Assembly: GCF_003944755.1 (NCBI RefSeq)
Contig: NZ_RWGU01000047.1
Span: 186,001 to 250,000 of the forward strand
From: Rhodovulum robiginosum
Lineage (GTDB): Bacteria; Pseudomonadota; Alphaproteobacteria; Rhodobacterales; Rhodobacteraceae
DNA length: 64,000 nt
Direction: 5' to 3'
This document shows, one piece after another, positions 1 through 64,000 of the stretch. A model generated the notes under the pieces. The model was not told the DNA's origin. It ran no database searches and saw only the letters and a list, made by a program, of their open reading frames with translations. Within the stretch, counting starts at the first letter, position 1, and each line of letters starts with the position of its first letter. A program made the translations under genes and the position numbers.

Positions 1-987
1 GCCGTCGCCGGTGTCGATCCGGGCCGGGTAGTCGACCGAATCACCCTTGGCCAGCGTCAGGGTCGCGGTGTTGGGGGCCAGCCCGTAAAACGCCGGCCCG
101 TTCAGCGAGACGAAGGCCTCGAGCTTGTCCAGCGCATCCGCGCGTTCGAACACCTCGGCGAGACAGGACAGGGTGTTGGTGGCCGAGAACACGCCGGCGC
201 AGCCGCAGGCCGATTCCTTGTTCGGGTCGGTATGCGGCGCGCTGTCGGTGCCGAGAAAGAACCGCGCGTCTCCGCTCGTCGCCGCGGCCACCAGCGCGTC
301 ACGATGCCGGGCGCGCTTGGCCACGGGCAGGCAATAATAATGGGGCTTGATGCCGCCAACCAGGATGTGGTTGCGGGTGATGATCAGGTGATGGGTGGTG
401 ATCGTCGCGCCGAGGCCGCTGTCGCTTGCCTTGACGTAATCCACGCCGTCGGCGGTGGTCAGATGTTCCATCACGACCTTCAGGCCGGGTGTGGCCAGCC
501 GGATCGGGTCGAGCACCCGGTCGATGAACACGGCCTCGCGGTCGAAGATGTCGACCTCGGGGTCGGTCACCTCGCCATGGACGCAGAGCGGGCAGCCGAT
601 CTCGGCCATTTTTTCCAGCACGCCGCGCACCTTGTCGAAATCGGTCACGCCCGAGTCGGAGTTGGTGGTCGCGCCCGCGGGGTAGAGCTTGACCGCGGTG
701 ACAAGGCCGCGTGCATGGGCTGCCGCCACGTCCGCCGGGTCGGTCTTTTCGGTCAGGTAAAGCGTCATCAGCGGCGTGAAATCGGTGCCGGCGGGCATCG
801 CGGCCAGGATGCGGTCTCGATAGGCCGCCGCGTCCTTGCCCGTCACGACCGGCGGCACCAGGTTGGGCATGACGATGGCCCGGGCGAAATGGCGTGCGGT
901 TTCGGGCAGGACGCCTTGCAGCATCGCGCCGTCGCGCAGGTGCAGGTGCCAGTCGTCGGGGCGGCGGATCGTGAGGCGCTCGGTCAT
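1..987 (-). CDS. pyrC: dihydroorotase, E. coli PyrC type (3' end outside window)
   Basis: Catalyses the reversible cyclisation of carbamoyl-aspartate to dihydroorotate in de novo pyrimidine synthesis, in the cytoplasm. The translation from the ATG at 985-987 begins [20 protein letters not shown]; the HxH zinc ligands are H14 and H16. [10 protein letters not shown] segment near residue 100 carries the lysine that is carbamylated in this family. The frame stays open to position 1, giving 329 codons against about 345 for E. coli PyrC, so only a short C-terminal piece is missing. The upstream 258-base gap separates it from a divergently transcribed phasin-like gene. The start has no strong Shine-Dalgarno sequence but matches the family start. 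Confidence 0.93.
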
Positions 988-1122
988 GGGCTGTGCGGTT
1001 ACACAATCCGCGCCGCGCTTTCCAGCGGTTTCACGCCGCCGGCGCGTGGCCGCGGTGCGCACCATGCCGCCCGCCTCGGCGCGGCGGTCGGCTGGCAGGC
1101 TTTCGCGCGTGGGCAAAAGGCG

Positions 1123-1143
1123 CATTGCTGCAATGCAGCAATG
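1123..1143. promoter_or_regulatory. perfect 21-bp palindrome, candidate PhaR-type operator over a promoter
   Basis: Two 10-base arms, CATTGCTGCA and TGCAGCAATG, flank a single A. The centre reads CTGC-AAT-GCAG, which fits the CTGC-N3-GCAG pattern reported for PhaR, the polyhydroxyalkanoate repressor of Rhodobacter/Paracoccus (family knowledge, from memory). A possible promoter overlaps it: TTGCTG at 1125-1130, 16 bases, TAGACT at 1147-1152. A protein bound here would block the downstream phasin-like gene. The palindrome is seen directly; the regulator is inferred. Confidence 0.6.
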
Positions 1144-1245
1144 TGGTAGACTGCGCCCCGACGCCCGGCACCGCCGTCCGGCGGCCGTGCAGGGCTGGCC
1201 AATTGATCGGGGCCCCGTGCCCCAGAAACAGGAAAGGAAACCGCG

Positions 1246-1824
1246 ATGTCCGCTTTTGCCGCGCCGCTGGCCCTGACAAGCAGCTACATGAAGTTCTGGC
1301 AGACCACGTTCGAGACGCAGGTGCGTCTGACGGCGTCCTGGATGGAGATGGTCCAGCGCTACAATCCGCTTTTTTCCGCGATGACCACCGAAGAGCTGGC
1401 GCAAGCCTACGCGCCCGCCGCCCGCAAGACCGCCGCCACGCCGGCCAAGAAGCGCCCCGCGCCGGCGGCCAAGAGCGCGCCCGCTAAGGCGCCCGCCGCT
1501 GCGCCGAAGGCGCCGGCCAAGGCCGAGAGCCCGGCGCCCAAGCCCGCCGCGCAGACCGCCAAGCCGGCGGCAGAGAAGCCTGCGGCGCCCAAGACCGCGG
1601 CAGAGAAGCCTGCTGCGCCCAAGACCGCGGCAGAGACGCCTGCCGCGCCCAAGACCACCGCGGAGAAACCTGCGGCGTCCAAGGCCGCCGCCGAGAAGCC
1701 TGCGGCGCCCAAGGCCGCGGCCACGACCACGGCCACGCCGGACAAGACAAAGACGGCGTCCAAGCCCGCGCCGCGCCGCCGCCGCAAGAAGCCGGCCAAT
1801 CCCGAGCAGCCCTTCAAGAGTTGA
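1246..1824 (+). CDS. phasin-like protein with histone-H1-like Ala/Lys/Pro tail
   Basis: The 192-residue product has two parts. Residues 1-57 are a short amphipathic helical region ([20 protein letters not shown]), resembling the granule-binding helices of phasins. Residues 58-192 are almost entirely Ala, Lys and Pro and strongly basic, ending in PRRRRKK, like the H1-type tail of Pseudomonas PhaF. Residues 108-157 are five tandem 10-residue units of the type [11 protein letters not shown] clear Shine-Dalgarno (GGAAAGGAAA) precedes the ATG. The upstream palindrome fits a PhaR operator. I infer a polyhydroxyalkanoate-granule protein that may also contact DNA, but the phasin similarity is weak and a plain nucleoid-associated protein is possible. 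Confidence 0.7.
1567..1716 (+). repeat. five tandem 30-bp units in the H1-like tail
   Basis: In-frame direct repeats at 1567-1596, 1597-1626, 1627-1656, 1657-1686 and 1687-1716 encode [10 protein letters not shown] and variants. The first two units are nearly identical at the DNA level and the later ones drift. This suggests unit duplication and likely length variation between strains. Confidence 0.85.
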
Positions 1825-1830
1825 GCCTAT

Positions 1831-1846
1831 CCCGCAAGGCGGGGTT
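1831..1846 (+). terminator. possible weak terminator after the phasin-like gene
   Basis: CCCGC-AAG-GCGGG forms a 5-bp stem 7 bases after the stop codon, followed only by GTT rather than a T-run. It may slow polymerase but is not a convincing intrinsic terminator. Confidence 0.3.
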
Positions 1847-1886
1847 GCGCGCCGCACAATGGACAAGTCAGCCATGTTTCCCTATC

Positions 1887-1915
1887 TTGAGCGACAGGGA
1901 GGAAACAACTGTAAC
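1887..1915 (+). promoter_or_regulatory. candidate sigma70 promoter of the DUF1127 gene
   Basis: TTGAGC at 1887-1892 is followed after 17 bases by TGTAAC at 1910-1915, in an AT-richer patch ending 17 bases before the start codon. The spacing is right but the match is moderate. Confidence 0.4.
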
Positions 1916-1932
1916 ATAACAGGAGTTTCCGA

Positions 1933-2145
1933 ATGGCCTTTGCAGATACAACCCCCCAGGGCGCCGCCAGCCCCTCGGTCCGCGGCGCAGGATTGCTCGC
2001 CCGGCTGGTGCGGATGATGGAGAACCACCCGCGCATGCGCCGGGTGCAGGCGCTCAACGCGCTGAGCGATGCCGATCTGGCCCGGATGGGGCTGACGCGG
2101 CAAGAGGCGATCATGCAGGTCCTGGGCGACCGCGTGTATCACTGA
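1933..2145 (+). CDS. DUF1127 domain small protein
   Basis: The 70-residue product has a variable Ala/Pro/Ser N-terminus and a C-terminal DUF1127 core, NHPRMRRVQALNALSDADLA followed by RMGLTRQEAIM. Small arginine-containing DUF1127 proteins in alphaproteobacteria (for example CcaF1 of Rhodobacter) have been linked to RNA binding and sRNA or stress responses; that is family knowledge and not proven for this member. A good Shine-Dalgarno (AGGAG) lies 7 bases before the ATG. The gene appears to be transcribed alone. Confidence 0.88.
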   Translation: MAFADTTPQGAASPSVRGAGLLARLVRMMENHPRMRRVQALNALSDADLARMGLTRQEAIMQVLGDRVYH

Positions 2146-2171
2146 CCCTTTGCCGCCGCGGGCGGCCGCGC

Positions 2172-3146
2172 TCAGCCCTCGTCGCCCGGATCGTCGGGCC
2201 AGGGCAGAGAGCGGCCCTCGCGGCGGAATTCCTCGGTAAGCTGCGCAAGGCGCGTGCGGAAGCGCGGGCCTTTCAGGCGTTTGGTCACGTTGTGGCACAA
2301 GAGCGCCGACAGGTACGGCCGTTCGGCCTGGTCGAGCCGCTTGAGCAGACGCCGCAGGTAGGGCGGGTAGTTGCGCCGCGCCCGGAACAGCCGGTGAAAC
2401 ACCATTTCGTCGAGCTTGCCCTCGCAGGCGGCGTCGATGACATCGTGCAGGATGCCCGTGTTCAGCAGGTCTTCCTCGATCCACTCGCCCATGAGCGGGC
2501 AGCGCAACCGGCTGACATGAGGCGCGGTATAAAGCGCCGAATGCATCGCGTCGTATAGGCTGAGCGGGTCGTAGAGGATGAAGGCCCGCCCGGCGGCGTC
2601 GACCATGTCGGGGCCATAACCGTAGCGGTCGGTGAAGTTCAGCCGGCGATGGGCGCGAAAGCGGGGGTCCCATTCGCTCACCCGCGGGTCGAGCGTCGCC
2701 TGGGGGTTGAGCGCCACCACCGTGGCCCCCGGCGCGGCCACCGAAAACGCGGCGGCCGCATAGCCGCCCATGCCGGCGCCGTAGAACACGACGCGGTCGA
2801 AATCCTCGAAGAAATCCTCGTCGATCAGCCGGTCGAAATAGCCGAAGATCCCGGACGAGCGGAACCAGTCGTCCTTTTCGGTGATCACCGTCAGCCGCGA
2901 CCAGCCGGTTTCGTCGGCCAGCGTGGCGGCCAGCGGCAACTGGTCGATGCGTCGGGCGCGGATGTCCTTGCCGCGCTCGAAGGTGACCAAAAGACGACGC
3001 TCTTCTTCGGAAAAGAGCGCCCCGTGGCCGCTGCCCAGTTCTTCGAAATGCCCCTCGCTCTCGCCCACGGCCTGCAGCATGGCGGTCCACTCGCTCAGTT
3101 CGTCGCGCCCATCGGGCTGCAAGGGGCTGGCGGTGTCGTCATCCAT
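2172..3146 (-). CDS. conserved alpha/beta-fold protein, often labelled PAPS reductase
   Basis: The 324-residue soluble protein belongs to a family common in Rhodobacterales that databases often call phosphoadenosine phosphosulfate reductase. I see none of that enzyme's signatures: no SGG-type PP-loop and no C-terminal ECG motif. The middle instead contains VVFYGAGMGGYAAAAF (about residues 120-135), a strand-turn-helix like the nucleophile elbow of alpha/beta hydrolases but with Met where Ser would be, followed by VVALNPQATLDPR. A later stretch, ARRNYPPYLRRLLKRL, is basic. The function is unknown; a non-catalytic hydrolase-like or glycan-related role is possible. It lies downstream of the glycosyltransferase on the same strand. 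Confidence 0.72.
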   Translation of the reverse strand: MDDDTASPLQPDGRDELSEWTAMLQAVGESEGHFEELGSGHGALFSEEERRLLVTFERGKDIRARRIDQLPLAATLADETGWSRLTVITEKDDWFRSSGIFGYFDRLIDEDFFEDFDRVVFYGAGMGGYAAAAFSVAAPGATVVALNPQATLDPRVSEWDPRFRAHRRLNFTDRYGYGPDMVDAAGRAFILYDPLSLYDAMHSALYTAPHVSRLRCPLMGEWIEEDLLNTGILHDVIDAACEGKLDEMVFHRLFRARRNYPPYLRRLLKRLDQAERPYLSALLCHNVTKRLKGPRFRTRLAQLTEEFRREGRSLPWPDDPGDEG

Positions 3147-3253
3147 GCTGGCGGTGCTCCGTTTTGCCCGGTTTCGGGCGTGGTTTTCTTCTGCGACCTT
3201 ATGCCGGGGCTTTAGGGCAGAATTGGGAAGTGGTCGCGGCCATTTCTGTGGAA

Positions 3254-4300
3254 TTAGGTGACCTTACCTCCCCTGGCCCTGTTTGCGTGAGCCGTGATCA
3301 GCGCGGTTTCCTCGGGCGTCAGCGCCCGCGACGGCGGGGTCATCAGCAGCCGGCCGAAAAGCGCGCGCGGCGCGTCTTCGGCCATCAAATCGGCGAACCG
3401 GGCGTGGCGCCAGGCCACGGCGGCGGCGTGCAGCCGGGCGAGATCGTCATCGGCCCTGAGCGTGGCGAGACGGGTGTCGCGGGCGGGGGCAAGGGCCGCG
3501 ATCGTGCGGTCTTCCTCGGCGCAGAGGTTGCGCTCGACCCAGTAGTCCATGGCCATGGGCAGCGCCCAGTGCCCGGCGCGGCCCCGATCGGCCTTGAGCA
3601 CGAAGCTTTCCATCGCGCCGAGGGGATAGTGATTGAGCTGCACCAGCCGGTAATTGTCCCGCCCGTAGGCGTTGAAGACGCGGGACTTGCGAAAGGCATC
3701 GGGCAGGGCGCGGCCCGATCCGTCGACCCAGACAGATTGGCCGATGCGGTCGGGGTCGGGCTGGCGCGGGCGGTGGATGCCGAGCTTGCCGTAAGTGCCA
3801 TCGTTGCGAAAGAGCGTCTTGAACATCGCCGCGCGCCAGGGCCAGCCCATGACGCGGGGCGCGGCGCGGGTGAATTGTTCGGTCACGGGGCGGTCCTGGT
3901 AGGCCACCACCCCGCCATTGCCGAAAAGCCGCCATGTCAGCGTGATGGCGGTGGCCCCGGGCAGCGCGTCGATCAGCGCCGGCAGAGTGCGGTCGCCGGC
4001 GTGGACATTGACGAACTCGTCGATATCGAGAACGGCGATCCAGTCGGCCGCTTGCGTCGCCTCATGCCGGTCGGCGGCCTTCAACGCCGACCATTGCGCG
4101 CCGTTCTTGTGGGGGCCGGGGTTAGGCACATGGATCAGATGCCCCAGCGCGGCCAGCCGGTCGAGCATCGCGTCGGTGCCGTCGGCGCAGTCGTTGGAAA
4201 ACACGAGGAAGTCGGTAAAGCCCGCCGCCTGATGATGGGCGAGCCATTCCAGAAGGAAGGCGCCTTCGTTGCGGACGGTGAGAACGGCGAGCGCGGGCAT
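3254..4300 (-). CDS. glycosyltransferase family 2-like protein
   Basis: The 348-residue product starts MPALAVLTVRNEGAFLLEWL, the nucleotide-sugar binding strand typical of family 2-like glycosyltransferases. It carries VLDIDEF near residue 92, which fits the DxD metal/nucleotide motif, and a NDCADGTDAMLDRL segment typical of the two-domain Glyco_tranf_2_4 group. No membrane segment is evident. The likely role is transfer of a sugar to a surface polysaccharide or lipid; the acceptor cannot be inferred. The start lies 4 bases after the LysE-type gene's stop, so the two are probably co-transcribed. Confidence 0.8.
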   Translation of the reverse strand: MPALAVLTVRNEGAFLLEWLAHHQAAGFTDFLVFSNDCADGTDAMLDRLAALGHLIHVPNPGPHKNGAQWSALKAADRHEATQAADWIAVLDIDEFVNVHAGDRTLPALIDALPGATAITLTWRLFGNGGVVAYQDRPVTEQFTRAAPRVMGWPWRAAMFKTLFRNDGTYGKLGIHRPRQPDPDRIGQSVWVDGSGRALPDAFRKSRVFNAYGRDNYRLVQLNHYPLGAMESFVLKADRGRAGHWALPMAMDYWVERNLCAEEDRTIAALAPARDTRLATLRADDDLARLHAAAVAWRHARFADLMAEDAPRALFGRLLMTPPSRALTPEETALITAHANRARGGKVT

Positions 4301-4304
4301 CGGC

Positions 4305-4925
4305 TCAGGCGCGGGCCATGCCCGCGGTCAATGCCCCCATCCCCATCAGCGCCCCGCCGCCGGCGCGGTTCATCCAGCGCAGCACGGCGGGCCGGCGGAT
4401 ACGCGCGCGCAGCCGGTCGGCCAGAAGCGCGTAGGCCAGCGCGTTGAGCGCGGCGAGTGTCACGAATGTGGCGATCAGGATGCCGAATTGCGGGGCAAGC
4501 GGTGCCTCGGGGCGCAGGAATTGCGGCACGAAGGCGATGAAGAAGGCGATGGATTTGGGGTTGAGCGCGGTCACCGCGGCGGCATGGCCGAAGATCGCGC
4601 GGGCCGGGCGCGGTTCGGGGTCGATCTCGGCGGCCAGCACCGGAGGCGCGCGCAACAGCTTGACGCCGAGATAGACGAGATAGGCCGCGCCGACCCATTT
4701 CAACGCGGTGAAAAGCGTGGCCGAGGCCAGCACCAGCGCGCCCAGCCCGGCCAGCGAGGCGGTCATCGCCACCAGATCGCCCAAGGCAACGCCCAGCGCC
4801 ATGGCCACCGCGACCCGCCGGCCCTGGCTGAGCGCGTAGGACAGCACCAGCAGGATCGTGGGCCCGGGGATGACCAGCAGCACGGCGGAGGCGGCGACGA
4901 AGGCGAGCCAGAGGTCGAGCGGCAT
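4305..4925 (-). CDS. LysE family amino-acid exporter
   Basis: The 206-residue inner-membrane protein has about six hydrophobic segments. The N-terminal [20 protein letters not shown] segment is the hallmark of the LysE/RhtB superfamily, which exports amino acids or small metabolites. The start MPLDLWLAF was chosen because GGAGA lies 8 bases upstream and it matches the family length; the frame is open further upstream but the extra residues are not membrane-like. The substrate is unknown. It is transcribed away from the coxSLM operon and towards the glycosyltransferase. Confidence 0.88.
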
Positions 4926-5034
4926 GGGCGGGTCTCCTTTTTCGTACCACTCAGGCATGGCGCGCGCGGGCGTGCAAGCGCGAAACCGGCAAGGCCGCGC
5001 GCCGTGCCCGGCCCGGGCCCCGGCGGCACGGTGG

Positions 5035-5062
5035 GATTTGGGTATTTCCGCCAAGAAGAAGG
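5035..5062 (+). repeat. interspersed intergenic motif, copy 1
   Basis: Contains GGTATTTCCGCCAAGAAGAA, a diverged copy of the element at 28271-28296 and 40678-40700. It lies in the gap between the LysE-type gene and coxS. The shared core is (G)ATTTnnnGCCA-GAAGAAG. Confidence 0.5.
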
Positions 5063-5148
5063 GGGCGGGGCGGCGCCCGAAATCAACGGTTCTCAAATGC
5101 CGGCCCGCGTGATTTACTCGCGGCAAAAGATCACAGGGAGGAGAGAGA

Positions 5149-5631
<483 letters not shown>

Positions 5632-5690
5632 GCGGCAAGCGCCGCAGCCGGCGCGCGGGGCGCGGCCGGCAATCTCAGGGAGGAGAGACC

Positions 5691-8057
5691 ATGCCGAAAG
5701 ATCACGGCATCGGCGCCAGCAGCAAGCGGCGCGAGGATGTGCGGTTCCTGACGGGTCGGGGCCGCTATACCGACGATATCAACCTGCATGGCCAGGCCTA
5801 TGCCTGGTTCGTGCGCTCGCCGGTGGCCCATGGGCGGCTGAACAAGGTGGAGACCGAAGCCGCGGCGGGCATGCCCGGTGTTCTGCGTGTCTTTACCGGG
5901 GCCGATTTCGAAGGCGTGGGCGGGCTGCCCTGCGGATGGCAGGTGACCGACCGCTTCGGCGAGGTGATGCAGGAGCCCGGCCACCCGGTGCTGGCCCAGG
6001 GCAAGGTGCGCCATGTCGGCGACCCGATCGCCGTGGTGGTGGCCGAGACCGAGGCCCAGGCCCGCGACGCGGCCGAGGCGGTGGTCTTCGATATCGAGGA
6101 ACTGGAGCCGGTGCTGGACATGAAGGCGGCGCTGGAGAGCGCCGCGCCGAAGGTGCATGACGACCTGGAGAGCAACCTCTGCTACGACTGGGGCTTCGTC
6201 GAGGAAAACCGCGAGGCGGTGAACGCGGCCTTCGACAAGGCCGCCCATGTGACCACGCTGGAACTGGTCAACCAGCGGCTGGTGCCCAACGCGATGGAGC
6301 CGCGGGTGGCGGTGGGCGATTACAATACCGGCACCGACGACTCGACGCTTTATACCACCAGCCAGAACCCCCATGTGATCCGGCTGCTGATGGGGGCGTT
6401 CGTTCTGGGCATCCCCGAGCACAAGCTGCGCGTGGTGGCGCCCGACGTGGGCGGCGGGTTCGGGTCCAAGATCTTTCACTATGCGGAAGAGGCGTTTTGC
6501 ACCTTCGCGGCGAAACAACTGCGCCGGCCGGTGAAATGGACATGCCAGCGCTCGGAAAGCTTCATCACCGATGCCCACGGGCGCGACCACGTCACCAAGA
6601 TCGAGCTGGCGCTGGACGCGGAGGGCCATTTCCAGGCGATCCGCACCGAGACCTACGCGAATATGGGGGCGTATCTGTCGACCTTTGCGCCGTCGGTGCC
6701 GACCTGGCTGCACGGCACGCTGATGGCCGGCAACTACACGACGCCGCTGATCTACGTGAACGTCAAGGCGGTGTTCACCAACACCGTGCCGGTCGATGCC
6801 TATCGCGGCGCGGGCCGGCCCGAGGCGACGTTCCAGCTGGAGCGCGTCATCGACAAGGCGGCGCGCGAGATGGGGATCGACCCGGTCGAGATCCGGCGCA
6901 AGAACTTCGTCACCGAGTTTCCCTATGCCACGCCGGTGGCGGTGGAATACGACACCGGGGATTACCACGCGACGCTGGACAAGCTCTTGGAGATCGCCGA
7001 CGTGGCGGGGTTCGAGGCGCGGCTGGCCGAGAGCAAGGCGCGGGGCAAGCTGCGCGGGCTCGGGCTGAACTGTTATATCGAGGCCTGCGGGATTGCGCCC
7101 AGCCACCTGGTGGGGCAGTTGGGCGCGCGTGCCGGGCTATATGAATCGGCCACGGTGCGGGTGAACGCCACCGGCGGGCTGGTGGTCATGACCGGCAGCC
7201 ACAGCCACGGCCAGGGGCACGAGACGACCTTTGCCCAGGTGGTGGCCGACATGATCGGGCTGGACGAGAACATGGTCGAGATCGTCCATGGCGACACCGC
7301 CAACACGCCGATGGGCATGGGCACCTACGGCTCGCGCAGCCTCGCGGTGGGCGGCAGCGCCATGGTGCGGGCGACCGAGAAGATCATCGCCAAGGCCAAG
7401 AAGATCGCGGCCCACCTGATGGAGGCGAGCCCCGAGGATATCGAGCTGAAGGACGGCGCCTTTACCGTGGCCGGTACCGACAAGTCGGTCGCCTGGGGGG
7501 ACGTGACGCTGGCGGCCTACGTGCCCCACAACTATCCGCTGGAGGAGATCGAGCCGGGGCTGGAGGAGACGGCGTTTTACGACCCCAACAACTTCACCTT
7601 CCCCGCGGGGGCCTATGCCTGCGAGGTCGAGCTCGACCCCGACACCGGCAAGGTCACGATCCTGTCTTTCGCCGCGGCCGACGATTTCGGCAATATCGTC
7701 AACCCGATGGTGGTCGATGGGCAGGTGCATGGGGGGCTCGCGCAGGGCATCGGGCAGGCGCTGCTGGAAGGGGCGACCTATGACGAGTACGGCCAGCTCT
7801 TGTCGGGCAGCTACATGGATTACGCCATGCCGCGGGCCGATGACGTGCCGTTCTACACCGTCGACCATTCCTGCCAGACGCCCTGCACCCACAACCCGCT
7901 GGGGGTGAAGGGCTGCGGCGAGGCCGGCGCCATCGGCAGCCCGCCCGCGGTGGTCAATGCCGTGGTCGACGCGCTGCAGCGCGCGGGCCATAGCGACATC
8001 ACCCATATCGACATGCCGCTGACGCCGAGCCGCGTCTGGGCCGCCATGCAGGGCTGA
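5691..8057 (+). CDS. coxL: molybdenum hydroxylase large subunit, form II CoxL
   Basis: The 788-residue subunit binds the molybdopterin cofactor. The active-site loop reads AYRGAGR at residues 370-376, the form II signature; genuine CO dehydrogenases (form I) have AYRCSFR with a catalytic Cys. Other family motifs are VGGGFGSK for cofactor binding and [20 protein letters not shown] near the C-terminus with the catalytic Glu. Start ATG 5691 follows GGGAGGAGAGACC; the frame is open upstream but overlaps coxS. Form II enzymes are usually called CO dehydrogenases, yet their true substrate is generally unknown; an aldehyde or N-heterocycle is equally plausible. Confidence 0.92.
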
Positions 8058-8067
8058 GGAGAGAGAC

Positions 8068-8859
8068 ATGTATGCATTCGAATTCGACCGCCCCGCCACG
8101 CTGGACGAGGCCATCGCGCTGATGTCCGAGGAAGAGGCGCAGGCGCTGGGCGGCGGGCAGACACTGATCCCGACGCTGAAACAGCGGCTGGCAGCGCCGG
8201 CCAGGCTGGTCAGCCTGACCGCCATCCCCGAGCTTGCGGGGGTGTGCGTGGCCGATGACGGCGCGCTTTGCGTGGGCGCGACGACGACGCACGCGGCGAT
8301 CGCGCAGGAGGCGGCGGCGCATTACCCGGCGCTGGCGGCGCTTGCGGGCAATATCGGCGACCCGGCGGTCCGCAACCGCGGCACCATCGGCGGCAGCGTC
8401 GCCAATAACGACCCGTCGGCCTGTTACCCGGCCGCGGTGCTGGCCTCGGGCGCCACGATCAAGACCGCCAACCGCGAGATCGCGGCGGACGATTTCTTCG
8501 AGGGGATGTTCGCCACGGCACTGGAGGAGGGCGAGATCGTCACCGAGATCCGCTTTCCGGTGCCCGAGAAGGCCGCCTACATGAAGTTCGAACAGCCTGC
8601 CTCTCGCTTTGCGCTGGTGGGCGTCTTCGTGGCGAAATTCGCGGGCGGGGTGCGCGTGGCGGTGACCGGCGCCTCCGAAGAGGGCGTGTTCCGCTGGACC
8701 GAAGCCGAGGAGGCGCTGTCGGCCAATTTCAGCCCCGACGCGATTTCGGGCCTCAGCCTCGCCGCGGACAACATGATCGGCGATCTGCACGGCACGCCCG
8801 AGTACCGCGCGCACCTGGCCAAGGTGATGACCGGGCGGGCAGTGGCCGCGGCTGGCTGA
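8068..8859 (+). CDS. coxM: molybdenum hydroxylase FAD-binding medium subunit (CoxM-like)
   Basis: The 263-residue flavoprotein subunit accepts electrons from the [2Fe-2S] subunit. Two FAD-binding motifs are visible: [15 protein letters not shown] (about residues 29-43) and [20 protein letters not shown] (about residues 105-124), followed by the CO_deh_flav_C region. It starts 10 bases after the coxL stop with the same GAGGAGAGA type of leader. A strong terminator follows, so the operon ends here with none of the CoxD/E/F/G maturation genes seen beside form I enzymes. Confidence 0.92.
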
Positions 8860-8917
8860 CCCGCCCCAAGCCAGGGCCATGTGAAAACGGTCTTGGCGGC
8901 ATTTCTTGCAGGATTCT

Positions 8918-8946
8918 GGCCCCGCCCCTGGCGGGGCCATTCATTT
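8918..8946 (+). terminator. intrinsic terminator of the coxSLM operon
   Basis: A perfect 9-bp stem, GGCCCCGCC-CCT-GGCGGGGCC at 8918-8938, is followed by ATTCATTTT. It lies 58 bases after the coxM stop codon. Confidence 0.8.
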
Positions 8947-8996
8947 TCGAAAGGCCTGCGGCAACCCTTTCGAACAGTTTCGCGCGGGCGCCAACG

Positions 8997-9019
8997 AAAA
9001 CCCCCGCCGGGGGCGGGGG
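8997..9019 (-). terminator. intrinsic terminator of infC
   Basis: Read on the minus strand, CCCCCGCC-CCC-GGCGGGGG forms a perfect 8-bp stem followed directly by TTTT. It starts 24 bases past the infC stop codon. Confidence 0.85.
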
Positions 9020-9043
9020 CGATCTGTCCGGCGGTCAGGCGCG

Positions 9044-9592
9044 TTATTTCTGCGGCAGCGGCCCGATCATCATGATCATCTGGCGGCCTTCCATCTTCGG
9101 CATGTTCTCGATCTTGCCGATCTCCTTGACGTCTTCGGCCACCCGTTCCAACAGCTCGCGCCCGAGGTTCTGGTGCGCCATCTCGCGGCCGCGGAAGCGC
9201 AGCGTCACCTTCACCTTGTCGCCGTTCTCAAGGAACTTGAACACGTTGCGCATCTTGACGTCGTAGTCGTGGGTGTCGGTGTTCGGCCGGAACTTGACCT
9301 CCTTGACCTCGATGATCTTCTGCTTCTTCCGCGCCTCGGCCTCGCGTTTCTGGGTCTCGTATTTGAACTTGCCGAAATCCATGATCTTGCAGACCGGCGG
9401 GGTCGCGTTTGGCGAGATCTCCACCAGGTCGAGCCCGGCCTGTTCGGCCAGTTCCATGCCACGGGCGGGTGTGACCACGCCGACATTTTCGCCTTCGGCG
9501 CCGATGAGCCGGATTTCGGGGGCCCGGATGCGTCCGTTGACGCGGGGGCCGGTGTCGCGCGTGGGCGGCGCGTTGTGCGGTCTGCGGGCTAT
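9044..9592 (-). CDS. infC: translation initiation factor IF-3, apparent ATA start codon
   Basis: IF-3 binds the 30S subunit and enforces correct start-codon and initiator-tRNA pairing. The protein reads (M)[20 protein letters not shown], then the N-domain [14 protein letters not shown], a Lys/Arg-rich linker ([14 protein letters not shown]) and the C-domain ending MIGPLPQK; 182 residues. The only start fitting the conserved N-terminus is ATA at 9590-9592, 8 bases after AGGA; the next in-frame ATG/GTG choices would delete that region, and an in-frame TGA lies upstream with no ATG between. infC genes are known for rare starts (AUU in E. coli), which IF-3 disfavours, giving autoregulation. Confidence 0.92.
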
Positions 9593-9694
9593 GGTGTCGT
9601 TCCTTTTGTCGTTGAGCGGAAGTGTCGGAAAACCTAACGTGCCGGCCCATTTGATTCAAGCGCGATTGCGGGCGGTGCCGGATCGTCGCGCCCC

Positions 9695-9725
9695 TTGACC
9701 TTCCAGTTACAGGAAGTCCTATCTC
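9695..9725 (+). promoter_or_regulatory. MerR-type copA promoter with CueR box in a 19-bp spacer
   Basis: TTGACC at 9695-9700 and TATCTC at 9720-9725 are separated by exactly 19 bases, the over-long spacing that MerR-family activators correct by twisting DNA. The spacer contains CTTCC-AGTTACA-GGAAG (9700-9716), an inverted repeat of the CueR type. The regulator gene cueR is the second gene of this operon. Confidence 0.85.
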
Positions 9726-9750
9726 TGCGCCATCAGGCAAGGAGATTCCG

Positions 9751-12174
9751 ATGACCGCCGCACAAACCCTGCGTTTCCGCCTCGACGGCCTCAACTGCGC
9801 CAGTTGCGTGCGCCGCGCCGAGGCGGCGCTGGACGCGCTGCCCCAGGTCAGCGCGGTGCGGGTCAACCTCGCCAACGCCACGGCCGAGGTATCGCACGAG
9901 GGGCAGGCAGCGCCGATCTTCGGCGCGGTCGAGGCCGCCGGCTTCGGCGTGCCCCGGTCCGAGATCGAGCTGGAGGTGGAAGGGGCGCATTGCGCGTCCT
10001 GCGTGCGCAGGATCGAGGCGGCGCTGACGGGCGTGCCGGGCGTGGCCGCGGCGCGGATGAACCTCGCCACCGGACGGGCCAGCGTCAGCGGCGCCGAGGG
10101 CGCGGTCACGGCGGCCGCCCTGGTGGGCGCGCTGCGCGAGGCGGGCTATGCCGCGGCGCCGGTCGCGGGCGAGACCGCGCATCAGGACCGTCAGGAGGGC
10201 GAGATCCGGCACCTGGCGCGCGCCACCGCGCTGGCCGCCGGGCTGGCACTGCCCGTGGTGGTGCTGGAGATGGGCGGGCATCTCTGGCCCGGCTTTGCCG
10301 AGGGGGTGTTCGGCGCCCAGGGCGTGCGGCTGATCGCGTTCGTTCTGACCACGGCCGTTCTGGCCGGGCCCGGGCGGCGCTTCTTCCTGCACGGCGTGCC
10401 GCTGTTGCTGCGGGGCGCGCCGGACATGAACGCGCTGGTGGCGCTGGGCACCGCGGCGGCCTGGGGCTATTCGACCGTGGCCACCTTCGCGCCCGGCCTT
10501 CTGCCCGAGGGCGCGCGAGATGTCTATTTCGAGGCCGCGGCGGTGATCGTCACGCTGATCCTGCTGGGCCGCTGGCTGGAGGCGCGGGCCAAGGGACGCA
10601 CCGGCGCCGCGATCCGGCGGCTGGCCGGGCTGCAACCCAAGACGGCGCGGGTCGTCACCGAGGCGGGGGTGGTCGAACGGTCCATCGACGCGCTGCAGCC
10701 CGGCGATGTCATCGAGACCCGCCCGGGTGAGCGCATCGCCACCGATGGCGAGGTGGTCGAGGGGCGGTCCTATGTCGACGAATCGATGCTGACGGGAGAG
10801 CCGGTGCCGGTGGAAAAGTCGCCGGGCGACCGCGTCACCGGCGGCACGGTGAACGGGCAGGGCGCGCTCAGGCTGCGCGCCACGCGGGTGGGCCGCGACA
10901 CCGCACTGGCGCAGATCATCGCCATGGTCGAGGCGGCGCAGGCCGCGCGGCTGCCGGTGCAGGGGCTGGTCGACCGGATCACCGCGCGTTTCGTGCCCGC
11001 GGTAATGGCCACGGCGCTGGTCACGGTGATCGCCTGGCTGATCTTCGGCCCGCAGCCCGCGCTGGGGCTGGCGCTGGTCGCCGGCGTTTCGGTGCTGATC
11101 ATCGCCTGCCCCTGCGCCATGGGGCTGGCCACGCCGACCTCTATCATGGTCGGCACCGGCCGCGCGGCGGATATGGGCGTGCTGTTTCGCCAGGGCGAGG
11201 CGCTGCAATCGTTGCAGGGCGTGCGCGTCGTGGCCTTCGACAAGACCGGCACCCTGACCGAGGGGCGGCCCGAGGTAACGGCCATCCACCCGGCAGACGG
11301 CATGGCGCGCGAGCGCCTGCTGGCGCTCGCCGCGGCGGTCGAGGCGCGGTCTGAGCATCCCATCGCGCGCGCGGTGACGGCGGCGGCCGGCAGGCCGCTG
11401 CCCGCGGCCGAGGCGGTCGAGGCGCTGCCGGGCTTTGGCCTGAAGGGGCTGGTCGAGGGCGCCGAGATGCTGGTCGGCGCCGAGCGCCTGATGACGCGCG
11501 AGGGCGTCGATCTCGGGGCGCTCGGGCCGCTCGGGGCGCAACTGGCCGAGACCGGCGCGACGCCGGTCTATGTCGCCATCGACGGGCGGGCGGCCGGGGT
11601 GCTGGGCGTGTCGGACCCGGTCAAGCCCTCGGCCCGCGCGGCCATCGCCGCGTTGCACGCGCAGGGCATCGAAACCGCGATGATCACCGGCGACACCGAG
11701 GCCGCCGCCCGCGCCGTGGCCGCCGATCTGGGCATCGACCATGTGGTGGCCGGCGTCCTGCCCGAGGGCAAGCGCGACGCGGTCGAGGCGCTGAAAGCCA
11801 AGGGCCGCCTTGCCTTCGTCGGCGACGGCATCAACGACGCGCCGGCGCTGGCGGCGGCCGATATCGGCATCGCCATCGGCACCGGCACGGATGTGGCCAT
11901 CGAAACCGCCGACGTGGTGCTGATGTCGGGGGACCTCTCGGGCGTGGCCAACGCGCGGCGCCTCAGCGCGCGCACGATGGGCAATATCCGGCAGAACCTG
12001 TTCTGGGCCTTCGGATATAACGTTCTGCTGATACCGGTGGCGGCGGGTCTGCTGGCGCCCTTTGGCGGGCCGATGCTGTCGCCCATGCTGGCGGCGGGCG
12101 CGATGGCGCTGTCCTCTGTCTTCGTGGTGACGAACGCGCTTCGCCTGCGCCACGTCGCGCCGGTGCAGGCATGA
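9751..12174 (+). CDS. copA: Cu(I)-exporting P1B-type ATPase with two HMA domains
   Basis: The 807-residue inner-membrane pump uses ATP to expel Cu(I). Two N-terminal heavy-metal domains carry CASC at residues 16-19 and 81-84. Membrane helices follow, then the P1B-1 metal-site motif CPC at residues 453-455 ([13 protein letters not shown]), the phosphorylation motif DKTGTLTE starting at D497, SEHPIARA in the nucleotide domain, and [10 protein letters not shown] from residue 691. The promoter just upstream has a CueR-type operator, and cueR overlaps the 3' end by 4 bases, so pump and sensor are induced together by copper. Silver is a possible second substrate. Confidence 0.96.
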
Positions 12175-12563
12175 ATATCGGGCAGGTGGCCGAGCTGGCG
12201 GGACTTCCGGCCAAGACCATCCGCTACTACGAGGAGATCGGGCTGATCGCGCCCGGCCGGACGAAAAACGGCTACCGTGCCTTTTCGCAGACCGACCTGC
12301 ACCGGCTGGTGTTTCTGGGCCGCGCCCGGTCGCTGGGCTTTACCATCGAGGAATGCCGCGCGCTGCTGGCGCTTTACGACGACAAGGGGCGCGCCAGCGC
12401 CGACGTGAAACGCATCGCCCGCGGCCATCTCGAGCAGATCGACGCCAAGCTGGCCGAGCTGGAAGCGATGCGCGCGACCCTGTCCGAACTGATCGAGGCC
12501 TGCGCCGGCGACGACCGTCCCGACTGCCCCATCCTGAAGGGGTTGTCGGGCGGCGACGGGTGA
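12171..12563 (+). CDS. cueR: Cu(I)-responsive MerR-family regulator CueR
   Basis: The 130-residue dimeric activator starts [20 protein letters not shown], the MerR winged-helix N-terminus. The C-terminal metal loop reads [12 protein letters not shown] with Cys111 and Cys119, matching the C-x7-C pair (112/120) of E. coli CueR that binds a single Cu(I). Its ATGA start/stop overlap with copA implies translational coupling and feedback: the protein should act on the 19-bp-spacer promoter at 9695-9725. Confidence 0.94.
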
Positions 12564-12575
12564 CGGCGCCGGCCC

Positions 12576-12601
12576 CGTGCCGCGGCACGCTTCGGTTTTT
12601 T
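12576..12601 (+). terminator. terminator of the copA-cueR operon
   Basis: CGTGC-CGCG-GCACG forms a stem-loop at 12576-12589, with TTTTTT at 12596-12601 six bases later. A second hairpin, CGGTTT...AAACCG, begins in the T-run, which may add to termination. Confidence 0.6.
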
Positions 12602-12666
12602 CGTGAAGAAACCGGGTTTCGGGGCTAAGCTCTCTGCCACGAGCTTGGCCCGCGAAGGGGAAAGCG

Positions 12667-12846
12667 ATGGTCGAATACGGAATAGCGGCGGGCGGCGGTG
12701 CCCGCGTCGGCGGCGGCGGCAACGGCGGCGGGCTGGACAGCGTCGATCTGGTCGGCTGGATCGACGGAGTCGCGAGCGACCCGGTCAATCTGGGCATTGC
12801 CTTGGCCGTCTTGCTGGGCGTGATCCTGATCTACCGCGCCATCTGA
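12667..12846 (+). CDS. 59-residue Gly-rich single-pass membrane protein
   Basis: A small ORF starts at ATG 12667 with AAGGGGA just upstream. The product begins MVEYGIAAGGGARVGGGG (Gly-rich), has a short acidic linker (LDSVDLVGWIDGVASDP) and ends in one hydrophobic helix (about residues 40-56) with the charged end YRAI. Codon usage matches the neighbours. I do not recognise the family. It stands alone between the cueR terminator and the glycosylase gene. Confidence 0.6.
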   Translation: MVEYGIAAGGGARVGGGGNGGGLDSVDLVGWIDGVASDPVNLGIALAVLLGVILIYRAI

Positions 12847-12931
12847 GCGTCGGGCGGGGGCGGGCGATGCCCGGTCGCGCGACGCGTGCTTGTGCTTGCG
12901 TTCCGCCCCCCGATCGGCAGAGTCCGGGGCC

Positions 12932-13561
12932 ATGGTGGGACGGATCATAAAAACCGAAGCCTGCGTCGCCGAAGGGGCCGAGCACCTCGCGCGGGTCGAG
13001 CCGCGCTTTGCCCATGTGCTGGAACTCACCGGGCCGCTGCCGTTGCGCCGGCGGGACGACGGGTTCGATGCGCTTTTCGGCGCGATCGTCAGCCAGCAGG
13101 TCTCGGTCGCCGCGGCGGATGCGATCTGGGGCCGTCTCAAGGCGGCCGGGCTGACCGGGCCCGCGGCGGTGGCCGCCGCCGAGGACGAGACGCTGCGCGC
13201 CGCCGGGCTGAGCCGGCAGAAGGTGCGCTACGCCAAGGCGCTGGCCGCCTCGGAAATCGATTTCGAGGCGCTCAGGACCGCGCCCACCGACGAAGTGGTC
13301 GAGACCCTTGTCGCGGTGCCGGGTATCGGCATCTGGACGGCCGAGATCTACACGATGTTCTCGCTGGGCCGCGCCGATGTCTTCGCGCCGGGCGATCTGG
13401 CGCTGCAGGAATCGGCGCGGCTGCTCTTCGCGCTGGACGAGCGGCCCAAGGAAAAGGCGCTGCGCGAGATGGCCGAGGCCTGGTCGCCGTGGCGTGCCGT
13501 TGCGGCGCGCGCGCTTTGGGCCTACTACCGGGTGGCGAAAGACCGCGAGGGGGTACGATGA
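12932..13561 (+). CDS. DNA-3-methyladenine glycosylase, AlkA/HhH-GPD family
   Basis: The 209-residue base-excision repair enzyme removes alkylated purines from DNA. The helix-hairpin-helix is VAVPGIGIWTAEIYTMFSLG (about residues 128-147), followed by RADVFAPGDLALQ, where the Asp of PGD is the expected catalytic residue; AIVSQQVSVAAA earlier is the conserved first-helix motif. Start ATG 12932 (MVGRIIKTE) gives the usual length; the frame is open 42 bases further up. The stop overlaps the next gene's ATG. Confidence 0.88.
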   Translation: MVGRIIKTEACVAEGAEHLARVEPRFAHVLELTGPLPLRRRDDGFDALFGAIVSQQVSVAAADAIWGRLKAAGLTGPAAVAAAEDETLRAAGLSRQKVRYAKALAASEIDFEALRTAPTDEVVETLVAVPGIGIWTAEIYTMFSLGRADVFAPGDLALQESARLLFALDERPKEKALREMAEAWSPWRAVAARALWAYYRVAKDREGVR

Positions 13562-14226
13562 CGAGGGCATTGGAGGCGGGCCGCGCCGGTGCGGCGAAAG
13601 ACGAGGCCGAGCGGCTGGTGATCTTCCTGCACGGCTACGGCGCGAACGGGGCCGATCTGCTGGGCCTGTCCGAGCCGCTGGCGCCGCACCTGCCGGGCAC
13701 CGCCTTCCTGGCCCCCGACGCGCCGGAAGCCTGCGCCGGGGTGCCGTTCGGCTACCAGTGGTTCCCGATCCCCTGGATCGACGGCTCGTCGGAGGAACAG
13801 GGCGAGGCGGGGATGCTGCGCGCGGTGGACGACCTGAACGCCTGGCTCGACGCGGTCGCCGAGGACGAGGGCATCGCACCCGAGGACACGGTGCTCTTCG
13901 GTTTTTCGCAAGGCACGATGATGGCGCTTCACGTGGGGCCGCGGCGCGCGGATGCCTTCGCCGGGATCGTGGGCTTTTCCGGGCGCCTGCTGCGCCCCGA
14001 GGCGCTGGCCGACGAGGCGGCCACGAAACCGCCCGTTCTGCTGGTCCACGGCGACCAGGACGACGTGGTGCCGGTGCAGGCCCTGCCCGAGGCCGGCGAG
14101 GCGCTGACCGGCGCGGGGTTCCAGGTCTATGCCCATGTGATGAAGGGCACCGGCCACGGCATCGCGCCCGACGGGCTGAGCGTTGCGCTGGCCTTTATCC
14201 GCGACCGGTTCGGGCTCGACGCGTAG
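13558..14226 (+). CDS. phospholipase/carboxylesterase, alpha/beta hydrolase
   Basis: The 222-residue cytoplasmic esterase is of the PF02230 family. The nucleophile elbow is GFSQGT (about residues 122-127), the acid lies in VHGDQDDVVP and the His in GTGHGI near the C-terminus, completing the Ser-Asp-His triad; LVIFLHGYGANG forms the oxyanion strand. Substrates of this family are short acyl esters or thioesters; the physiological one is unknown. Coupled by an ATGA overlap to the glycosylase gene. Confidence 0.88.
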   Translation: MTRALEAGRAGAAKDEAERLVIFLHGYGANGADLLGLSEPLAPHLPGTAFLAPDAPEACAGVPFGYQWFPIPWIDGSSEEQGEAGMLRAVDDLNAWLDAVAEDEGIAPEDTVLFGFSQGTMMALHVGPRRADAFAGIVGFSGRLLRPEALADEAATKPPVLLVHGDQDDVVPVQALPEAGEALTGAGFQVYAHVMKGTGHGIAPDGLSVALAFIRDRFGLDA

Positions 14227-14239
14227 GGCCGCGCGCGGC

Positions 14240-14677
14240 CTATCGGGAAAACCAAAGCCGCGGCTCGGCGAGTTCCAGCGAGTTTCCGGCCGGGTCGCGG
14301 AAATAGAGCGAGCGGGCGCCGTTCGGCCAGTCGAACTCGGCCTCTACGTCGTGGCCCGCGGCCACCAGCCGGGTGCGCCACCGGGCTATGGCCGCGCGGC
14401 CGGCCGAGAGGCAAAGATGGCCGGGCCCGTGCGCGCCGTGGGGCGGCACCGGCAGCTTGCCGGGGGCGGGGGGCTTGCACGTCTCGTCGGGGTTGAAGAT
14501 CAGCACGACGCTGTGGCCGGCACGGAAAAACACGTGCCGCCGGCCCACCCGCACGATCCGTTCAAGCCCCAGCACGCCGCCGTAAAACGCCTCGGCGGCA
14601 TCAAGGTCGCCGGCATAAAGGGCGGCCTCGAGGACGGGGCCGAGGGGGTCGGCGGGGGGCAGGGCCGGGCCGGACAT
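14240..14677 (-). CDS. VOC family (glyoxalase/bleomycin-resistance fold) protein
   Basis: The 145-residue single-unit VOC protein has AALYAGDLDAAEAFYGGVLG at the start of the beta-alpha-beta fold, then VVLIFNPDET, GPGHLCLSAG and FRDPAGNSLELAEP, where the final Glu is the usual metal ligand. The start MSGPALPPADP gives the normal length; an upstream in-frame ATG would add a non-conserved Arg-rich stretch. Members range from dioxygenases to resistance proteins, so no substrate is assigned. Convergent with the esterase gene, 13 bases apart. Confidence 0.82.
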   Translation of the reverse strand: MSGPALPPADPLGPVLEAALYAGDLDAAEAFYGGVLGLERIVRVGRRHVFFRAGHSVVLIFNPDETCKPPAPGKLPVPPHGAHGPGHLCLSAGRAAIARWRTRLVAAGHDVEAEFDWPNGARSLYFRDPAGNSLELAEPRLWFSR

Positions 14678-14780
14678 GGGCCGGAATCTAGCGCGGTCGC
14701 GGCGCGCTGTCAGCCCGCGCGGTCTGCCGCGTTGCGGCGGGGCTGTGGATAACGTCATGTGCCCGTCACGGAATCGCGCT

Positions 14781-14797
14781 ACCTGCAACTTGCAGGT
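14781..14797. promoter_or_regulatory. perfect 17-bp palindrome, operator candidate
   Basis: ACCTGCAA-C-TTGCAGGT is a perfect inverted repeat with 8-base arms. It lies 17 bases upstream of the -35 element of the HNH-nuclease promoter and between that gene and the divergent VOC gene. The binding protein is unknown; the half-site differs in spacing from the PhaR-like site at 1123-1143. Confidence 0.6.
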
Positions 14798-14814
14798 ACT
14801 GCATCTAGCGGGGC

Positions 14815-14842
14815 TTGTCAGGCGGGTAACGCCATATATAGT
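14815..14842 (+). promoter_or_regulatory. candidate sigma70 promoter of the HNH nuclease gene
   Basis: TTGTCA at 14815-14820, 16 bases, TATAGT at 14837-14842, in an AT-rich patch. It would give a leader of about 70 bases. Confidence 0.5.
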
Positions 14843-14917
14843 TCATATCGAGCAGGGGCGGGCGCGTCCCGCCTCGGGCCGGGATCAGGCAGACGGGGCG
14901 CAGGCGGAGTCACTAAA

Positions 14918-15502
14918 ATGGACGGCGATTTCAGGACCACTTTCGTAAGGGAACCCAGTAGCCTGAGGCATCATCCCGCGCTGGTGTTGAACGCCGATTA
15001 TCGCCCGCTTTCCTACTATCCTCTGTCGCTCTGGCCCTGGCAGGAGGCGGTCAAGGCGGCCTTTCTCGACCGGGTCGATATCGTGGCCGAATACGACCAG
15101 GTGGTGCGAAGCCCCTCGATGGAAATCCGAATACCCTCGGTGGTGGTGCTGAAAGATTACGTAAAACCACAGAAGCGCGTGGCCTTCACGCGCTTCAATC
15201 TTTTCTTGAGGGATGAATTTTCCTGCCAGTATTGCGGCACTACGGGGGATCTGACCTTCGACCACGTGGTGCCGCGGGCCCGTGGCGGCATCACCAGCTG
15301 GGAAAACGTCGTCGCCGCCTGCTCGCGCTGCAATCTCAGGAAGGGCTCGAAAAGCCTGCGGCAGGTGGGCATGAACCTGCGCAAGCCGCCGCGCCAGCCC
15401 GGCGCGGAAGAGCTGCGCAACATGGGGCGCAAGTTTCCGCCCAACCACCTGCACGAGACCTGGCTCGATTTCCTGTACTGGGACGCCGAACTGGAGGCCT
15501 GA
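14918..15502 (+). CDS. HNH endonuclease
   Basis: The 194-residue protein has a C-terminal HNH nuclease: RDEFSCQYCG supplies one zinc CxxC, FDHVVPRARGGITSWENVV holds the catalytic His and Asn, and CSRCNLRKG supplies the second CxxC. The N-terminal half (ALVLNADYRPLSYYPLSLWP) is conserved in a widespread bacterial HNH family thought to act in genome maintenance, not as a homing or restriction enzyme. Start ATG 14918 has GGAG 8 bases upstream; the frame is open further up but crosses the promoter. A perfect palindrome upstream suggests regulation. Confidence 0.9.
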   Translation: MDGDFRTTFVREPSSLRHHPALVLNADYRPLSYYPLSLWPWQEAVKAAFLDRVDIVAEYDQVVRSPSMEIRIPSVVVLKDYVKPQKRVAFTRFNLFLRDEFSCQYCGTTGDLTFDHVVPRARGGITSWENVVAACSRCNLRKGSKSLRQVGMNLRKPPRQPGAEELRNMGRKFPPNHLHETWLDFLYWDAELEA

Positions 15503-15516
15503 GCGCCACCGAGGCG

Positions 15517-15544
15517 TTGCGCCCCCCGGGCGGCGTGCTAGACA
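15517..15544 (+). promoter_or_regulatory. possible promoter of the zwf operon
   Basis: TTGCGC at 15517-15522, 16 bases, TAGACA at 15539-15544, about 32 bases before the zwf start codon. Match is moderate and G+C-rich. Confidence 0.35.
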
Positions 15545-15575
15545 GGGCAGGGCACATCCTGCGGCGAGAGGATCC

Positions 15576-17030
15576 ATGGCTTCACGCGTCATTCCGGTCG
15601 ACCCGTTCGACCTGGTGATCTTCGGCGGCACCGGGGATCTGGCCACGCGCAAGATCTTGCCGGGGCTCTATCGGCGGTTCCAGGCGGGCCAGATGCCCGA
15701 GGGGGCGCGGATCATCGGCGCCGCGCGGTCCGAGTTGACCGATGAGGCCTATCGCGAGCTTGTGCGCGCGGCGGTGGCCGAGCATGTGGATGCCGACCGG
15801 CAGGACGGGGCAGAACTGGCCGGCTTTCTCGATCGCGTCAGCTACACCAGGATCGACGCGCGCGGCGGCGACGGCTGGGACACCCTGGCCGCCAAGATGC
15901 GGCCCGACACGATCCATGCCTTCTATTTCTCGGTAGGGCCCGGCCTGTTCGGCGACTTGGCCGAGCGGCTGAACACCCACGGCATCGCCGGCCCCGACTG
16001 CCGGATCGTCGTGGAAAAGCCTTTCGGCCACGACCTGGCCTCGGCGCGGGCGCTGAACGAGACGCTGGCGCGCCATTTCGTCGAGCATCAGATCTACCGG
16101 ATCGACCATTACCTGGGCAAGGAGACGGTGCAGAACCTGATGGCCGTGCGCTTTGGCAACATGCTGTTCGAGCCCTTGTGGAACGCGCAATACGTCGATC
16201 ACATCCAGATCACCGTGGCCGAGACCGTGGGCGTGGGCGGGCGCGGCGACTACTACGACAAGTCGGGCGCGATGCGCGACATGGTGCAGAACCACATGAT
16301 GCAGCTTTTGTGCCTGATCGCGATGGAGCCGCCCTATACCTTCGACCCCGACGCGGTGCGCGACGAAAAGCTCAAGGTGATCCGCGCGCTCGACCCGGTG
16401 GACCCGGACGATATCGTGCGCGGCCAATACCGCGCGATGAACGGCACGCCCGGCTATCTCGAGGATGCCGAGGCACCCGACAGCCCGACCGAAAGCTTTA
16501 TCGCGCTGAAGCTGCACCTGTCGAACTGGCGCTGGAAGGGCACGCCGTTCTACCTGCGCACCGGCAAGCGGCTCAGGGCGCGCACCTCCGAGATCGCCGT
16601 CACGTTCAAGGACCCGCCGCATTCGATCTTCGGCGAGCAGCCGGGGCAGCGGTCGAACGTGCTGGTGATCCGGTTGCAGCCGAACGAGGGCATCAAGCTG
16701 AAGGTCACGATCAAGGAACCCGGCCCCGGCGGCATGCGGCTGATCGAGGTGCCGCTCGACATGTCCTTTGCCGAAGCGCTGGGCGAGGGGGTGCGCGACA
16801 TCTCGGATGCCTATGAACGGCTGATCATGGATGTGATCCGCGGCAACCAGACGCTCTTCATGCGCGGCGACGAGGTCGAGGCCGCCTGGGCCTGGGCCGA
16901 CCCGATCATCGCGGCATGGGAGGCGCGCGGCGACCGGCCCGAGCCTTACGACCCGGGCGGGTCGGGCCCCGAGGACGCGCTGATGCTGATGCACAAGGAC
17001 GCGCGGCGCTGGCGCGAGGTGCGGCCATGA
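15576..17030 (+). CDS. zwf: glucose-6-phosphate 1-dehydrogenase
   Basis: Oxidises glucose 6-phosphate to 6-phosphogluconolactone with NAD(P)+, the entry to the Entner-Doudoroff and oxidative pentose phosphate routes. The 484-residue protein has the dinucleotide-binding IFGGTGDLATRK (residues 15-26) and the active-site signature RIDHYLGKE with catalytic His178, then VVEKPFGHD just before it. Length is standard. It is first in the operon zwf-pgl-pgi, the usual arrangement in Rhodobacterales, where sugars are broken down mainly by Entner-Doudoroff. Confidence 0.96.
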   Translation: MASRVIPVDPFDLVIFGGTGDLATRKILPGLYRRFQAGQMPEGARIIGAARSELTDEAYRELVRAAVAEHVDADRQDGAELAGFLDRVSYTRIDARGGDGWDTLAAKMRPDTIHAFYFSVGPGLFGDLAERLNTHGIAGPDCRIVVEKPFGHDLASARALNETLARHFVEHQIYRIDHYLGKETVQNLMAVRFGNMLFEPLWNAQYVDHIQITVAETVGVGGRGDYYDKSGAMRDMVQNHMMQLLCLIAMEPPYTFDPDAVRDEKLKVIRALDPVDPDDIVRGQYRAMNGTPGYLEDAEAPDSPTESFIALKLHLSNWRWKGTPFYLRTGKRLRARTSEIAVTFKDPPHSIFGEQPGQRSNVLVIRLQPNEGIKLKVTIKEPGPGGMRLIEVPLDMSFAEALGEGVRDISDAYERLIMDVIRGNQTLFMRGDEVEAAWAWADPIIAAWEARGDRPEPYDPGGSGPEDALMLMHKDARRWREVRP

Positions 17031-17689
17031 AGCTGATCACCTATGCCGACCGGGACATGATGGCGATCGACCTGGCCAACGTGCTGGCGGGCGAGCTGAA
17101 GGCGGCGCTGTTCCATGCCGACTGGGCCAGTTTCGCGGTGCCGGGGGGCAGCACGCCCGGCCCGGTCTTCGACGATCTCTGCGCCGCGACGCTGGATTGG
17201 GACCGGGTGCGGGTGATCCCCACCGACGAACGGCTGGTGCCGCCCGATCACGACCGCTCGAACGAGCGGCTGATCCGCGAGCGGCTGCTCGTAGGGGCGG
17301 CGGCCGAGGCGCAGTTCGTCGGGCTGCGGCCCGGCGCCGACGGGATGGAGGGCCTGTGCAGCCGCGTCTCTCGCTACCTGCCGCTGTCGGTGCTGGTTCT
17401 GGGCATGGGTGACGACATGCACACCGCCTCGCTGTTTCCCGGCGCGCAGGGGCTGGAGGCCGCGCTGGAGCCCGACGCGCCGCCGGTGATCAGGATCGAG
17501 ACGCCCGGCGCGCCCGAGCCCCGGATCAGCCTGACCGCGCCGGTGCTGCGCGGCGCGATGTCGACCCATCTGGTCATCACCGGCCAAGAGAAACGCGCGG
17601 CGCTGGAACGCGCGGTCGAGCTGAACGACCCGCGCCTCGCGCCGGTCTCGGCCATCCTGAAGAATGCAACCATACACTGGGCAGAGTAG
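17027..17689 (+). CDS. pgl: 6-phosphogluconolactonase
   Basis: The 220-residue enzyme hydrolyses 6-phosphogluconolactone made by Zwf. Family motifs are FAVPGGSTPGPVFDDL (phosphate loop), IPTDERLVPPDHDRSN and VLGMGDDMHTASLFPG. Start ATG 17027 overlaps the zwf stop as ATGA, indicating translational coupling. The stop is 6 bases before pgi. Confidence 0.95.
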   Translation: MKLITYADRDMMAIDLANVLAGELKAALFHADWASFAVPGGSTPGPVFDDLCAATLDWDRVRVIPTDERLVPPDHDRSNERLIRERLLVGAAAEAQFVGLRPGADGMEGLCSRVSRYLPLSVLVLGMGDDMHTASLFPGAQGLEAALEPDAPPVIRIETPGAPEPRISLTAPVLRGAMSTHLVITGQEKRAALERAVELNDPRLAPVSAILKNATIHWAE

Positions 17690-17695
17690 ACACAC

Positions 17696-19306
17696 ATGGA
17701 TTTATGGAAGCGCCTTGCCGACAAGGCAGCGGCGGTCGATGCGCGCGCGATCTCAGCGTTGTTCGAAGGCTCCGGCCGCGCATCGGAGTTCTCGGCCCGG
17801 CTGGGCGAGATGCTGTTCGACTATTCCAAGACCAATATCGACGGCGAAACCCGCGAGATGCTGATCGGGCTGGCCGATGCCGCCGGGGTGGCAGAGCGGC
17901 GCACGGCGATGTTTTCCGGCGAGAAGATCAACGAAACCGAGGGCCGGGCGGTGCTGCACACGCTGTTGCGCACGCCCGCCGGGGCGGCACCCGCCGGGCT
18001 GGACGAGGCGCATGAGGGCGTGCTGCAAACGCTCGACCGGATGGCGGCCTTTGCCGACGATGTGCGCGCCGGGCGGTTCTCGGGGCAGGGCGGCAAGATC
18101 ACCGATGTCATCAATATCGGCATCGGCGGATCCGACCTCGGGCCGGTCATGGCCACGCTGGCGCTGGCCCCGCATGCCGACGGTCCGCGCTGTCATTTCG
18201 TGTCGAACGTCGATGGCGCGCATATCCACGACACGCTCAAGGGGCTGGACCCCGCCACCACGCTGGTGATCGTCGCGTCGAAGACCTTCACCACCATCGA
18301 GACGATGACCAACGCCGCCACCGCTCGCGACTGGATGGCCGAAACGGTCGCCCACCCCGGCGCCCAGTTCGCCGCGCTGTCCTCGGCCGGGGCCAAGACC
18401 GCCGAATTCGGCATCGCGGCCGAGCGGGTCTTCGGCTTCGAGGATTGGGTCGGCGGGCGCTATTCCGTCTGGGGGCCGATCGGCCTCAGCCTGATGCTGG
18501 CCGTGGGGCCAGGCGATTTCCGCGCCTTCCTGGCCGGCGGCCACGCGATGGACACGCATTTCCGCGAGGCGCCGTTTGCCGAAAACCTGCCGGTCCTGCT
18601 GGCCCTCATCGGCATCTGGCACGCGCAGATCCTCGGCCATGCCAGCCGCGCGGTGCTGCCTTATGACCAGCGGCTGGCGCGGCTGCCCGCCTATCTGCAA
18701 CAGCTGGAGATGGAGAGCAACGGCAAGCGCGTGACGATGGACGGCGCCGATGCCCCGCACCCGACGGGCCCCATCGTCTGGGGCGAGCCCGGCACCAACG
18801 GCCAGCACGCGTTCTACCAGCTGATCCACCAGGGCACCCGCGTGGTGCCCTGCGAATTCCTGCTGGCCGCGCGCGGGCACGAGCCGGACCTGGCCCATCA
18901 TCACCGCCTGCTGGTCGCCAATGCGCTGGCGCAATCCAAGGCGCTGATGCGCGGCCGGTCGCTGGCCGAGGCGCGCGAGATCGCCGCCGCGCAAGGATAT
19001 GAAGGCGCGGAGCTGGACCGCCAGGCGCGGCACCGGGTGTTCCCCGGCAACCGCCCCTCGACCACGCTGATCTACCCGCAGCTTACCCCGCACGTGCTGG
19101 GCCAGATCGTGGCGCTTTACGAGCACCGGGTCTTCGTCGAGGGGGTGATCCTCGGCATCAACTCCTTCGACCAGTGGGGGGTGGAACTGGGCAAGGAACT
19201 GGCCAAGACGCTCGAGCCGATCCTCGCCACCGGCGCGGGGGCGGACGCGCTCGACGGGTCGACCCGTCAGCTTGTAGACTACGTGCGCAAAGCCGCGGGA
19301 GAATAG
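17696..19306 (+). CDS. pgi: glucose-6-phosphate isomerase
   Basis: Interconverts glucose 6-phosphate and fructose 6-phosphate, letting fructose phosphates recycle into the Zwf route. The 536-residue protein carries [14 protein letters not shown], the signature [16 protein letters not shown], the active-site [12 protein letters not shown] and the C-terminal [13 protein letters not shown]. Length is typical of the large bacterial type. Third in the zwf operon; a UDP-sugar epimerase gene follows after 2 bases. Confidence 0.96.
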
Positions 19307-19308
19307 CA

Positions 19309-20319
19309 ATGCGCGTTCTGGTCACCGGAACCGCGGGGTTCATCGGGTTCCACCTTGCCCGGCGTCTTCTGGAGGAAGGCGCGAGGGTGCATGGCTATGA
19401 CGCGCTGACCGATTACTACGATGTGCGCCTGAAAGAGAGGCGCCACCAGATATTGAATGAAAACAAAGCCTTCTCGGCGACAATTGCGCGGCTGGAAGAC
19501 GATATCGCGGTGTCGAACACGGTGCGCGACTTTGCCCCCGAGGTGATCGTGCACCTCGCGGGCCAGGCGGGCGTGCGCTACAGCCTTGAAAACCCGCGCT
19601 CTTATATCGACGCCAACGTCGTGGGCACCTTCAACGTGATGGAAGCCGCGCGCGAGGTCGGGGTGGGGCACCTGCTGATGGCCTCGACCTCGTCGGTCTA
19701 CGGCGCAAACGAGGACATGCCGTTTTGCGAGACCGACAAGGCCGACACCCAGCTGACCATCTACGCCGCCACCAAGAAGGCGAATGAATCGATGGGGCAC
19801 GCCTATGCCCACCTTTACGGGCTGCCCACGACGATGTTCCGCTTTTTCACCGTTTACGGGCCCTGGGGCCGGCCCGACATGGCGCTTTTCAAGTTCACCG
19901 AGGCGATCCTGAAGGGCCGGCCGATCGATCTGTACAACCACGGCGAGATGTTCCGCGATTTCACCTATGTCGACGACCTGGTGCGCGGCATCCGCCTCTT
20001 GATCGACGCGGTGCCCGAGCGGCCCGCCTCGGAGGACGCCATCGAAGACGGCGACAGCCTGTCGCCCGTGGCGCCGTTCCGGGTGGTCAATATCGGCAAC
20101 TCCGAAAAGGTGCGGCTGATGGATTTCGTCGAGGCCATCGAGGCGGCCACGGGGCTGAAAGCCGAGCGCAACCTGATGGAGATGCAGAAGGGCGACGTGC
20201 CGGCCACCTGGGCCGATGCGACGCTTTTGCACCGGCTGACGGGCTACAAGCCCAAGACCGACATCCGCGAGGGCGTGGCGCGCTTCGTCGAGTGGTATCG
20301 CGGCTATTACGGGATCTGA
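19309..20319 (+). CDS. NAD-dependent epimerase, UDP-glucuronate 4-epimerase type
   Basis: The 336-residue extended SDR protein begins [20 protein letters not shown] (NAD-binding GxxGxxG), with ASTSSVYG and YAATKKANE forming the Ser/Tyr/Lys triad (YxxxK). The segments [13 protein letters not shown] and [19 protein letters not shown] are typical of UDP-glucuronate 4-epimerases, which make UDP-galacturonate for capsule or LPS. It starts 2 bases after the pgi stop, tying central sugar phosphates to nucleotide-sugar synthesis. UDP-glucose 4-epimerase activity is less likely. Confidence 0.88.
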
Positions 20320-20326
20320 GAGGGGC

Positions 20327-20400
20327 TGGAGCGGGTGAAGGGAATCGAACCCTCGTCTTAAGCTTGGGAAGCTCCTGCTCTACCATTGAGCTACACCCGC
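20327..20400 (-). tRNA. tRNA-Gly(CCC)
   Basis: Read on the minus strand, the acceptor arms GCGGGTG and CACCCGC pair. The D arm has AGCTCAATGGTAGAGC, the anticodon loop TTCCCAA gives anticodon CCC, and the T arm has GAGGGTTCGATTCCCTT. Discriminator T and an encoded CCA at 20327-20329 complete 74 bases. It is convergent with the epimerase gene, 7 bases away. Confidence 0.95.
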
Positions 20401-20412
20401 CCGGGTGAGCGA

Positions 20413-20441
20413 GAGTTAGTCAAACTGCCGAGACCCGTCAA
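20413..20441 (-). promoter_or_regulatory. promoter of tRNA-Gly
   Basis: On the minus strand TTGACG, 17 bases, TAACTC; the -10 ends 12 bases before the tRNA 5' end. Good sigma70 match. Confidence 0.7.
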
Positions 20442-20586
20442 GGGCTGCCGCGCGCCGGCCGACACCGCTCTCGGCGGGCCGCTGGCGCCGGCGGATTGAT
20501 GCGGGAATTGCTTTGCCCTGGCGAAAAGCGTCACCTTTCACTGTCGGGCCGCACATGCGGCGGCAGTCTTTTCAGCCTTGGGGGCA

Positions 20587-21009
20587 ATGATGGATGATGT
20601 CGAAACGATCGTGCGCAAGTTCCACGAATCCTGGGATCTCAGGGACCCCGAGCGGGGCATGTCTGTGATCGCCGAGGATTGCCACTTCGAGGATGTCGCG
20701 CGCGGCGAGCTGTTGCCCGGACCCGAGGCCTACAAGCGCGATTACGAGCGCTGGCTGACCGCCTTTCCTGACGGCGCGCTGGAAATCACCAACGTCATCG
20801 TGCAGGGCGATTGGGCGGTCGTGGAGTTCACCAATCGGGGCACGCAAACCGGCCCTCTGAGGTCGAGCCTCGGAACGTTTCCGCCCAGTGGCCGCCGCAT
20901 GGAGGCGCGGTATTGCAGCGTCATGCGCGTGAAGGACGGAAAGGTGGTCGAGGGCAGGGACTATTACGACTCTGCCAGCATCGCCCGACAGCTGGGCCTG
21001 GTCGACTGA
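20587..21009 (+). CDS. SnoaL-like / NTF2-fold protein
   Basis: The 140-residue single-domain protein has the cone-shaped NTF2 fold: VETIVRKFHESWDLRDPERG, HFEDVARGELLPGPEAYKRD, AFPDGALEITNVIVQGDWAVVEFTNRGT and a C-terminal sheet ending YYDSASIARQLGLV. Such proteins are called ester cyclase or polyketide cyclase-like, but most have no known substrate. Start: two adjacent ATGs (20587 and 20590) follow a GGGGG run; TTG 20578 is also possible. Apparently monocistronic, closed by a long hairpin. Confidence 0.8.
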   Translation: MMDDVETIVRKFHESWDLRDPERGMSVIAEDCHFEDVARGELLPGPEAYKRDYERWLTAFPDGALEITNVIVQGDWAVVEFTNRGTQTGPLRSSLGTFPPSGRRMEARYCSVMRVKDGKVVEGRDYYDSASIARQLGLVD

Positions 21010-21020
21010 GAATCGCTGTG

Positions 21021-21052
21021 CCTGATCCGGGCCGTTGCCGGCCCGGATCAGG
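21021..21052 (+). terminator. 13-bp stem-loop between convergent genes
   Basis: CCTGATCCGGGCC (21021-21033), loop GTTGCC, GGCCCGGATCAGG (21040-21052): a perfect 13-bp stem. It sits 11 bases after the SnoaL-like stop and 54 bases from the convergent VPLPA gene's stop, so it can act on both strands. No T-run follows. Confidence 0.6.
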
Positions 21053-21106
21053 TGATCTGCGCGAGCGTCAGCCCGCGCAGCCTTTTGCGATATTGTGCCT
21101 TGCGGC

Positions 21107-21712
21107 TCAGCCCTTGCTGCGGCGCAAGAGCACCGCGGCGCCGAGGCCGCTCAACAACAGCAGACCGCCGGCCGGCAGCGGCACCGGCGAGGTTTCACCC
21201 GAAACCACGCGGATGTCATCCAGCAGAACCCAGTCGCGCGATCCGTTCTGGTCGAAGATCGCGTAGCTGATGTTGGCCGCGGCGACGCCGAAGAACTCGT
21301 CGTAGGGGGGGCCGGAGGGGAAGGTCTGGGTTTCGATCAGGTTGTCGCCGGAGTCGTAGACCGACACGTCCCAGGTGGTGTTGGCCGCGCCCCAGATCGT
21401 TGCGAAAGCGCTGACCGGGCTGGCGAAATCGATCCGGAAGTCGTCGGTGAGATCGCGGGTCGAGAGGTTGATACCGTCACCGCCGAAATCGCCGCCTTCG
21501 TTGAACTGGGCAAAGCGCAGTTGCCCGCCGCCGATCACGCTGAAGGTCAGGTCCCCGACGCTGGCGCTGGTGAAGTTCCCGATGGTCTGGCTGTTGAAGT
21601 CGGTGATGCTCGCCCCCGTGAGGGCAGGATCGGATTCGGACGTGATGAGGCTCGCCTGTGCAGCGCCGCCGGCAGCCATGGCAAGGGCCACCGCAGCGAT
21701 CAAGGTTTTCAT
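21107..21712 (-). CDS. secreted VPLPA-CTERM sorting-domain protein
   Basis: The 201-residue exported protein has a signal peptide MKTLIAAVALAMAAGGAAQA, a beta-rich body (GDLTFSVIGGGQLRF ... DWVLLDDIRVVSG) like other PEP-CTERM-type proteins, then SPVPLPAGG, a hydrophobic helix and the basic end LLRRSKG. That tripartite tail is the VPLPA-CTERM signal, processed by an exosortase/rhombosortase-type system in Rhodobacterales; no sortase gene is in this window. A strong Shine-Dalgarno (GGAGGAG) precedes the ATG. Probably surface-attached or released; function unknown. Confidence 0.85.
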   Translation of the reverse strand: MKTLIAAVALAMAAGGAAQASLITSESDPALTGASITDFNSQTIGNFTSASVGDLTFSVIGGGQLRFAQFNEGGDFGGDGINLSTRDLTDDFRIDFASPVSAFATIWGAANTTWDVSVYDSGDNLIETQTFPSGPPYDEFFGVAAANISYAIFDQNGSRDWVLLDDIRVVSGETSPVPLPAGGLLLLSGLGAAVLLRRSKG

Positions 21713-21840
21713 ATTTTTCTCCTCCGAGATAACTGGTTACGAAAATTACACCTTATAGGCGTGCAAACAGTAGCTCAGTTACCGATTTCCGACAACGCAA
21801 GTCCTCGGCTCAAGATGCGCCCAGTGGCCGCACCGAGGCG

Positions 21841-23877
21841 CTATCGCCGTCTTCTCCGCCGCCCGCCGCCTTCGCCGCTGGCGCCGAAATTGACCTTGGG
21901 CAGCGTCACCACCTGTGCCAGTTCGGGGAAGGGCGCGGTGGCGTGGGGCAGTGCGTTGGCCGCCACGAAATGCTCCTGAAACCGCGGTTCGACGGCGGTT
22001 TCGACCTTGTGGATGGCCTTCACGGTTTTCTCGATGGCCCCCCGCGCCGCGCGGTTGCACAGCGCAATGCGCGCGCCGGTGCCGGCGGCGTTGCCGGCCG
22101 AACGGACACGGTCGAGCGGGGCGTCGGGGATCATGCCCAGCACCATGGCGTGTTTCGGGCTGATATGCGCGCCGAAGGCCCCGGCCAGCACGATCCGGTC
22201 GACGCGGTCGACCTCCATCCGGTCCATCAGCAGCCGCGCCCCTGCGTAGAGCGCCGATTTGGCCAGCTGGATCGCGCGGATATCGCCCTGGGTCACGGTG
22301 ATGCGCGGGCCGCCCGCCTCGGTGCCGTCGTGAATCCGGTAGGCATGGGTGCGTCCGTCCGCCTCGCAGCGGGGGCTGCCGGTCTGCTCGGCCGAGCCGA
22401 TCAGGCCAGAGGGATCGACCAGCCCGGCCATGCGCATCTCGGCGACCGCCTCGATGATGCCCGAGCCGCAGATGCCGGTGATGCCGGTCTTTTCCACTTC
22501 CGCGCCAAAGCCCGGATCGTCCGACCACAGGTCGCAGCCGATCACCTTGAACCGGGGCTCCTTGGTGGCGGGGTCGATCTCGACCCGCTCGATGGCGCCC
22601 GGCGCGGCACGCTGGCCCGAACTGATCTGCGCCCCTTCGAAGGCAGGGCCGGTGGGCGAGGAACAGGCGAGGACGCGCGCGCGGTTGCCCAGCAGGATTT
22701 CGGCATTGGTGCCGACATCGACGATCAGCACCAGGTCGTCGGACTTGTCCGGCGCCTCGGCCAGCGCCACGGCGGCGGCGTCGGCGCCCACATGGCCCGC
22801 GATGCAAGGCAGCAGGTAGGCGCGTGCAGCGGGGTTGATCGCGTCGAGCCCCAACTCGGCCGCGCCCAGCCGAAGCGCATCCGAGGTGGCCAGCGCGAAC
22901 GGCGCCTGGCCCAGCTCGACCGGGTCGATGCCCAGCAGGAGGTGGTGCATCACCGGGTTGCAGACGAAAACCGCCTCGACGATGGCGCGGGGCTCGACCC
23001 CGGCCTCGGCGGCGATCTCGCGGGCCAGGTCGTTCAGCGCGGCGCGCACGGCGGCGGTCATCTCGCCCGCGCCGCCCTCGTGCATCATCGAGTAGGAGAC
23101 GCGGCTCATCAGGTCTTCGCCAAAACGGATCTGCGGGTTCATGATGCCCGCCGAATGCTTGACCGTGCCGGTGACCAGATCGGTCAGATGTGCGGCGATG
23201 GTGGTCGAGCCGAGGTCGATGGCGAGGCCATAAAGCCCGCCCTCGTAAAACCCCGGCCATATGTCGAGGATGCGCGGGGCGGCATCCTCGGTCTCTTGAT
23301 GCAGCGCGACGGTGACCTGCCACTTGCCCTTGCGCAGCGCGGGTTGCAGGCCGGCCAGCACGGGCAGGGGGGCGCTGGCGGGACGGACGCCCCATTGCGC
23401 GGCCAGCGCGCGGTTCAGCCGCTCCAGGTCGCCGGTGGGCTCGTGCATGTCGGGCTCTGCCACCTCGACCATCAGCGCGCGGGTGGCCGGGTCCATCACG
23501 ATGGGCCGCGCGTCGGCCGATTTGCGCACCACCTGGCGGTGGACCTGGCTTTCGGGCGGGACGTCGATCACCGCGTCGCCCTCGATCGTCGCCTGACAGC
23601 CCAGCCGGCGCCCGGGCTTCAGCCCGCGCTTTTCGTCATAGCGCCGCTCGACGGCGTTGACGGGCGACAGCGCGTCCTCGGCCACCGTCACCCCGTGCTT
23701 GGCAAACCGGCCATAGGCCGGCGCCACCTGGCACTTGGAACAGATGCCGCGCCCGCCGCAGACGCTGTCGAGATCGACGCCCAGCTTGCGCGCAGCGGCC
23801 AGCACGGCCGTGCCCTTGGGCACCCGGCCGCGCTTGCCCGAGGGCGTGAAGATCACCAGCGCGTCGTCGGCGGACAT
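21841..23877 (-). CDS. corrinoid-protein reductive activator (2Fe-2S + ASKHA, DUF4445)
   Basis: The 678-residue protein is of the RACE family (RamA/RACo-like), which uses ATP to drive reduction of inactive Co(II) corrinoid proteins back to Co(I). The N-terminus is a ferredoxin domain with C40, C46, C49 and C94 as ligands. The central and C-terminal parts form the ASKHA ATPase: YGLAIDLGSTTIAAHL, LIVDVGTNAEILLG, GICGSGIIEAV and IVLAGAFGAHIS. The C-terminus ends in a run of Arg. It is the last gene of a one-carbon operon; the corrinoid protein it should serve is not visible here. Confidence 0.88.
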   Translation of the reverse strand: MSADDALVIFTPSGKRGRVPKGTAVLAAARKLGVDLDSVCGGRGICSKCQVAPAYGRFAKHGVTVAEDALSPVNAVERRYDEKRGLKPGRRLGCQATIEGDAVIDVPPESQVHRQVVRKSADARPIVMDPATRALMVEVAEPDMHEPTGDLERLNRALAAQWGVRPASAPLPVLAGLQPALRKGKWQVTVALHQETEDAAPRILDIWPGFYEGGLYGLAIDLGSTTIAAHLTDLVTGTVKHSAGIMNPQIRFGEDLMSRVSYSMMHEGGAGEMTAAVRAALNDLAREIAAEAGVEPRAIVEAVFVCNPVMHHLLLGIDPVELGQAPFALATSDALRLGAAELGLDAINPAARAYLLPCIAGHVGADAAAVALAEAPDKSDDLVLIVDVGTNAEILLGNRARVLACSSPTGPAFEGAQISSGQRAAPGAIERVEIDPATKEPRFKVIGCDLWSDDPGFGAEVEKTGITGICGSGIIEAVAEMRMAGLVDPSGLIGSAEQTGSPRCEADGRTHAYRIHDGTEAGGPRITVTQGDIRAIQLAKSALYAGARLLMDRMEVDRVDRIVLAGAFGAHISPKHAMVLGMIPDAPLDRVRSAGNAAGTGARIALCNRAARGAIEKTVKAIHKVETAVEPRFQEHFVAANALPHATAPFPELAQVVTLPKVNFGASGEGGGRRRRRR

Positions 23878-23946
23878 CGGCGATAATTCCTTGTTCCTGC
23901 CCGGCAAAGGGATAGCGCCCGCGCGACGGGGCGCAAGGCCCGGTCG

Positions 23947-24582
23947 TTAGCGCCCGAGCCGGGTAAAGCTGCCGCGCGGGTCGGGACCGGCGCCCAGCCA
24001 GCCGGCGATCACCTCGGTCACGTGGGCGACGATGCGCACGCGCTGGGTTTCGCCCCGCGCCTCGGCCTCCAGCGCATCCTTGCCGGAATAGGCGATCAGG
24101 TCGGCCTGCACCCTGTCGGGCGGGGTCAGCGGCTGGCCGGTGCCGGCATCCACCACCTGCGCGGTAAAGAGGATGTCATGCACCCCGGCATTGTTCAGCG
24201 TGTAGCGCGCGCGTTCGGTCAGCGCGTGAAAGCGCAGCACGTCGATTTCCAGCCGCACGGGGCGCGGCCCGGTCAGGGCGCGGGCCCCGGCCTCGGCCGC
24301 CTCGGTGATGATCCGGTCGACCTGGGCGTAGCGGTCGCCGCGCGGCTCTCCGCGCCAGACGATGTCGGCCTCGGGGGCATAGCTGTTCTCTTCCGACACC
24401 GTCAGCGTGCGCGGCACGGTCACGTCGACCTCGGTGACGGTCCAGCCGCGCGCGGTTTCGGCATCGACGACATCGGCATAATCGGTGGCAAAGCGGGCGC
24501 TGCCGCAGCCGGTCAGCGCGAGCGCGCCCAGCAGCGCAAGCGCCGGCGCGAGGGAAGGTCTGGGGATCATGGGTCTGCTCAT
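23947..24582 (-). CDS. lipoprotein, DUF6778-like
   Basis: The product of about 211 residues has a lipoprotein signal; the lipobox is LALTGC, so the mature protein would begin at the Cys and be lipid-anchored. The body (VTEVDVTVPRTLTVSEEN, RLEIDVLRFHALTERARYTL, TEVIAGWLG) matches a Rhodobacterales family annotated DUF6778, with no known function. The start is uncertain between MSRPMIPRP (chosen) and the internal ATG 12 bases later. It lies inside the one-carbon operon, which is odd for a lipoprotein and worth noting. Confidence 0.72.
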   Translation of the reverse strand: MSRPMIPRPSLAPALALLGALALTGCGSARFATDYADVVDAETARGWTVTEVDVTVPRTLTVSEENSYAPEADIVWRGEPRGDRYAQVDRIITEAAEAGARALTGPRPVRLEIDVLRFHALTERARYTLNNAGVHDILFTAQVVDAGTGQPLTPPDRVQADLIAYSGKDALEAEARGETQRVRIVAHVTEVIAGWLGAGPDPRGSFTRLGR

Positions 24583-24645
24583 TGCCTGTTGTTTTGCCCG
24601 CAGCATACCCCGATGGGCCGCGGTTTCCAAACCCCTTGCGATGCC

Positions 24646-25608
24646 TCAGGCGCTGCGGCGCCGGCGGCGCCCGCCGCGCCCTGCGCCCGCGGCCTGCGCG
24701 GCCTTGGACGCCTCGGGAAAGGGCGTGCCCTCGGCCACCGCGTCGAGCACCCGCGAAAACGCGATCCAGGCCGTGCCGTTGGGGTCGTGGTTCATCAGCA
24801 GGTTGGCCGCGCGGATCGCCTCCATCTCGACGGGTCGCGTGGGGTTCATGATCGCGCTGGTCATGCCCGCGGTGATCGCCATCGGCAGGAAGGCGGCGTT
24901 GATGCCGTGCCGGTGCGGCAGGCCGAAGCTGACATTCGACGCGCCGCAGGTGGTGTTGACGCCCAATTCGTTGCGCAGCCGCCGGACAAGGGCAAAGACC
25001 TGCTGGCCGGCGGTGGCCATCGCGCCGATCGGCATCACCAGCGGATCGACCACGATGTCATGCGCCGGGATGCCGAAATCGGCGGCGCGTTCGACGATCT
25101 TCTTGGCCACGGCAAAGCGCACGTCGGGATCTTCGGAAATGCCGGTATCGTCGTTCGAGATCGCCACCACGGGCACGTTGTATTTCTTGATCAGCGGCAG
25201 GACGCGCTCCAGCCGCTCTTCCTCGCCGGTGACGGAATTGACCATGGGCCGCCCCTCGGCCACCTCCAGCCCCGCCTCCAGCGCGCCCGGCACGCTTGAA
25301 TCGATGCACAAGGGAACGTCCACAAGCCCCTGAACAAGCTCGATCATCTTGCGCATCAGGGGCGGCTCGGTCTCGTTGGGGTTGGGGTTTGAGTTGTAAA
25401 CCACGCCGGCATTGACATCGAGCACCATCGCGCCGCAGGCGACCTGTTCCAGCGCGTCCTTCTCGACGGTCGAGAAATCGCCCGCCTCCAGCTCGGCCGC
25501 CAGTTTCTTGCGGCCGGTGGGGTTGATGCGCTCGCCGATCACGCAGAACGGCTCGTCGAAACCGATGGCGATGGTCTTGGACTTCGATTCCAGAACGGTG
25601 CGGGTCAT
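24646..25608 (-). CDS. methyltetrahydrofolate:corrinoid methyltransferase (pterin-binding TIM barrel)
   Basis: The 320-residue enzyme is related to AcsE/MtgA and the MetH pterin domain. Motifs of the pterin-binding barrel are FCVIGERINPTGRKKLAAEL, GAMVLDVNAG, VPLCIDSSVPGALEAGL and MVNSVTGEEERL. Known relatives move methyl groups between tetrahydrofolate and a corrinoid protein. The C-terminus ends in GRGGRRRRRSA, a basic tail also found on the RACE protein of this operon. It sits 9 bases after the MTHFR gene, so methyl-THF made or used by one can pass to the other. Confidence 0.88.
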   Translation of the reverse strand: MTRTVLESKSKTIAIGFDEPFCVIGERINPTGRKKLAAELEAGDFSTVEKDALEQVACGAMVLDVNAGVVYNSNPNPNETEPPLMRKMIELVQGLVDVPLCIDSSVPGALEAGLEVAEGRPMVNSVTGEEERLERVLPLIKKYNVPVVAISNDDTGISEDPDVRFAVAKKIVERAADFGIPAHDIVVDPLVMPIGAMATAGQQVFALVRRLRNELGVNTTCGASNVSFGLPHRHGINAAFLPMAITAGMTSAIMNPTRPVEMEAIRAANLLMNHDPNGTAWIAFSRVLDAVAEGTPFPEASKAAQAAGAGRGGRRRRRSA

Positions 25609-25617
25609 GCGGGATCC

Positions 25618-26544
25618 TTATTGAAGGGCTGCGGCGGGGCGCGCGGCGGCGCCGCCGTGGTCTTGGGTCCACTCGGCACAGGTCTTGATACCGCCCAGAG
25701 GAAAGAAATGCACCCCCGCGATCGGGCTTTCGGGATAGGCGGCCTTGTGGGCGGCCAGCCCCGCGAGGAACTCGGTCGGCTCGAAGGGCAGTACCAGCTT
25801 GGACACGTCGCGGGCCCGGCGCTGCAAGACCTTCATCGAGGGGCCCACGCCGCAGGCCACGGCGAACTTCACCAGCGTCTGCAGCTTGGCCGGGCCCGCC
25901 ACGCCGATATGGATCGGCAGGCCGATGCCGTCGGCGGCCAGCCGTTCGGCCCAGGCGATGACCGGGGCGGCCTCGAAGGCGAACTGGGTCACGAGGGCCA
26001 TTTGCGCATCGGTGCGGTCAGAAAACGCCTGTTTCCAGCGCAGCGCCGCTGCCACGTTGGCGCCGGTGCCGTCGGGGTCGATGTCGCGGCTGCCCTCGGG
26101 GTGGCCGGCGACGTGCAGCCGGACAAACCCCGCGGCGTCGAAAAGCCCGGTCTCCAAAAGCTGCATCGAATTGTCGTACGCGCCCCGGGGCCGCCCGATG
26201 CCGCCTGCAAGGATCAGCCCCTGGCGCACGTCCGCCTCGCCCTGGTAGCGCGCGATCCAGTCGGCCAGCATCGCCCGGTCGGCGATCAGCCGCGCGGGGA
26301 AATGCGGCATCGGCTCGTAGCCCTCGGCGCGCAGCCGCGCGGCGGTGGCCACCATCTCGTCGATGGACGTGCCGTCGAGATGGGCGATGTAGACCCGCGT
26401 GCCCGCGGGCAGCAGCGCGCGGAAATCCTCGACCTTGGTGGCGGTACGCGGCATCACCTCGATCGAGAAACCCTGCATGAGGGCCTCGATCTGGGCCGCC
26501 GACATGGCGGCCTGGTCGCGTTTCCTGAAAGGTAGCAATCCCAT
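25618..26544 (-). CDS. methylenetetrahydrofolate reductase-like protein
   Basis: The 308-residue flavoprotein is of the MetF family (TIM barrel; reduces methylene-THF to methyl-THF or runs in reverse). Motifs: FSIEVMPRTATKVEDFRALL, TRVYIAHLDGTSIDEMV, ALVTQFAFEAAPVIAWAERL and IHIGVAGPAKLQTLVKFAV. It diverges from housekeeping MetF, so it is probably a pathway-specific copy that oxidises methyl-THF released by demethylation; that direction is inferred. Start MGLLPFRKRD has GGGAG 7 bases upstream. Confidence 0.85.
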   Translation of the reverse strand: MGLLPFRKRDQAAMSAAQIEALMQGFSIEVMPRTATKVEDFRALLPAGTRVYIAHLDGTSIDEMVATAARLRAEGYEPMPHFPARLIADRAMLADWIARYQGEADVRQGLILAGGIGRPRGAYDNSMQLLETGLFDAAGFVRLHVAGHPEGSRDIDPDGTGANVAAALRWKQAFSDRTDAQMALVTQFAFEAAPVIAWAERLAADGIGLPIHIGVAGPAKLQTLVKFAVACGVGPSMKVLQRRARDVSKLVLPFEPTEFLAGLAAHKAAYPESPIAGVHFFPLGGIKTCAEWTQDHGGAAARPAAALQ

Positions 26545-26564
26545 CGCGGTCTCCCAAAGCGAGG

Positions 26565-26867
26565 TCACGTCTCGTCCCATCCGCAGGTGTCGATCAGCGC
26601 CCTTAGCCGGGCCTCGTCATAGCCCGCCTCGAGCCGCGCCGCCTCGGCCTCGGCCACCGCGTCGTCGGTGCCCTCGGCCGGGTACGGATCGGCCCTGCGC
26701 CAGTCGGCGAGGTAGGCGTCGCTGTCGCGCGCACCGGCCTTCATCGCCGCCCGGTCGATGGCTTTCTCGAAGCGGTCAGACAGCACCCGCTTGGCCGCCC
26801 GCCGCCCGCGGCCCACGATCACCTGCGCCGGGATATCCCGCCAGTAGATAATGGTGACCTCGGGCAT
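26565..26867 (-). CDS. PF13769 'virulence factor' domain protein
   Basis: The 100-residue protein MPEVTIIYWRDIPAQVIVGR belongs to a small family labelled virulence factor in databases, although it occurs mainly in non-pathogenic bacteria beside corrinoid/folate methyltransfer genes. Conserved features are IIYWRDIPAQV, GRGRRAAKRVL and the acidic, Ala-rich C-terminus. It is the first gene of the minus-strand one-carbon operon, 20 bases before the MTHFR gene. Function unknown; an accessory role in methyl transfer is inferred from context. Confidence 0.8.
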   Translation of the reverse strand: MPEVTIIYWRDIPAQVIVGRGRRAAKRVLSDRFEKAIDRAAMKAGARDSDAYLADWRRADPYPAEGTDDAVAEAEAARLEAGYDEARLRALIDTCGWDET

Positions 26868-27117
26868 CGCTGATTCCCTTGCGTTCCTTGACACGCTTGT
26901 AATCCGGCAATTCGCCGCAGCGGCGCCGGTTTTCGACAGGATGCGCGCGGCTTGCGACCCGGAGCGGGAAAAGGTCTAGGCCAGCGCGGGCGCGGCGGCT
27001 AGCTGCGACGCGGCGAAATTTTCTCAAGATGATCATGAGCCTGAGGCCGATCACAGCCATTGCGCCCGGGCCAAAGCGCGGCTACCTTGAGATCAACTCG
27101 AGTTGGAGGGCGATTTG

Positions 27118-28230
27118 ATGGCGCCCAGGCGTCCCGTTGGTGCGGGCGCGTTCCCCAAAGCGGTTGCAACCCCCGCGCCACCCCCGCCGGATCCGGCAAC
27201 GCTTTATGCTGCGCTGGATCTCGGTACAAACAGTTGCCGCATGCTGATTGCCCAGCCCAAGGGCAGCCAGTTCCATGTGGTCGACAGCTTCTCGAAATCG
27301 GTGCAGCTGGGCACCGGTCTGGAGGCGTCCGGCCGGCTGAGCCGCGCCTCGATCGGGCGCACGGTGCAGGCCATGCGCATCTGCAAGGGCAAGCTCGAGC
27401 GCCACGGGGTCGAGCGGATGCGCCTGGTCGCCACCGAGGCCTGCCGCCGCGCCAGGAACGCCAGCGATTTCATCCGCCAGATCCGCCGCGAGACCGGACT
27501 CGCGCTGGAGATCATCCAGCCCGAGGAAGAGGCCCGGCTGGCCGTGGTCTCTTGCGCGCCGCTGGTCTCGACCCGGACCGAGCAGTTGCTGGTCGTCGAT
27601 ATCGGCGGCGGCTCGACCGAGCTGGTCTGGATCGACCTCTCCGCGGTGCCGCGCCACGACCGGCCGCGGGCGATCATGCGGCTGCATGCCGGCTTTGTCG
27701 CCAAGGACAGCCCGTTCCCGGCGGCCCGCGTGGTCGACTGGATCTCGGTGCCGCTGGGCGTGGCGACGCTGAAGGAACAGTTCGACGATGTCGAGGACGA
27801 TGCCGCGCGCTTTGCGCTGATGAGCTGGTTTTTCGAGGAAAACCTCGCCGATTTCTCGCCCTACGTGGCCGGCGAGGTGGGTCACGGGTTCCAGATCATC
27901 GGCACCTCGGGCACGGTGACCACAGTGGCGGCCAGCCACCTTGGGCTGAAACGCTATGACCGGACCAAGGTCGACGGTCTGCGCATGACCTCGCGCCAGA
28001 TCGACACGGTGATCCGCGATTACCTGAGCCTCGGCCCCGAGGGGCGGCGCACCGACCCGCGCATCGGCCGCGACCGGCACGCGCTGATCATGTCGGGCGC
28101 GGCGATCCTGCAGGCGCTTATGCGGATCTGGCCGACCGACCGCATATCGGTGGCCGACCGGGGCCTGCGCGAGGGGTTGCTCTATGCGCAGATGAGCGCG
28201 GACGGCGTGCTGGAAGACGGGCCTTTCTGA
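27118..28230 (+). CDS. Ppx/GppA family phosphatase
   Basis: The 370-residue ASKHA-fold exopolyphosphatase or pppGpp phosphohydrolase. Motifs: [20 protein letters not shown] (phosphate loop 1), [24 protein letters not shown] with the catalytic Glu, [14 protein letters not shown] (phosphate 2) and [10 protein letters not shown]. The start ATG 27118 has GGAGGG 7 bases upstream. Polyphosphate and stringent-response roles cannot be separated from sequence. The rlmE gene follows after 106 bases, a pairing common in alphaproteobacteria. Confidence 0.9.
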
Positions 28231-28270
28231 GCCGCGCTTGCCGCCGGGCGGCATTTGCGGCAAGTGCGGT

Positions 28271-28296
28271 ATCTGGATATTTTTGGCCAGAAGAAG
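28271..28296 (+). repeat. interspersed intergenic motif, copy 2
   Basis: GGATATTTTTGGCCAGAAGA lies in the 106-base gap between the Ppx/GppA gene and rlmE. It matches the inverted copy at 40678-40700 almost base for base and the diverged copy at 5035-5062. Confidence 0.55.
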
Positions 28297-28336
28297 ATCA
28301 GGGGGCGGCGCGCTGCGGGGCGGGCCGGGCAAACGG

Positions 28337-29074
28337 ATGGCGCAAGGCAAGGGCAGCAGCGGGCGCGGGCAGCGCGATCTGAAGGTCAAGGTCAAGAGCG
28401 CGCGAGGGCGCAAGCTGTCCTCGACGCGCTGGCTGGAACGCCAGCTCAACGACCCGTATGTCAAGCGCGCCAAGGCCGAGGGCTATCGCGGGCGCGCGGC
28501 GTTCAAGATCCTGGAACTGGACGACAAGTACCATTTCCTCAAGCCCGGCGCGCGGGTCGTCGACCTGGGCTGCGCGCCCGGTGGCTGGTGCCAGGTGGCA
28601 GTGGCGCGGGTGAACGCGCTGGGCGCCAAGCCCGGCAAGGCACAGGGCCGCGTGCTGGGCGTCGATCTGCAAGAGGTCGAGCCGGTGCCGGGGGCGGAGA
28701 TCCACCAGCTCGATTTCCTCGAGGACGGCGCCGACGACAAGGTCAAGGCCTGGCTGGGCGGCAAGGCCGACGTGGTGATGTCGGACATGGCCGCGGCCTC
28801 TTCGGGGCACAAGCAGACCGACCATCTGCGGATCGTCGCGCTGTGCGAGGCGGCCGCGGCGCTGGCCTTCGACGTGCTGGAAGAGGGCGGCACATTCGTG
28901 GCCAAGGTGCTGGCCGGGGGCGCCGAGTCCGAGCTTCAGACGCTGTTGAAGCGGCGCTTCGACAAGGTGGCCAACGTCAAGCCCCCGGCAAGCCGGTCGG
29001 ACAGTTCGGAGAAATTCGTGGTCGCGGTCGGGTATCGCGGTGCCATATCCGACAACACACCGTTTCCCGGCTGA
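28337..29074 (+). CDS. rlmE: 23S rRNA 2'-O-ribose methyltransferase RlmE (FtsJ/RrmJ)
   Basis: The 245-residue SAM-dependent enzyme methylates U2552 of 23S rRNA late in 50S assembly. The Rossmann motif is [16 protein letters not shown]; the K-D-K-E catalytic set is seen in [23 protein letters not shown] and SSEKFVVA. The N-terminus ([20 protein letters not shown]) is a basic extension typical of alphaproteobacterial members. The frame is open upstream, but the MAQGKG start gives family length. Confidence 0.94.
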
Positions 29075-29082
29075 CGCTTTGA

Positions 29083-29112
29083 TTGACCTCTTTTTTTCGA
29101 TAAGACTATCAA
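29083..29112 (+). promoter_or_regulatory. sigma70-like promoter in an AT-rich island
   Basis: TTGACC at 29083-29088, 18 bases containing a seven-T run, TATCAA at 29107-29112. AATTA-GT-TAATT (29111-29122), a small palindrome, follows at the likely transcription start. Drives the gene at 29138. Confidence 0.55.
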
Positions 29113-29137
29113 TTAGTTAATTCAGGAGTGTGTTGTT

Positions 29138-30217
29138 GTGTCGGACCTGATGACCTTGCGCGTGCCCGGCGCGCGGCTGCGCATTGACGCGCGGCTGGGC
29201 CATGTCAGGTCGCTTGCCATCGAAGAGGGGGCGCACCTGCTGGAGCCCCTGCATGCCGCGCCCTGGCTGGACGATCCCGATATTCAGGCCGATGACAGCC
29301 TGCCGATGGTCGAACGGCGGCTGGCCGGAGATTTCTTTTGCGCGCCCCATGGTTGGGGCGGCGACGGCCTGGACTATGGCGGCGCCGCCAACAGCGTGTG
29401 GGAGGTCGCGGAGCTGGTGCAGTCGGGGCAGGCCGCGGCGGCACGGCTGCGGCTGACCCGCACGGTCCAGGGCGCCGTGATCGAGAAAGAGCTGCGGCTG
29501 CGCTGCGGCGAGCCGATCCTCTACCAGTCGCACCGGCTGAGCGGGGGCGAGGGCGCGTTGCCCGTGGCGAATCATCCGATGCTGCACCTGGAGCGTGGCG
29601 GGCGGCTGTGTTTCTCGCCCAAGCGGGGGGCCTGCACGCCCGATCAGCCGCTGGAGCCGGGGCGCCACTGGCTGGACTATCCGGCGGCGGGCTCCGACCT
29701 GTCGGCCTTTCCCGGGCGCGATGGCGCGGTCGATCTTCACCGCTATCCCGAGGCGGAGCAGCACGAGGATATGGTGGCCCTGATCGAGGCGGACGGGAAC
29801 GCGCTGGGCTGGACGGCGGTGATCCGCGAGGCGGAGGACGACATCGTTTTCGTGCTGAAAGACCCCGCGGTGCTGCCGGTGACGCTGCTGTGGTATTCCA
29901 ATGGCGGGCGCATCGAGCGGCCCTTCAATGGCCGGCACCGGCGTGTGCTGGGCATCGCCGACGGCTGTACCGCGGGGGGCGCGGACCGGGCCCTCGACGG
30001 TGCCGGGGTGGCCACCCACCTGACGCTGGGCCCCGGCCGCGAACACGTGGTGCGCCACGCGATCGGGGCCGTTCGGCGGCCGCGGGGCTGGATGTGCATC
30101 GCCGATGTCGCGGTCGCCGCGGGCACGCTGACCCTGACCGAGGCGGGGGGAGAGACCCTGCATCTGCCCTTCGATGCGGGCTTTTTCAGCAGCGCCCGGG
30201 CCAAGGCGTTCGCGTAG
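29138..30217 (+). CDS. aldose 1-epimerase / mutarotase-like beta-sandwich protein
   Basis: The 359-residue product starts at GTG with AGGAG 9 bases upstream. The body reads as a galactose-mutarotase-like supersandwich: LRVPGARLRIDARLGHVRSL, LRLRCGEPILYQSHRLSGGE, NHPMLHLERGGRL and VTLLWYSNGGRIERPF. I cannot confirm the catalytic His/Glu of true aldose epimerases, so activity is unproven. It has its own AT-rich promoter. The next 320 bases are gene-free. Confidence 0.68.
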   Translation: MSDLMTLRVPGARLRIDARLGHVRSLAIEEGAHLLEPLHAAPWLDDPDIQADDSLPMVERRLAGDFFCAPHGWGGDGLDYGGAANSVWEVAELVQSGQAAAARLRLTRTVQGAVIEKELRLRCGEPILYQSHRLSGGEGALPVANHPMLHLERGGRLCFSPKRGACTPDQPLEPGRHWLDYPAAGSDLSAFPGRDGAVDLHRYPEAEQHEDMVALIEADGNALGWTAVIREAEDDIVFVLKDPAVLPVTLLWYSNGGRIERPFNGRHRRVLGIADGCTAGGADRALDGAGVATHLTLGPGREHVVRHAIGAVRRPRGWMCIADVAVAAGTLTLTEAGGETLHLPFDAGFFSSARAKAFA

Positions 30218-30537
30218 AGGTCGCGCACCGGGCCCGGCGCCGTGCGGGCCGAAGCGTTTGCCTGCAACGCGCGGATGGAACGGGACCGCGAAACGCGGCG
30301 GATTTGCCCCGCAGAGTGACGGAGCCGGAAAAGCCTTGGACCGCGCAACAGGCCACAAGGGTGACGCTGCGGGCCTGCTGCACGTCATCGCGCCGCGAGC
30401 GCCAGAGAAAACAGGCTGCCCACGGCTGGCGCGATATCGAGACCGGCCCGCGCCCCGCTGGCTGTGACGGGGGCGTTTCAAAGCGGATGGACCCGTTGTG
30501 ATTGGACGCCCCGGCAAAGCCTGTGCATCCTGTCGTC
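30218..30537. other. 320-base gap without a supported gene
   Basis: Open frames here are Arg/Pro/Ala-rich on both strands and lack ribosome binding sites. I see no tRNA, strong hairpin or known RNA motif. It must contain the promoter of the DUF1194 gene, but no good -35/-10 pair stands out. Confidence 0.5.
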
Positions 30538-31332
30538 ATGCATCGCATTCTGGCATGGATATTCGCTGTGGCGCTTGCAGCGCCGGCATCCGCAGACGCG
30601 ATCGAGGTCGACCTCGAACTTGTCCTGATGGTGGATGTTTCGCGGTCCATGACCCCGCGCGAGCTGGAAATCCAGCGGCGCGGCTATGCGGCGGCGCTGC
30701 GGTCGGATGCGGTTTACGCTGCGGTTCAGTCGGGCCTTCTTCAGCGCGTGGCGGTGAGTTACGTGGAATGGGCCGGAACCCAAGAGGTCATCGTCCCCTG
30801 GCGCCTGCTCGAAACCCGTGAAGACCTCGATGCCTTTGCCGCGACCCTTGCCTCCGATTTCGACCCGGCGCTTCGGCGGACATCGATTTCCGAGGCGCTG
30901 GTCTTCGGGGCGGAATCGATCCGCTCGAACGCGTATCGAGGGCTGCGACGGGTGATCGACGTGTCCGGCGACGGCCCCAACAACCAGGGGCGCGGGGTGA
31001 CACGGGCGCGCGACGAGGCCTTGGCCGAGGGCATCGTCATCAACGGCCTGCCGCTCATGACGCGCGAGGGCATGGGAAGTCGGTGGCATCTGGAACGCCT
31101 CGATATCTATTACGAAACCTGCGTCACCGGCGGCCCCGGTTCCTTCGTCATCCCGGTTCACGACTGGGAGGACTTTGCCGAGGCCGTGCGGCGCAAGCTG
31201 GTTCTGGAGATCGCCGAGGCCCCGTCACGCGGCGCCATCGTGCCGGTGCAGGCCGTGCCGCGCGACCCGCGCGACTGCTTGATCGGCGAAAAGATCTGGA
31301 GAGAGCGACGACTGGATTGGGATATGCCGTAA
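30538..31332 (+). CDS. exported DUF1194 protein with von Willebrand A-like fold
   Basis: The 264-residue product has a signal peptide MHRILAWIFAVALAAPASA; the mature protein begins near DAIEVDLELVLMVDVSRSMT. DVSRS matches the DxSxS metal-ion-dependent adhesion site of VWA domains, and IDVSGDGPNNQG is the later conserved strand of DUF1194. Likely periplasmic. The role is unknown; VWA domains usually bind proteins through Mg2+. The upstream in-frame ATG at 30502 would spoil the signal peptide. Confidence 0.87.
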   Translation: MHRILAWIFAVALAAPASADAIEVDLELVLMVDVSRSMTPRELEIQRRGYAAALRSDAVYAAVQSGLLQRVAVSYVEWAGTQEVIVPWRLLETREDLDAFAATLASDFDPALRRTSISEALVFGAESIRSNAYRGLRRVIDVSGDGPNNQGRGVTRARDEALAEGIVINGLPLMTREGMGSRWHLERLDIYYETCVTGGPGSFVIPVHDWEDFAEAVRRKLVLEIAEAPSRGAIVPVQAVPRDPRDCLIGEKIWRERRLDWDMP

Positions 31333-31431
31333 GCTCGCGCAGCGGGGATCGGTGCGGTACGTACACCCGCGACAGGGCGGGGGGCCCCTACCGCCGCTCA
31401 GCCGCCGCCGGGCATCGTAGAGGAGATAATC

Positions 31432-32271
31432 GTGGATACGCTCGTATCGACCGACTGGCTGAGCCGGCACCTTGACGATCCCGACCTCGTCGTTCTGGAT
31501 TGCATGGTGCGGACCGACGAAACCGAGGCCGGTATCGAAAACCGCAGCGGGCTTGAGGATTGCCGGCGCGGGCATATCCCCACCGCCGGGTTTGCCGACC
31601 TCAAGGGCGCGCTGTGCGACCAGGACGGCCCCGTCGAGTTCGCGCTGCCCAGCCCCGAGACGTTTTGTGCCGCGATGGGCCGGCTGGGCGTCGGCGACGC
31701 CTCGCGGGTCGTTCTCTACGACGCGTTGATGTCGGCCTGGGCGGCGCGGGTCTGGTGGATGCTGCGCTGGGTCGGTTTTGACCGGGCGGCGATCCTTGAC
31801 GGAGGGCTGACCGCGTGGACCGCGGAAGGCCGGCCGCTGTCCACACAGCCCGCAGCCCATGCGCCAAAGCGGCTCACGCCGCGACCGAGGCCCCGCCTCA
31901 TCGCCGACCGCGACGAGGTGCGCGCGGCCATCGCGGACGAGACCGTTCGCCTGATCGACACCCTGCCGGCAGCGAGCTATCGGGGCGAGATGGCGCTCTA
32001 TGGCCGGCCGGGCCACGTACCGACGGCCATCAACGTACCCGGCACCGAGCTGGTGGACGGCACGGGCCGGTTTCGCCCGCTGTCCGAGCTTGGCGCGATG
32101 CACGGCTTCGACCGGGGCCAGCGGGCAATTACCTATTGCGGCGGCGGCATACTTGCCTCGGCCAACGCCTTTGTCATGACGCGCCTGGGCTTCCGCGACG
32201 TCGCGGTTTACACGGCCTCGCTCCAGGAATGGGCGGCAGATCCGTCAAACCCGATGACCGTTGACGCTTAG
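31432..32271 (+). CDS. sulfurtransferase with two rhodanese domains
   Basis: The 279-residue enzyme is like thiosulfate or 3-mercaptopyruvate sulfurtransferase (SseA type). The N-terminal rhodanese domain (residues 1-140, WLSRHLDDPDLVVLDC ... WWMLRWVGFDRAAILDGG) is non-catalytic; the C-terminal domain carries the persulfide Cys in ITYCGGGILAS, preceded by GHVPTAINVPG. The CGGGI loop is unlike the CRKGVT of classical rhodanese and CGSGVTA of SseA, so the donor is uncertain. GTG start with AGAGGAG 6 bases upstream. Confidence 0.88.
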   Translation: MDTLVSTDWLSRHLDDPDLVVLDCMVRTDETEAGIENRSGLEDCRRGHIPTAGFADLKGALCDQDGPVEFALPSPETFCAAMGRLGVGDASRVVLYDALMSAWAARVWWMLRWVGFDRAAILDGGLTAWTAEGRPLSTQPAAHAPKRLTPRPRPRLIADRDEVRAAIADETVRLIDTLPAASYRGEMALYGRPGHVPTAINVPGTELVDGTGRFRPLSELGAMHGFDRGQRAITYCGGGILASANAFVMTRLGFRDVAVYTASLQEWAADPSNPMTVDA

Positions 32272-32295
32272 GTCCCGGGGGTCGCCATCGTCAAT

Positions 32296-32311
32296 CCGGG
32301 CATTTGCCCGG
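32296..32311 (+). terminator. possible terminator after the sulfurtransferase gene
   Basis: CCGGGCA-TT-TGCCCGG is a perfect 7-bp stem 24 bases past the stop codon, without a T-run. The rest of the 266-base gap to the convergent nucleoside hydrolase has no supported gene. Confidence 0.4.
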
Positions 32312-32537
32312 CGCGGTTCAGGGGGCATTGCGAAGCCTGGCGATCGACGATCCGCTCTCTGAGGGGCCTGCCGTGGCGATTGACCGTCCCCCGGTTGAGG
32401 CCAGTTAAGACAGGCGCATCCCTGATGGCTGGAGATGCCGGGGAAATCCATTTTTCTGTTTTAATATCAAGGCTGCACACCACGACATTGCAAGACTGGT
32501 GCGCGCCGGAAACCCGTTTGATCGGCAATGCGCAGGC

Positions 32538-33476
32538 TCACGGCAGCCGGGCGAGCCGCCCGGTCAGCAACGTGAAGAACCCGTCTGCATCCACATCGCC
32601 CATGAAGCTGGCGTTGGGCGCCCGGCCCGACACGCCCCACCAATCGGCCACGGTCATGCCGGCGGTGAACCGCCCCTCGGTCTCGATCTCGACATTGACA
32701 TGCCGCCCGGTGAACAGCTCGGGCGCCAGCAGGTAGGCCGTCACGCAGGGGTCGTGCAGCGGTGCGCCGAGGCTGCCGTATTTCGCCTTGTCGAAGCGTT
32801 CGAAGAAATCGGTCATCTCGGCCACGGCGATGCCTGCCCGGTTGCCCAGGGCCCGGAAGGCGGCGTTGCGCTCGGGCGTGACCAGCGCCTTGTGGGTGAC
32901 GTCGAGCGGCATGACCGTCAGCGGCACGCCCGCGCCAAAGACGACCGCCGCCGCCTCGGGGTCGACATGGATGTTGAACTCGGCCGCCGGCGTGATGTTG
33001 CCCACCTCGAAATAGGCACCGCCCATCAGCACGATCTCGGCGATCTTCGGCGCGATCTCGGGGGCCTGTTGCAGGGCGGTGGCGATGTTGGTCAGCGGCC
33101 CCAGCGGGCAGAGCGTGACGGTGCCCGCCTCGGCCCGGCGCAGGGTCTCGACGATGAACGCCACCGCGTGGGCGTCTTGCAGCGGCATCTCGGGGTCGGG
33201 CAGGGCGGGGCCGTCGAGCCCGGTCTTGCCGTGCACATGCTCGGCCGTGACCAGCGCCCGGCTGAGCGGCCGGTCGCATCCCGAGAAGACGGGGATATCC
33301 GTCCGCCCCGCCAGTTCGCACACGATGCGCGCGTTTTTCTGCGTCAGCGCCAGCGGCACGTTGCCTGCGACCGCCGTGATCCCCAGCACCTCGATCTCGG
33401 GCGAGGCCAGCGCCAGCAGGATCGCCACGGCGTCGTCCTGGCCCGGGTCGGTGTCGATGATGATCTTTCGGGGCAT
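32538..33476 (-). CDS. inosine/uridine-preferring nucleoside hydrolase
   Basis: The 312-residue enzyme cleaves ribonucleosides to base and ribose. The Ca2+-binding signature DTDPGQDD is at residues 8-15; the second half of the site is in PLHDPCVTAYLL near the C-terminus, and VLMGGAYFEVGNITPAAEFN is the substrate loop. Length fits the IunH family. It lies downstream of the fbpA-like gene on the same strand, but the 88-base gap and different role argue against a shared function. Confidence 0.92.
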   Translation of the reverse strand: MPRKIIIDTDPGQDDAVAILLALASPEIEVLGITAVAGNVPLALTQKNARIVCELAGRTDIPVFSGCDRPLSRALVTAEHVHGKTGLDGPALPDPEMPLQDAHAVAFIVETLRRAEAGTVTLCPLGPLTNIATALQQAPEIAPKIAEIVLMGGAYFEVGNITPAAEFNIHVDPEAAAVVFGAGVPLTVMPLDVTHKALVTPERNAAFRALGNRAGIAVAEMTDFFERFDKAKYGSLGAPLHDPCVTAYLLAPELFTGRHVNVEIETEGRFTAGMTVADWWGVSGRAPNASFMGDVDADGFFTLLTGRLARLP

Positions 33477-33564
33477 GTCTGTCTCCGGCCGCTCGGCGCG
33501 GCGGAGGGTGGCGCGGGCGCGCGCGAAAGTCCAGCGCGCCCGCGTCAGCGTCAGCGGTCAGCGG

Positions 33565-34575
33565 TCAGCCGTCGAAATCGACCTCTTCGACCAGGCGCAG
33601 GGCCGCACCGCGCAGCTCTGCCAGGTCCATCAGGTTGACGTCGTCGGGGGTGAAGCTGCCCCAGCCCGCCACCAGGTCCGACGGCGCGGTGCCCGGGACC
33701 ACGGGGTATTCGTAATTGACCTCGGCATAGATCTCCTGCGCCTCCTCGGAGACGAGGAATTCCATCAGCCGGACCGCCTCTTCGCGGTTCGGCGCGGCGC
33801 TGGTCATCGCGATGCCCGAGACGTTTACATGGGTGCCGCCATCCTCGAATTCGGGGAACAGCACGTTGACCGAGTCCGCCCAGGCCTTTTGTTCGTCGTC
33901 GCTGAGCATCTGGCCCATGTAATAGGTGTTGCCCAGGGAGATGTCGCATTCGCCCGACCAGATCGCCTTGACCTGGGCGCGGTCGTTGCCCTGGGGCTTG
34001 CGCGCGAGGTTGGCCTTGACACCGTCCAGCCAGTCCTTGGTGGCCGCTTCGCCGTGGTGGTGGATCATCGCGGCCACCAGCGCCAGGGTGTAGCTGTGGG
34101 TGCCCGAGCGGGTGCAGATGCGGCCCTGCCACCTGGGGTCGGCGAGGTCTTCGTAGGTGGTCACCGCGGCGGGATCGACCCGGTCTTTCGCGGCGTAGAC
34201 GATGCGCGCGCGGGTGGTCAGGCCGAACCATTGGTTGCCCGGATCGCGGAACGCGGCGGGGATGGCTGTGTTCAGCACGTCGCTTTGCACCGGCTGGGTG
34301 ACGCCGGCCTCGACCGCCTCGGACAGCCGCGAGATGTCGGTGGTCAGGATCAGGTCGGCGGGGCTGCGGTCGCCCTCGGCGCTCAGCCGTTCGACCATGC
34401 CCTTGTTGAGGAAGGCCACGTTGGTGCCGATGCCGGTTTCCTCGGTAAAGGCGTCGAGCAGGGGCTGGATCAGCTCGGGCTGGCGGTAGGAGTAGATGTT
34501 GACGTCGGCGGCGGCCGCGAGCGGCGCGAGCGTGGCAAGTGCGGTGACGGCGAGAATCGGGCTGCGAAGGGTCAT
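33565..34575 (-). CDS. periplasmic Fe(3+)-binding protein, FbpA/FutA type
   Basis: The 336-residue substrate-binding protein of an iron ABC importer. Signal peptide MTLRSPILAVTALATLAPLAAAA; mature start VNIYSYRQPELIQPLLDAF. Iron-site tyrosines are expected in GNTYYMGQM and VNYEYPVV, as in FutA/FbpA. No permease or ATPase gene is adjacent, so it is an orphan binding protein or serves a system elsewhere. The Shine-Dalgarno is AGGAGG 4 bases from ATG. A promoter with a palindrome in its spacer lies just upstream and suggests iron control. Confidence 0.88.
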   Translation of the reverse strand: MTLRSPILAVTALATLAPLAAAADVNIYSYRQPELIQPLLDAFTEETGIGTNVAFLNKGMVERLSAEGDRSPADLILTTDISRLSEAVEAGVTQPVQSDVLNTAIPAAFRDPGNQWFGLTTRARIVYAAKDRVDPAAVTTYEDLADPRWQGRICTRSGTHSYTLALVAAMIHHHGEAATKDWLDGVKANLARKPQGNDRAQVKAIWSGECDISLGNTYYMGQMLSDDEQKAWADSVNVLFPEFEDGGTHVNVSGIAMTSAAPNREEAVRLMEFLVSEEAQEIYAEVNYEYPVVPGTAPSDLVAGWGSFTPDDVNLMDLAELRGAALRLVEEVDFDG

Positions 34576-34609
34576 GGTACCTCCTGTTCGGGTTCACGTT
34601 CCGCGGCCG

Positions 34610-34638
34610 AATAAACCCGAGTGAAACACTCAGGTCAA
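34610..34638 (-). promoter_or_regulatory. fbpA-type promoter with a palindrome in the spacer
   Basis: On the minus strand TTGACC, 17 bases, TTTATT. The spacer contains GAGTG-TTT-CACTC (34619-34631), a perfect 13-bp palindrome extended by CC/GG on each side. A repressor bound there would block polymerase directly. The regulator is unknown; an iron-responsive protein is inferred from the gene. Confidence 0.65.
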
Positions 34639-34658
34639 TGGCTGATTGTTTTACTCGG
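34617..34658 (-). terminator. hairpin at the mazG 3' end, overlapping the fbpA-type promoter
   Basis: CCGAGTGAAACA (34617-34628) pairs with TGTTTTACTCGG (34647-34658) with one G-T pair, and TCAG/CTGA extend the stem after one mismatch, leaving an 8-base loop. On the minus strand the stem is followed by GTTTATT. It includes the mazG stop codon and shares bases with the operator. Confidence 0.5.
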
Positions 34659-35493
34659 AAAGCTTGCCGCGCGCCCGTTCGGCCCGTTTCGCCGCCTCCC
34701 AAAGCGCGTCCATCTCTTCCAGGTTCGAATCCTCGGGCCGCTTGTCTTTCGCGGCAAGTGCAGCCTCCACGGCATTGAACCGTCTGGTAAATTTGGCATT
34801 GGCCGCGCGCAGCGCCTCTTCGGGGTCGAGCTTGAGGTGGCGCGCGAGATTGGCGATGACGAACAGCATGTCGCCGAATTCCTCGAAGACCTCCTGCTCG
34901 GTCAGATCGTCGCGCGCCTCGGCCAGTTCGTGCGCCTCTTCGGCGATCTTGTCGACCACCTGGCCTATCTCGGGCCAGTCGAATCCGACCCTCGCGGCGC
35001 GTTTTTGCAGCTTTACCGCGCGGGTCAGGGCGGGCAGGGCGACGGCGACATCGTCCAGCACGCCATGCGCCGCCTTGTCCGCCCGCTCGGCCGCCTTGAT
35101 CGCCTCCCAGTCACGGGTTTGCTGTTCGGCCGACTTGTCGCGGCTTGCACCGCCGAAGACATGGGGGTGCCGGGCCACCATCTTGTCGGAAATCGCGTTG
35201 GCGATGCTGTCGAAGGTGAAAAGCCCCGCCTCGGCGCCCATCTGCGCGTGATAGACCGTTTGCAGCAGCAAATCGCCCAGTTCCCCCTCCAGCTCGCCCC
35301 AGGCCGCGCGCTCGATCGCGTCGGCCACCTCGTAGGCCTCTTCGATCGTGTAGGGCGCGATCGAGGCGAAATCCTGTTCGATATCCCAGGGGCAGCCGGT
35401 CTCGGGGTCGCGCAGACGGCGCATGATTTCCAGAAGCCGCGGCATACCCCCCTCGGGGTCGTGCACCAGCGCGTCGGAATCGGGCGTGTCCAT
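34651..35493 (-). CDS. mazG: nucleoside triphosphate pyrophosphohydrolase MazG
   Basis: The 280-residue house-cleaning enzyme hydrolyses (d)NTPs to monophosphate and PPi. Two MazG repeats are visible: LRDPETGCPWDIEQ...APYTIEEAYEVADAIE (EExxxD metal motif) and a C-terminal repeat with DKIAEEAHELAEA. RVGFDWPEIGQVVDKIAEE is the family signature. Start MDTPDSDALVHDPEGG matches the family; the frame extends far upstream without conservation. Confidence 0.93.
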   Translation of the reverse strand: MDTPDSDALVHDPEGGMPRLLEIMRRLRDPETGCPWDIEQDFASIAPYTIEEAYEVADAIERAAWGELEGELGDLLLQTVYHAQMGAEAGLFTFDSIANAISDKMVARHPHVFGGASRDKSAEQQTRDWEAIKAAERADKAAHGVLDDVAVALPALTRAVKLQKRAARVGFDWPEIGQVVDKIAEEAHELAEARDDLTEQEVFEEFGDMLFVIANLARHLKLDPEEALRAANAKFTRRFNAVEAALAAKDKRPEDSNLEEMDALWEAAKRAERARGKLSE

Positions 35494-35607
35494 GGGGCCT
35501 CCGGGGTTGCTCGGGCGCGAGTTGGGCAAATGCGCGCGGCGATGTAAAGCCGGGCTGGCCTTCGCCGCGCGCGGCGTTAGGTTGGCCGGCAACCGGTGGA
35601 GGGGCCC

Positions 35608-36573
35608 ATGGCGCTGGAAGACGCGAAAACCCAGGTGGATACGGCAATCACCCGCAAGGGGCACCGCGGCCTGTCGTTTGAAAACACCTTCGGCGGGGTG
35701 CCGTCCTTCCTGCGCCGGACCTATACCAAGGACCTCGCCGGCGTCGATCTTGCGATCACCGGCATCCCTTTCGACCAGGCGGTCACGAACCGCCCCGGCA
35801 CCCGCCTCGGCCCCCGCGCGATCCGCGAGGCAAGCGCGCTTTTGGCGGTCGACCCGCCCTATGGCTGGGGCTATTCCCCGGTCGAGGAATTCGACATCGT
35901 CGATTACGGCGATCTGGCCTTCGACTACGCCGTCGTGGCAGAGTTTCCCAAGGCGCTGGAGACCCATGTCGCGGGCATCCTGTCGGCCGGTGCGGCCAGT
36001 ATCGCGCTGGGCGGCGATCATTCGATTTCCCTACCGATTCTCAGGGCTTACGCGGCAAAGTTCGGGCCGCTTGCGCTGGTTCAGTTCGATGCCCATACCG
36101 ACACCTGGGCCGACGATGACGCCACCCGCATCGACCATGGCACGATGTTCTACAAGGCGGTGAAAGAGGGGCTGATCGACCCCGCGCGCTCGGTCCAGAT
36201 CGGCATTCGCACGGTCAATCCCGACACGCTGGGCATCACCGTGCTGGACGCCCCCTTCGTGCATGAAAACGGCCCCGCGGCGGTGGCCGAAAGGGTGCGC
36301 GCCGTTGTGGGCGACGCGCCCGCCTATCTCAGCTTCGACATCGACGCGCTGGACCCGGCCCATGCGCCGGGCACCGGCACGCCGGTCTGGGGCGGGCTGA
36401 CCAGCGCACAGGCGGCGGCGGCGCTCAGGGGGCTGGCGGGCATCGACCTCAAGGGCGGCGACGTGGTCGAGGTATCGCCGCCCTTCGACCCGGCGGGGAT
36501 CACGGCGATTGCCGGCGCCCATGTGGCGATGGAACTGGTCTGCCTCTGGGGCTGGACGCGACGCGGAGACTAA
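35608..36573 (+). CDS. speB: agmatinase
   Basis: The 321-residue ureohydrolase is expected to convert agmatine to putrescine and urea. The Mn2+-site motifs are all present: GGDHSISLP, QFDAHTDTWADDD and SFDIDALDPAHAPGTGTP. The core motif GIPFDQAVTNRPGTRLGPRA starts near residue 52. Start ATG 35608 has GGAGGGG 3 bases upstream. Substrate specificity among ureohydrolases is hard to read, so guanidinobutyrase is possible. A second ureohydrolase, with a longer N-terminus, lies at 63483. Confidence 0.9.
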   Translation: MALEDAKTQVDTAITRKGHRGLSFENTFGGVPSFLRRTYTKDLAGVDLAITGIPFDQAVTNRPGTRLGPRAIREASALLAVDPPYGWGYSPVEEFDIVDYGDLAFDYAVVAEFPKALETHVAGILSAGAASIALGGDHSISLPILRAYAAKFGPLALVQFDAHTDTWADDDATRIDHGTMFYKAVKEGLIDPARSVQIGIRTVNPDTLGITVLDAPFVHENGPAAVAERVRAVVGDAPAYLSFDIDALDPAHAPGTGTPVWGGLTSAQAAAALRGLAGIDLKGGDVVEVSPPFDPAGITAIAGAHVAMELVCLWGWTRRGD

Positions 36574-36575
36574 CG

Positions 36576-37049
36576 ATGAGACAAGCGATGATCTATGCAC
36601 TGGTACTTCTCGTTCTGGCCGTGGTGGGGGGTGGTCTTTACTTCCGCAATGTCCCCGACGACCCGGGCACCTGGCATGTCGACCCGCTGACGGCGGTGAA
36701 ACCCGACACGCCCAACGCCGCGCTGATCCGCCCCGAGGGGGGCGACAGCGCCGCGCCGGTCTACGAGGCCACGCCCGAGGCGCTGGCCGAGGCGCTCGAC
36801 GCCGTGGCCATGGCCGAGCCGCGCACGAAACGCATCGCCGGCGGGCCCGAAGACTTGTGGACCACCTATGTCCAACGCTCCGCGGCCTGGGGCTTTCCCG
36901 ATTACATATCGGTCAAGGTGATCGCGGCCGAGGGCGGCGCCACATGGGCCGCGTTCTCGCGCGCCCGCTACGGCAGCGACGACCTGGGCGTGAACGGCGA
37001 GCGGCTGGAGCGCTGGCAGGCCGCGCTGGAGGCCCGGCTGGGCGGCTGA
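36576..37049 (+). CDS. DUF1499 domain membrane-anchored protein
   Basis: The 157-residue protein has one N-terminal membrane helix (MIYALVLLVLAVVGGGLYF) and an extracytoplasmic DUF1499 domain: DPGTWHVDPLTAVKPDTPN, RIAGGPEDLWTTYVQRSAAWGFPDYISVK and AAFSRARYGSDDLGVN. Function unknown. It starts 2 bases after the speB stop, so it is probably co-transcribed, though no link to polyamines is known. Confidence 0.85.
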   Translation: MRQAMIYALVLLVLAVVGGGLYFRNVPDDPGTWHVDPLTAVKPDTPNAALIRPEGGDSAAPVYEATPEALAEALDAVAMAEPRTKRIAGGPEDLWTTYVQRSAAWGFPDYISVKVIAAEGGATWAAFSRARYGSDDLGVNGERLERWQAALEARLGG

Positions 37050-37088
37050 GGGCCTTGACCGCGCCGGCGCTTCGGGCGACAGAACGCC

Positions 37089-38141
37089 ATGGTCCCCCTT
37101 GAGAAACTCGCCCAGATCACCCAGCGCTTCGAATATCTCGAGGCGCGGCTCGCCGAGGGCGCGGCCGAGGATTACGCCCGCGTCGGCCGCGAATACGCCG
37201 AGCTGAAGCCGGTCGCCGAGGAAATTGCGGCCTACCGCCAGTTGCTCGACGATATCGCCGAGGCCGAGGCGATGCTGGACGACCCGGAGATGCGTGCGCT
37301 GGCCGAGGACGAGCTGCCCCTACTCAGGGCCCGGCTGCCCGAGCTCGAGCAGGCGCTGCGCCTCGCGCTCTTGCCCAAGGATGCCGCCGACGCGCGCCCC
37401 GCGATCCTGGAAATCCGCCCCGGCACCGGCGGCGAAGAGGCCGCGCTCTTCGCCGGTGACTTGTTGCGCATGTACCAGCGCCATGCCGAAGCCAAGGGAT
37501 GGAAGCTGTCGATCATCGAACTGGCCGAGACCGAACTGGGCGGCATCAAGGAGGTCATCGCCCGGATCGAGGGCGAAGGCGTCTTCGCGCGGCTGAAGTA
37601 CGAATCGGGCGTGCACCGGGTGCAGCGGGTGCCGGCCACGGAATCGGGCGGGCGCATCCACACCTCGGCGGCCACCGTCGCCGTGCTGCCCGAGGCCGAG
37701 GACGTGGATATCGACGTGCCCCAATCCGACATCCGCATCGACACGATGCGCGCCAGCGGCGCCGGGGGCCAGCACGTCAACACCACCGACTCGGCCGTGC
37801 GGATCACCCATATTCCCACCGGCATCGTGGTGACGAGCTCGGAAAAATCGCAGCACCAGAACCGCGCCATCGCCATGCAGGTGCTGCGCGCCCGGCTGTT
37901 CGACCTCGAACGACAGCGCGCCGAGCAGGAGCGCGCCGCCGACCGCAAGGCGCAGGTGGGCTCGGGCGACCGGTCCGAACGCATCCGCACCTACAACTTC
38001 CCCCAGGGCCGCATGACCGACCACCGCATCAACCTGACGCTCTACAAGCTCGACCAGGTGATGGCCGGCGATCTGGACGAGGTGATCGACGCGCTGGTTG
38101 CCGACGACCAGGCGCAAAAGCTCGCCGAGATCGAGGGATGA
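37089..38141 (+). CDS. prfA: peptide chain release factor 1
   Basis: RF1 recognises UAA and UAG and triggers peptide release. In the 350-residue protein the stop-codon motif PAT is P182-T184 and the catalytic GGQ is at 226-228 ([15 protein letters not shown]). The PAT tripeptide separates RF1 from RF2 (SPF). The ATGA overlap with prmC couples it to the enzyme that methylates the GGQ glutamine. Confidence 0.97.
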
Positions 38142-38968
38142 CCGCGGCCGAGGCGCTGGCCGCCGCCGTGCGGCGGCTGCGCGCGGCCGGCGTCCCCGAC
38201 GCTCCCCGCGACGCCAGGCGCCTATTGGCGCACGCCGCGGGGGCCGCGCCCGAGCGGCTGACCCTGATCCTGCCCGAGCCGCTGTCGGACGGGGCGGCGG
38301 CCCGCTTCGACGCGGCCATCGCGCGGCGCGCCGGCCGCGAGCCGGTCTCGCACATCATCGGCACCCGCGCCTTCTACGGCCGCAGCTTCCGCGTGACAGG
38401 CGATGTGCTCGACCCGCGGCCTGAGACGGAAACGCTTGTAGAGCAATCTCTTGCAGAGCCTTTTTCAACCGTTCTAGACCTAGGCACCGGCTCGGGCTGC
38501 ATCCTGCTGACGCTCCTGGCCGAGCGCCCCGGGGCCACCGGCCTCGGCACCGATATCTCCGAGGCGGCATTGGCGATTGCCCGCGACAACGCCGCGCGCC
38601 TCGGCGTTTCCGGTGCGCGCTTTGCCCAATCCGAGTGGTTCACCGCCGTTGCCGGGCAATTCGACCTGATCGTGTCGAACCCGCCCTATATCGCCGCGGC
38701 CGAGATGTCCGGCCTCGCCCCCGAAACCCGCGACTGGGAGCCGCATCTCGCGCTCACTCCGGGCGGTGACGGGCTGGCGGCCTACCGCGCCCTCGCGGCC
38801 GGTGTTGCTGCCCACCTTTCGCCCGGCGGGCGCTGCCTGGTCGAGGTCGGCGCGGGGCAGGGCGCGGCGGTTGCGTCGCTTTTTCGCAGGGCGGGTCTTG
38901 ACGCGGTGGCGGTTCATCCCGATCTCGATAGCAGAGACCGAGTGGTGTCGATGCGCGCGCCCGCCTGA
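38138..38968 (+). CDS. prmC: release factor glutamine N5-methyltransferase
   Basis: The 276-residue SAM enzyme methylates Gln228 of the adjacent RF1 and the matching residue of RF2. Motifs: [16 protein letters not shown] for SAM binding and NPPY at 181-184 for the amide substrate; [10 protein letters not shown] precedes. The N-terminal helical domain (residues 1-75) is Ala-rich. Translationally coupled to prfA. Confidence 0.95.
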
Positions 38969-39202
38969 CAAGGGCCGGAAGCGGTGCATAGCGACCACCC
39001 GGGGCGCGCAAATGCCCGCACGGGGCCATTTTTCGCTTGTCTTGCCCCTGCCCCCGTGCTTAGTCGGAACAACGAGCAGTGGGATGCCTTTGGCTGTCCC
39101 CCTCGCGTGTAAGCCAGAAATCGCCCGGTTCCGGTGGTCTCCCGACGCAAGGGGCGTCGCGGCCGGCGGGCGAAGCAGAACAAGGCTGGAAACCAGTAAA
39201 GC

Positions 39203-39817
39203 ATGAGATCATCCAAGTCACGTTCGCGGTCCAAGTCGAACCGCTCGCGCTCGATGGGCAATATCGTCAACCGGGTGTTTGACAGTTCCGGCCCGGAGGG
39301 CAAGGTCCGCGGCACGCCGCAGCAGATCATCGACAAGTACAACCAGCTGGCCCGCGATGCGCAACTTGCCAACGACCGCGTCGCAGCCGAGAATTTCCAG
39401 CAGCATGCCGAGCACTACGCGCGCCTCCTGGGCGAGGCCCAGCGCGAGCAGGACGCCCGGCGAGAGCAGCAGGAGGCGCAGCAGAACCGCGAGCGCCAGC
39501 AAAACGGGCAGCAAGGTCAGCCGCGCGGCGAGGACGAGCCCCAGCGCGACGACCGCGGCGCGCAGCCGCAGCCGCAATCCCAGCCGCAATCCCAGTCGCA
39601 GCCCGACCGGCCCGCCCCGTCCTCCGATGAGGCCGACGATGTGATCGACCTCGACGGCGGCGCCGATAGCGGCCTCGTCGAGACGCCCGAGGAAAAGGCG
39701 CCTAGGCGCCGCAGCCCGCGCAAGCCGCGCGCCAAGGCCGGTCAGAAGTCCGACGCCGAGGCCGACGGCGGCTCCGATTCCGACAGCCCGGCCCCCCGCG
39801 CCCCCGCGGCGGAATAA
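39203..39817 (+). CDS. DUF4167 domain protein
   Basis: The 204-residue protein has a basic start (MRSSKSRSRSKSNRSRS), the DUF4167 core (GKVRGTPQQIIDKYNQLARD ... RVAAENFQQHAEHYARLL, residues 33-76) and a long low-complexity Gln/Pro/Asp tail with PQPQSQPQSQSQ and Lys/Arg blocks (PRRRSPRKPRAK). The family is restricted to alphaproteobacteria and its basic N-terminus suggests nucleic-acid binding; function unproven. It has its own 234-base upstream gap and a weak Shine-Dalgarno. Confidence 0.87.
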   Translation: MRSSKSRSRSKSNRSRSMGNIVNRVFDSSGPEGKVRGTPQQIIDKYNQLARDAQLANDRVAAENFQQHAEHYARLLGEAQREQDARREQQEAQQNRERQQNGQQGQPRGEDEPQRDDRGAQPQPQSQPQSQSQPDRPAPSSDEADDVIDLDGGADSGLVETPEEKAPRRRSPRKPRAKAGQKSDAEADGGSDSDSPAPRAPAAE

Positions 39818-39828
39818 CCGCCCGGGCC

Positions 39829-40668
39829 CTAGCGGGCCACTTCCCGCGCCAGCGCGCAGAACCCTTCGACCGGCACCTGCTCGGCCCGGTCGGTCGGCGA
39901 AAGGCCTGCGGCACGCAGCCGGTCCTCGATGTCCGGCGCCAGCCCCTTCAGGCTGGCCCGCAGCATCTTGCGCCGCTGGTTGAACCCCGCGGCCACCACC
40001 CGTTGCAAAACCTCCGGATCGGCCGGAAACCGCGGCGCGGGCAGCGCCCGCAGATGCACCACGGCCGAGCTTACCTTGGGCGGCGGCAGAAACGCCTCGG
40101 CCGGCAGCCGCATCGCGATCCGTGCCTCGCAGCGCCACTGGGCCAGCACCGCCAGCCGGCCATAGGCCTTGCCGCCCGGCGCCGCCACGATCCGTTCGGC
40201 CACCTCGCGCTGGAACATCAGCGTCAGGCTCTCCCAAAACGGCGGCCATATCTCCGGCGTCAGCCAGCGCACCAGCAACTCGGTGCCGACATTGTAGGGC
40301 AGGTTGGCCACCACCTTCACCGGCGGGGCCAGGTGCGCCGCCACATCGACGCGCAGCGCGTCGCCCTCCAGAACGCTCAGCCGCCCCGGATAGGCCGCCG
40401 CGATCTCGGCCAGCGCGGGCAGGCAGCGCGCATCCTTTTCCACCGCCACCACGCGGCGCGCGCCCTCGGACAACAGGCCCCGCGTCAACCCGCCCGGCCC
40501 GGGCCCCACCTCCAGAACGTCCGCGCCGGCGAGGTCCCCGGCCACCCGCGCGATCTTGGCCGTCAGGTTCAGATCGAGCAAGAAATTCTGCCCCAGCGCC
40601 TTTCTGGCCTGCAGCCCGTGGGCGGCGATCACCGCGCGCAGCGGCGGCAGATCGTCGATCGCGCTCAC
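39829..40668 (-). CDS. rsmA: 16S rRNA (adenine1518/1519-N6)-dimethyltransferase
   Basis: RsmA/KsgA dimethylates two adenosines in helix 45 of 16S rRNA. The 279-residue protein has [34 protein letters not shown] for SAM, and [11 protein letters not shown], the NLPY motif of N6-adenine methyltransferases. The GTG start gives (M)[10 protein letters not shown], which matches the family; the preceding frame is not conserved. Last gene of the lptF-lptG-lptD-surA-pdxA-rsmA run, as in E. coli. Confidence 0.95.
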
Positions 40669-40677
40669 GCGGCCGGG

Positions 40678-40700
40678 CCTTCTTCTGGCTGAAAATATCC
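40678..40700 (-). repeat. interspersed intergenic motif, copy 3 (inverted)
   Basis: On the minus strand GGATATTTTCAGCCAGAAGA plus AGG, nearly the same as copy 2 at 28271. It sits between pdxA and rsmA and is transcribed with the operon. Confidence 0.55.
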
Positions 40701-40753
40701 GCCGGGGGTCCGGGGGTGGCAAACCCCCGGCGCCGGCGTGGTGCGCACCGGCA

Positions 40754-41728
40754 TCACGCCCCGCGCGCCCGCGCCATGTCGCGGGCCATCTCCAGCGCCG
40801 CGATCAGGCTCGACGGGTCGGCCCGGCCGGTGCCTGCGATGTCGAAGGCGGTGCCGTGGTCGGGCGAGGTGCGGATGAACGGCAGGCCAAGGGTGACGTT
40901 CACACCGCCGGCGAAATCCAGCGTCTTGATCGGGATCAGCGCCTGGTCGTGATACATCGCGATCGCCGCGTCGTATCCGGCCCGCGCCCCGGCATGAAAC
41001 ATTGTGTCGGCCGACAGCGGCCCTGCCAGCGCCATCCCCTCGTCGCGCAGCCGCTCCAGCACCGGGCCGATCAGCGCGATCTCCTCGCGGCCCATCGCGC
41101 CGCCTTCGCCGGCATGGGGGTTCAGCCCCGCCACCGCCAGCCGCGGCGCGTCGATGCCGAAATCGCCGATCAGCGAGGCGTGGGTGATCCGCAGCGTATC
41201 TTCCAATAGCTCCGCGGTCAGCGCGCCGGGCACGTCGCGCAGCGCGATGTGGATCGTCACCGGCACCACCCGCAGCGCCGGGCAGGCCAGCATCATCACC
41301 ACCCGGTCGACGCCGGCCAGGTGCGCCAGGTACTCGGTATGGCCCGGATGGGCAAATCCCGCCCCGTCCTGCAACGCCTTCTTGTGGATGGGCGCGGTGC
41401 ACAGCGCGCTCGCGCGGCCCTCCTGCACCAGCTCCACCCCCCGCGCGATGGCGGCGATCACGGCGGCCGCGTTCTCCGGCGCGGGCCGGCCGGGCACCGC
41501 CGGCGCCGGAAACGGCTGGGCCAGCACCGGCAGCGCGGTCGCGGCGGCATGCAGCGCCTCTTCGGGGGCATGGATATGGGCCACGGGCGTGCCGTCGGGC
41601 AGGTGCGCGGGGTCGCCGATCCAGAAAAACGGCAGCCGCGCCCCCAGCGCCTCCCACGCCTTGACGGCGATCTCGGGGCCGACGCCGGCGGGCTCGCCGC
41701 AGCTCAGCGCGATGGCGCCGCCGCTCAT
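40754..41728 (-). CDS. pdxA: 4-hydroxythreonine-4-phosphate dehydrogenase
   Basis: PdxA oxidises 4-phosphohydroxy-threonine in vitamin B6 synthesis. In the 324-residue protein the metal-binding histidines lie in [15 protein letters not shown] and [16 protein letters not shown], and the terminal [16 protein letters not shown] is diagnostic. The N-terminus [19 protein letters not shown] is family-typical. Its ATG overlaps the surA stop as ATGA. Confidence 0.95.
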
Positions 41729-42933
41729 GGTTCGCGGATGATCGCGTCGGCGCGGATCTGCGCGAGGTAGCTTTCCGAGTACGAGCCCAGCCGCTGGTTC
41801 ACCAGCCGCCGGCGCACTTCGGCGCGGTCGGGCGCCTCCTCGATCGCCGGGGTGCGCCCGCACAGCATCAACAAGACCCGCGCGCCGCCCTGGGTAAGCG
41901 CGGTCGACACCTCGCCCTCGTCGAGCTTGGCAAGCTCCAGCGCGACGTCCTGCGGCACCTCGCTCACCGGTTTAACCTCGCGGGTCAGCAACTCTTCGGG
42001 CTGGCCCTTGGCGACGCCGTAAAGGTCGTCGCAGGTGTCCAGTTGGGCGCGCACGCGCGCGGCCTGCCGCCCGTCGTCGCCGGGCAGCAGCAGCCGCGCG
42101 TATTCGACCGAAACCGTCTCGGGCTCGGGCAGGCCGGTCTCTTCGATAGCGCGCAGCTGGAACAGCGCGATCGCGTTGGGCACCGGGATCGGGTCGGTCA
42201 CTTCGCCCGGACCCAGCACCAGCACCTGCGCAGCGATCTGCGGCGGCAGGTTCGCAAGCGGCAGCCAGTCCAGACGGCCGCCGCGCCCGCGGGTGGGCGC
42301 GACCGAATAGTCGCGCGCCGCCGCGGCAAAGGCACCCGGCGTGGAGATCTGGCTCAGCCGGTTGGCCAGCGTCTGGCTTTGGGCCTGCCGCTCCGGCGTG
42401 TCGGCGGGCAGGATGATCTCCGACAGCAGCACCCGCGCGCCGCCGCGCTGCGAACTGAGCGCGAGCGCCCGGTCGATCTCGGCCTCGGTGACCTGGGCCC
42501 GCGGGCCGAACCGTGCGCGGATCACCTCGCGCCAGGCGATGCCGGCCTCGACGAAGTCGCGGAAGGTTTCGGGCGCGATCCCCTCGCTGGCGAGCCCGGC
42601 CAGGAATTCCTCGGTGCTGAGGTTGGCGCGGCTGGCGAATTCCGCCATGCCGGCCTCGATCTCTTCGGGGCCGGGGCGGATGCCCATCGCCGCGGCCTCG
42701 GCCATGCGCAGCCGGTCCTCGATCAGCCCGTTCAGCGCGACCTCGTCGAGATCGCCGGGGGTGTTCAGGACCTGGACGAAGCGTCGGCGCTGGGCCAGTT
42801 CGTAATTGGTGATGGCCCGGTCGTTGACGATCAGCCGCGGGGCGAAGGGCCCGCCCTGCTGCGCGGCGGCTGGACCGGCCAGCGCCCCCAGTGCCAGAGC
42901 GATCACGGTCAGAAATGGGATCAGTCGGGTCAT
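41725..42933 (-). CDS. surA: periplasmic peptidyl-prolyl isomerase / chaperone SurA
   Basis: The 402-residue protein has signal peptide MTRLIPFLTVIALALGALAGPAAA, the SurA N-domain (RLIVNDRAITNYELAQRRRF ... GLIEDRLRMAEAAAMGI) and a parvulin domain (ARVLLSEIILPADTPERQAQ ... GGRLDWLPLANLPPQIA). It escorts unfolded beta-barrel proteins such as LptD to the outer membrane. Position between lptD and pdxA supports the name. Divergence from E. coli SurA is large, with one clear parvulin unit. Confidence 0.88.
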   Translation of the reverse strand: MTRLIPFLTVIALALGALAGPAAAQQGGPFAPRLIVNDRAITNYELAQRRRFVQVLNTPGDLDEVALNGLIEDRLRMAEAAAMGIRPGPEEIEAGMAEFASRANLSTEEFLAGLASEGIAPETFRDFVEAGIAWREVIRARFGPRAQVTEAEIDRALALSSQRGGARVLLSEIILPADTPERQAQSQTLANRLSQISTPGAFAAAARDYSVAPTRGRGGRLDWLPLANLPPQIAAQVLVLGPGEVTDPIPVPNAIALFQLRAIEETGLPEPETVSVEYARLLLPGDDGRQAARVRAQLDTCDDLYGVAKGQPEELLTREVKPVSEVPQDVALELAKLDEGEVSTALTQGGARVLLMLCGRTPAIEEAPDRAEVRRRLVNQRLGSYSESYLAQIRADAIIREP

Positions 42934-42958
42934 CGTGGCGTCCGTCTTGGCGTTTCGT

Positions 42959-45088
42959 CTATCGGGCGCAACTGCGCCGGTAGGCGCGCCCGTCACGGCC
43001 CGCGCCGAACCCGTTGAGCGCCACCGTCAGCCCGAAATCGGTGGTGGGCGTCACACTAGTCGAGGACGTGAACCGACGCGAGAGGGAAAGGCCCACGGTG
43101 ACGCATTCGTTGCGGTATTCCAGCCCGAGGCCGGCGCGCGCTGTGTTTTCTTCGACGAAATCGTACCGCCAGTCGGCGGTGGCCGTCCAGTTCCGCCGCA
43201 ACTGGTAGGCGGCATCGGCCACCCATTCCGATGCGTCCTCGGGGCGGTCCTCGGCGGCGTTGGCGGCCATCCAGATCAGGCTCGAGGCCAGCTCCACCCG
43301 TTGGCCCTGCCAATCGAGCCTGAGCTCGCCATGGGTCAGGTCGAACCCGTCGTCGAAAACCGCGCGGTTGATCACCGACAGCCCGTCGGACAGGTCCAGA
43401 TGCAGCGCCGTCAGCCAGTCCGACCGGGTGCCGTCGAGCCCCGAGCCGGAGGCGAACTGGCCGGGGTCGTCCTGGCGCAGCACCCGTCCCGCGGTCAGCC
43501 CCAGAGACCAGCCGGCCGGGTCGTAGCGCGTCCAGGTGACGCCCAGGTTGGCGCGCAGGCCGGTCTCGCGCCGGTCGGCCCCGGCAAAGCGGCTGAGCGA
43601 GTAGAGATTGCCCTCGTCGAAGGCCACCAGCACGCTGTCATCGTTGGGGATCGTGCTGTCATCGGCGTCGCTCCAGACCAGTTGTGCCACGGGCTCAAGC
43701 ACATGGCTGGCGCCGCCCCGGCCCGCGCGGGCCAGCGGCCAGCGCATCTCGACCGCGGCAAAGGGCGCGGCGCGCGTGTAGCTGCTGTCGGCGCTGTCGT
43801 CGTCGCCGATGGCGTAATGGTCGATGGCAAGCGCACCCTGCGCGGCCAGTTTCAGGCCCGCCGGGCCGGTCCATCCGCGCCGCCAGTCGAGATCCACGCT
43901 GGCGCGGCCCACGTCGCGGCCCAGCCCGTCGGTTGCGTTGCCGGAACTGCGCCGGTGGCCGTGCAGCGTGAAGGCCAGGTCGGCGGTGCCCCCCAGGGCA
44001 GGCGGCACAAAGCGGCGGCGATAGCTCAGGTCGGTCACGATCGTGGGCTGGGTGGCGTTGCTTTCCGAGGCGCGCAGCGTGTTGAAATGCACCAGATCGG
44101 CGGTGATGATCTCGCCCCGCCGCACGCGCGTGATCTCCAGCGTGCTTTCCAGCCGGTCCTTGTCGGAATAGTCGTAATCCAGCAGATAGGCCGGGTCCGA
44201 ACTGCTCTCGATGCCGAAATCCAGCTCAAAGCCGCGGGGCAGCAGGAAATAGCCCTCGGCAAACAGCGAGCTGCGCAGCTCTCCTTCCCTCAGATCGTCG
44301 CGCGAGCCCGTGGCGTTCAGCTCGATCCAGCCGTGGCGGAACGCCTGGCGGTACCGCAGCTCCAGCGTTCGGGTCCGGTTGGAGGACAGGTAGGGCGTCA
44401 CCGTGAGATCGGCACGATCGCCGAGCGCAACGAAATAGGGCAGCTTGATACCGGTGCCCAGGCGGTTGTTGACCCGTACCTCGGGGACCAGAAAGCCGCT
44501 GGCGCGTTTCAGCGTCGGGTCGGGCAGGCGCAGCCGCGGCAGGTAAAAGACCGGCACACCCACGACCTCCAGCCGGGCGTGGTCGAAATAGAGCTGCCGC
44601 TCCAACTCGTCATGGATCACCCGCTTGGCGCGGATCTGCCACAGCGGCACCGGGTTTTCGGGGCAGACCTGGCAGACCGAGGCGACCGTGCTTTCCAGCC
44701 GGCTGAAGCGGCCCTGTTCGCGGTGCAGCTCGGCGGCGGCCAGCTGCAACTGCTGGCGCAACACCAGGCGCGCGCTGCGCATTATCCCCTCGGACAGGTC
44801 GGGGGCCAGTTCGGCGCTGTCGGCCAGCAGGATCGTGTCGGGCCCGTTCGTGACGGTGATCGGCCCTTCGATGGACAGCCGGTCGGTCATGCGGTCATAG
44901 CTCACCCGCGTGGCCTTGATCCGGGCCTCGCGGAACAGCACCTCGACCGAGCCCTCGGCGATCAGCCGGTCCTCGCCCTCGACGGCCACCCGGTCGGCGA
45001 TGAGCGTTGCGGGCGCATCCTGCGCCACGGCCGGCACGGCGATGGCCAGCGCCAGCATCGCAGACAGGGCGGCGGCAAGGCGGCGCAT
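42959..45088 (-). CDS. lptD: LPS-assembly outer-membrane protein LptD
   Basis: The 709-residue barrel protein inserts LPS into the outer leaflet. Signal peptide MRRLAAALSAMLALAIAVPAVA, an N-terminal LptA-like jellyroll (LIADRVAVEGEDRLIAEGSV), then a large beta-barrel ending ALNGFGAGRDGRAYRRSCAR. Cys pairs are few: CQVC in the periplasmic part and ECVTVGLSLSRRF near the C-terminus, as expected for the disulfides. The start at 45088 has GGAGG 9 bases upstream and lies 1 base from the lptG stop; the frame extends 13 codons further. Confidence 0.93.
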   Translation of the reverse strand: MRRLAAALSAMLALAIAVPAVAQDAPATLIADRVAVEGEDRLIAEGSVEVLFREARIKATRVSYDRMTDRLSIEGPITVTNGPDTILLADSAELAPDLSEGIMRSARLVLRQQLQLAAAELHREQGRFSRLESTVASVCQVCPENPVPLWQIRAKRVIHDELERQLYFDHARLEVVGVPVFYLPRLRLPDPTLKRASGFLVPEVRVNNRLGTGIKLPYFVALGDRADLTVTPYLSSNRTRTLELRYRQAFRHGWIELNATGSRDDLREGELRSSLFAEGYFLLPRGFELDFGIESSSDPAYLLDYDYSDKDRLESTLEITRVRRGEIITADLVHFNTLRASESNATQPTIVTDLSYRRRFVPPALGGTADLAFTLHGHRRSSGNATDGLGRDVGRASVDLDWRRGWTGPAGLKLAAQGALAIDHYAIGDDDSADSSYTRAAPFAAVEMRWPLARAGRGGASHVLEPVAQLVWSDADDSTIPNDDSVLVAFDEGNLYSLSRFAGADRRETGLRANLGVTWTRYDPAGWSLGLTAGRVLRQDDPGQFASGSGLDGTRSDWLTALHLDLSDGLSVINRAVFDDGFDLTHGELRLDWQGQRVELASSLIWMAANAAEDRPEDASEWVADAAYQLRRNWTATADWRYDFVEENTARAGLGLEYRNECVTVGLSLSRRFTSSTSVTPTTDFGLTVALNGFGAGRDGRAYRRSCAR

Positions 45089-45089
45089 C

Positions 45090-46190
45090 TCAGCCATCCT
45101 CCAGGTGCAACAGCAGCCCGAGAGCAAAGAATATGCCCGCCACCGGCGGAGCCCAGGCGGCCAGCGGCACGGGGATCTGCCCGTTCTCGCCCAGAACCTG
45201 CGCGAAATTGCGCAGGAAATAGAGCGCCAGCGCCAGCCCCAGCGCCAGCATCACCATCGTGCCGGTCCGCCCAAAGCGGATATGGCGCATGGTAAAGCCC
45301 GCGCCGATCAACACCATGGCCGCAAAAAGCAGCGGCAGCGATAGCTCCATCTGCAACCAGACCCGGTGCTGGCGGGCGGAAAAGCCTGCATGTTCCAGAT
45401 CGTCGATGAACTCGGGCAATTCCCAGATCGGGATCGCCGAGGGCGTTCCGAAACTGTCGCGGATGCGTTCGCGCGTCAGGTCCGAGTCGAGGCGGAACTG
45501 CGGGTAGACGGTGGCGTCGCGCTCTGGGTTGTCGGTGCCCGCGCCGAGATCCCACCGCTTGGCCCGGCGCAATTCCCACGCGCCCGAGGTCAGCTCGGCG
45601 CTGGTCGCGGCGATGCGGAAGTCGGGGCTGCCGTCCGGACCGAAGGCCAGGAAGGTGACGTCGTAAAGGCGCGTGCCGTCGAAATTGGCCCGGGCCGCGC
45701 GGATCACCATCTGCCCCTCGGGCGTGCCCTGGCGCAGCCAAAGCCCCTCGTCGGATATCGACAGCACGCTCTGGGCGCTTTGCGATTGCCGCGCCGAAAG
45801 CTGGTCGTAGGCGGTCCTGGTGCCGGCGACGATGGGGTTCAGCACCGCCACCGTCACCACGCCGAAGAGCAGCGCGGTGATGACCGGCGCGGCGAGGCTG
45901 CGCAACGCCGAGCGGCCCGCGGCACGGGTAACCACCAGTTCGGATGTGCGCGCGAGGCCCAGAAACAGCACCAGCGTGGCCAGCGCCACGATGAGCGGCA
46001 GGATGCCGTAGACACTGGAAGGCACGTTGAGCGCGGCCAGGTGGAACGCCCCGGTCAGAGTGATCTCGCCGATATCGTAGTTGCGGATCTGTTCGACCAT
46101 GTCGATCAGCAGCAGGAAGATCGAAAAGAGCGCCAGCAGCGACAATACCGCCAGCGCGAATTTCCGGGCGAAGTAGAGGTGCAGGGTCAT
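45090..46190 (-). CDS. lptG: LPS export ABC transporter permease LptG
   Basis: The 366-residue inner-membrane subunit of the LptB2FG exporter. N-terminal helices (KFALAVLSLLALFSIFLLLI), a periplasmic jellyroll with LRRAKRWDLG and YPQFRLDSDLTRERIRDSFG, then C-terminal helices with MRHIRFGRTGTMVMLALG. ATGA overlap with lptF. The ATPase lptB is not in the window. Confidence 0.93.
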   Translation of the reverse strand: MTLHLYFARKFALAVLSLLALFSIFLLLIDMVEQIRNYDIGEITLTGAFHLAALNVPSSVYGILPLIVALATLVLFLGLARTSELVVTRAAGRSALRSLAAPVITALLFGVVTVAVLNPIVAGTRTAYDQLSARQSQSAQSVLSISDEGLWLRQGTPEGQMVIRAARANFDGTRLYDVTFLAFGPDGSPDFRIAATSAELTSGAWELRRAKRWDLGAGTDNPERDATVYPQFRLDSDLTRERIRDSFGTPSAIPIWELPEFIDDLEHAGFSARQHRVWLQMELSLPLLFAAMVLIGAGFTMRHIRFGRTGTMVMLALGLALALYFLRNFAQVLGENGQIPVPLAAWAPPVAGIFFALGLLLHLEDG

Positions 46191-47323
46191 TGCGCCACCT
46201 TTCGCCTTGGCGGGGCGAGCCAGCGCCAGTGCTCGGGCCGGGCGCTGATCCAGAGCAGGACGAGCGCGATCAGGGCGCCGGTCGCTGCCGGCAGGTAGAC
46301 CGCGGGCCAGTGCGACGGGTCCTTCCGGGCGAAATCGGCCACGGTGTTGTCCATCAATTGAAGGCCGATCAATAGCATTAGCGCAAGCAGGATCTGCCGC
46401 CACAGGCCGAACCGGCTGAAGCCGCCCAGCATCAGCGCGGCAAAGCCGATCAGCGCGCCAGAGACCGCGATCAGCGGCTGGCCGGTACGGGCGTGCCCCT
46501 CGTAAAGCAGCTCGGCCCGGCTCTCGCCGGTGGCCTTCAGCACGGCGGGCGTGGGGGACAAAAGCTCTGCCGTCGACAGTCGGCGCGGATCGACCCGTCG
46601 GGGCGATCCCGCCTCGATCAGCCCGCTGAGATCGTAGGACAGGTCGCGGAACCCGGTGGTGGCCAGCGTGCCGGGGCCCTCGCGCAGGGTCTGCGCCATG
46701 CCGTCGAACATCAGAAGCTTCGGCCCGGTATCGCCGCTGACCAGCAGCGCGCGCCTGGCGGTATAGGTGGTGCGCTGGCTGGCCGGGCGCGCGTCGGACA
46801 GGAACACATCGCGCAGTTCGCCCACCGGCGTGATCTCGCGGATGTAAAAGGTGATGCCGTCGGCTGGGTGCAGGAACTGCCCCTCGCGCAGCAGCCCCGC
46901 GGTGACGTTCTCGGCGATCTCGGCCTGCCGGTTGGCCAGCTGCGCCCGGCTGGCGGGCACCAGTACATGCGTCAGGATGCTGGTCAGCAGCGCCACGCCA
47001 AGGCCGAAGACGACCACCGGCCGCGCCAGCCGGAACGGCCCCAGGCCCATCGCCTGCATCACCACCAGCTCGCTTTCGCTGGTCAGCCGGTTGACGGCAT
47101 AGACCACCGCGGCAAAGCCCGACACCGGCAGAACCAGGCGGATCACGTTGGGCAGCGTCAGCGCGGTGAATTCCAGAAACACCGCCGCAGACTGGCCGCC
47201 GCCGATCAGCGTCTCGAACAGCGCGACCGCGCGGTTGACCCAGTAGATCGAGACCAGCACGAGCGAGAAGAATCCGAAGAATACCGTCAGTTGCGACAGC
47301 AGGTATCTGTCGAATCTCGGCAC
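46187..47323 (-). CDS. lptF: LPS export ABC transporter permease LptF
   Basis: The 378-residue partner of LptG has the same architecture: helices from FDRYLLSQLTVFFGFFSLVL, TSESELVVMQAMGLGPFRLARP as the coupling helix, a periplasmic beta-jellyroll and C-terminal helices. First gene of the six-gene outer-membrane operon; the 125-base gap to divergent pepA must hold both promoters. Confidence 0.93.
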   Translation of the reverse strand: MPRFDRYLLSQLTVFFGFFSLVLVSIYWVNRAVALFETLIGGGQSAAVFLEFTALTLPNVIRLVLPVSGFAAVVYAVNRLTSESELVVMQAMGLGPFRLARPVVVFGLGVALLTSILTHVLVPASRAQLANRQAEIAENVTAGLLREGQFLHPADGITFYIREITPVGELRDVFLSDARPASQRTTYTARRALLVSGDTGPKLLMFDGMAQTLREGPGTLATTGFRDLSYDLSGLIEAGSPRRVDPRRLSTAELLSPTPAVLKATGESRAELLYEGHARTGQPLIAVSGALIGFAALMLGGFSRFGLWRQILLALMLLIGLQLMDNTVADFARKDPSHWPAVYLPAATGALIALVLLWISARPEHWRWLAPPRRKVAQ

Positions 47324-47448
47324 ACGTCCCCCCGGGTCGGTAATGATCGCGGGCGACGGTAGACGAAATGGCGGGGCGGTAAAACTGCTATCTGGTCAAG
47401 CCAAGGGGTGCAGGCTAGGTAGAGGGCGCAGGAACAGGGAGAGACGCC

Positions 47449-48918
47449 ATGAGCACGCCGATCGGGATCACCTTCGCCGAAAACGACCTCGACGCCATTG
47501 CCGAACAGACCGGCCGCATCGCGGTTTTCGTGGGCGAGGAGGCCAAGCTCGACCAGCTTGCCCGGCGGGTCAACCGGCTGTGCAAGGGCGCGCTCGCGCG
47601 GTTCGTCGAAAGCGCGGCGTTTTCCAAGTTGAAACCCGGCGAGGCGGCGTCGCTGACCAGCCCCGCGGGTATGGAGGCCATAGCGATCGACGTGGTGCGG
47701 CTCGACCGCCGCCCGACGCGCAAGGACGCCCGCAAGGCCGGTGCCGCGCTGGCCAAGCTGCAAGGCGACGCCGACGTTCTGGTGCTGGCGGGCGCCAACC
47801 GGGGCGCGGCCGATATCGCCTTCGGGCTTGCGCTCAGGGCCTACGATTTCGACGTGCACAAGACCGGCGAAAAGACGGCGCGCGGCGCGGTCAAGGTGAT
47901 GGCCAGCAAGCCCGAGGCCGTGGCCGCCGATGCCGGGCCGATGGCGGCGCTTGCCGAGGGCGTGTTCTTTTCGCGCGATCTGGTCAATGAGCCTGCCAAC
48001 GTGCTGACAACAGACGATTTCGCGGCCCGCCTCGCGGCGATGCACGAGCTGGGGCTCGACGTGGAAATCCTCGAAGAGGACCAGTTGAAAGAGCTGGGCA
48101 TGGGCGCGCTTCTGGCGGTGGGCCAGGGGTCGGACAGCCCCTCCAAGGTGGTGGTGATGCAGTGGAAGGGCGGTGCCGACGACCAGCCCCCGCTGGCCCT
48201 TGTCGGCAAGGGCGTTGTCTTTGACACCGGCGGCATTTCGCTGAAGCCTGCCCAGGGCATGGAAGACATGACCATGGACATGGGCGGCGCCGGGGTGGTG
48301 GCCGGTGTCATGCGCACGCTGGCGCTGAGGAAGGCCAAGGCCAATGTCGTGGGGCTGGTGGGCCTGGTCGAGAACATGCCCTCGGGCAACGCCACGCGGC
48401 CGGGCGATATCGTCACGTCGATGAAGGGCGACACCGTCGAGGTGATCAACACCGACGCCGAGGGGCGGCTCGTGCTGGCCGACGTGCTTTGGTACGCGCA
48501 AGAGCGGTTCGCCCCAGCCGGTATCGTCGACCTTGCCACGCTGACCGGCGCCATCATCATCGGGCTCGGCCACGAGAATGCCGGCGTGTTCTCCAACGAC
48601 GACGATCTTTGCGCCGCCTTCCTCAAGGCCGCCGAGGCCGAGGGCGAGGGCGCGTGGCGGATGCCGCTGGGCGAGGCCTACGACAAGCAGCTCAAGTCCA
48701 CCCTCGCAGACATGAAAAACGTGGGCGGCCGGCCCGCGGGCTCGATCACCGCGGCGCAGTTCCTGAAACGCTTCGTCAAGGACGGCACCCCTTGGGTGCA
48801 TCTCGACATCGCCGGCGTGGCCAGCGTCAAGGAAGAGACCATGCTCGCGCCCAAGGGCGCCACGGGCTGGGGCGTGCTGGCGCTCGACCGGCTGGTGGCC
48901 GACCGTTACGAGGGATAG
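47449..48918 (+). CDS. pepA: leucyl aminopeptidase (M17)
   Basis: The 489-residue cytosolic metallo-aminopeptidase. The M17 signature NTDAEGRL is N334-L341; the other metal ligands are in GKGVVFDTGGISLKPAQGME and MGGAGVVAGVMR. The N-terminal domain (residues 1-165) is less conserved. Shine-Dalgarno GGGAGA 6 bases before ATG. PepA also binds DNA in some bacteria, but no evidence for that here. Confidence 0.95.
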   Translation: MSTPIGITFAENDLDAIAEQTGRIAVFVGEEAKLDQLARRVNRLCKGALARFVESAAFSKLKPGEAASLTSPAGMEAIAIDVVRLDRRPTRKDARKAGAALAKLQGDADVLVLAGANRGAADIAFGLALRAYDFDVHKTGEKTARGAVKVMASKPEAVAADAGPMAALAEGVFFSRDLVNEPANVLTTDDFAARLAAMHELGLDVEILEEDQLKELGMGALLAVGQGSDSPSKVVVMQWKGGADDQPPLALVGKGVVFDTGGISLKPAQGMEDMTMDMGGAGVVAGVMRTLALRKAKANVVGLVGLVENMPSGNATRPGDIVTSMKGDTVEVINTDAEGRLVLADVLWYAQERFAPAGIVDLATLTGAIIIGLGHENAGVFSNDDDLCAAFLKAAEAEGEGAWRMPLGEAYDKQLKSTLADMKNVGGRPAGSITAAQFLKRFVKDGTPWVHLDIAGVASVKEETMLAPKGATGWGVLALDRLVADRYEG

Positions 48919-49121
48919 GGGCGGGGGGCCGTGTCACACGCCGCGATACGCACGCGCGTCCGGGGCGCTCTGGTGCAGGATGGGCCCGGCGACGCCCAAG
49001 CCGATCCGATATGCCGCATGGGCCGCGCCCGACGCGCGCCGCACGGGGCGCGTCAGGGGCAAAGCTGCCGCTTGCCCGGTTCGGGCGACACATGCGCCGA
49101 TGCCGCGCGCGCGGGCGCGTG

Positions 49122-49580
49122 ATGGGGTCCGCGCTGTTTTACCACCTCACCCGCCGCCCGCTTGAGGCGACGCTGCCGATGCTGCTGGACAAGGCGCTGG
49201 CCCAGGGCTGGCGCGTGGCGGTGCGCGGCACCGACCGGGGCCGGCTGGAATTCCTCGATGACCGGCTCTGGATGGGCGATGGCTTTCTGCCTCACGGGGT
49301 CGCCGGCGGAGGCTTCGACGCCGACCAGCCGGTGCTGCTCACCACCGCACCCGAGGCGCCCAACGGCCCGGCCTGCCTGATGGCCGTCGACGGCGCCGAG
49401 GTGGCCGCGGAGGAGGCCGACGGGCTGGAACGCATCTGCATCCTCTTCGACGGCAACGACCCGGCGGCGGTCGACCGGGCGCGGGCCCAGTGGAAGGCCC
49501 TGACCGGGGCCGGGGTGGCGGCGCAATACTGGTCGGAAGAGTCGGGTCGGTGGGAGAAGAAGGCCGAAAGCGGGGGCTGA
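49122..49580 (+). CDS. holC: DNA polymerase III chi subunit
   Basis: The 152-residue chi subunit links the clamp loader to SSB. Features are ALFYHLTRRPLEATLPMLLD, GWRVAVRGTDRGRLEFLDDRLW and the C-terminal VAAQYWSEESGRWEKKA, all typical of alphaproteobacterial HolC. The start is ATG 49122 or the adjacent GTG 49119. Upstream frame extension is not conserved. holC follows pepA in many proteobacteria, as here (203-base gap). Confidence 0.9.
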   Translation: MGSALFYHLTRRPLEATLPMLLDKALAQGWRVAVRGTDRGRLEFLDDRLWMGDGFLPHGVAGGGFDADQPVLLTTAPEAPNGPACLMAVDGAEVAAEEADGLERICILFDGNDPAAVDRARAQWKALTGAGVAAQYWSEESGRWEKKAESGG

Positions 49581-49587
49581 GCCCGCG

Positions 49588-50169
49588 CTACCGCGTCAGC
49601 ACCAGCATCCCGTCGGCGATCTCCATGCGCGAATAGCGCTGAAGGTAGGCCATGCCCAAGAGCGAGTCCTGCATCTGCCCGGCATTGACATAGGCACGCA
49701 TGTTCTTGTCCACCACCGGGCCGAGGCGCACCTCCTCCAGCCAGACGGGGGCGGTCTGGACCGCGCCGTTGGCGGTGTGCGCGGTGCCGCGATAGACCAG
49801 ATTGTCCGGGTCGAGCCCCACGCGCACGGCATCGGCCCGTGTCAGCACCATGTCGGTGGCGCCGGTATCGACCACGAAACGCACCGGCGTGCCGTCGATC
49901 TGCAACATGAGATAGTAATGCCCGTCGGGCGCGCGCGGCACCTCGATCCGCCCGGCCTCGGCAAAGACCGACTGGCGCGGGGCCACCTCGCGGCGGATGT
50001 CGGACCACAGCCCGGCCACGGCGATCGCCCCGAGAAAGATCAGCCCCCAGACCGCCGCCTGCTGGGCGATCTTGCCGGGGCGGTCGCGGTTGGCGGCCAC
50101 GAAATACCCCGCGATCGCGAGCCCCAGAAGCACAAGGTAGATCAGCCGTGCCGTCTCTTCGCCTGCCAT
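49588..50169 (-). CDS. retropepsin-like aspartic protease (TIGR02281 clan AA)
   Basis: The 193-residue membrane-anchored protein has two N-terminal helices (LIYLVLLGLAIAGYFV and AAVWGLIFLGAIAVAGLW), then a single periplasmic pepsin-like lobe with active-site FVVDTGATDMVLT; LLGMAYLQRYSRMEIADGML is the C-terminal conserved block. As a single lobe it should act as a dimer. Physiological substrate unknown. Convergent with holC, 7 bases apart. Confidence 0.88.
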   Translation of the reverse strand: MAGEETARLIYLVLLGLAIAGYFVAANRDRPGKIAQQAAVWGLIFLGAIAVAGLWSDIRREVAPRQSVFAEAGRIEVPRAPDGHYYLMLQIDGTPVRFVVDTGATDMVLTRADAVRVGLDPDNLVYRGTAHTANGAVQTAPVWLEEVRLGPVVDKNMRAYVNAGQMQDSLLGMAYLQRYSRMEIADGMLVLTR

Positions 50170-50228
50170 GACGATGCTTTCCTCCGTTTACACCCAGATA
50201 TAGGGGGTCGCGCCGCCGGCGGGAGGGG

Positions 50229-50849
50229 TCATGTCGGCACAAGGCCGAAATCGGCCAGCCCGTCCAGCACGAACTGCACCGAAAGCGCGGCCAACAACAT
50301 CCCCAGCAGGCGGGTCACGACATTGGTGCCTGTTCGCCCCAGCGCGCGTTCCAGCGGCCCCGCGGCGAGAAACAGCACCAGCACGATCCCGACCACGGCC
50401 AGCATCGCCAGATGGATCAGCAGCATCGCCAGCGGGTCGCGCCCGACCTGGCCGGTCAGCAGGATCATCGTGGCCATGGCGCCGGGCCCCGCGATCAGCG
50501 GCGTGGCCAGCGGAAAGACCGACGGGTCGGGCCGGTCGTCATGTGCCTGGTCCTCGCGCCGCTTGGTGCGCCGCTCGAACAGCATCTCCAGCGCGGTCAG
50601 GAACAACAGCAGACCGCCGGCGATGCGAAAGGCGGGCATCGAGATGCCGACCAGCGCAAGCACGGATTCGCCGAATACGCCAAAGAGCGTGAGCAGCCCC
50701 ACCGCGATGGCCGCGGCGCGCAGCGCGATCGCGCGGCGTTCGGGCCCCGGCATGCCCTGGGTGATGGCCACGAAGAGCGGCGCCAGCCCGATCGGGTCGA
50801 CGATCACGAAAAGCGTGACGAAAGCGGAGATGTAAAACGTCAGCTCCAC
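50229..50849 (-). CDS. MarC family integral membrane protein
   Basis: The 206-residue protein has six hydrophobic segments; FVTLFVIVDPIGLAPLFVAI and PLATPLIAGPGAMATMILL are the MarC (UPF0056) signatures. The name comes from the mar locus, but a role in resistance was not upheld; transport is presumed. GTG start. It begins 3 bases after the ABC-F gene's stop and is probably co-transcribed. Confidence 0.88.
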   Translation of the reverse strand: MELTFYISAFVTLFVIVDPIGLAPLFVAITQGMPGPERRAIALRAAAIAVGLLTLFGVFGESVLALVGISMPAFRIAGGLLLFLTALEMLFERRTKRREDQAHDDRPDPSVFPLATPLIAGPGAMATMILLTGQVGRDPLAMLLIHLAMLAVVGIVLVLFLAAGPLERALGRTGTNVVTRLLGMLLAALSVQFVLDGLADFGLVPT

Positions 50850-50852
50850 GGG

Positions 50853-52703
50853 CTAAGTCCGTGCGGTTTCTAGTTTTTCGAGGGCCTCCATCCACAGCGC
50901 CTCGGCCCGGTCCATCGCCTCTTCCACCTCGGCGAACTTGCGCTGCCACAGCAGGCGCTCGTCCTCGCGGTGGGCCTCGTAGATCTTGGGGTCGGCCAGC
51001 TTTTGCGACAGCTTCTCGCGCATCTCGGTCAGCTTTTCGACGCGGGCCTCGCATTTGCGCACCTCGCTGCGCAGCGCCGTCAGCGCATCGCGCGACGGGC
51101 GCCGGGGCGCGGCCGTCTTGGCCGGTTTCGGCGCCTCGGGCGCGGGCGCGCCCAAGAGCATCCGGCGGTAGCTTTCCAGATCGTCCTCGTAGGGCGCCAC
51201 GCGGCCGTCCTTGACCAGCCACAGCCGGTCGGCCACCAGCGAAAGCAGGTGCATGTCGTGGCTGACCAGGATCACCGCGCCCGAGTATTCGGTCAGCGCC
51301 TCGACCAGCGCCTCGCGGCTTTGGATATCGAGGTGGTTTGTCGGCTCGTCGAGGATCAGCATGTGCGGCGCGTCCAGCGTGGCCAGAAGCAGCGACAGCC
51401 GTGCCTTTTGCCCGCCCGACAGCCGCGCGACCACCGTTGCCGCCTGATCGGCCCCCAGGCCGAACCCCGCCAGCCGTGCGCGCAACCTCGTCGGTGCCTC
51501 GTCGGGGCGTTCGCGGCGCAGGTGGTCGAGGGGCGTCTCGTCGAGGTGCAGCTCGTCCACCTGGTGCTGCGCGAAATAGCCGATCCTCAGTTTCGAGGAC
51601 GTGGTGATGCGCCCCGACAGCGCGTCGAGCTTGCCGGCCAGCAGCTTGGACAGTGTCGACTTGCCCTCGCCGTTGCGGCCCAGAAGGGCGATCCGGTCGT
51701 CCTGGTCGATCCTCAGCGACAGGCGCGACAGCACCGGCGTGCCGTCGTAGCCCACCGCCGCGCCTTCCAGCGCCACGATGGGCGGCGACAGCGCGTCGGG
51801 CTGGGGAAAGGTGAAAACGGTGCGCGCGGCATCCTCGGGCGCGGCGATGGGCGTCATCTTTTCCAGCATCTTCAACCGGGCCTGGGCCTGGCGGGCCTTC
51901 GACGCCTTGTAGCGAAACCGGTCGACGAAGCTTTGCAGATGGGCGCGGCGCGTTTCCTGCTTTTTCGCCTCGGCGGCCTGCACCGCGCGGCTGGCGGCGC
52001 GGGCCCGGGCGAAGGCGTCATAGCCCCCGGTCCAGAGCGTCAGCTTGCGGTCTTCCAGGTGCAGGATGTGGCCCACGGCGCGGTTCAGAAGCTCGCGGTC
52101 GTGGCTGATCACGATCACCGTGTGCGGGTAGCGGGCCAGGTAGCTTTCCAGCCAGAGCGCGCCCTCGAGGTCGAGGTAGTTGGTCGGCTCGTCCAAGAGC
52201 AGCAGGTCGGGCCGGGCAAACAGCACGCCGGCCAGCGCCACGCGCATCCGCCAGCCGCCGGAGAAGGCCGAACAGGGCATCGCCTGCTCGGCCTCGGTAA
52301 ACCCCAGCCCCTTGAGGATCGCCGCGGCGCGGCCCTCGGCCGACCAGGCGTCGATATCGGCCAGCCGGGTCTGGATGTCGGCGATGCGGTGGGGGTCGGT
52401 GGCGGTCTCGGCCTCGGCCATCAGCTCTGCCCGTTCGGCATCGGCGGCCAGGACGGTGTCGATCAGCGCGGTCTCGCTGGCCGGGGCCTCTTGCGCGACG
52501 CCGCCGATGCGGGCCTGCGGCGGCAGCGAGATGGCGCCCGATTCCAACGCCAGCTCGCCGCGGATCAGCCGGAAGAGCGTGGTCTTGCCGGCGCCGTTGC
52601 GGCCCACCAGGCCGACCTTGTGCCCGGCGGGAATCGTGGCGCTGGCCTCTTGAAACAGCGGACGGCCCTCGACCGCGTAGGTGATGTTTTGGATGCGCAG
52701 CAT
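50853..52703 (-). CDS. ABC-F family ATPase
   Basis: The 616-residue soluble protein has two ATPase domains and no membrane part. Walker [10 protein letters not shown] (about residue 37) and GRNGEGKST; signatures: FSGGWRMRV and LSGGQKARL; Walker [13 protein letters not shown] and [12 protein letters not shown]. The P-site linker ([20 protein letters not shown]) and a C-terminal coiled coil ([19 protein letters not shown]) match the Uup/YheS-like translation ABC-F group acting at the ribosome. Not an exporter. Confidence 0.92.
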
Positions 52704-52825
52704 GGGGCGGGTGTGCCGCAGGCATCCGGGCGCGTCAATCGCGGCTTTTCAAGGCGCAGGGGCCGTGGTAGCAGAGCCGCGATTTTCAAGCCGCGGCATG
52801 GGCCGCGACCACCGAGGGAACCCAG

Positions 52826-53248
52826 ATGGCCATTCAACGAACCTTTTCGATCATCAAGCCCGACGCCACCCAGCGCAACCTGACCGGCGCGATCAACGCC
52901 AAGTTCGAGGCGGCGGGGCTGCGCATCGTCGCGCAAAAGCGGATCAAGCTGACGAAAGAGCAGGCGGGCGTGTTCTACGCGGTCCACAAGGAGCGTCCGT
53001 TCTACGACGAGCTGTGCGACTTCATGGCCTCGGCGCCGATCGTCGTGCAGGTGCTGGAAGGCGAGGACGCGATTGCCAAGAACCGCGAAGTGATGGGCGC
53101 GACCAACCCCGCCGAGGCGGCCGAAGGCACGATTCGTAAGGAATTCGCGCTGTCCATCGGCGAGAACTCGGTCCATGGCTCGGACGGCGAGGACACCGCC
53201 AAGGAAGAGATCGCCTATTTCTTCTCCGGCCTCGAGTTGGTGGGCTGA
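52826..53248 (+). CDS. ndk: nucleoside-diphosphate kinase
   Basis: The 140-residue enzyme transfers phosphate between NTPs and NDPs through phospho-His117, seen in [31 protein letters not shown] is the N-terminal signature. Standard length. Two hairpins follow the stop codon, the second a good terminator. Confidence 0.96.
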
Positions 53249-53278
53249 GGCCAGGAGGTCTGAACAGCGCCCGGCAAG

Positions 53279-53296
53279 AGCCTCGATGAGGCTTTT
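53279..53296 (+). terminator. first stem-loop after ndk
   Basis: AGCCTC-GAT-GAGGCT-TTT: a 6-bp stem 30 bases after the stop, followed by three to four T. Confidence 0.5.
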
Positions 53297-53313
53297 GCGC
53301 GCGTAGCGGACTG

Positions 53314-53341
53314 GGCCGGCCCCGAAAGGGGGCGGCCTTTT
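53314..53341 (+). terminator. intrinsic terminator of ndk
   Basis: GGCCGGCCCC-GAAA-GGGGGCGGCC pairs over 10 positions with one mismatch, capped by a stable GAAA loop and followed by TTTT. Confidence 0.8.
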
Positions 53342-53345
53342 CGCG

Positions 53346-53507
53346 TCAGATGCTGGCCCAGTCGTCGAACGGGGTCGGCGGGCGCGGCCGGTCGTCCGGG
53401 TGGTCGTCCGGGCGGTCGGCGGGCCGGGCCTTGGGCTTGTCCCGGTTGGGCGCGTCTGAGCGCTCTTCGTCGGGGCGTTTCGGCGGGATCGGGTCCTTGC
53501 TGGCCAT
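53346..53507 (-). CDS. 53-residue Pro/Asp/Arg-rich hypothetical protein
   Basis: A small ORF, MASKDPIPPKRPDEERSDAP at the start and FDDWASI at the end, with GGAGG 7 bases before ATG. Highly charged and probably disordered (RPADRPDDHPDDRPRP). Found as a short hypothetical near ndk in related bacteria as far as I recall; function unknown. Its stop lies just past the ndk terminator. Confidence 0.6.
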   Translation of the reverse strand: MASKDPIPPKRPDEERSDAPNRDKPKARPADRPDDHPDDRPRPPTPFDDWASI

Positions 53508-53716
53508 GGTGTGTCCTCCACTTGGTCGATCCCGCCAGTATGCCGGCCAAGCTGGGCGGCGCCGGGGCGGCCAGGGGGCGGTCGAGCGGCCGAAACGTGC
53601 CGGGCGGGATGCGACCGGTGGCAGGGGTCTTGATGCCGGGCAAACCCGCGCGGATGGGTGCAGAAGGAATATGCGGGCGCGGCCTGCCGACCGCGTTCGG
53701 TCAGGCCGGCGGGGGG

Positions 53717-54445
53717 CTAGCGCCAGCGTTCGGGGTCGCGGTCCAGTACCAGCGTGGCAGATCCCCGCTCGGGCCCGAGGCGCAGCTGCCCTGTAAGCGG
53801 GTCGAAGGACACCCGGCGCGCGGTCTCCAGCGCCTTCACCAACCACCGCTCCTGCGCATCCAGCGCGCCCGGGCAGGCCCGCCGCGTGACGGCGAGCCCG
53901 CCGGCCAGCTTGAATGCGGTGCCGCTGATCTTGACGCTGCCGCGCAGGAAGTTGCAGCCGGTATTGCCCCATATGCTGCCGCTGTCGGAAAACGCGATCC
54001 AGGCCTCGGCGCGCACCCGCCCGTGGCCGGGCATGGCGATCAGCCGCCAGGCGCTGCCCAGCTTTCCCTGCGGGTCGCCGGGCTTGGGCGGGGCCGGCGG
54101 CGGGCTGCCCTCGACCAGGGCACCGGCAAACACCCAGCCATCGACACCGCGGTAACGGATCTTGCACCAGCGGCGCAGCAGCGCCGCACGCTTTTCCGCG
54201 CCCGTGGCCACGGCGCGCTCGGCATCGCTCATCCCGTCGATGCAGCCCAGGTTGCGCAGATGGTCGGTGCCGGCCGGGATGCGGCCCAATTGGCGGTCGC
54301 CGCCCGAGGGCCCGGCATGCATGCTGAGCGCCTGGTCCGATGCCTGCCCCGGCACGCGAAAGAAATCGGGCCCGTCGGCATTGGCCCAGGCGGGCAGGGC
54401 GAGCAACAGCAATGCGGCGATCAGGCTGAGGCGGGGCAGGGTCAT
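53717..54445 (-). CDS. exported SH3b + META/HslJ-like domain protein
   Basis: The 242-residue product has signal peptide MTLPRLSLIAALLLLALPAWA. Residues 25-115 resemble a bacterial SH3 domain (FFRVPGQASDQALSMHAGPS ... WCKIRYRGVDGWVFAGALVE). After a Pro-rich linker (EGSPPPAPPKPGDP), the C-terminal half resembles META/HslJ: SAWRLIAMPGHGR, GNTGCNFLRGSVKISG and RRACPG. The two Cys and GNTGCN are typical of META. Likely periplasmic or envelope-associated; role unknown. Confidence 0.78.
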   Translation of the reverse strand: MTLPRLSLIAALLLLALPAWANADGPDFFRVPGQASDQALSMHAGPSGGDRQLGRIPAGTDHLRNLGCIDGMSDAERAVATGAEKRAALLRRWCKIRYRGVDGWVFAGALVEGSPPPAPPKPGDPQGKLGSAWRLIAMPGHGRVRAEAWIAFSDSGSIWGNTGCNFLRGSVKISGTAFKLAGGLAVTRRACPGALDAQERWLVKALETARRVSFDPLTGQLRLGPERGSATLVLDRDPERWR

Positions 54446-54498
54446 GATGCGGGCTCCGGAGGGTCAGAATGACGGGGCCAGATTAGCACACCGCCCCG

Positions 54499-57400
54499 TC
54501 AATAGTCGCGTTCGAAGTACACGCCGATCCCGCTCTCGCCCTCGCTGGTGGTACGCCCGCGCACGGTGATCGAGTCGGTCAGGTCGAGGTTGAGGTCGAT
54601 CTCGGTCTTGCCTTCGGAATTGACGGTGACATCGGTGTAGACGTTGTCCGACAGGTATTTGCCGGCGCGCAACTCGGTGTTGCCGTCGTCATCGGTGGTG
54701 ATGTCGAGATCGTCGAGCCCGGCCCCGGCGCGCAGCCGTTCGACGATCGACACACCGCTCTTGCCGGCCAGGGTGCGGACCGCACTGGCCAGCTGAAGCG
54801 CCTGCAATGCAGACAGATCTTCGAGATCGCGATTGAACAGGAGCTGTGCCAGAATTTCGTCCTCGGGCAGTTCCGGTTCCGAGGTGAAACGGATTTCCGG
54901 TTCGCTGGCGGCCCCCTCGACGATGATCCGAACGGTCACCTCGCCGCTGTCGGTTTCGGCCAGCAGGTAGAGCGTCGGGTCGAAATCCCCCTCGAGCTGG
55001 GCCCAGCCCTCGGTCATCATCAGCCGCTGGCCAAGGATGTCGAGCCGGCCGCGCACCAGCTCGAACCGGCCCGAGGGCTCGATGGCGTTGGTGGTGCCGC
55101 CGATCCTAAGCGAACCGCCGAGTTCGGCATCGAGGCCGCGGCCGCGCAGGAAGATACGGTTGATGGCGTTGATCCGGAGATCGAGCGCAAATCCCGGCCC
55201 GGCGGAGCCGCCATTGCCATTGCCGTCGGCGCTCTGCAACAGCCCGGCGCGGGCCCGTGTGGCGCGGCTCTGCCCCGGCTCGGTACGGTGCGCCAGCCCA
55301 TCGGGGATGGTGCCGCCGCCGCCAAGCCCGGTCGAGGGCACGCGCACTTCGGTCCCGTCCAGTTCGATCGTGCCGGCGATGCGGCCGCCGCCGGTCAAAG
55401 GCCCCGAAACCGTCAGCGTGCCGTCCAGCTCGGTCTGGTAGAGCGCGGGGTCGCTGACCACGGCGTCGTCCAGCACGATGGTCAGATCGGCCGGGAACGG
55501 CGGCGAGAGCGTGACCGGTCCGGTCACGCGCAGCAGGCCGCCCTGGCCCAGCCGGCTTTCCAAGGCCAGATCGGCACGCCCGGCGGCCAGCCCGACCCGC
55601 GCCGAGATATCTTCCAGCGCGATGCGCAGGGCCGGCGCGGTGGCCCGCGCGCCGCTGGTGGTGATGCTGCCTGCGAGGTTTTCCAGCGCCGGCGCGCCCT
55701 GAAGCCGCAGATCGAAATCCGCCGTGCCCTGCACCGCGCGCGGCGCGATGAAGGCATTGGCCAGGCCCAGCGGCGCGCGGCCCGATAACGTGAGGTCCAT
55801 CCGCTGCGCCGCGGTGCCGTCGATCTGCACGGTGGTACCGCCCGGCCCCTCGGCGCCGAGCGCCAGCCGCACGCCGCCGTCTTCGGGTGTCACCGTCCCG
55901 CTGACCGAGAGCGGCCCCGGGAAATCGGGCGCGATCAGCGCCAGATCGGCCAGCCGCGCATCGACGGCCATGGTATCGGAGCCTGCGCCTTGCGGCTGGA
56001 CGCGGGCACGCAGCACCGGCGTTTCGACCGAAACGCGGCCCGGCACGACCTGCCCGTCTTCCAGGGCGATATCGGCCGAGAATGTGCTGCGCCCGGCAAG
56101 CAGCCTGTCGGCTTCGGCCTGGCCCACGCGCAGATCGCGCCCGGTGCCGTCGAGCGTCAGGCGCACGTCGCGCGGACCCAGCGCGCCGCTGCCCTCGACG
56201 CGCGCCTCGAGGCTGCCGGCCAGCGGCCGGCCCGCCAGATCGGCATAGCGCGACAGGTCCTGTGCCGAAAGGGTGAGGCGCGCCTCGAAATCCTGCGCCG
56301 CGCTGGCCGGGTCGAAGGCGCCGTCTCCGGTCACGCGCAGCGCGGGCGCGGTCAGCGTCAGGTCGCTCAGCGCAATCGGGCTGCCGGCGGTCCAGCCGAT
56401 GCCGGTGGTCAGCTCGACCGGGCCAGCCGGGGCGCCGGGCAGGATCAATTGCGGCGAGGCCAGCCGCGCGGCCAGATCGAAGCTGCCGCTCTGGCTGTTC
56501 AGCCCGCCGCTGGCATTGGCCGAAAGCTCGGGCGTGACGATCTCGAAGGCGTCGATGCGGCTGCCCTCGGCATCGCGGGCGGCGCGCAGGATTAGCCGGC
56601 TGGCGCCCCTGAGCAGCGGGTCGGCCATCGGTTCGCCCACGGCCAGGTCCTGGCCCTCCGCGCTGAGCGCCACGTCGAAGCTGCGGTTGAGAATGGTGGC
56701 GCTGCCCTCGATCTCGGCGGCGACCGCGCCGCCCAGGCTGCGCCCGGCCAGTGCGGAAAAACGGTCGATCCGGTCGGCATCCAGCACGATTCGGCCAGAG
56801 GCGGGCAGCCCGTCGGCGGCGGGGTCGATCTGGCCGCTGCCGGTCAGGTCGATCCCGGCGCCCGACAGCGCCAGCCGGTCCAGCCGCACCGGCGCACCGT
56901 CCTGCCAGTCGATCTGCGCCTGGCCGGTCAGCGCCTCGCCCAGCGCGTCGGAAAGCGCGGCATCGGGAAATCCCAGGCCCTCGGCGACGAAGTCGAGCGC
57001 GGCCGAGACCGCCCTCTGGCCGCGCCGGGAAATCGTGCCGGTTCCCGACAACTCGGCCCGGTCCATCTGAATGTCGGGCCTGTCGAGGTCGGAAAGCTGC
57101 GCCCTGGCCGCCCAGGCATCGCCATCTGCGGCGTCAAAGCGCGCGGCGATGTCGGCGTGGCGCAGGGTGGTGGGCGCGCCGGGTACGGGCAGGCGCAGCG
57201 GCGCGCCGCCGGGCGTGCCGATCTCGCCGGTCAGGTCGAAGGCATCGGGCAGGCCGTCGGCGGCCAGCGCCAGGGTGCCGTTCAGCGTCAGCGCGGCGGC
57301 ATCCAGCGCCAGCGTGTCGATCTCGAGCCGCCCGTCGGGCAGGCGCTGGGCCGAGAATTGCAGCGCGGCGCGGTCGCCGAAGAACGGGTGCAGTGCGGGT

Positions 57401-58272
57401 TCGAGCAGCGCGGTCAGATCGCCCGAAACATCGGCGCCGAAGCGGCGCGCCGGCGGCGTGCCTTCGGCGGCGCCGGGCAGGGCGGCCTCGGCGGTGGTGA
57501 TCCTGCCGGTCAGCCGGTCCTGTCCGTCGGTGGCCAGCGCCAGTTCGGCCGCGTAGTCGGAAATCGGCGCGGTGCCCGCGACGGTGAAATCGACGCTGGG
57601 CGCGCCGGGCAGGCGCGCGAGCGTGGCCAGGATCCCGCCCGGCGCTTCGGACAGCGACAGGTCGAGCGCCAGCACCCGCGTTTCGTTGTCGTATCCGGCG
57701 TCGAGGTCGATCTCGCCGCTATCGGCATCGAGCCGCAGCATTTGCAACTGCGCCTCGCCGGCGCCATCGGCGAGTGTCAGCGAGCCGGTGAAGGAAAACG
57801 TCGCCGCCTGGCCCAGTACCGGCTCGCCCAGATCGAGGCGCTGGGCGGCGATCTCGCCGATATTCACCGAAACCGGCAACTCGGGCAGGCTGAACGGCTT
57901 GGCCTCGGTATCGGCCAGCTCGGGCCCCTTGTCGCCGCCGCCTTGCGGCAGGCGCGCCAGCACGATTTCTTCCGCAGAAAGCCGCGCCACCTGGAGCCGC
58001 CCGCGCAACAGCGCTGTGCGCGACCAGTCGAGTTCGGCGTTGCGCAGCGTCAGCCAGATGCCGTCGGCATCGGCGACGGTCAGCTCGTCCAGCGTCGCCT
58101 GTGACGACAACGCCCCCTCGAAGCCGGTGATGTCGACCGAGATCCCTTCGCCCGAGAGGTTGTCCTCGATCAGCCGTTCCAGAAGGCCGCGGTCTTCGTT
58201 GTCCTGCGCGGCGGCCGGCAGGGCGAGGCACAGCGCGAGCGCTGCGACGATATATAGGTGCAGCCGTCTCAA
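54499..58272 (-). CDS. tamB: translocation and assembly module protein TamB
   Basis: The 1257-residue AsmA-like protein spans the periplasm. Signal/anchor MRRLHLYIVAALALCLALPAAA, then long beta-taco repeats (GTLALAADGLPDAFDLTGEI and similar), ending in the conserved DUF490 domain (FELVRGRLDILGQRLMMTEGWAQLEG ... DSITVRGRTTSEGESGIGVYFERDY). TamB works with TamA and is implicated in outer-membrane protein assembly and in lipid transport. The ATGA overlap with tamA fixes the start. Confidence 0.93.
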   Translation of the reverse strand: MRRLHLYIVAALALCLALPAAAQDNEDRGLLERLIEDNLSGEGISVDITGFEGALSSQATLDELTVADADGIWLTLRNAELDWSRTALLRGRLQVARLSAEEIVLARLPQGGGDKGPELADTEAKPFSLPELPVSVNIGEIAAQRLDLGEPVLGQAATFSFTGSLTLADGAGEAQLQMLRLDADSGEIDLDAGYDNETRVLALDLSLSEAPGGILATLARLPGAPSVDFTVAGTAPISDYAAELALATDGQDRLTGRITTAEAALPGAAEGTPPARRFGADVSGDLTALLEPALHPFFGDRAALQFSAQRLPDGRLEIDTLALDAAALTLNGTLALAADGLPDAFDLTGEIGTPGGAPLRLPVPGAPTTLRHADIAARFDAADGDAWAARAQLSDLDRPDIQMDRAELSGTGTISRRGQRAVSAALDFVAEGLGFPDAALSDALGEALTGQAQIDWQDGAPVRLDRLALSGAGIDLTGSGQIDPAADGLPASGRIVLDADRIDRFSALAGRSLGGAVAAEIEGSATILNRSFDVALSAEGQDLAVGEPMADPLLRGASRLILRAARDAEGSRIDAFEIVTPELSANASGGLNSQSGSFDLAARLASPQLILPGAPAGPVELTTGIGWTAGSPIALSDLTLTAPALRVTGDGAFDPASAAQDFEARLTLSAQDLSRYADLAGRPLAGSLEARVEGSGALGPRDVRLTLDGTGRDLRVGQAEADRLLAGRSTFSADIALEDGQVVPGRVSVETPVLRARVQPQGAGSDTMAVDARLADLALIAPDFPGPLSVSGTVTPEDGGVRLALGAEGPGGTTVQIDGTAAQRMDLTLSGRAPLGLANAFIAPRAVQGTADFDLRLQGAPALENLAGSITTSGARATAPALRIALEDISARVGLAAGRADLALESRLGQGGLLRVTGPVTLSPPFPADLTIVLDDAVVSDPALYQTELDGTLTVSGPLTGGGRIAGTIELDGTEVRVPSTGLGGGGTIPDGLAHRTEPGQSRATRARAGLLQSADGNGNGGSAGPGFALDLRINAINRIFLRGRGLDAELGGSLRIGGTTNAIEPSGRFELVRGRLDILGQRLMMTEGWAQLEGDFDPTLYLLAETDSGEVTVRIIVEGAASEPEIRFTSEPELPEDEILAQLLFNRDLEDLSALQALQLASAVRTLAGKSGVSIVERLRAGAGLDDLDITTDDDGNTELRAGKYLSDNVYTDVTVNSEGKTEIDLNLDLTDSITVRGRTTSEGESGIGVYFERDY

Positions 58273-60062
58273 AACGCTTGCCCGATGCCGATATAGATTT
58301 GCACGCCGTCGCCGGTATCGCCCTGGATGGGGGCGCCCACATCAAGCCGGATCGGCCCGATGCCGGTGTCGTAGCGCAGACCGAGGCCCGCGCCGGCATG
58401 CCAGTCGCCGCCCTCGCCCGGTACTTCGCCATCGCCGATATGGCCCGCATCGACAAAGCCCACGACCCCGATCGACCGGGTGATCCCGGTGCGCAGTTCC
58501 ATCGACAGCCCGACGAAGCTGCGCCCGCCGCGGCTGTCGTCGTTGCCCAGGTCGACGGCAAGCGACTGGTAGGGCTGGCCGCGCACCGTGCCGCCGCCGC
58601 CCGAGTAGAACAGCCAGTCCGACGGCACCGCATCTGCCGACGCGCCCAGCAGGCTGCCCATCTGCACCCGGCCGGCCACCACGACGCGTTCGCCAAAGCC
58701 GCGATAGGCCCGCGCATCCGCATAAAGCCGCGCGCCGTTTTCGGGGTTGTCGAGCCCCACGAAGGGCTCGGCCTGCACCGACAGGTAGGTGCCCGTGCGC
58801 GGGTCGAGTTCCGAGTCGCGGGTGTCGCGGGTCATCGAGACCGGAAAGCTGAGCTGGGTGATCTCGCGGTCGCCCAGGTCGTCCTCGATCTCGGTGTAGC
58901 GCACCAGAAAGCCGGCGCTGCCCTCCAGCGTGTCCGAAAAGATATGGCTGAGCCCGGCGCCGACGGTGATGTCGCGCTGCTTGTAATCAGGCTCGTCGTC
59001 CGCGGATATCTCGCCAAGGACGTAAAGCGCGGTGTCGGGCGTGAACGTGGCCGGCCGCTCGAAAAGCGCGCCGAGCGAGTAGTCGATGCCGCCCGTTTCG
59101 CCCGACAGCCCGGCGATCTCGGCGCTCAGGCGCAGCCGTTCGGCCCCGCGCAGCAAGTTGCGGTGCATCCAAAAGCCCGACAGCGTCAGCCCGTCGGTGG
59201 TGCCATATTCGGCGCCAAAGCCCAGACGGCGCTTTTTCTCGTCGACCAGCGCGGCGGTGATGTCGAGCGTGCCATCGGGGTTTGCGGCATCGGCCTCGCG
59301 CAGCGCGACCGAGCGGAAGGTGCCGGTGCGGCGCAGCCGTTCGGTGCTGGCCTGCAACTCTTCGGGCGAAAACACCTCGCCCTCGGGCAGCCCGGCGATG
59401 GCGTGAACGCGTTCGGGCCGCACCCGCGTCCGGCCGTCGATCGCAAGCCGGCCAAAGCGCAGCCTCGGGCCGGGGTCCAGCCGCAACCGGGCATCGAGCG
59501 TGCGGGCGTCGTGGTCGGCGACCACGCTCTGGTCCGCAAGCGCCGCCTTGGCGTGGCCCGCGTCGCGCCAGGCGGCGATACTGGTCCGCCCGGCCTGTTC
59601 GATCAGCGAGGCGCGCGCGCGTTTGCCTGCCGCGAACCCGTCAGGAAGTTCGGTGCCCGGCGCCAGCGGTGCGATTTCGGCGCGAGAAAAGCGAAAACGC
59701 GGGCCGGGGTCGACGGTGATCGCCACACGGTCGATGCGGGCGGGCGCGCCGAAGGGCGGCAGATCGGCCACCTCGCGCCCGTCGACCCGGATGTGAATGA
59801 CGCCACCGTAATAGCCCTGCGCGTAAAGCACACCCAGCAACCGTGCGTAATCGGCGCGCGCCGCGGCCAGAAGATCCTGCGCTTCGGGCGGCGGGTCGGC
59901 GCGTCGGGCCTCGACCGTGAGCGATGCGTTTTCCAGCGCCTCGCCGAGTTCGGTGTCGTCGCCGTCGGCGGTCAGGCGCACCTCTACGGCCCGCGCAGCC
60001 TGGCCAAGCCAGAGGCCGAGCAGCAGTATGGCAAGCGGTGTGGAGACGCGTCGCAAAGACAA
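58269..60062 (-). CDS. tamA: outer-membrane assembly protein TamA (BamA family)
   Basis: The 597-residue Omp85 protein has signal peptide region LAILLLGLWLGQAARAVEVR, POTRA domains to about residue 270 (GGVIHIRVDGREVADLPPFG; FGRLAIDGRTRVRPERVHAI), and a 16-strand barrel ending YDTGIGPIRLDVGAPIQGDTGDGVQIYIGIGQAF. The barrel ends in the aromatic Phe recognised by BAM. The apparent start is TTG 60062, with no strong Shine-Dalgarno; a TTG two codons later is also possible. Coupled to tamB by ATGA. Confidence 0.92.
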   Translation of the reverse strand: MSLRRVSTPLAILLLGLWLGQAARAVEVRLTADGDDTELGEALENASLTVEARRADPPPEAQDLLAAARADYARLLGVLYAQGYYGGVIHIRVDGREVADLPPFGAPARIDRVAITVDPGPRFRFSRAEIAPLAPGTELPDGFAAGKRARASLIEQAGRTSIAAWRDAGHAKAALADQSVVADHDARTLDARLRLDPGPRLRFGRLAIDGRTRVRPERVHAIAGLPEGEVFSPEELQASTERLRRTGTFRSVALREADAANPDGTLDITAALVDEKKRRLGFGAEYGTTDGLTLSGFWMHRNLLRGAERLRLSAEIAGLSGETGGIDYSLGALFERPATFTPDTALYVLGEISADDEPDYKQRDITVGAGLSHIFSDTLEGSAGFLVRYTEIEDDLGDREITQLSFPVSMTRDTRDSELDPRTGTYLSVQAEPFVGLDNPENGARLYADARAYRGFGERVVVAGRVQMGSLLGASADAVPSDWLFYSGGGGTVRGQPYQSLAVDLGNDDSRGGRSFVGLSMELRTGITRSIGVVGFVDAGHIGDGEVPGEGGDWHAGAGLGLRYDTGIGPIRLDVGAPIQGDTGDGVQIYIGIGQAF

Positions 60063-60623
60063 GTTGGAATCGCTCGATCAGGTTTTGAACAAGTATAGCG
60101 GCGCTTGGGCGTCCGTCCATGCCCGGAACGCCAAAACGCCGGGCGGGCGACGGATCGGCGGCGGCGCCTCGGGGGCATACCGGCGGGGGCCGCACGACCG
60201 CCGAGGATTGAACCGCCCGCACTTGACCGGCCGGCCGTCGGCCTGGAGGCGGGGCCGTCCGGGTGGCGGGCCGAAGATGCACGACCTCGGCGCGCTTGCG
60301 GCCGCGCCGGGGTCCGGGCCGTGGCGGGCACGCCCCGTTGTCGTCCGTGCCATGTCGCGCGGGCGGTTGGCCAAGGTCGTCGCCGTCGGCGGGCGTACCG
60401 CTCGGCGTTCGTCGGGTTTGTCCGAGGCGCCGTGGCGGCAGAGGTCCGGCTGTGGCCCGCGGCGGGTGCTGACGGGCGCGTTTGCCGATGCTGGCCATCC
60501 CCTTCCGCCCTCTTTCGGGGCGATCAGGCTGCATTGCGCCCAAAAGGTAGGCAAATGCGTTCCGTTTCGGGCCGTTCGTCCCGCCGCGCTTGGGCGCGCG
60601 CGGCGGCGCGTCGTTAACTGATC
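60063..60623. other. 560-base G+C-rich gap without a supported gene
   Basis: Upstream of tamA the minus strand has TATACT at 60092-60097, a possible -10. Open frames across the gap on both strands are Arg/Pro/Ala-rich and unlike any family I know. No tRNA or classical RNA motif is seen. The riboswitch begins at its right end. Confidence 0.5.
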
Positions 60624-60738
60624 GCGCAGGGCACTTAGGGTTCCGCCCGGATACCGGGGACTGGTCCAAGAAGTGCCGCCGGGGCGGCAAATTCCGCCAA
60701 GGTACACGGCGGGCCAAAATCCCGGGAGAGTACTGCGC
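60624..60738 (+). promoter_or_regulatory. guanidine-I (ykkC) riboswitch aptamer
   Basis: The ykkC consensus blocks appear in order: TTAGGGTTCCG (60635-60645), ACTGGTCC (60660-60667), ACACGGCGGG (60704-60713), AAAATCCCGGGAGAGT (60717-60731). GCGCAG at 60624-60629 pairs with CTGCGC at 60733-60738 to close P1. An internal stem GCCGCC-GGG-GCGGC (60674-60687) fills the variable arm. Class I binds guanidinium and turns on genes for its export, import or breakdown. Seen in sequence; class from memory of the consensus. Confidence 0.92.
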
Positions 60739-60765
60739 CGGTTCGTTCCGCGCCTGTGACTCCTT

Positions 60766-60802
60766 GTTCCGCCCGCGGACCGGCTACCACCTTTGGCGGG
60801 AC
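60766..60802 (+). promoter_or_regulatory. candidate riboswitch expression platform
   Basis: GTTCCGCC (60766-60773) pairs with GGCGGGAC (60795-60802). CTCC at 60760-60763 is complementary to the GGAG of the Shine-Dalgarno (60809-60812), so an extended stem could hide the ribosome site when guanidine is absent. Pairings are seen; switching is inferred. Confidence 0.5.
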
Positions 60803-60821
60803 GCAGAGGGAGCCGAACACC

Positions 60822-61874
60822 ATGAGAAACGCCACCATCCTGTCCGCCGCCGTGCTGGCCGCAGCCCTGGGCGCGCCCGCGACGGCCGAGGAAAAAACCG
60901 AGTTCAAGCTGGCCTGGTCGATCTACGTGGGCTGGATGCCCTGGGGCTATCTGGAAGACTCCGGCATCATGGACAAATGGGCCGACAAATACGGCATCGA
61001 TGTCGAGATCGTGCAGATCAACGACTACATAGAGTCGATCAACCAGTATACGGCCGGCGCCTTCGACGGGGTCTCGGCCACCAACATGGACACGCTGTCG
61101 ATCCCCGCGGGCGGGGGCGTGGACACCACGGCGCTGATCGTGGGCGACTATTCCAACGGCAACGACGCGGTGATCCTGAAGGGCGAGGGCGACCTGACCT
61201 CGCTGGCGGGCAAGCCGGTGCACCTGGTGGAGTTGTCGGTGTCGCATTACCTGCTGGCCCGCGGGCTCGACAGCGTGGGGCTTTCCGAGGCCGACCTCGA
61301 CGGGGTGATCAACACCTCCGATGCCGACATGATCGCCGCCTACGCGCCGCAGGATGTCGAGGCGGTGGTGACATGGAACCCGCTGGTTTCGAGCATCATG
61401 GAACAGCCCGACGCGAACAAGCTGTTCGACAGCTCCGACATTGCGGGCGAGATCATCGACCTGATGGTGGTCAATACCGAGACGCTGGAAGACAACCCCG
61501 CCTTCGGCAAGGCGGTGGCCGGCGCCTGGTACGAGTTGATGGGCCTGATGGCCGCCGGCGACGAAGAGGTGCTGAGCGCGATGGCCGAGGCTTCGGGTAC
61601 CGATCTGGCCGGCTACAAGGCGCAGCTCGACTCCACCGAGATGTTCTATGACCCCGCCGCGGCGGTGGCCTTTGCCGAGGGCGCCGATTTGCCCAAGACG
61701 ATGGTCAACGTGGCCGAGTTCCTGTTCGACAAGGGCATCCTGGGCGAGGGCGCGCCGAGCCCCGATTTCGTGGGGGTCGCGTATCCCGACGGCTCGACCA
61801 CGGGCGATGCGGACAACGTCAGGTTCCGCTTCGACACGACCTACATGCAGATGGCCGCCGACGGCGCGCTCTAA
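60822..61874 (+). CDS. ABC transporter substrate-binding protein, predicted guanidine (urea-carboxylase-region type)
   Basis: The 350-residue periplasmic protein. Signal peptide MRNATILSAAVLAAALGAPATA; mature KTEFKLAWSIYVGWMPWGYL. The family is NrtA/TauA-like and matches the group labelled 'putative urea ABC transporter, urea carboxylase region', now linked to guanidine uptake because it sits behind guanidine-I riboswitches. Motifs: AGAFDGVSATNMDTLSIPAG and VELSVSHYLLARGLD. GGGAG lies 9 bases before ATG 60822. The riboswitch upstream makes guanidine the best ligand guess. Confidence 0.88.
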   Translation: MRNATILSAAVLAAALGAPATAEEKTEFKLAWSIYVGWMPWGYLEDSGIMDKWADKYGIDVEIVQINDYIESINQYTAGAFDGVSATNMDTLSIPAGGGVDTTALIVGDYSNGNDAVILKGEGDLTSLAGKPVHLVELSVSHYLLARGLDSVGLSEADLDGVINTSDADMIAAYAPQDVEAVVTWNPLVSSIMEQPDANKLFDSSDIAGEIIDLMVVNTETLEDNPAFGKAVAGAWYELMGLMAAGDEEVLSAMAEASGTDLAGYKAQLDSTEMFYDPAAAVAFAEGADLPKTMVNVAEFLFDKGILGEGAPSPDFVGVAYPDGSTTGDADNVRFRFDTTYMQMAADGAL

Positions 61875-61925
61875 GGCCCACGCGCCCCGGCCCAAGCGGC
61901 CGGGGCCACCCGAGCCCCCAGCATC

Positions 61926-62738
61926 ATGCGCCTGATCAACCGCCGTCCCGGCCGCGTGCTGACCGCCTTTCTGGCGGCGCTGCCCTTCGTTCTGGTGATG
62001 CTCGCCTATATGGTGGGCTCGGACATCCGGCTGGCCGAGAACCCGTCGGACAAGCTGATGCCGGCGCCGGCGCAGATCGCGGCGACCGCCGAGCGGCTGC
62101 TGACCGAGCCCGACCGGCGCTCGGGGCGGATCCTGTTCTGGTACGACACCGCCGTCAGCCTGAAACGGCTGGCCATCGGCGTGGGGCTCGCCGCCTCGAC
62201 CGGGCTGATCTTCGGGCTGCTGATCGGGCTCTTGCCGCATATCCGCGCGACATTCTCGGGCTTCGTCGCCGTCATCTCGATGGTGCCGCCGCTGGCGCTG
62301 TTGCCGATCCTGTTCATCGTGTTCGGGCTGGGCGAGCTGTCGAAGGTGGTGCTGATCGTGATCGGCATCACGCCCTTTCTGATCCGCGACCTCAGCCAGC
62401 GCACGCTGGAGATCCCGCGCGAGCAGATCGTCAAGGCCGAGACGCTGGGCGCGTCCACATTCACCATCGCCCTGCGCGTGGCATTGCCGCAGGTCCTGCC
62501 GCGGCTGATCCAGTCCGTGCGGCTGTCGCTGGGTCCGGCCTGGCTGTTTCTGATCGCGGCCGAGGCCATCGCCTCGGACCTCGGGCTCGGCTACCGCATC
62601 TTCCTGGTGCGCCGTTACCTGGCGATGGACGTGATCCTGACCTACGTGATCTGGATCACGCTGCTTGCGTTCATGATCGACTGGGCGCTCAAGGTGCTGG
62701 CCCGCCGGGCCTTTCCCTGGACGGGGGCCAGCCTATGA
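61926..62738 (+). CDS. ABC transporter permease, predicted guanidine importer
   Basis: The 270-residue BPD-type permease of the nitrate/sulfonate/taurine class. About six helices; the EAA loop reads VKAETLGASTFTIALRVALP. ALLPILFIVFGLGELSKVVL is typical of this subfamily. It follows the binding-protein gene after 51 bases and overlaps the ATPase ATG as ATGA, so the transporter is translated as a unit. Confidence 0.9.
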   Translation: MRLINRRPGRVLTAFLAALPFVLVMLAYMVGSDIRLAENPSDKLMPAPAQIAATAERLLTEPDRRSGRILFWYDTAVSLKRLAIGVGLAASTGLIFGLLIGLLPHIRATFSGFVAVISMVPPLALLPILFIVFGLGELSKVVLIVIGITPFLIRDLSQRTLEIPREQIVKAETLGASTFTIALRVALPQVLPRLIQSVRLSLGPAWLFLIAAEAIASDLGLGYRIFLVRRYLAMDVILTYVIWITLLAFMIDWALKVLARRAFPWTGASL

Positions 62739-63502
62739 GCTTCGTGACCGTGCGCGACCTGTTCCAGAGCTACGGCGGCCGCCCGATCCTCGAACGGATC
62801 AATCTCGAGGTGGAGGAGGGCGAGTTCGTCTCGATCGTCGGCGCCTCCGGCTGCGGCAAGTCCACCTTCCTGCGGCTGCTTCTGGCCGAGGAACAGCCCT
62901 CGCGCGGGGACATCCGCATCGCCGGGGCCGAGCCCGCGCGCGAGCCGGGGCGCGAACGCGGCGTGGTGTTCCAGCGCTACTCGGTCTTTCCGCATATGAC
63001 GGTGCGCGAAAACATCGTGGCCGGCGACAGCTTCACCCGCCCGCTGGGCCGGTTTTTCGGCGCCGCCCGGCGCGCGGCGTTGCGGCGCGCAGACGAGACG
63101 CTGGCGCGGATCGGGCTGGCCCACGTCGCCGATGCCTACCCGGCCACGCTGTCGGGCGGGATGCAGCAGCGGCTGGCCATCGGGCAGGCGCTGACCGCGC
63201 GGCCGCGCATCCTGCTGCTCGACGAGCCCTTCGGCGCGCTCGATCCGGGCACGCGGCTGTCGATGCACGATTTCCTGACCGAGCTTCGCGCCCAGACCGG
63301 AATGACCGTTTTCATGGTCACCCATGACCTTGAGGAAGGCTTCAAGCTGGGCGACCGCGTCATCGTCTTCGACAAACCGCGGTGGGACCCGACCGACCCG
63401 GAGGCCTACGGGGCGACCATCACCTACGATTTCGATGCCCGCAACGGCGGCATCCCGTTTCAGACCATCAAGGAGGAAACCCATGTTCTTCGCCCCGCCT
63501 GA
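62735..63502 (+). CDS. ABC transporter ATP-binding protein, predicted guanidine importer
   Basis: The 255-residue ATPase: Walker A GASGCGKST, signature LSGGMQQRLAIGQ, Walker B RILLLDEPFGALDP, switch His in VTHDLEEGF. The C-terminal extension ends TYDFDARNGGIPFQTIKEET. Its last 20 bases overlap the ureohydrolase start, with the next gene's AAGGAGG inside this coding region. Confidence 0.92.
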   Translation: MSFVTVRDLFQSYGGRPILERINLEVEEGEFVSIVGASGCGKSTFLRLLLAEEQPSRGDIRIAGAEPAREPGRERGVVFQRYSVFPHMTVRENIVAGDSFTRPLGRFFGAARRAALRRADETLARIGLAHVADAYPATLSGGMQQRLAIGQALTARPRILLLDEPFGALDPGTRLSMHDFLTELRAQTGMTVFMVTHDLEEGFKLGDRVIVFDKPRWDPTDPEAYGATITYDFDARNGGIPFQTIKEETHVLRPA

Positions 63503-64000
63503 GCGCCGGCGCTCGCACCACCCGGCCGACCAGTGCCGGCCCGAGTCGCGCCAGCACCACCCCGACCTCTCCCGGCTGCAGGGCTGGAAGTCGATGAAGG
63601 CCGAGGCCGATCTCCCCGAGGGCCGCTGGGACGAGGAACGCCGCTGGGCGCTGCGCATGGGCCTGACCGGCGCCGACTCGATCGAGGACAAGTCGATCCC
63701 GACCTTCGCGCGCGGCGAGCTGCCCCATTACGCGGGCATCAACACCTTCCTCAAGGCGCCCTATACCGAGGACGCCACCGAGGTCGGGCATTACGACGCC
63801 ACCGTGCTGGGGGCGCCCTTCGACGGCGGCACCACCTACCGGCCCGGCACCCGGTTCGGCCCGCAGGGCGTGCGCAAGATCAGCGCGCTTTACACGCCCT
63901 ACAACTACGAACTCGGCGTCGATCTGCGCGAGCAGATGACGCTGTGCGACGCGGGCGACATCTTCACCATCCCGGCCAATATCGAGAAAACCTTCGACCA
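63483..64000 (+). CDS. ureohydrolase with N-terminal extension, predicted guanidine hydrolase (3' end outside window)
   Basis: The first 172 residues are present. The ureohydrolase core motif GAPFDGGTTYRPGTRFGPQG begins near residue 110, against about residue 52 in the agmatinase at 35608, so it has roughly 58 extra N-terminal residues (MFFAPPERRRSHHPADQCRP ... FARGELPHYAGINTFLKAPY). Ni-dependent guanidine hydrolase GdmH (Synechocystis Sll1077) is an agmatinase-like enzyme with such an extension. The riboswitch and importer upstream support guanidine as substrate. The metal-site motifs lie beyond the window, so agmatinase or another ureohydrolase is not excluded. Strong AAGGAGG before ATG. 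Confidence 0.85.
   Translation, partial: MFFAPPERRRSHHPADQCRPESRQHHPDLSRLQGWKSMKAEADLPEGRWDEERRWALRMGLTGADSIEDKSIPTFARGELPHYAGINTFLKAPYTEDATEVGHYDATVLGAPFDGGTTYRPGTRFGPQGVRKISALYTPYNYELGVDLREQMTLCDAGDIFTIPANIEKTFD

Follow-up and report, generated by a model that had tools for sequence, protein, structure and literature searches.

The combination of a riboswitch, an ABC importer, and a guanidinase is not new: it is the published Synechocystis arrangement, as set out in the portions of the two reports drawn on here (PMC8390497, PMC12186494). In Synechocystis sp. PCC 6803, the operon is described in those portions as comprising sll1077 (GdmH), homologues of hypA and hypB, and the ABC importer genes sll1080-1082. 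The Rhodovulum locus analyzed here shares Guanidine-I control, an ABC importer, a hydrolase of the GdmH clade, and the specificity residues with that operon, but its importer genes come first, no HypA or HypB was found in the operon, and gdmH is followed by genes for a histidine-rich protein (here referred to as P0001) and a 55-residue protein. The Nitrospira inopinata locus resembles ours in its Guanidine-I control, in a hydrolase of the same GdmH clade, and in having no HypA/HypB nearby, but its transporter is an APC permease where ours is an ABC importer, and the consulted sections of the report mention no gene for a helper (PMC11410670). The metformin/dimethylguanidine hydrolase operon of Aminobacter and Pseudomonas is alike in that a related nickel ureohydrolase is accompanied by its own genes for nickel supply, with hupE adjacent; it differs in that its enzyme has two subunits and, according to the excerpts used, requires HypA/HypB (PMC11399263). 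We propose, with a probability of roughly two-thirds, that the Rhodovulum locus is a guanidine-inducible nitrogen-scavenging operon in which P0001 delivers nickel to GdmH.

Layout and control region of the operon

The window, the whole 64,000-nucleotide stretch that was analyzed, ends inside gdmH. Its contig extends a further 3,612 bases, for which we continue the window numbering (position in locus L010 plus 60000). Sequence and open reading frames place four coupled genes, encoding a binding protein, a permease, an ATPase, and a hydrolase, behind a Guanidine-I riboswitch:

60624..60730, plus strand: Guanidine-I (ykkC) riboswitch aptamer (RF00442 by cmscan)
60731..60821, plus strand: leader running from the aptamer to the binding-protein gene, containing a conserved pair of interleaved stems (column analysis A4)
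60822..61874, plus strand: ABC substrate-binding protein (TIGR03427, 515.3 bits, cut-off 333.9)
61926..62738, plus strand: ABC permease (PF00528, 70.9 bits)
62735..63502, plus strand: ABC ATPase (PF00005, 117.8 bits), ATGA overlap with the permease gene
63483..64000, plus strand: guanidinase GdmH (414 aa, start ATG 63483), truncated by the window end
64717-65169, continued numbering, outside the window: histidine-rich 150-aa P0001, 11-base overlap with gdmH
65166-65333, continued numbering, outside the window: 55-aa open reading frame with a His motif, ATGA overlap with the P0001 gene

For the binding protein, ATG 60822 is our choice of start; the mechanical open reading frame begins at GTG 60756. 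The sequence-only reading of this DNA had described one unit joined by ATGA and 20-base overlaps, and both overlaps are in the sequence, the latter between the ATPase and hydrolase genes. Its call of an ABC importer also held, the binding protein passing TIGR03427 (515 bits against a cut-off of 334). The rest of the hydrolase, which that reading had sought past position 64000, lies on the same contig and ends at 64727, followed by P0001, the 55-residue protein, and an SbcD-like gene.

A covariance scan, proposed along with the original riboswitch call, confirmed it: RF00442 scored 78.3 bits against a gathering threshold of 63 (E = 3e-12), the full model (1-107) was aligned, and no second match was present in the genome at E <= 0.001. 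A family model, R1, scored 129.2 bits at 60615-60734, with the window sequence among the 25 used to build it. In an alignment of 25 relatives, 17 of the 30 predicted pairs of the aptamer stems showed compensatory changes. The covariance model detected the same RNA upstream of gdmH in 77 of 80 related named loci, 24 of which had gone into the model; two of the three misses (L142 and L156) are contigs beginning inside the operon, and L147 is the third. A regular-expression scan recovered 52 of the 80, and because the covariance model recovers 77, the regular-expression count was discarded.

The stems of the leader may form a putative translational switch. In column analysis A4 of 52 leaders, 85.2% of the cells were paired, compared with 39.5 to 47.6% in slid versions, and the covariation score was 0.155, compared with at most 0.101. 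Seven pairs had changed on both sides, no more than in slid versions (8 at -3, 7 at -1 and +3), and the pair-type count was matched by 106 of 500 shuffles. Minimum free energy folding of the leader was no better than that of shuffles (z = 0.70), a per-sequence stem search was undiscriminating (both stems in 44 of 52 leaders; about 35 of 52 for each in shuffled sequences), and a search of the leader for an intrinsic terminator found none. We retained the A4 column count alone as evidence on the leader.

GdmH and the guanidine pathway

By its sequence, the hydrolase is the guanidinase GdmH. It scored 549.6 bits against the solved guanidinases 7esr and 7oi1 and 546.9 bits against 9fek, while the next solved chain reached 176.3 bits and the solved metformin/dimethylguanidine hydrolase chains only 127 to 135. 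In a small tree of 24 rows that included three other ureohydrolases, it grouped with 7esr and 9fek in a clade of 21 rows (100/100), with long branches flagged. These scores and the tree agree with the earlier view that the breakdown step is a hydrolase and not a carboxylase. Residues T118 and W325 correspond to Thr97 and Trp305 (Synechocystis numbering), both named as guanidine-specificity residues in the sections of PMC11410670 consulted. The PDB-chain numbering offset of 2 that we inferred fits both of these sites as well as Trp313 of 9fek. Both residues are present in all GdmH loci scored (79/79, 11/11, and 5/5, in sets that overlap in G613). H195, D219, H221, D223, D311, and D313, which belong to the His, DxHxD, and DxD motifs that we take to be the ureohydrolase metal ligands, are conserved in 79 of 79. 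Agmatinase was rejected as the identity of the enzyme, which lies outside the agmatinase group and scores 166.8 bits with the agmatinase equivalog TIGR01230, under the cut-off of 174.3 by a small margin.

The substrate of the importer is probably guanidine; TIGR03427 is the NCBI "putative urea ABC transporter" family. A urease alpha subunit is encoded in the same genome, on contig C11, and urease is above the cut-off in 52 of 53 GdmH genomes. Among 340 genomes of the family, it passes the cut-off in 46 of the 47 that carry GdmH and in 212 of the 293 that lack it (Fisher p = 2.8e-5, a guide only, since the genomes are related). Because the hydrolase belongs to the GdmH clade and has the specificity residues, and because urease is encoded in the genome, guanidine import and hydrolysis by this operon is very likely as judged from sequence, and the conversion to urea and ammonia predicted earlier stands on the same footing. 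This pathway is already known. Guanidine would bind the aptamer and switch on the operon, the ABC importer would take up guanidine, GdmH would split it into urea and ammonium, and the urease would convert the urea to further ammonium. Nitrogen acquisition from guanidine through GdmH, described in cyanobacteria and comammox bacteria, is also present in 49 of the 345 family genomes sampled, with named relatives among the Roseobacteraceae.

P0001 and its linkage to GdmH

P0001 consists of a histidine-rich tail (approximately residues 1 to 35), predicted to be disordered, and a folded core (approximately residues 36 to 150). Its homologues have a median of 16 histidines in the first 40 residues (range, 6 to 22; n = 80), with just 6 to 8 in the first 40 to 45 residues of some. 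Tail length is far more variable than the core, in which 34 columns are invariant among 61 sequences. Neither P0001 nor the 55-residue protein matched a Pfam or NCBIfam family; for P0001, this held at E <= 0.01 in 11 of 11 family members, the one subthreshold Pfam match of P0001 itself was RlmM_FDX (E = 0.06), and none of the curated nickel-chaperone families (HypA, HypB, UreE) was matched. Foldseek found no PDB fold match to the P0001 models at E <= 0.001. The top matches of the core were mostly COMM-domain proteins, and we do not claim a COMM-like fold because E values were 0.13 to 0.7, TM scores low, and rmsd high. Nickel proteins of the HypA/HypB, UreE/UreG, and Hpn types are small, some are rich in histidine, and they occur in nickel-enzyme operons; unlike them, P0001 stands outside the Pfam and NCBIfam families and its models lack a PDB fold match. 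We found no mention of P0001 in the literature searched, a scope that leaves out the founding GdmH paper.

P0001 is present in 48 of the 49 family genomes with GdmH, 47 times downstream of gdmH on one contig and once across two contig ends; in the sole exception, gdmH stops at a contig edge. Outside the family, 4 of 4 further GdmH loci in a phylum sample have it; none of the 4 actinobacterial GdmH loci (L077-L080) does. Conversely, gdmH lies upstream in 79 of 80 named P0001 loci, less than 200 bases from the matched stretch in 73, and the 80th locus begins near a contig edge. A class sample of 385 genomes gave 13 P0001 matches (including our own genome and G613 again), 11 with gdmH directly upstream. 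A P0001 piece in G832 (L187) has no gdmH within the 9 kb examined, and other matches without an intact gdmH are fragments in G159, a weak match in G045, and decayed pieces in G320 and G1050. An N-terminal HHP(D/N/S) motif is present in every P0001-linked GdmH whose N terminus was inspected. The operon linkage indicates shared use and does not by itself demonstrate a chaperone role.

Nickel supply and the proposed role of P0001

HypA/HypB-like nickel inserters had been anticipated downstream, but Pfam and NCBIfam gave no hypA or hypB match in the three genes after gdmH; with the contig read and its open reading frames listed to the end, a HypA/HypB pair just past the window edge was rejected. 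Of the two findings that the sequence-only reading had jointly counted against itself, agmatinase grouping and a lack of nickel-insertion genes, only the second was observed. The hydrolase falls outside the agmatinases, so the sequence-only reading still stands, with another candidate in the nickel role. HypB is above the cut-off in 16 of 53 GdmH genomes and is on the gdmH contig in 3 of these 16, at a distance of at least 46.8 kb. Our genome encodes HypB elsewhere (C49:165983), so HypA/HypB could serve GdmH here; a weaker HypB match adjoining urease is probably UreG.

We propose a nickel-metallochaperone function for P0001 from its linkage and tail composition, taking nickel as the probable metal of GdmH. 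P0001 would fill the place of HypA/HypB in the Synechocystis operon: its flexible tail would collect Ni(II), and its core would dock on GdmH and pass the nickel to the active site. We lean toward P0001 being required for nickel loading.

Histidine-rich tails also bind zinc, cobalt, or copper and may store metal instead of delivering it. P0001 could accordingly be an Hpn-like buffer or store of nickel (or zinc or cobalt), made together with GdmH and never docking on it, a reading that the disordered, histidine-rich tail would suit and for which the small histidine-rich nickel-binding proteins of Helicobacter are a precedent (PMC4671568, as excerpted). Storage would need no strongly conserved folded core, however, and the core occurs nearly always with GdmH while the tail is the part that varies, making this unlikely. 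It is less probable again that P0001 is a nonmetal partner in the assembly, stability, or activity of GdmH, with nickel coming from HypA/HypB or UreG encoded elsewhere or from unaided uptake. The HypB and probable UreG of our genome would permit this, and the actinobacterial loci manage without P0001, with no HypA/HypB in approximately 13 kb at the annotated L077 and L079. A helper may even be dispensable, since the Nitrospira guanidinase is active with no HypA/HypB-type chaperones found for it in the sections consulted (PMC11410670). Against a nonmetal role, 37 of the 53 GdmH genomes lack a HypB that passes the cut-off, and all 80 named P0001 homologues have at least 6 histidines in their first 40 residues. 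That the operon serves agmatine or a similar guanidino compound, with the riboswitch merely sensing a by-product, is very improbable: the PDB name "agmatinase" and the NCBI naming of the importer family for urea point that way, but the agmatinase score is below its cut-off, though close, the specificity residues are in every locus scored, and characterized relatives have little or no agmatine activity in the parts of the reports consulted (PMC11410670, PMC12186494).

Nickel delivery by P0001 would bear on the comammox guanidinase lacking HypA/HypB, whose nickel acquisition its authors call unclear in the available text (PMC11410670): P0001 is a concrete helper candidate for another group of HypA/HypB-less guanidinase operons, which occurs in 48 of the 345 family genera examined, and would offer a way to activate such guanidinases for guanidine removal. 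More tentatively, P0001 might be the first of a new nickel-metallochaperone family with an unseen fold and a mobile histidine-rich tail, a family specific to the guanidinase of this class of bacteria, which would read the HHP(D/N/S) motif of GdmH and replace HypA and the GTPase HypB with a single GTP-free protein.

The small core of such a family would have two helices, several strands, and a final helix. The 55-residue His-motif protein may aid nickel entry, as may HupE/UreJ (PF04955), a nickel/cobalt permease family, in some other operons of the class. Outside the family, no HupE-like open reading frame was seen by eye after P0001 in L193-L195, and HupE/UreJ follows P0001 in two tested loci, L071 and L081 (Sinorhizobium fredii).

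Guanidine-I riboswitch, operon layout and leader

A covariance scan (cmscan) bore out the Guanidine-I riboswitch that had been proposed from sequence, placing the aptamer at 60624-60730; at 78.3 bits, it exceeds the gathering score of 63 and is the sole match at E <= 0.001 in the 3.71-Mb genome. In an alignment of 25 sequences, 17 of the 30 aptamer pairs carry a compensatory change. Genes for a substrate-binding protein, a permease, an ATPase and a ureohydrolase follow 3' of the aptamer, the last truncated at the window edge, and the overlaps held to join them into one unit (ATGA at 62735 and 20 bases at 63483-63502) are both as claimed. The window is C46:186001-250000, and this contig of the host genome ends at 253612. 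The features referred to below are as follows.

60731-60821: leader, with two conserved interleaved stems in our own and 51 related leaders; a possible translational expression platform
63483-64727: hydrolase GdmH, 414 aa, completed from contig sequence beyond the window
After gdmH: P0001, a His-rich protein of 150 aa, in an 11-base overlap with gdmH
After P0001: 55-aa ORF, with an ATGA overlap
After the 55-aa ORF: SbcD-like gene

The substrate-binding protein passes NCBI model TIGR03427 at 515 bits, under the NCBI name 'putative urea ABC transporter substrate-binding protein'; we infer that its true substrate is guanidine. Upstream of the operon and divergent from it, the minus strand (54499-60062) carries genes for TamB (PF04357) and for a TamA-like Omp85 protein with POTRA. 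Right after it, to the contig end, come the SbcD-like gene (below the NCBI SbcD cut-off) and a gene judged SbcC-like by eye (5418-7612 of L010, our own locus).

The leader stems lie between the aptamer and the start codon; GUUCCGCC pairs with GGCGGGAC and CCGC with GCGG, and because the arms interleave, the stems are mutually exclusive or form a pseudoknot. Across the 52 leaders, 85.2% of cells are paired; sliding the stems lowers this to 39.5 to 47.6%, and the covariation score from 0.155 to at most 0.101. Seven pairs are changed on both sides, a number that 0 of 500 shuffles attain but slid versions surpass, reaching 8; the pair-type count was equalled by 106 of 500 shuffles. No terminator was found in the leader, and MFE folding gave no support (z 0.70). 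The leader may be read as a candidate for translational control, in which a pyrimidine stretch 5' of the first stem could mask the ribosome-binding site.

Identity of the hydrolase and the end of the pathway

Among solved chains, the hydrolase scores 549.6 bits against 7esr/7oi1 (Synechocystis Sll1077) and 546.9 bits against 9fek (N. inopinata), with the next chain at 176.3 bits (phmmer). Thr97 and Trp305, which the available excerpt of PMC11410670 reports to set guanidine specificity, correspond to T118 and W325. Both residues are kept in 79/79 named loci (from the best 80 of 212 P0001 relatives), 11/11 class loci and 5/5 further loci with GdmH hits, sets that overlap in that genome G613 is counted in two. 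In a 24-row tree, our GdmH forms a clade with both characterized guanidinases (support 100/100), and proclavaminate amidinohydrolase, guanidinobutyrase and guanidinopropionase fall outside it; these are the only three non-guanidinase rows, and long branches were flagged. The 15 GdmH rows accompanied by P0001 form a single group (98/98). Judged by its sequence, the hydrolase, called agmatinase-like in the sequence-only reading, is a guanidinase. The agmatinase equivalog cut-off was missed (166.8 versus 174.3 bits). Our GdmH is 95% identical to that of Actibacterium ureilyticum, which would place the genome in or near Roseobacteraceae.

Urease alpha is present in our genome and above cut-off in 52/53 GdmH genomes, the 53rd (G098) holding a fragment at a contig end. 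It is above cut-off in 258/340 family genomes, divided as 46/47 with GdmH versus 212/293 others (Fisher p 2.8e-5, a guide only, since the genomes are related).

A His-rich gene that accompanies gdmH

The guanidine operon itself is an already known kind of arrangement: the portions available of PMC8390497 and PMC10119275 describe GdmH with hypA, hypB and an ABC importer under Guanidine-I in Synechocystis and picocyanobacteria, as does a review in excerpt (PMC12186494). The new element is P0001, with a putative, testable nickel role. No paper on this gene was found in the open-licence literature among the matches listed, partly judged by title or abstract start, and two annotated plasmids carry it as 'hypothetical protein'.

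We searched 345 genomes of the family, each from a different genus (GdmH, E <= 1e-120; P0001, E <= 0.001), and found GdmH in 49, P0001 in 51 and both in 48. P0001 lies at most 592 bases downstream of gdmH on the same contig in 47/48 (at most 205 bases in 46); in the 48th, G098, the genes are split over two contig ends. The 49th gdmH genome, G342, has the gene truncated at a contig end. Three genomes matched P0001 without GdmH at threshold: G159 has P0001 fragments, G045 a weak match, and G320 (L188) a decayed operon in which pieces of P0001, gdmH and permease survive. GdmH at E <= 1e-110 was found in 7/398 phylum genomes, three previously counted, and the four new loci (L071-L074) all have the P0001 family within 1.5 kb beside gdmH. 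The family HMM matches 13/385 class genomes, with gdmH just upstream in 11 (including our own and G613, counted before). Of the two others, L186 (G1050) is a decayed operon whose binding-protein piece adjoins a P0001 piece; L187 has a P0001 piece, with gdmH not found in 9 kb.

From a GTDB contig scan we took the best 80 of 212 P0001 relatives, which, being chosen as such, test the context of P0001 and not of GdmH. gdmH is upstream in 79, and in 73 of these no more than 200 bases separate it from the matched stretch; the 80th, L142, is near a contig start. Binding protein, permease and ATPase are found in 76, 78 and 79, respectively. R1, a covariance model of the aptamer, matches 77/80; 24 of the 80, like the window, were used to build it and match by construction. 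R1 also matches Sinorhizobium L076 and L081, L191-L195 and Rubrobacter L077; it gave no match in L078-L080. In the four actinobacterial GdmH loci L077-L080, a P0001-type gene is absent within about 13 kb each. In L195 (G433), the riboswitch stands directly before gdmH and P0001, and the ABC importer genes of our operon were not matched within 11 kb around.

All P0001-linked GdmH N-termini inspected carry an HHP(D/N/S) motif, at residues 26-29 in ours. HHPD occurs in 79/79 named loci (from the best 80 of 212), 10/11 class loci (L180 has HHPS), L076, L081, L191 and L194, and HHPN in L192, L193 and L195. The motif, noticed post hoc against a contrast set of four loci, is absent from L078-L080; L077, without P0001, carries HHHPE.

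P0001 features, nickel genes and neighbors

P0001 residues 1-40 contain a median of 16 His (range, 6-22; best 80 of 212). In AlphaFold2 models with 50 homologues, residues 1-35 are disordered (almost all pLDDT < 50) and the core is mostly above 90, weak around residues 95-115; the core alone (61 sequences; mean pLDDT 86.9) is predicted to contain two helices and several strands and to end in a further helix. Neither model matched the PDB at E <= 0.001 (Foldseek), and no Pfam or NCBIfam family was found at E <= 0.01 in any of 11 family members. The single sub-threshold Pfam match of P0001 itself is RlmM_FDX (E 0.06).

The HypA/HypB-like nickel inserters anticipated beyond 64000 did not appear: P0001, the 55-aa ORF and the SbcD-like gene, the three genes after gdmH, have no such match in Pfam or NCBIfam. 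HypB (TIGR00073) is above cut-off in 16/53 GdmH genomes, including ours (contig C49); it shares a contig with gdmH in 3/16, at least 46.8 kb apart, the remainder being on other contigs of draft genomes. Weaker HypB matches in the remaining GdmH genomes are probably UreG. As far as the excerpts of the sources go, the comammox guanidinase has no chaperones, its nickel loading being termed unclear by the authors (PMC11410670), and metformin hydrolase requires HypA/HypB, with hupE adjoining (PMC11399263).

HupE/UreJ (PF04955) is next after P0001 in L071 and L081 (Sinorhizobium fredii), at 169 and 157 bits, and L076, of the same species as L081, has a resembling ORF there (unscored). By eye, no such ORF was seen after P0001 in L193, L194 or L195. 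The one HupE/UreJ of our genome is elsewhere, on contig C11. In Rubrobacter indicoceani plasmid locus L077, a Guanidine-I RNA directly 5' of gdmH is followed by sodium:solute symporter, formamidase and urease genes, the symporter being one more transporter type beside a guanidinase. In 40 of the 80 named loci (best 80 of 212), an ORF of 40-75 aa begins at the end of P0001 and shows a pattern of the type Ala-His/Gln...His-x-His-Gly, picked after viewing examples; 35/40 of these ORFs share a 4-base overlap with P0001.
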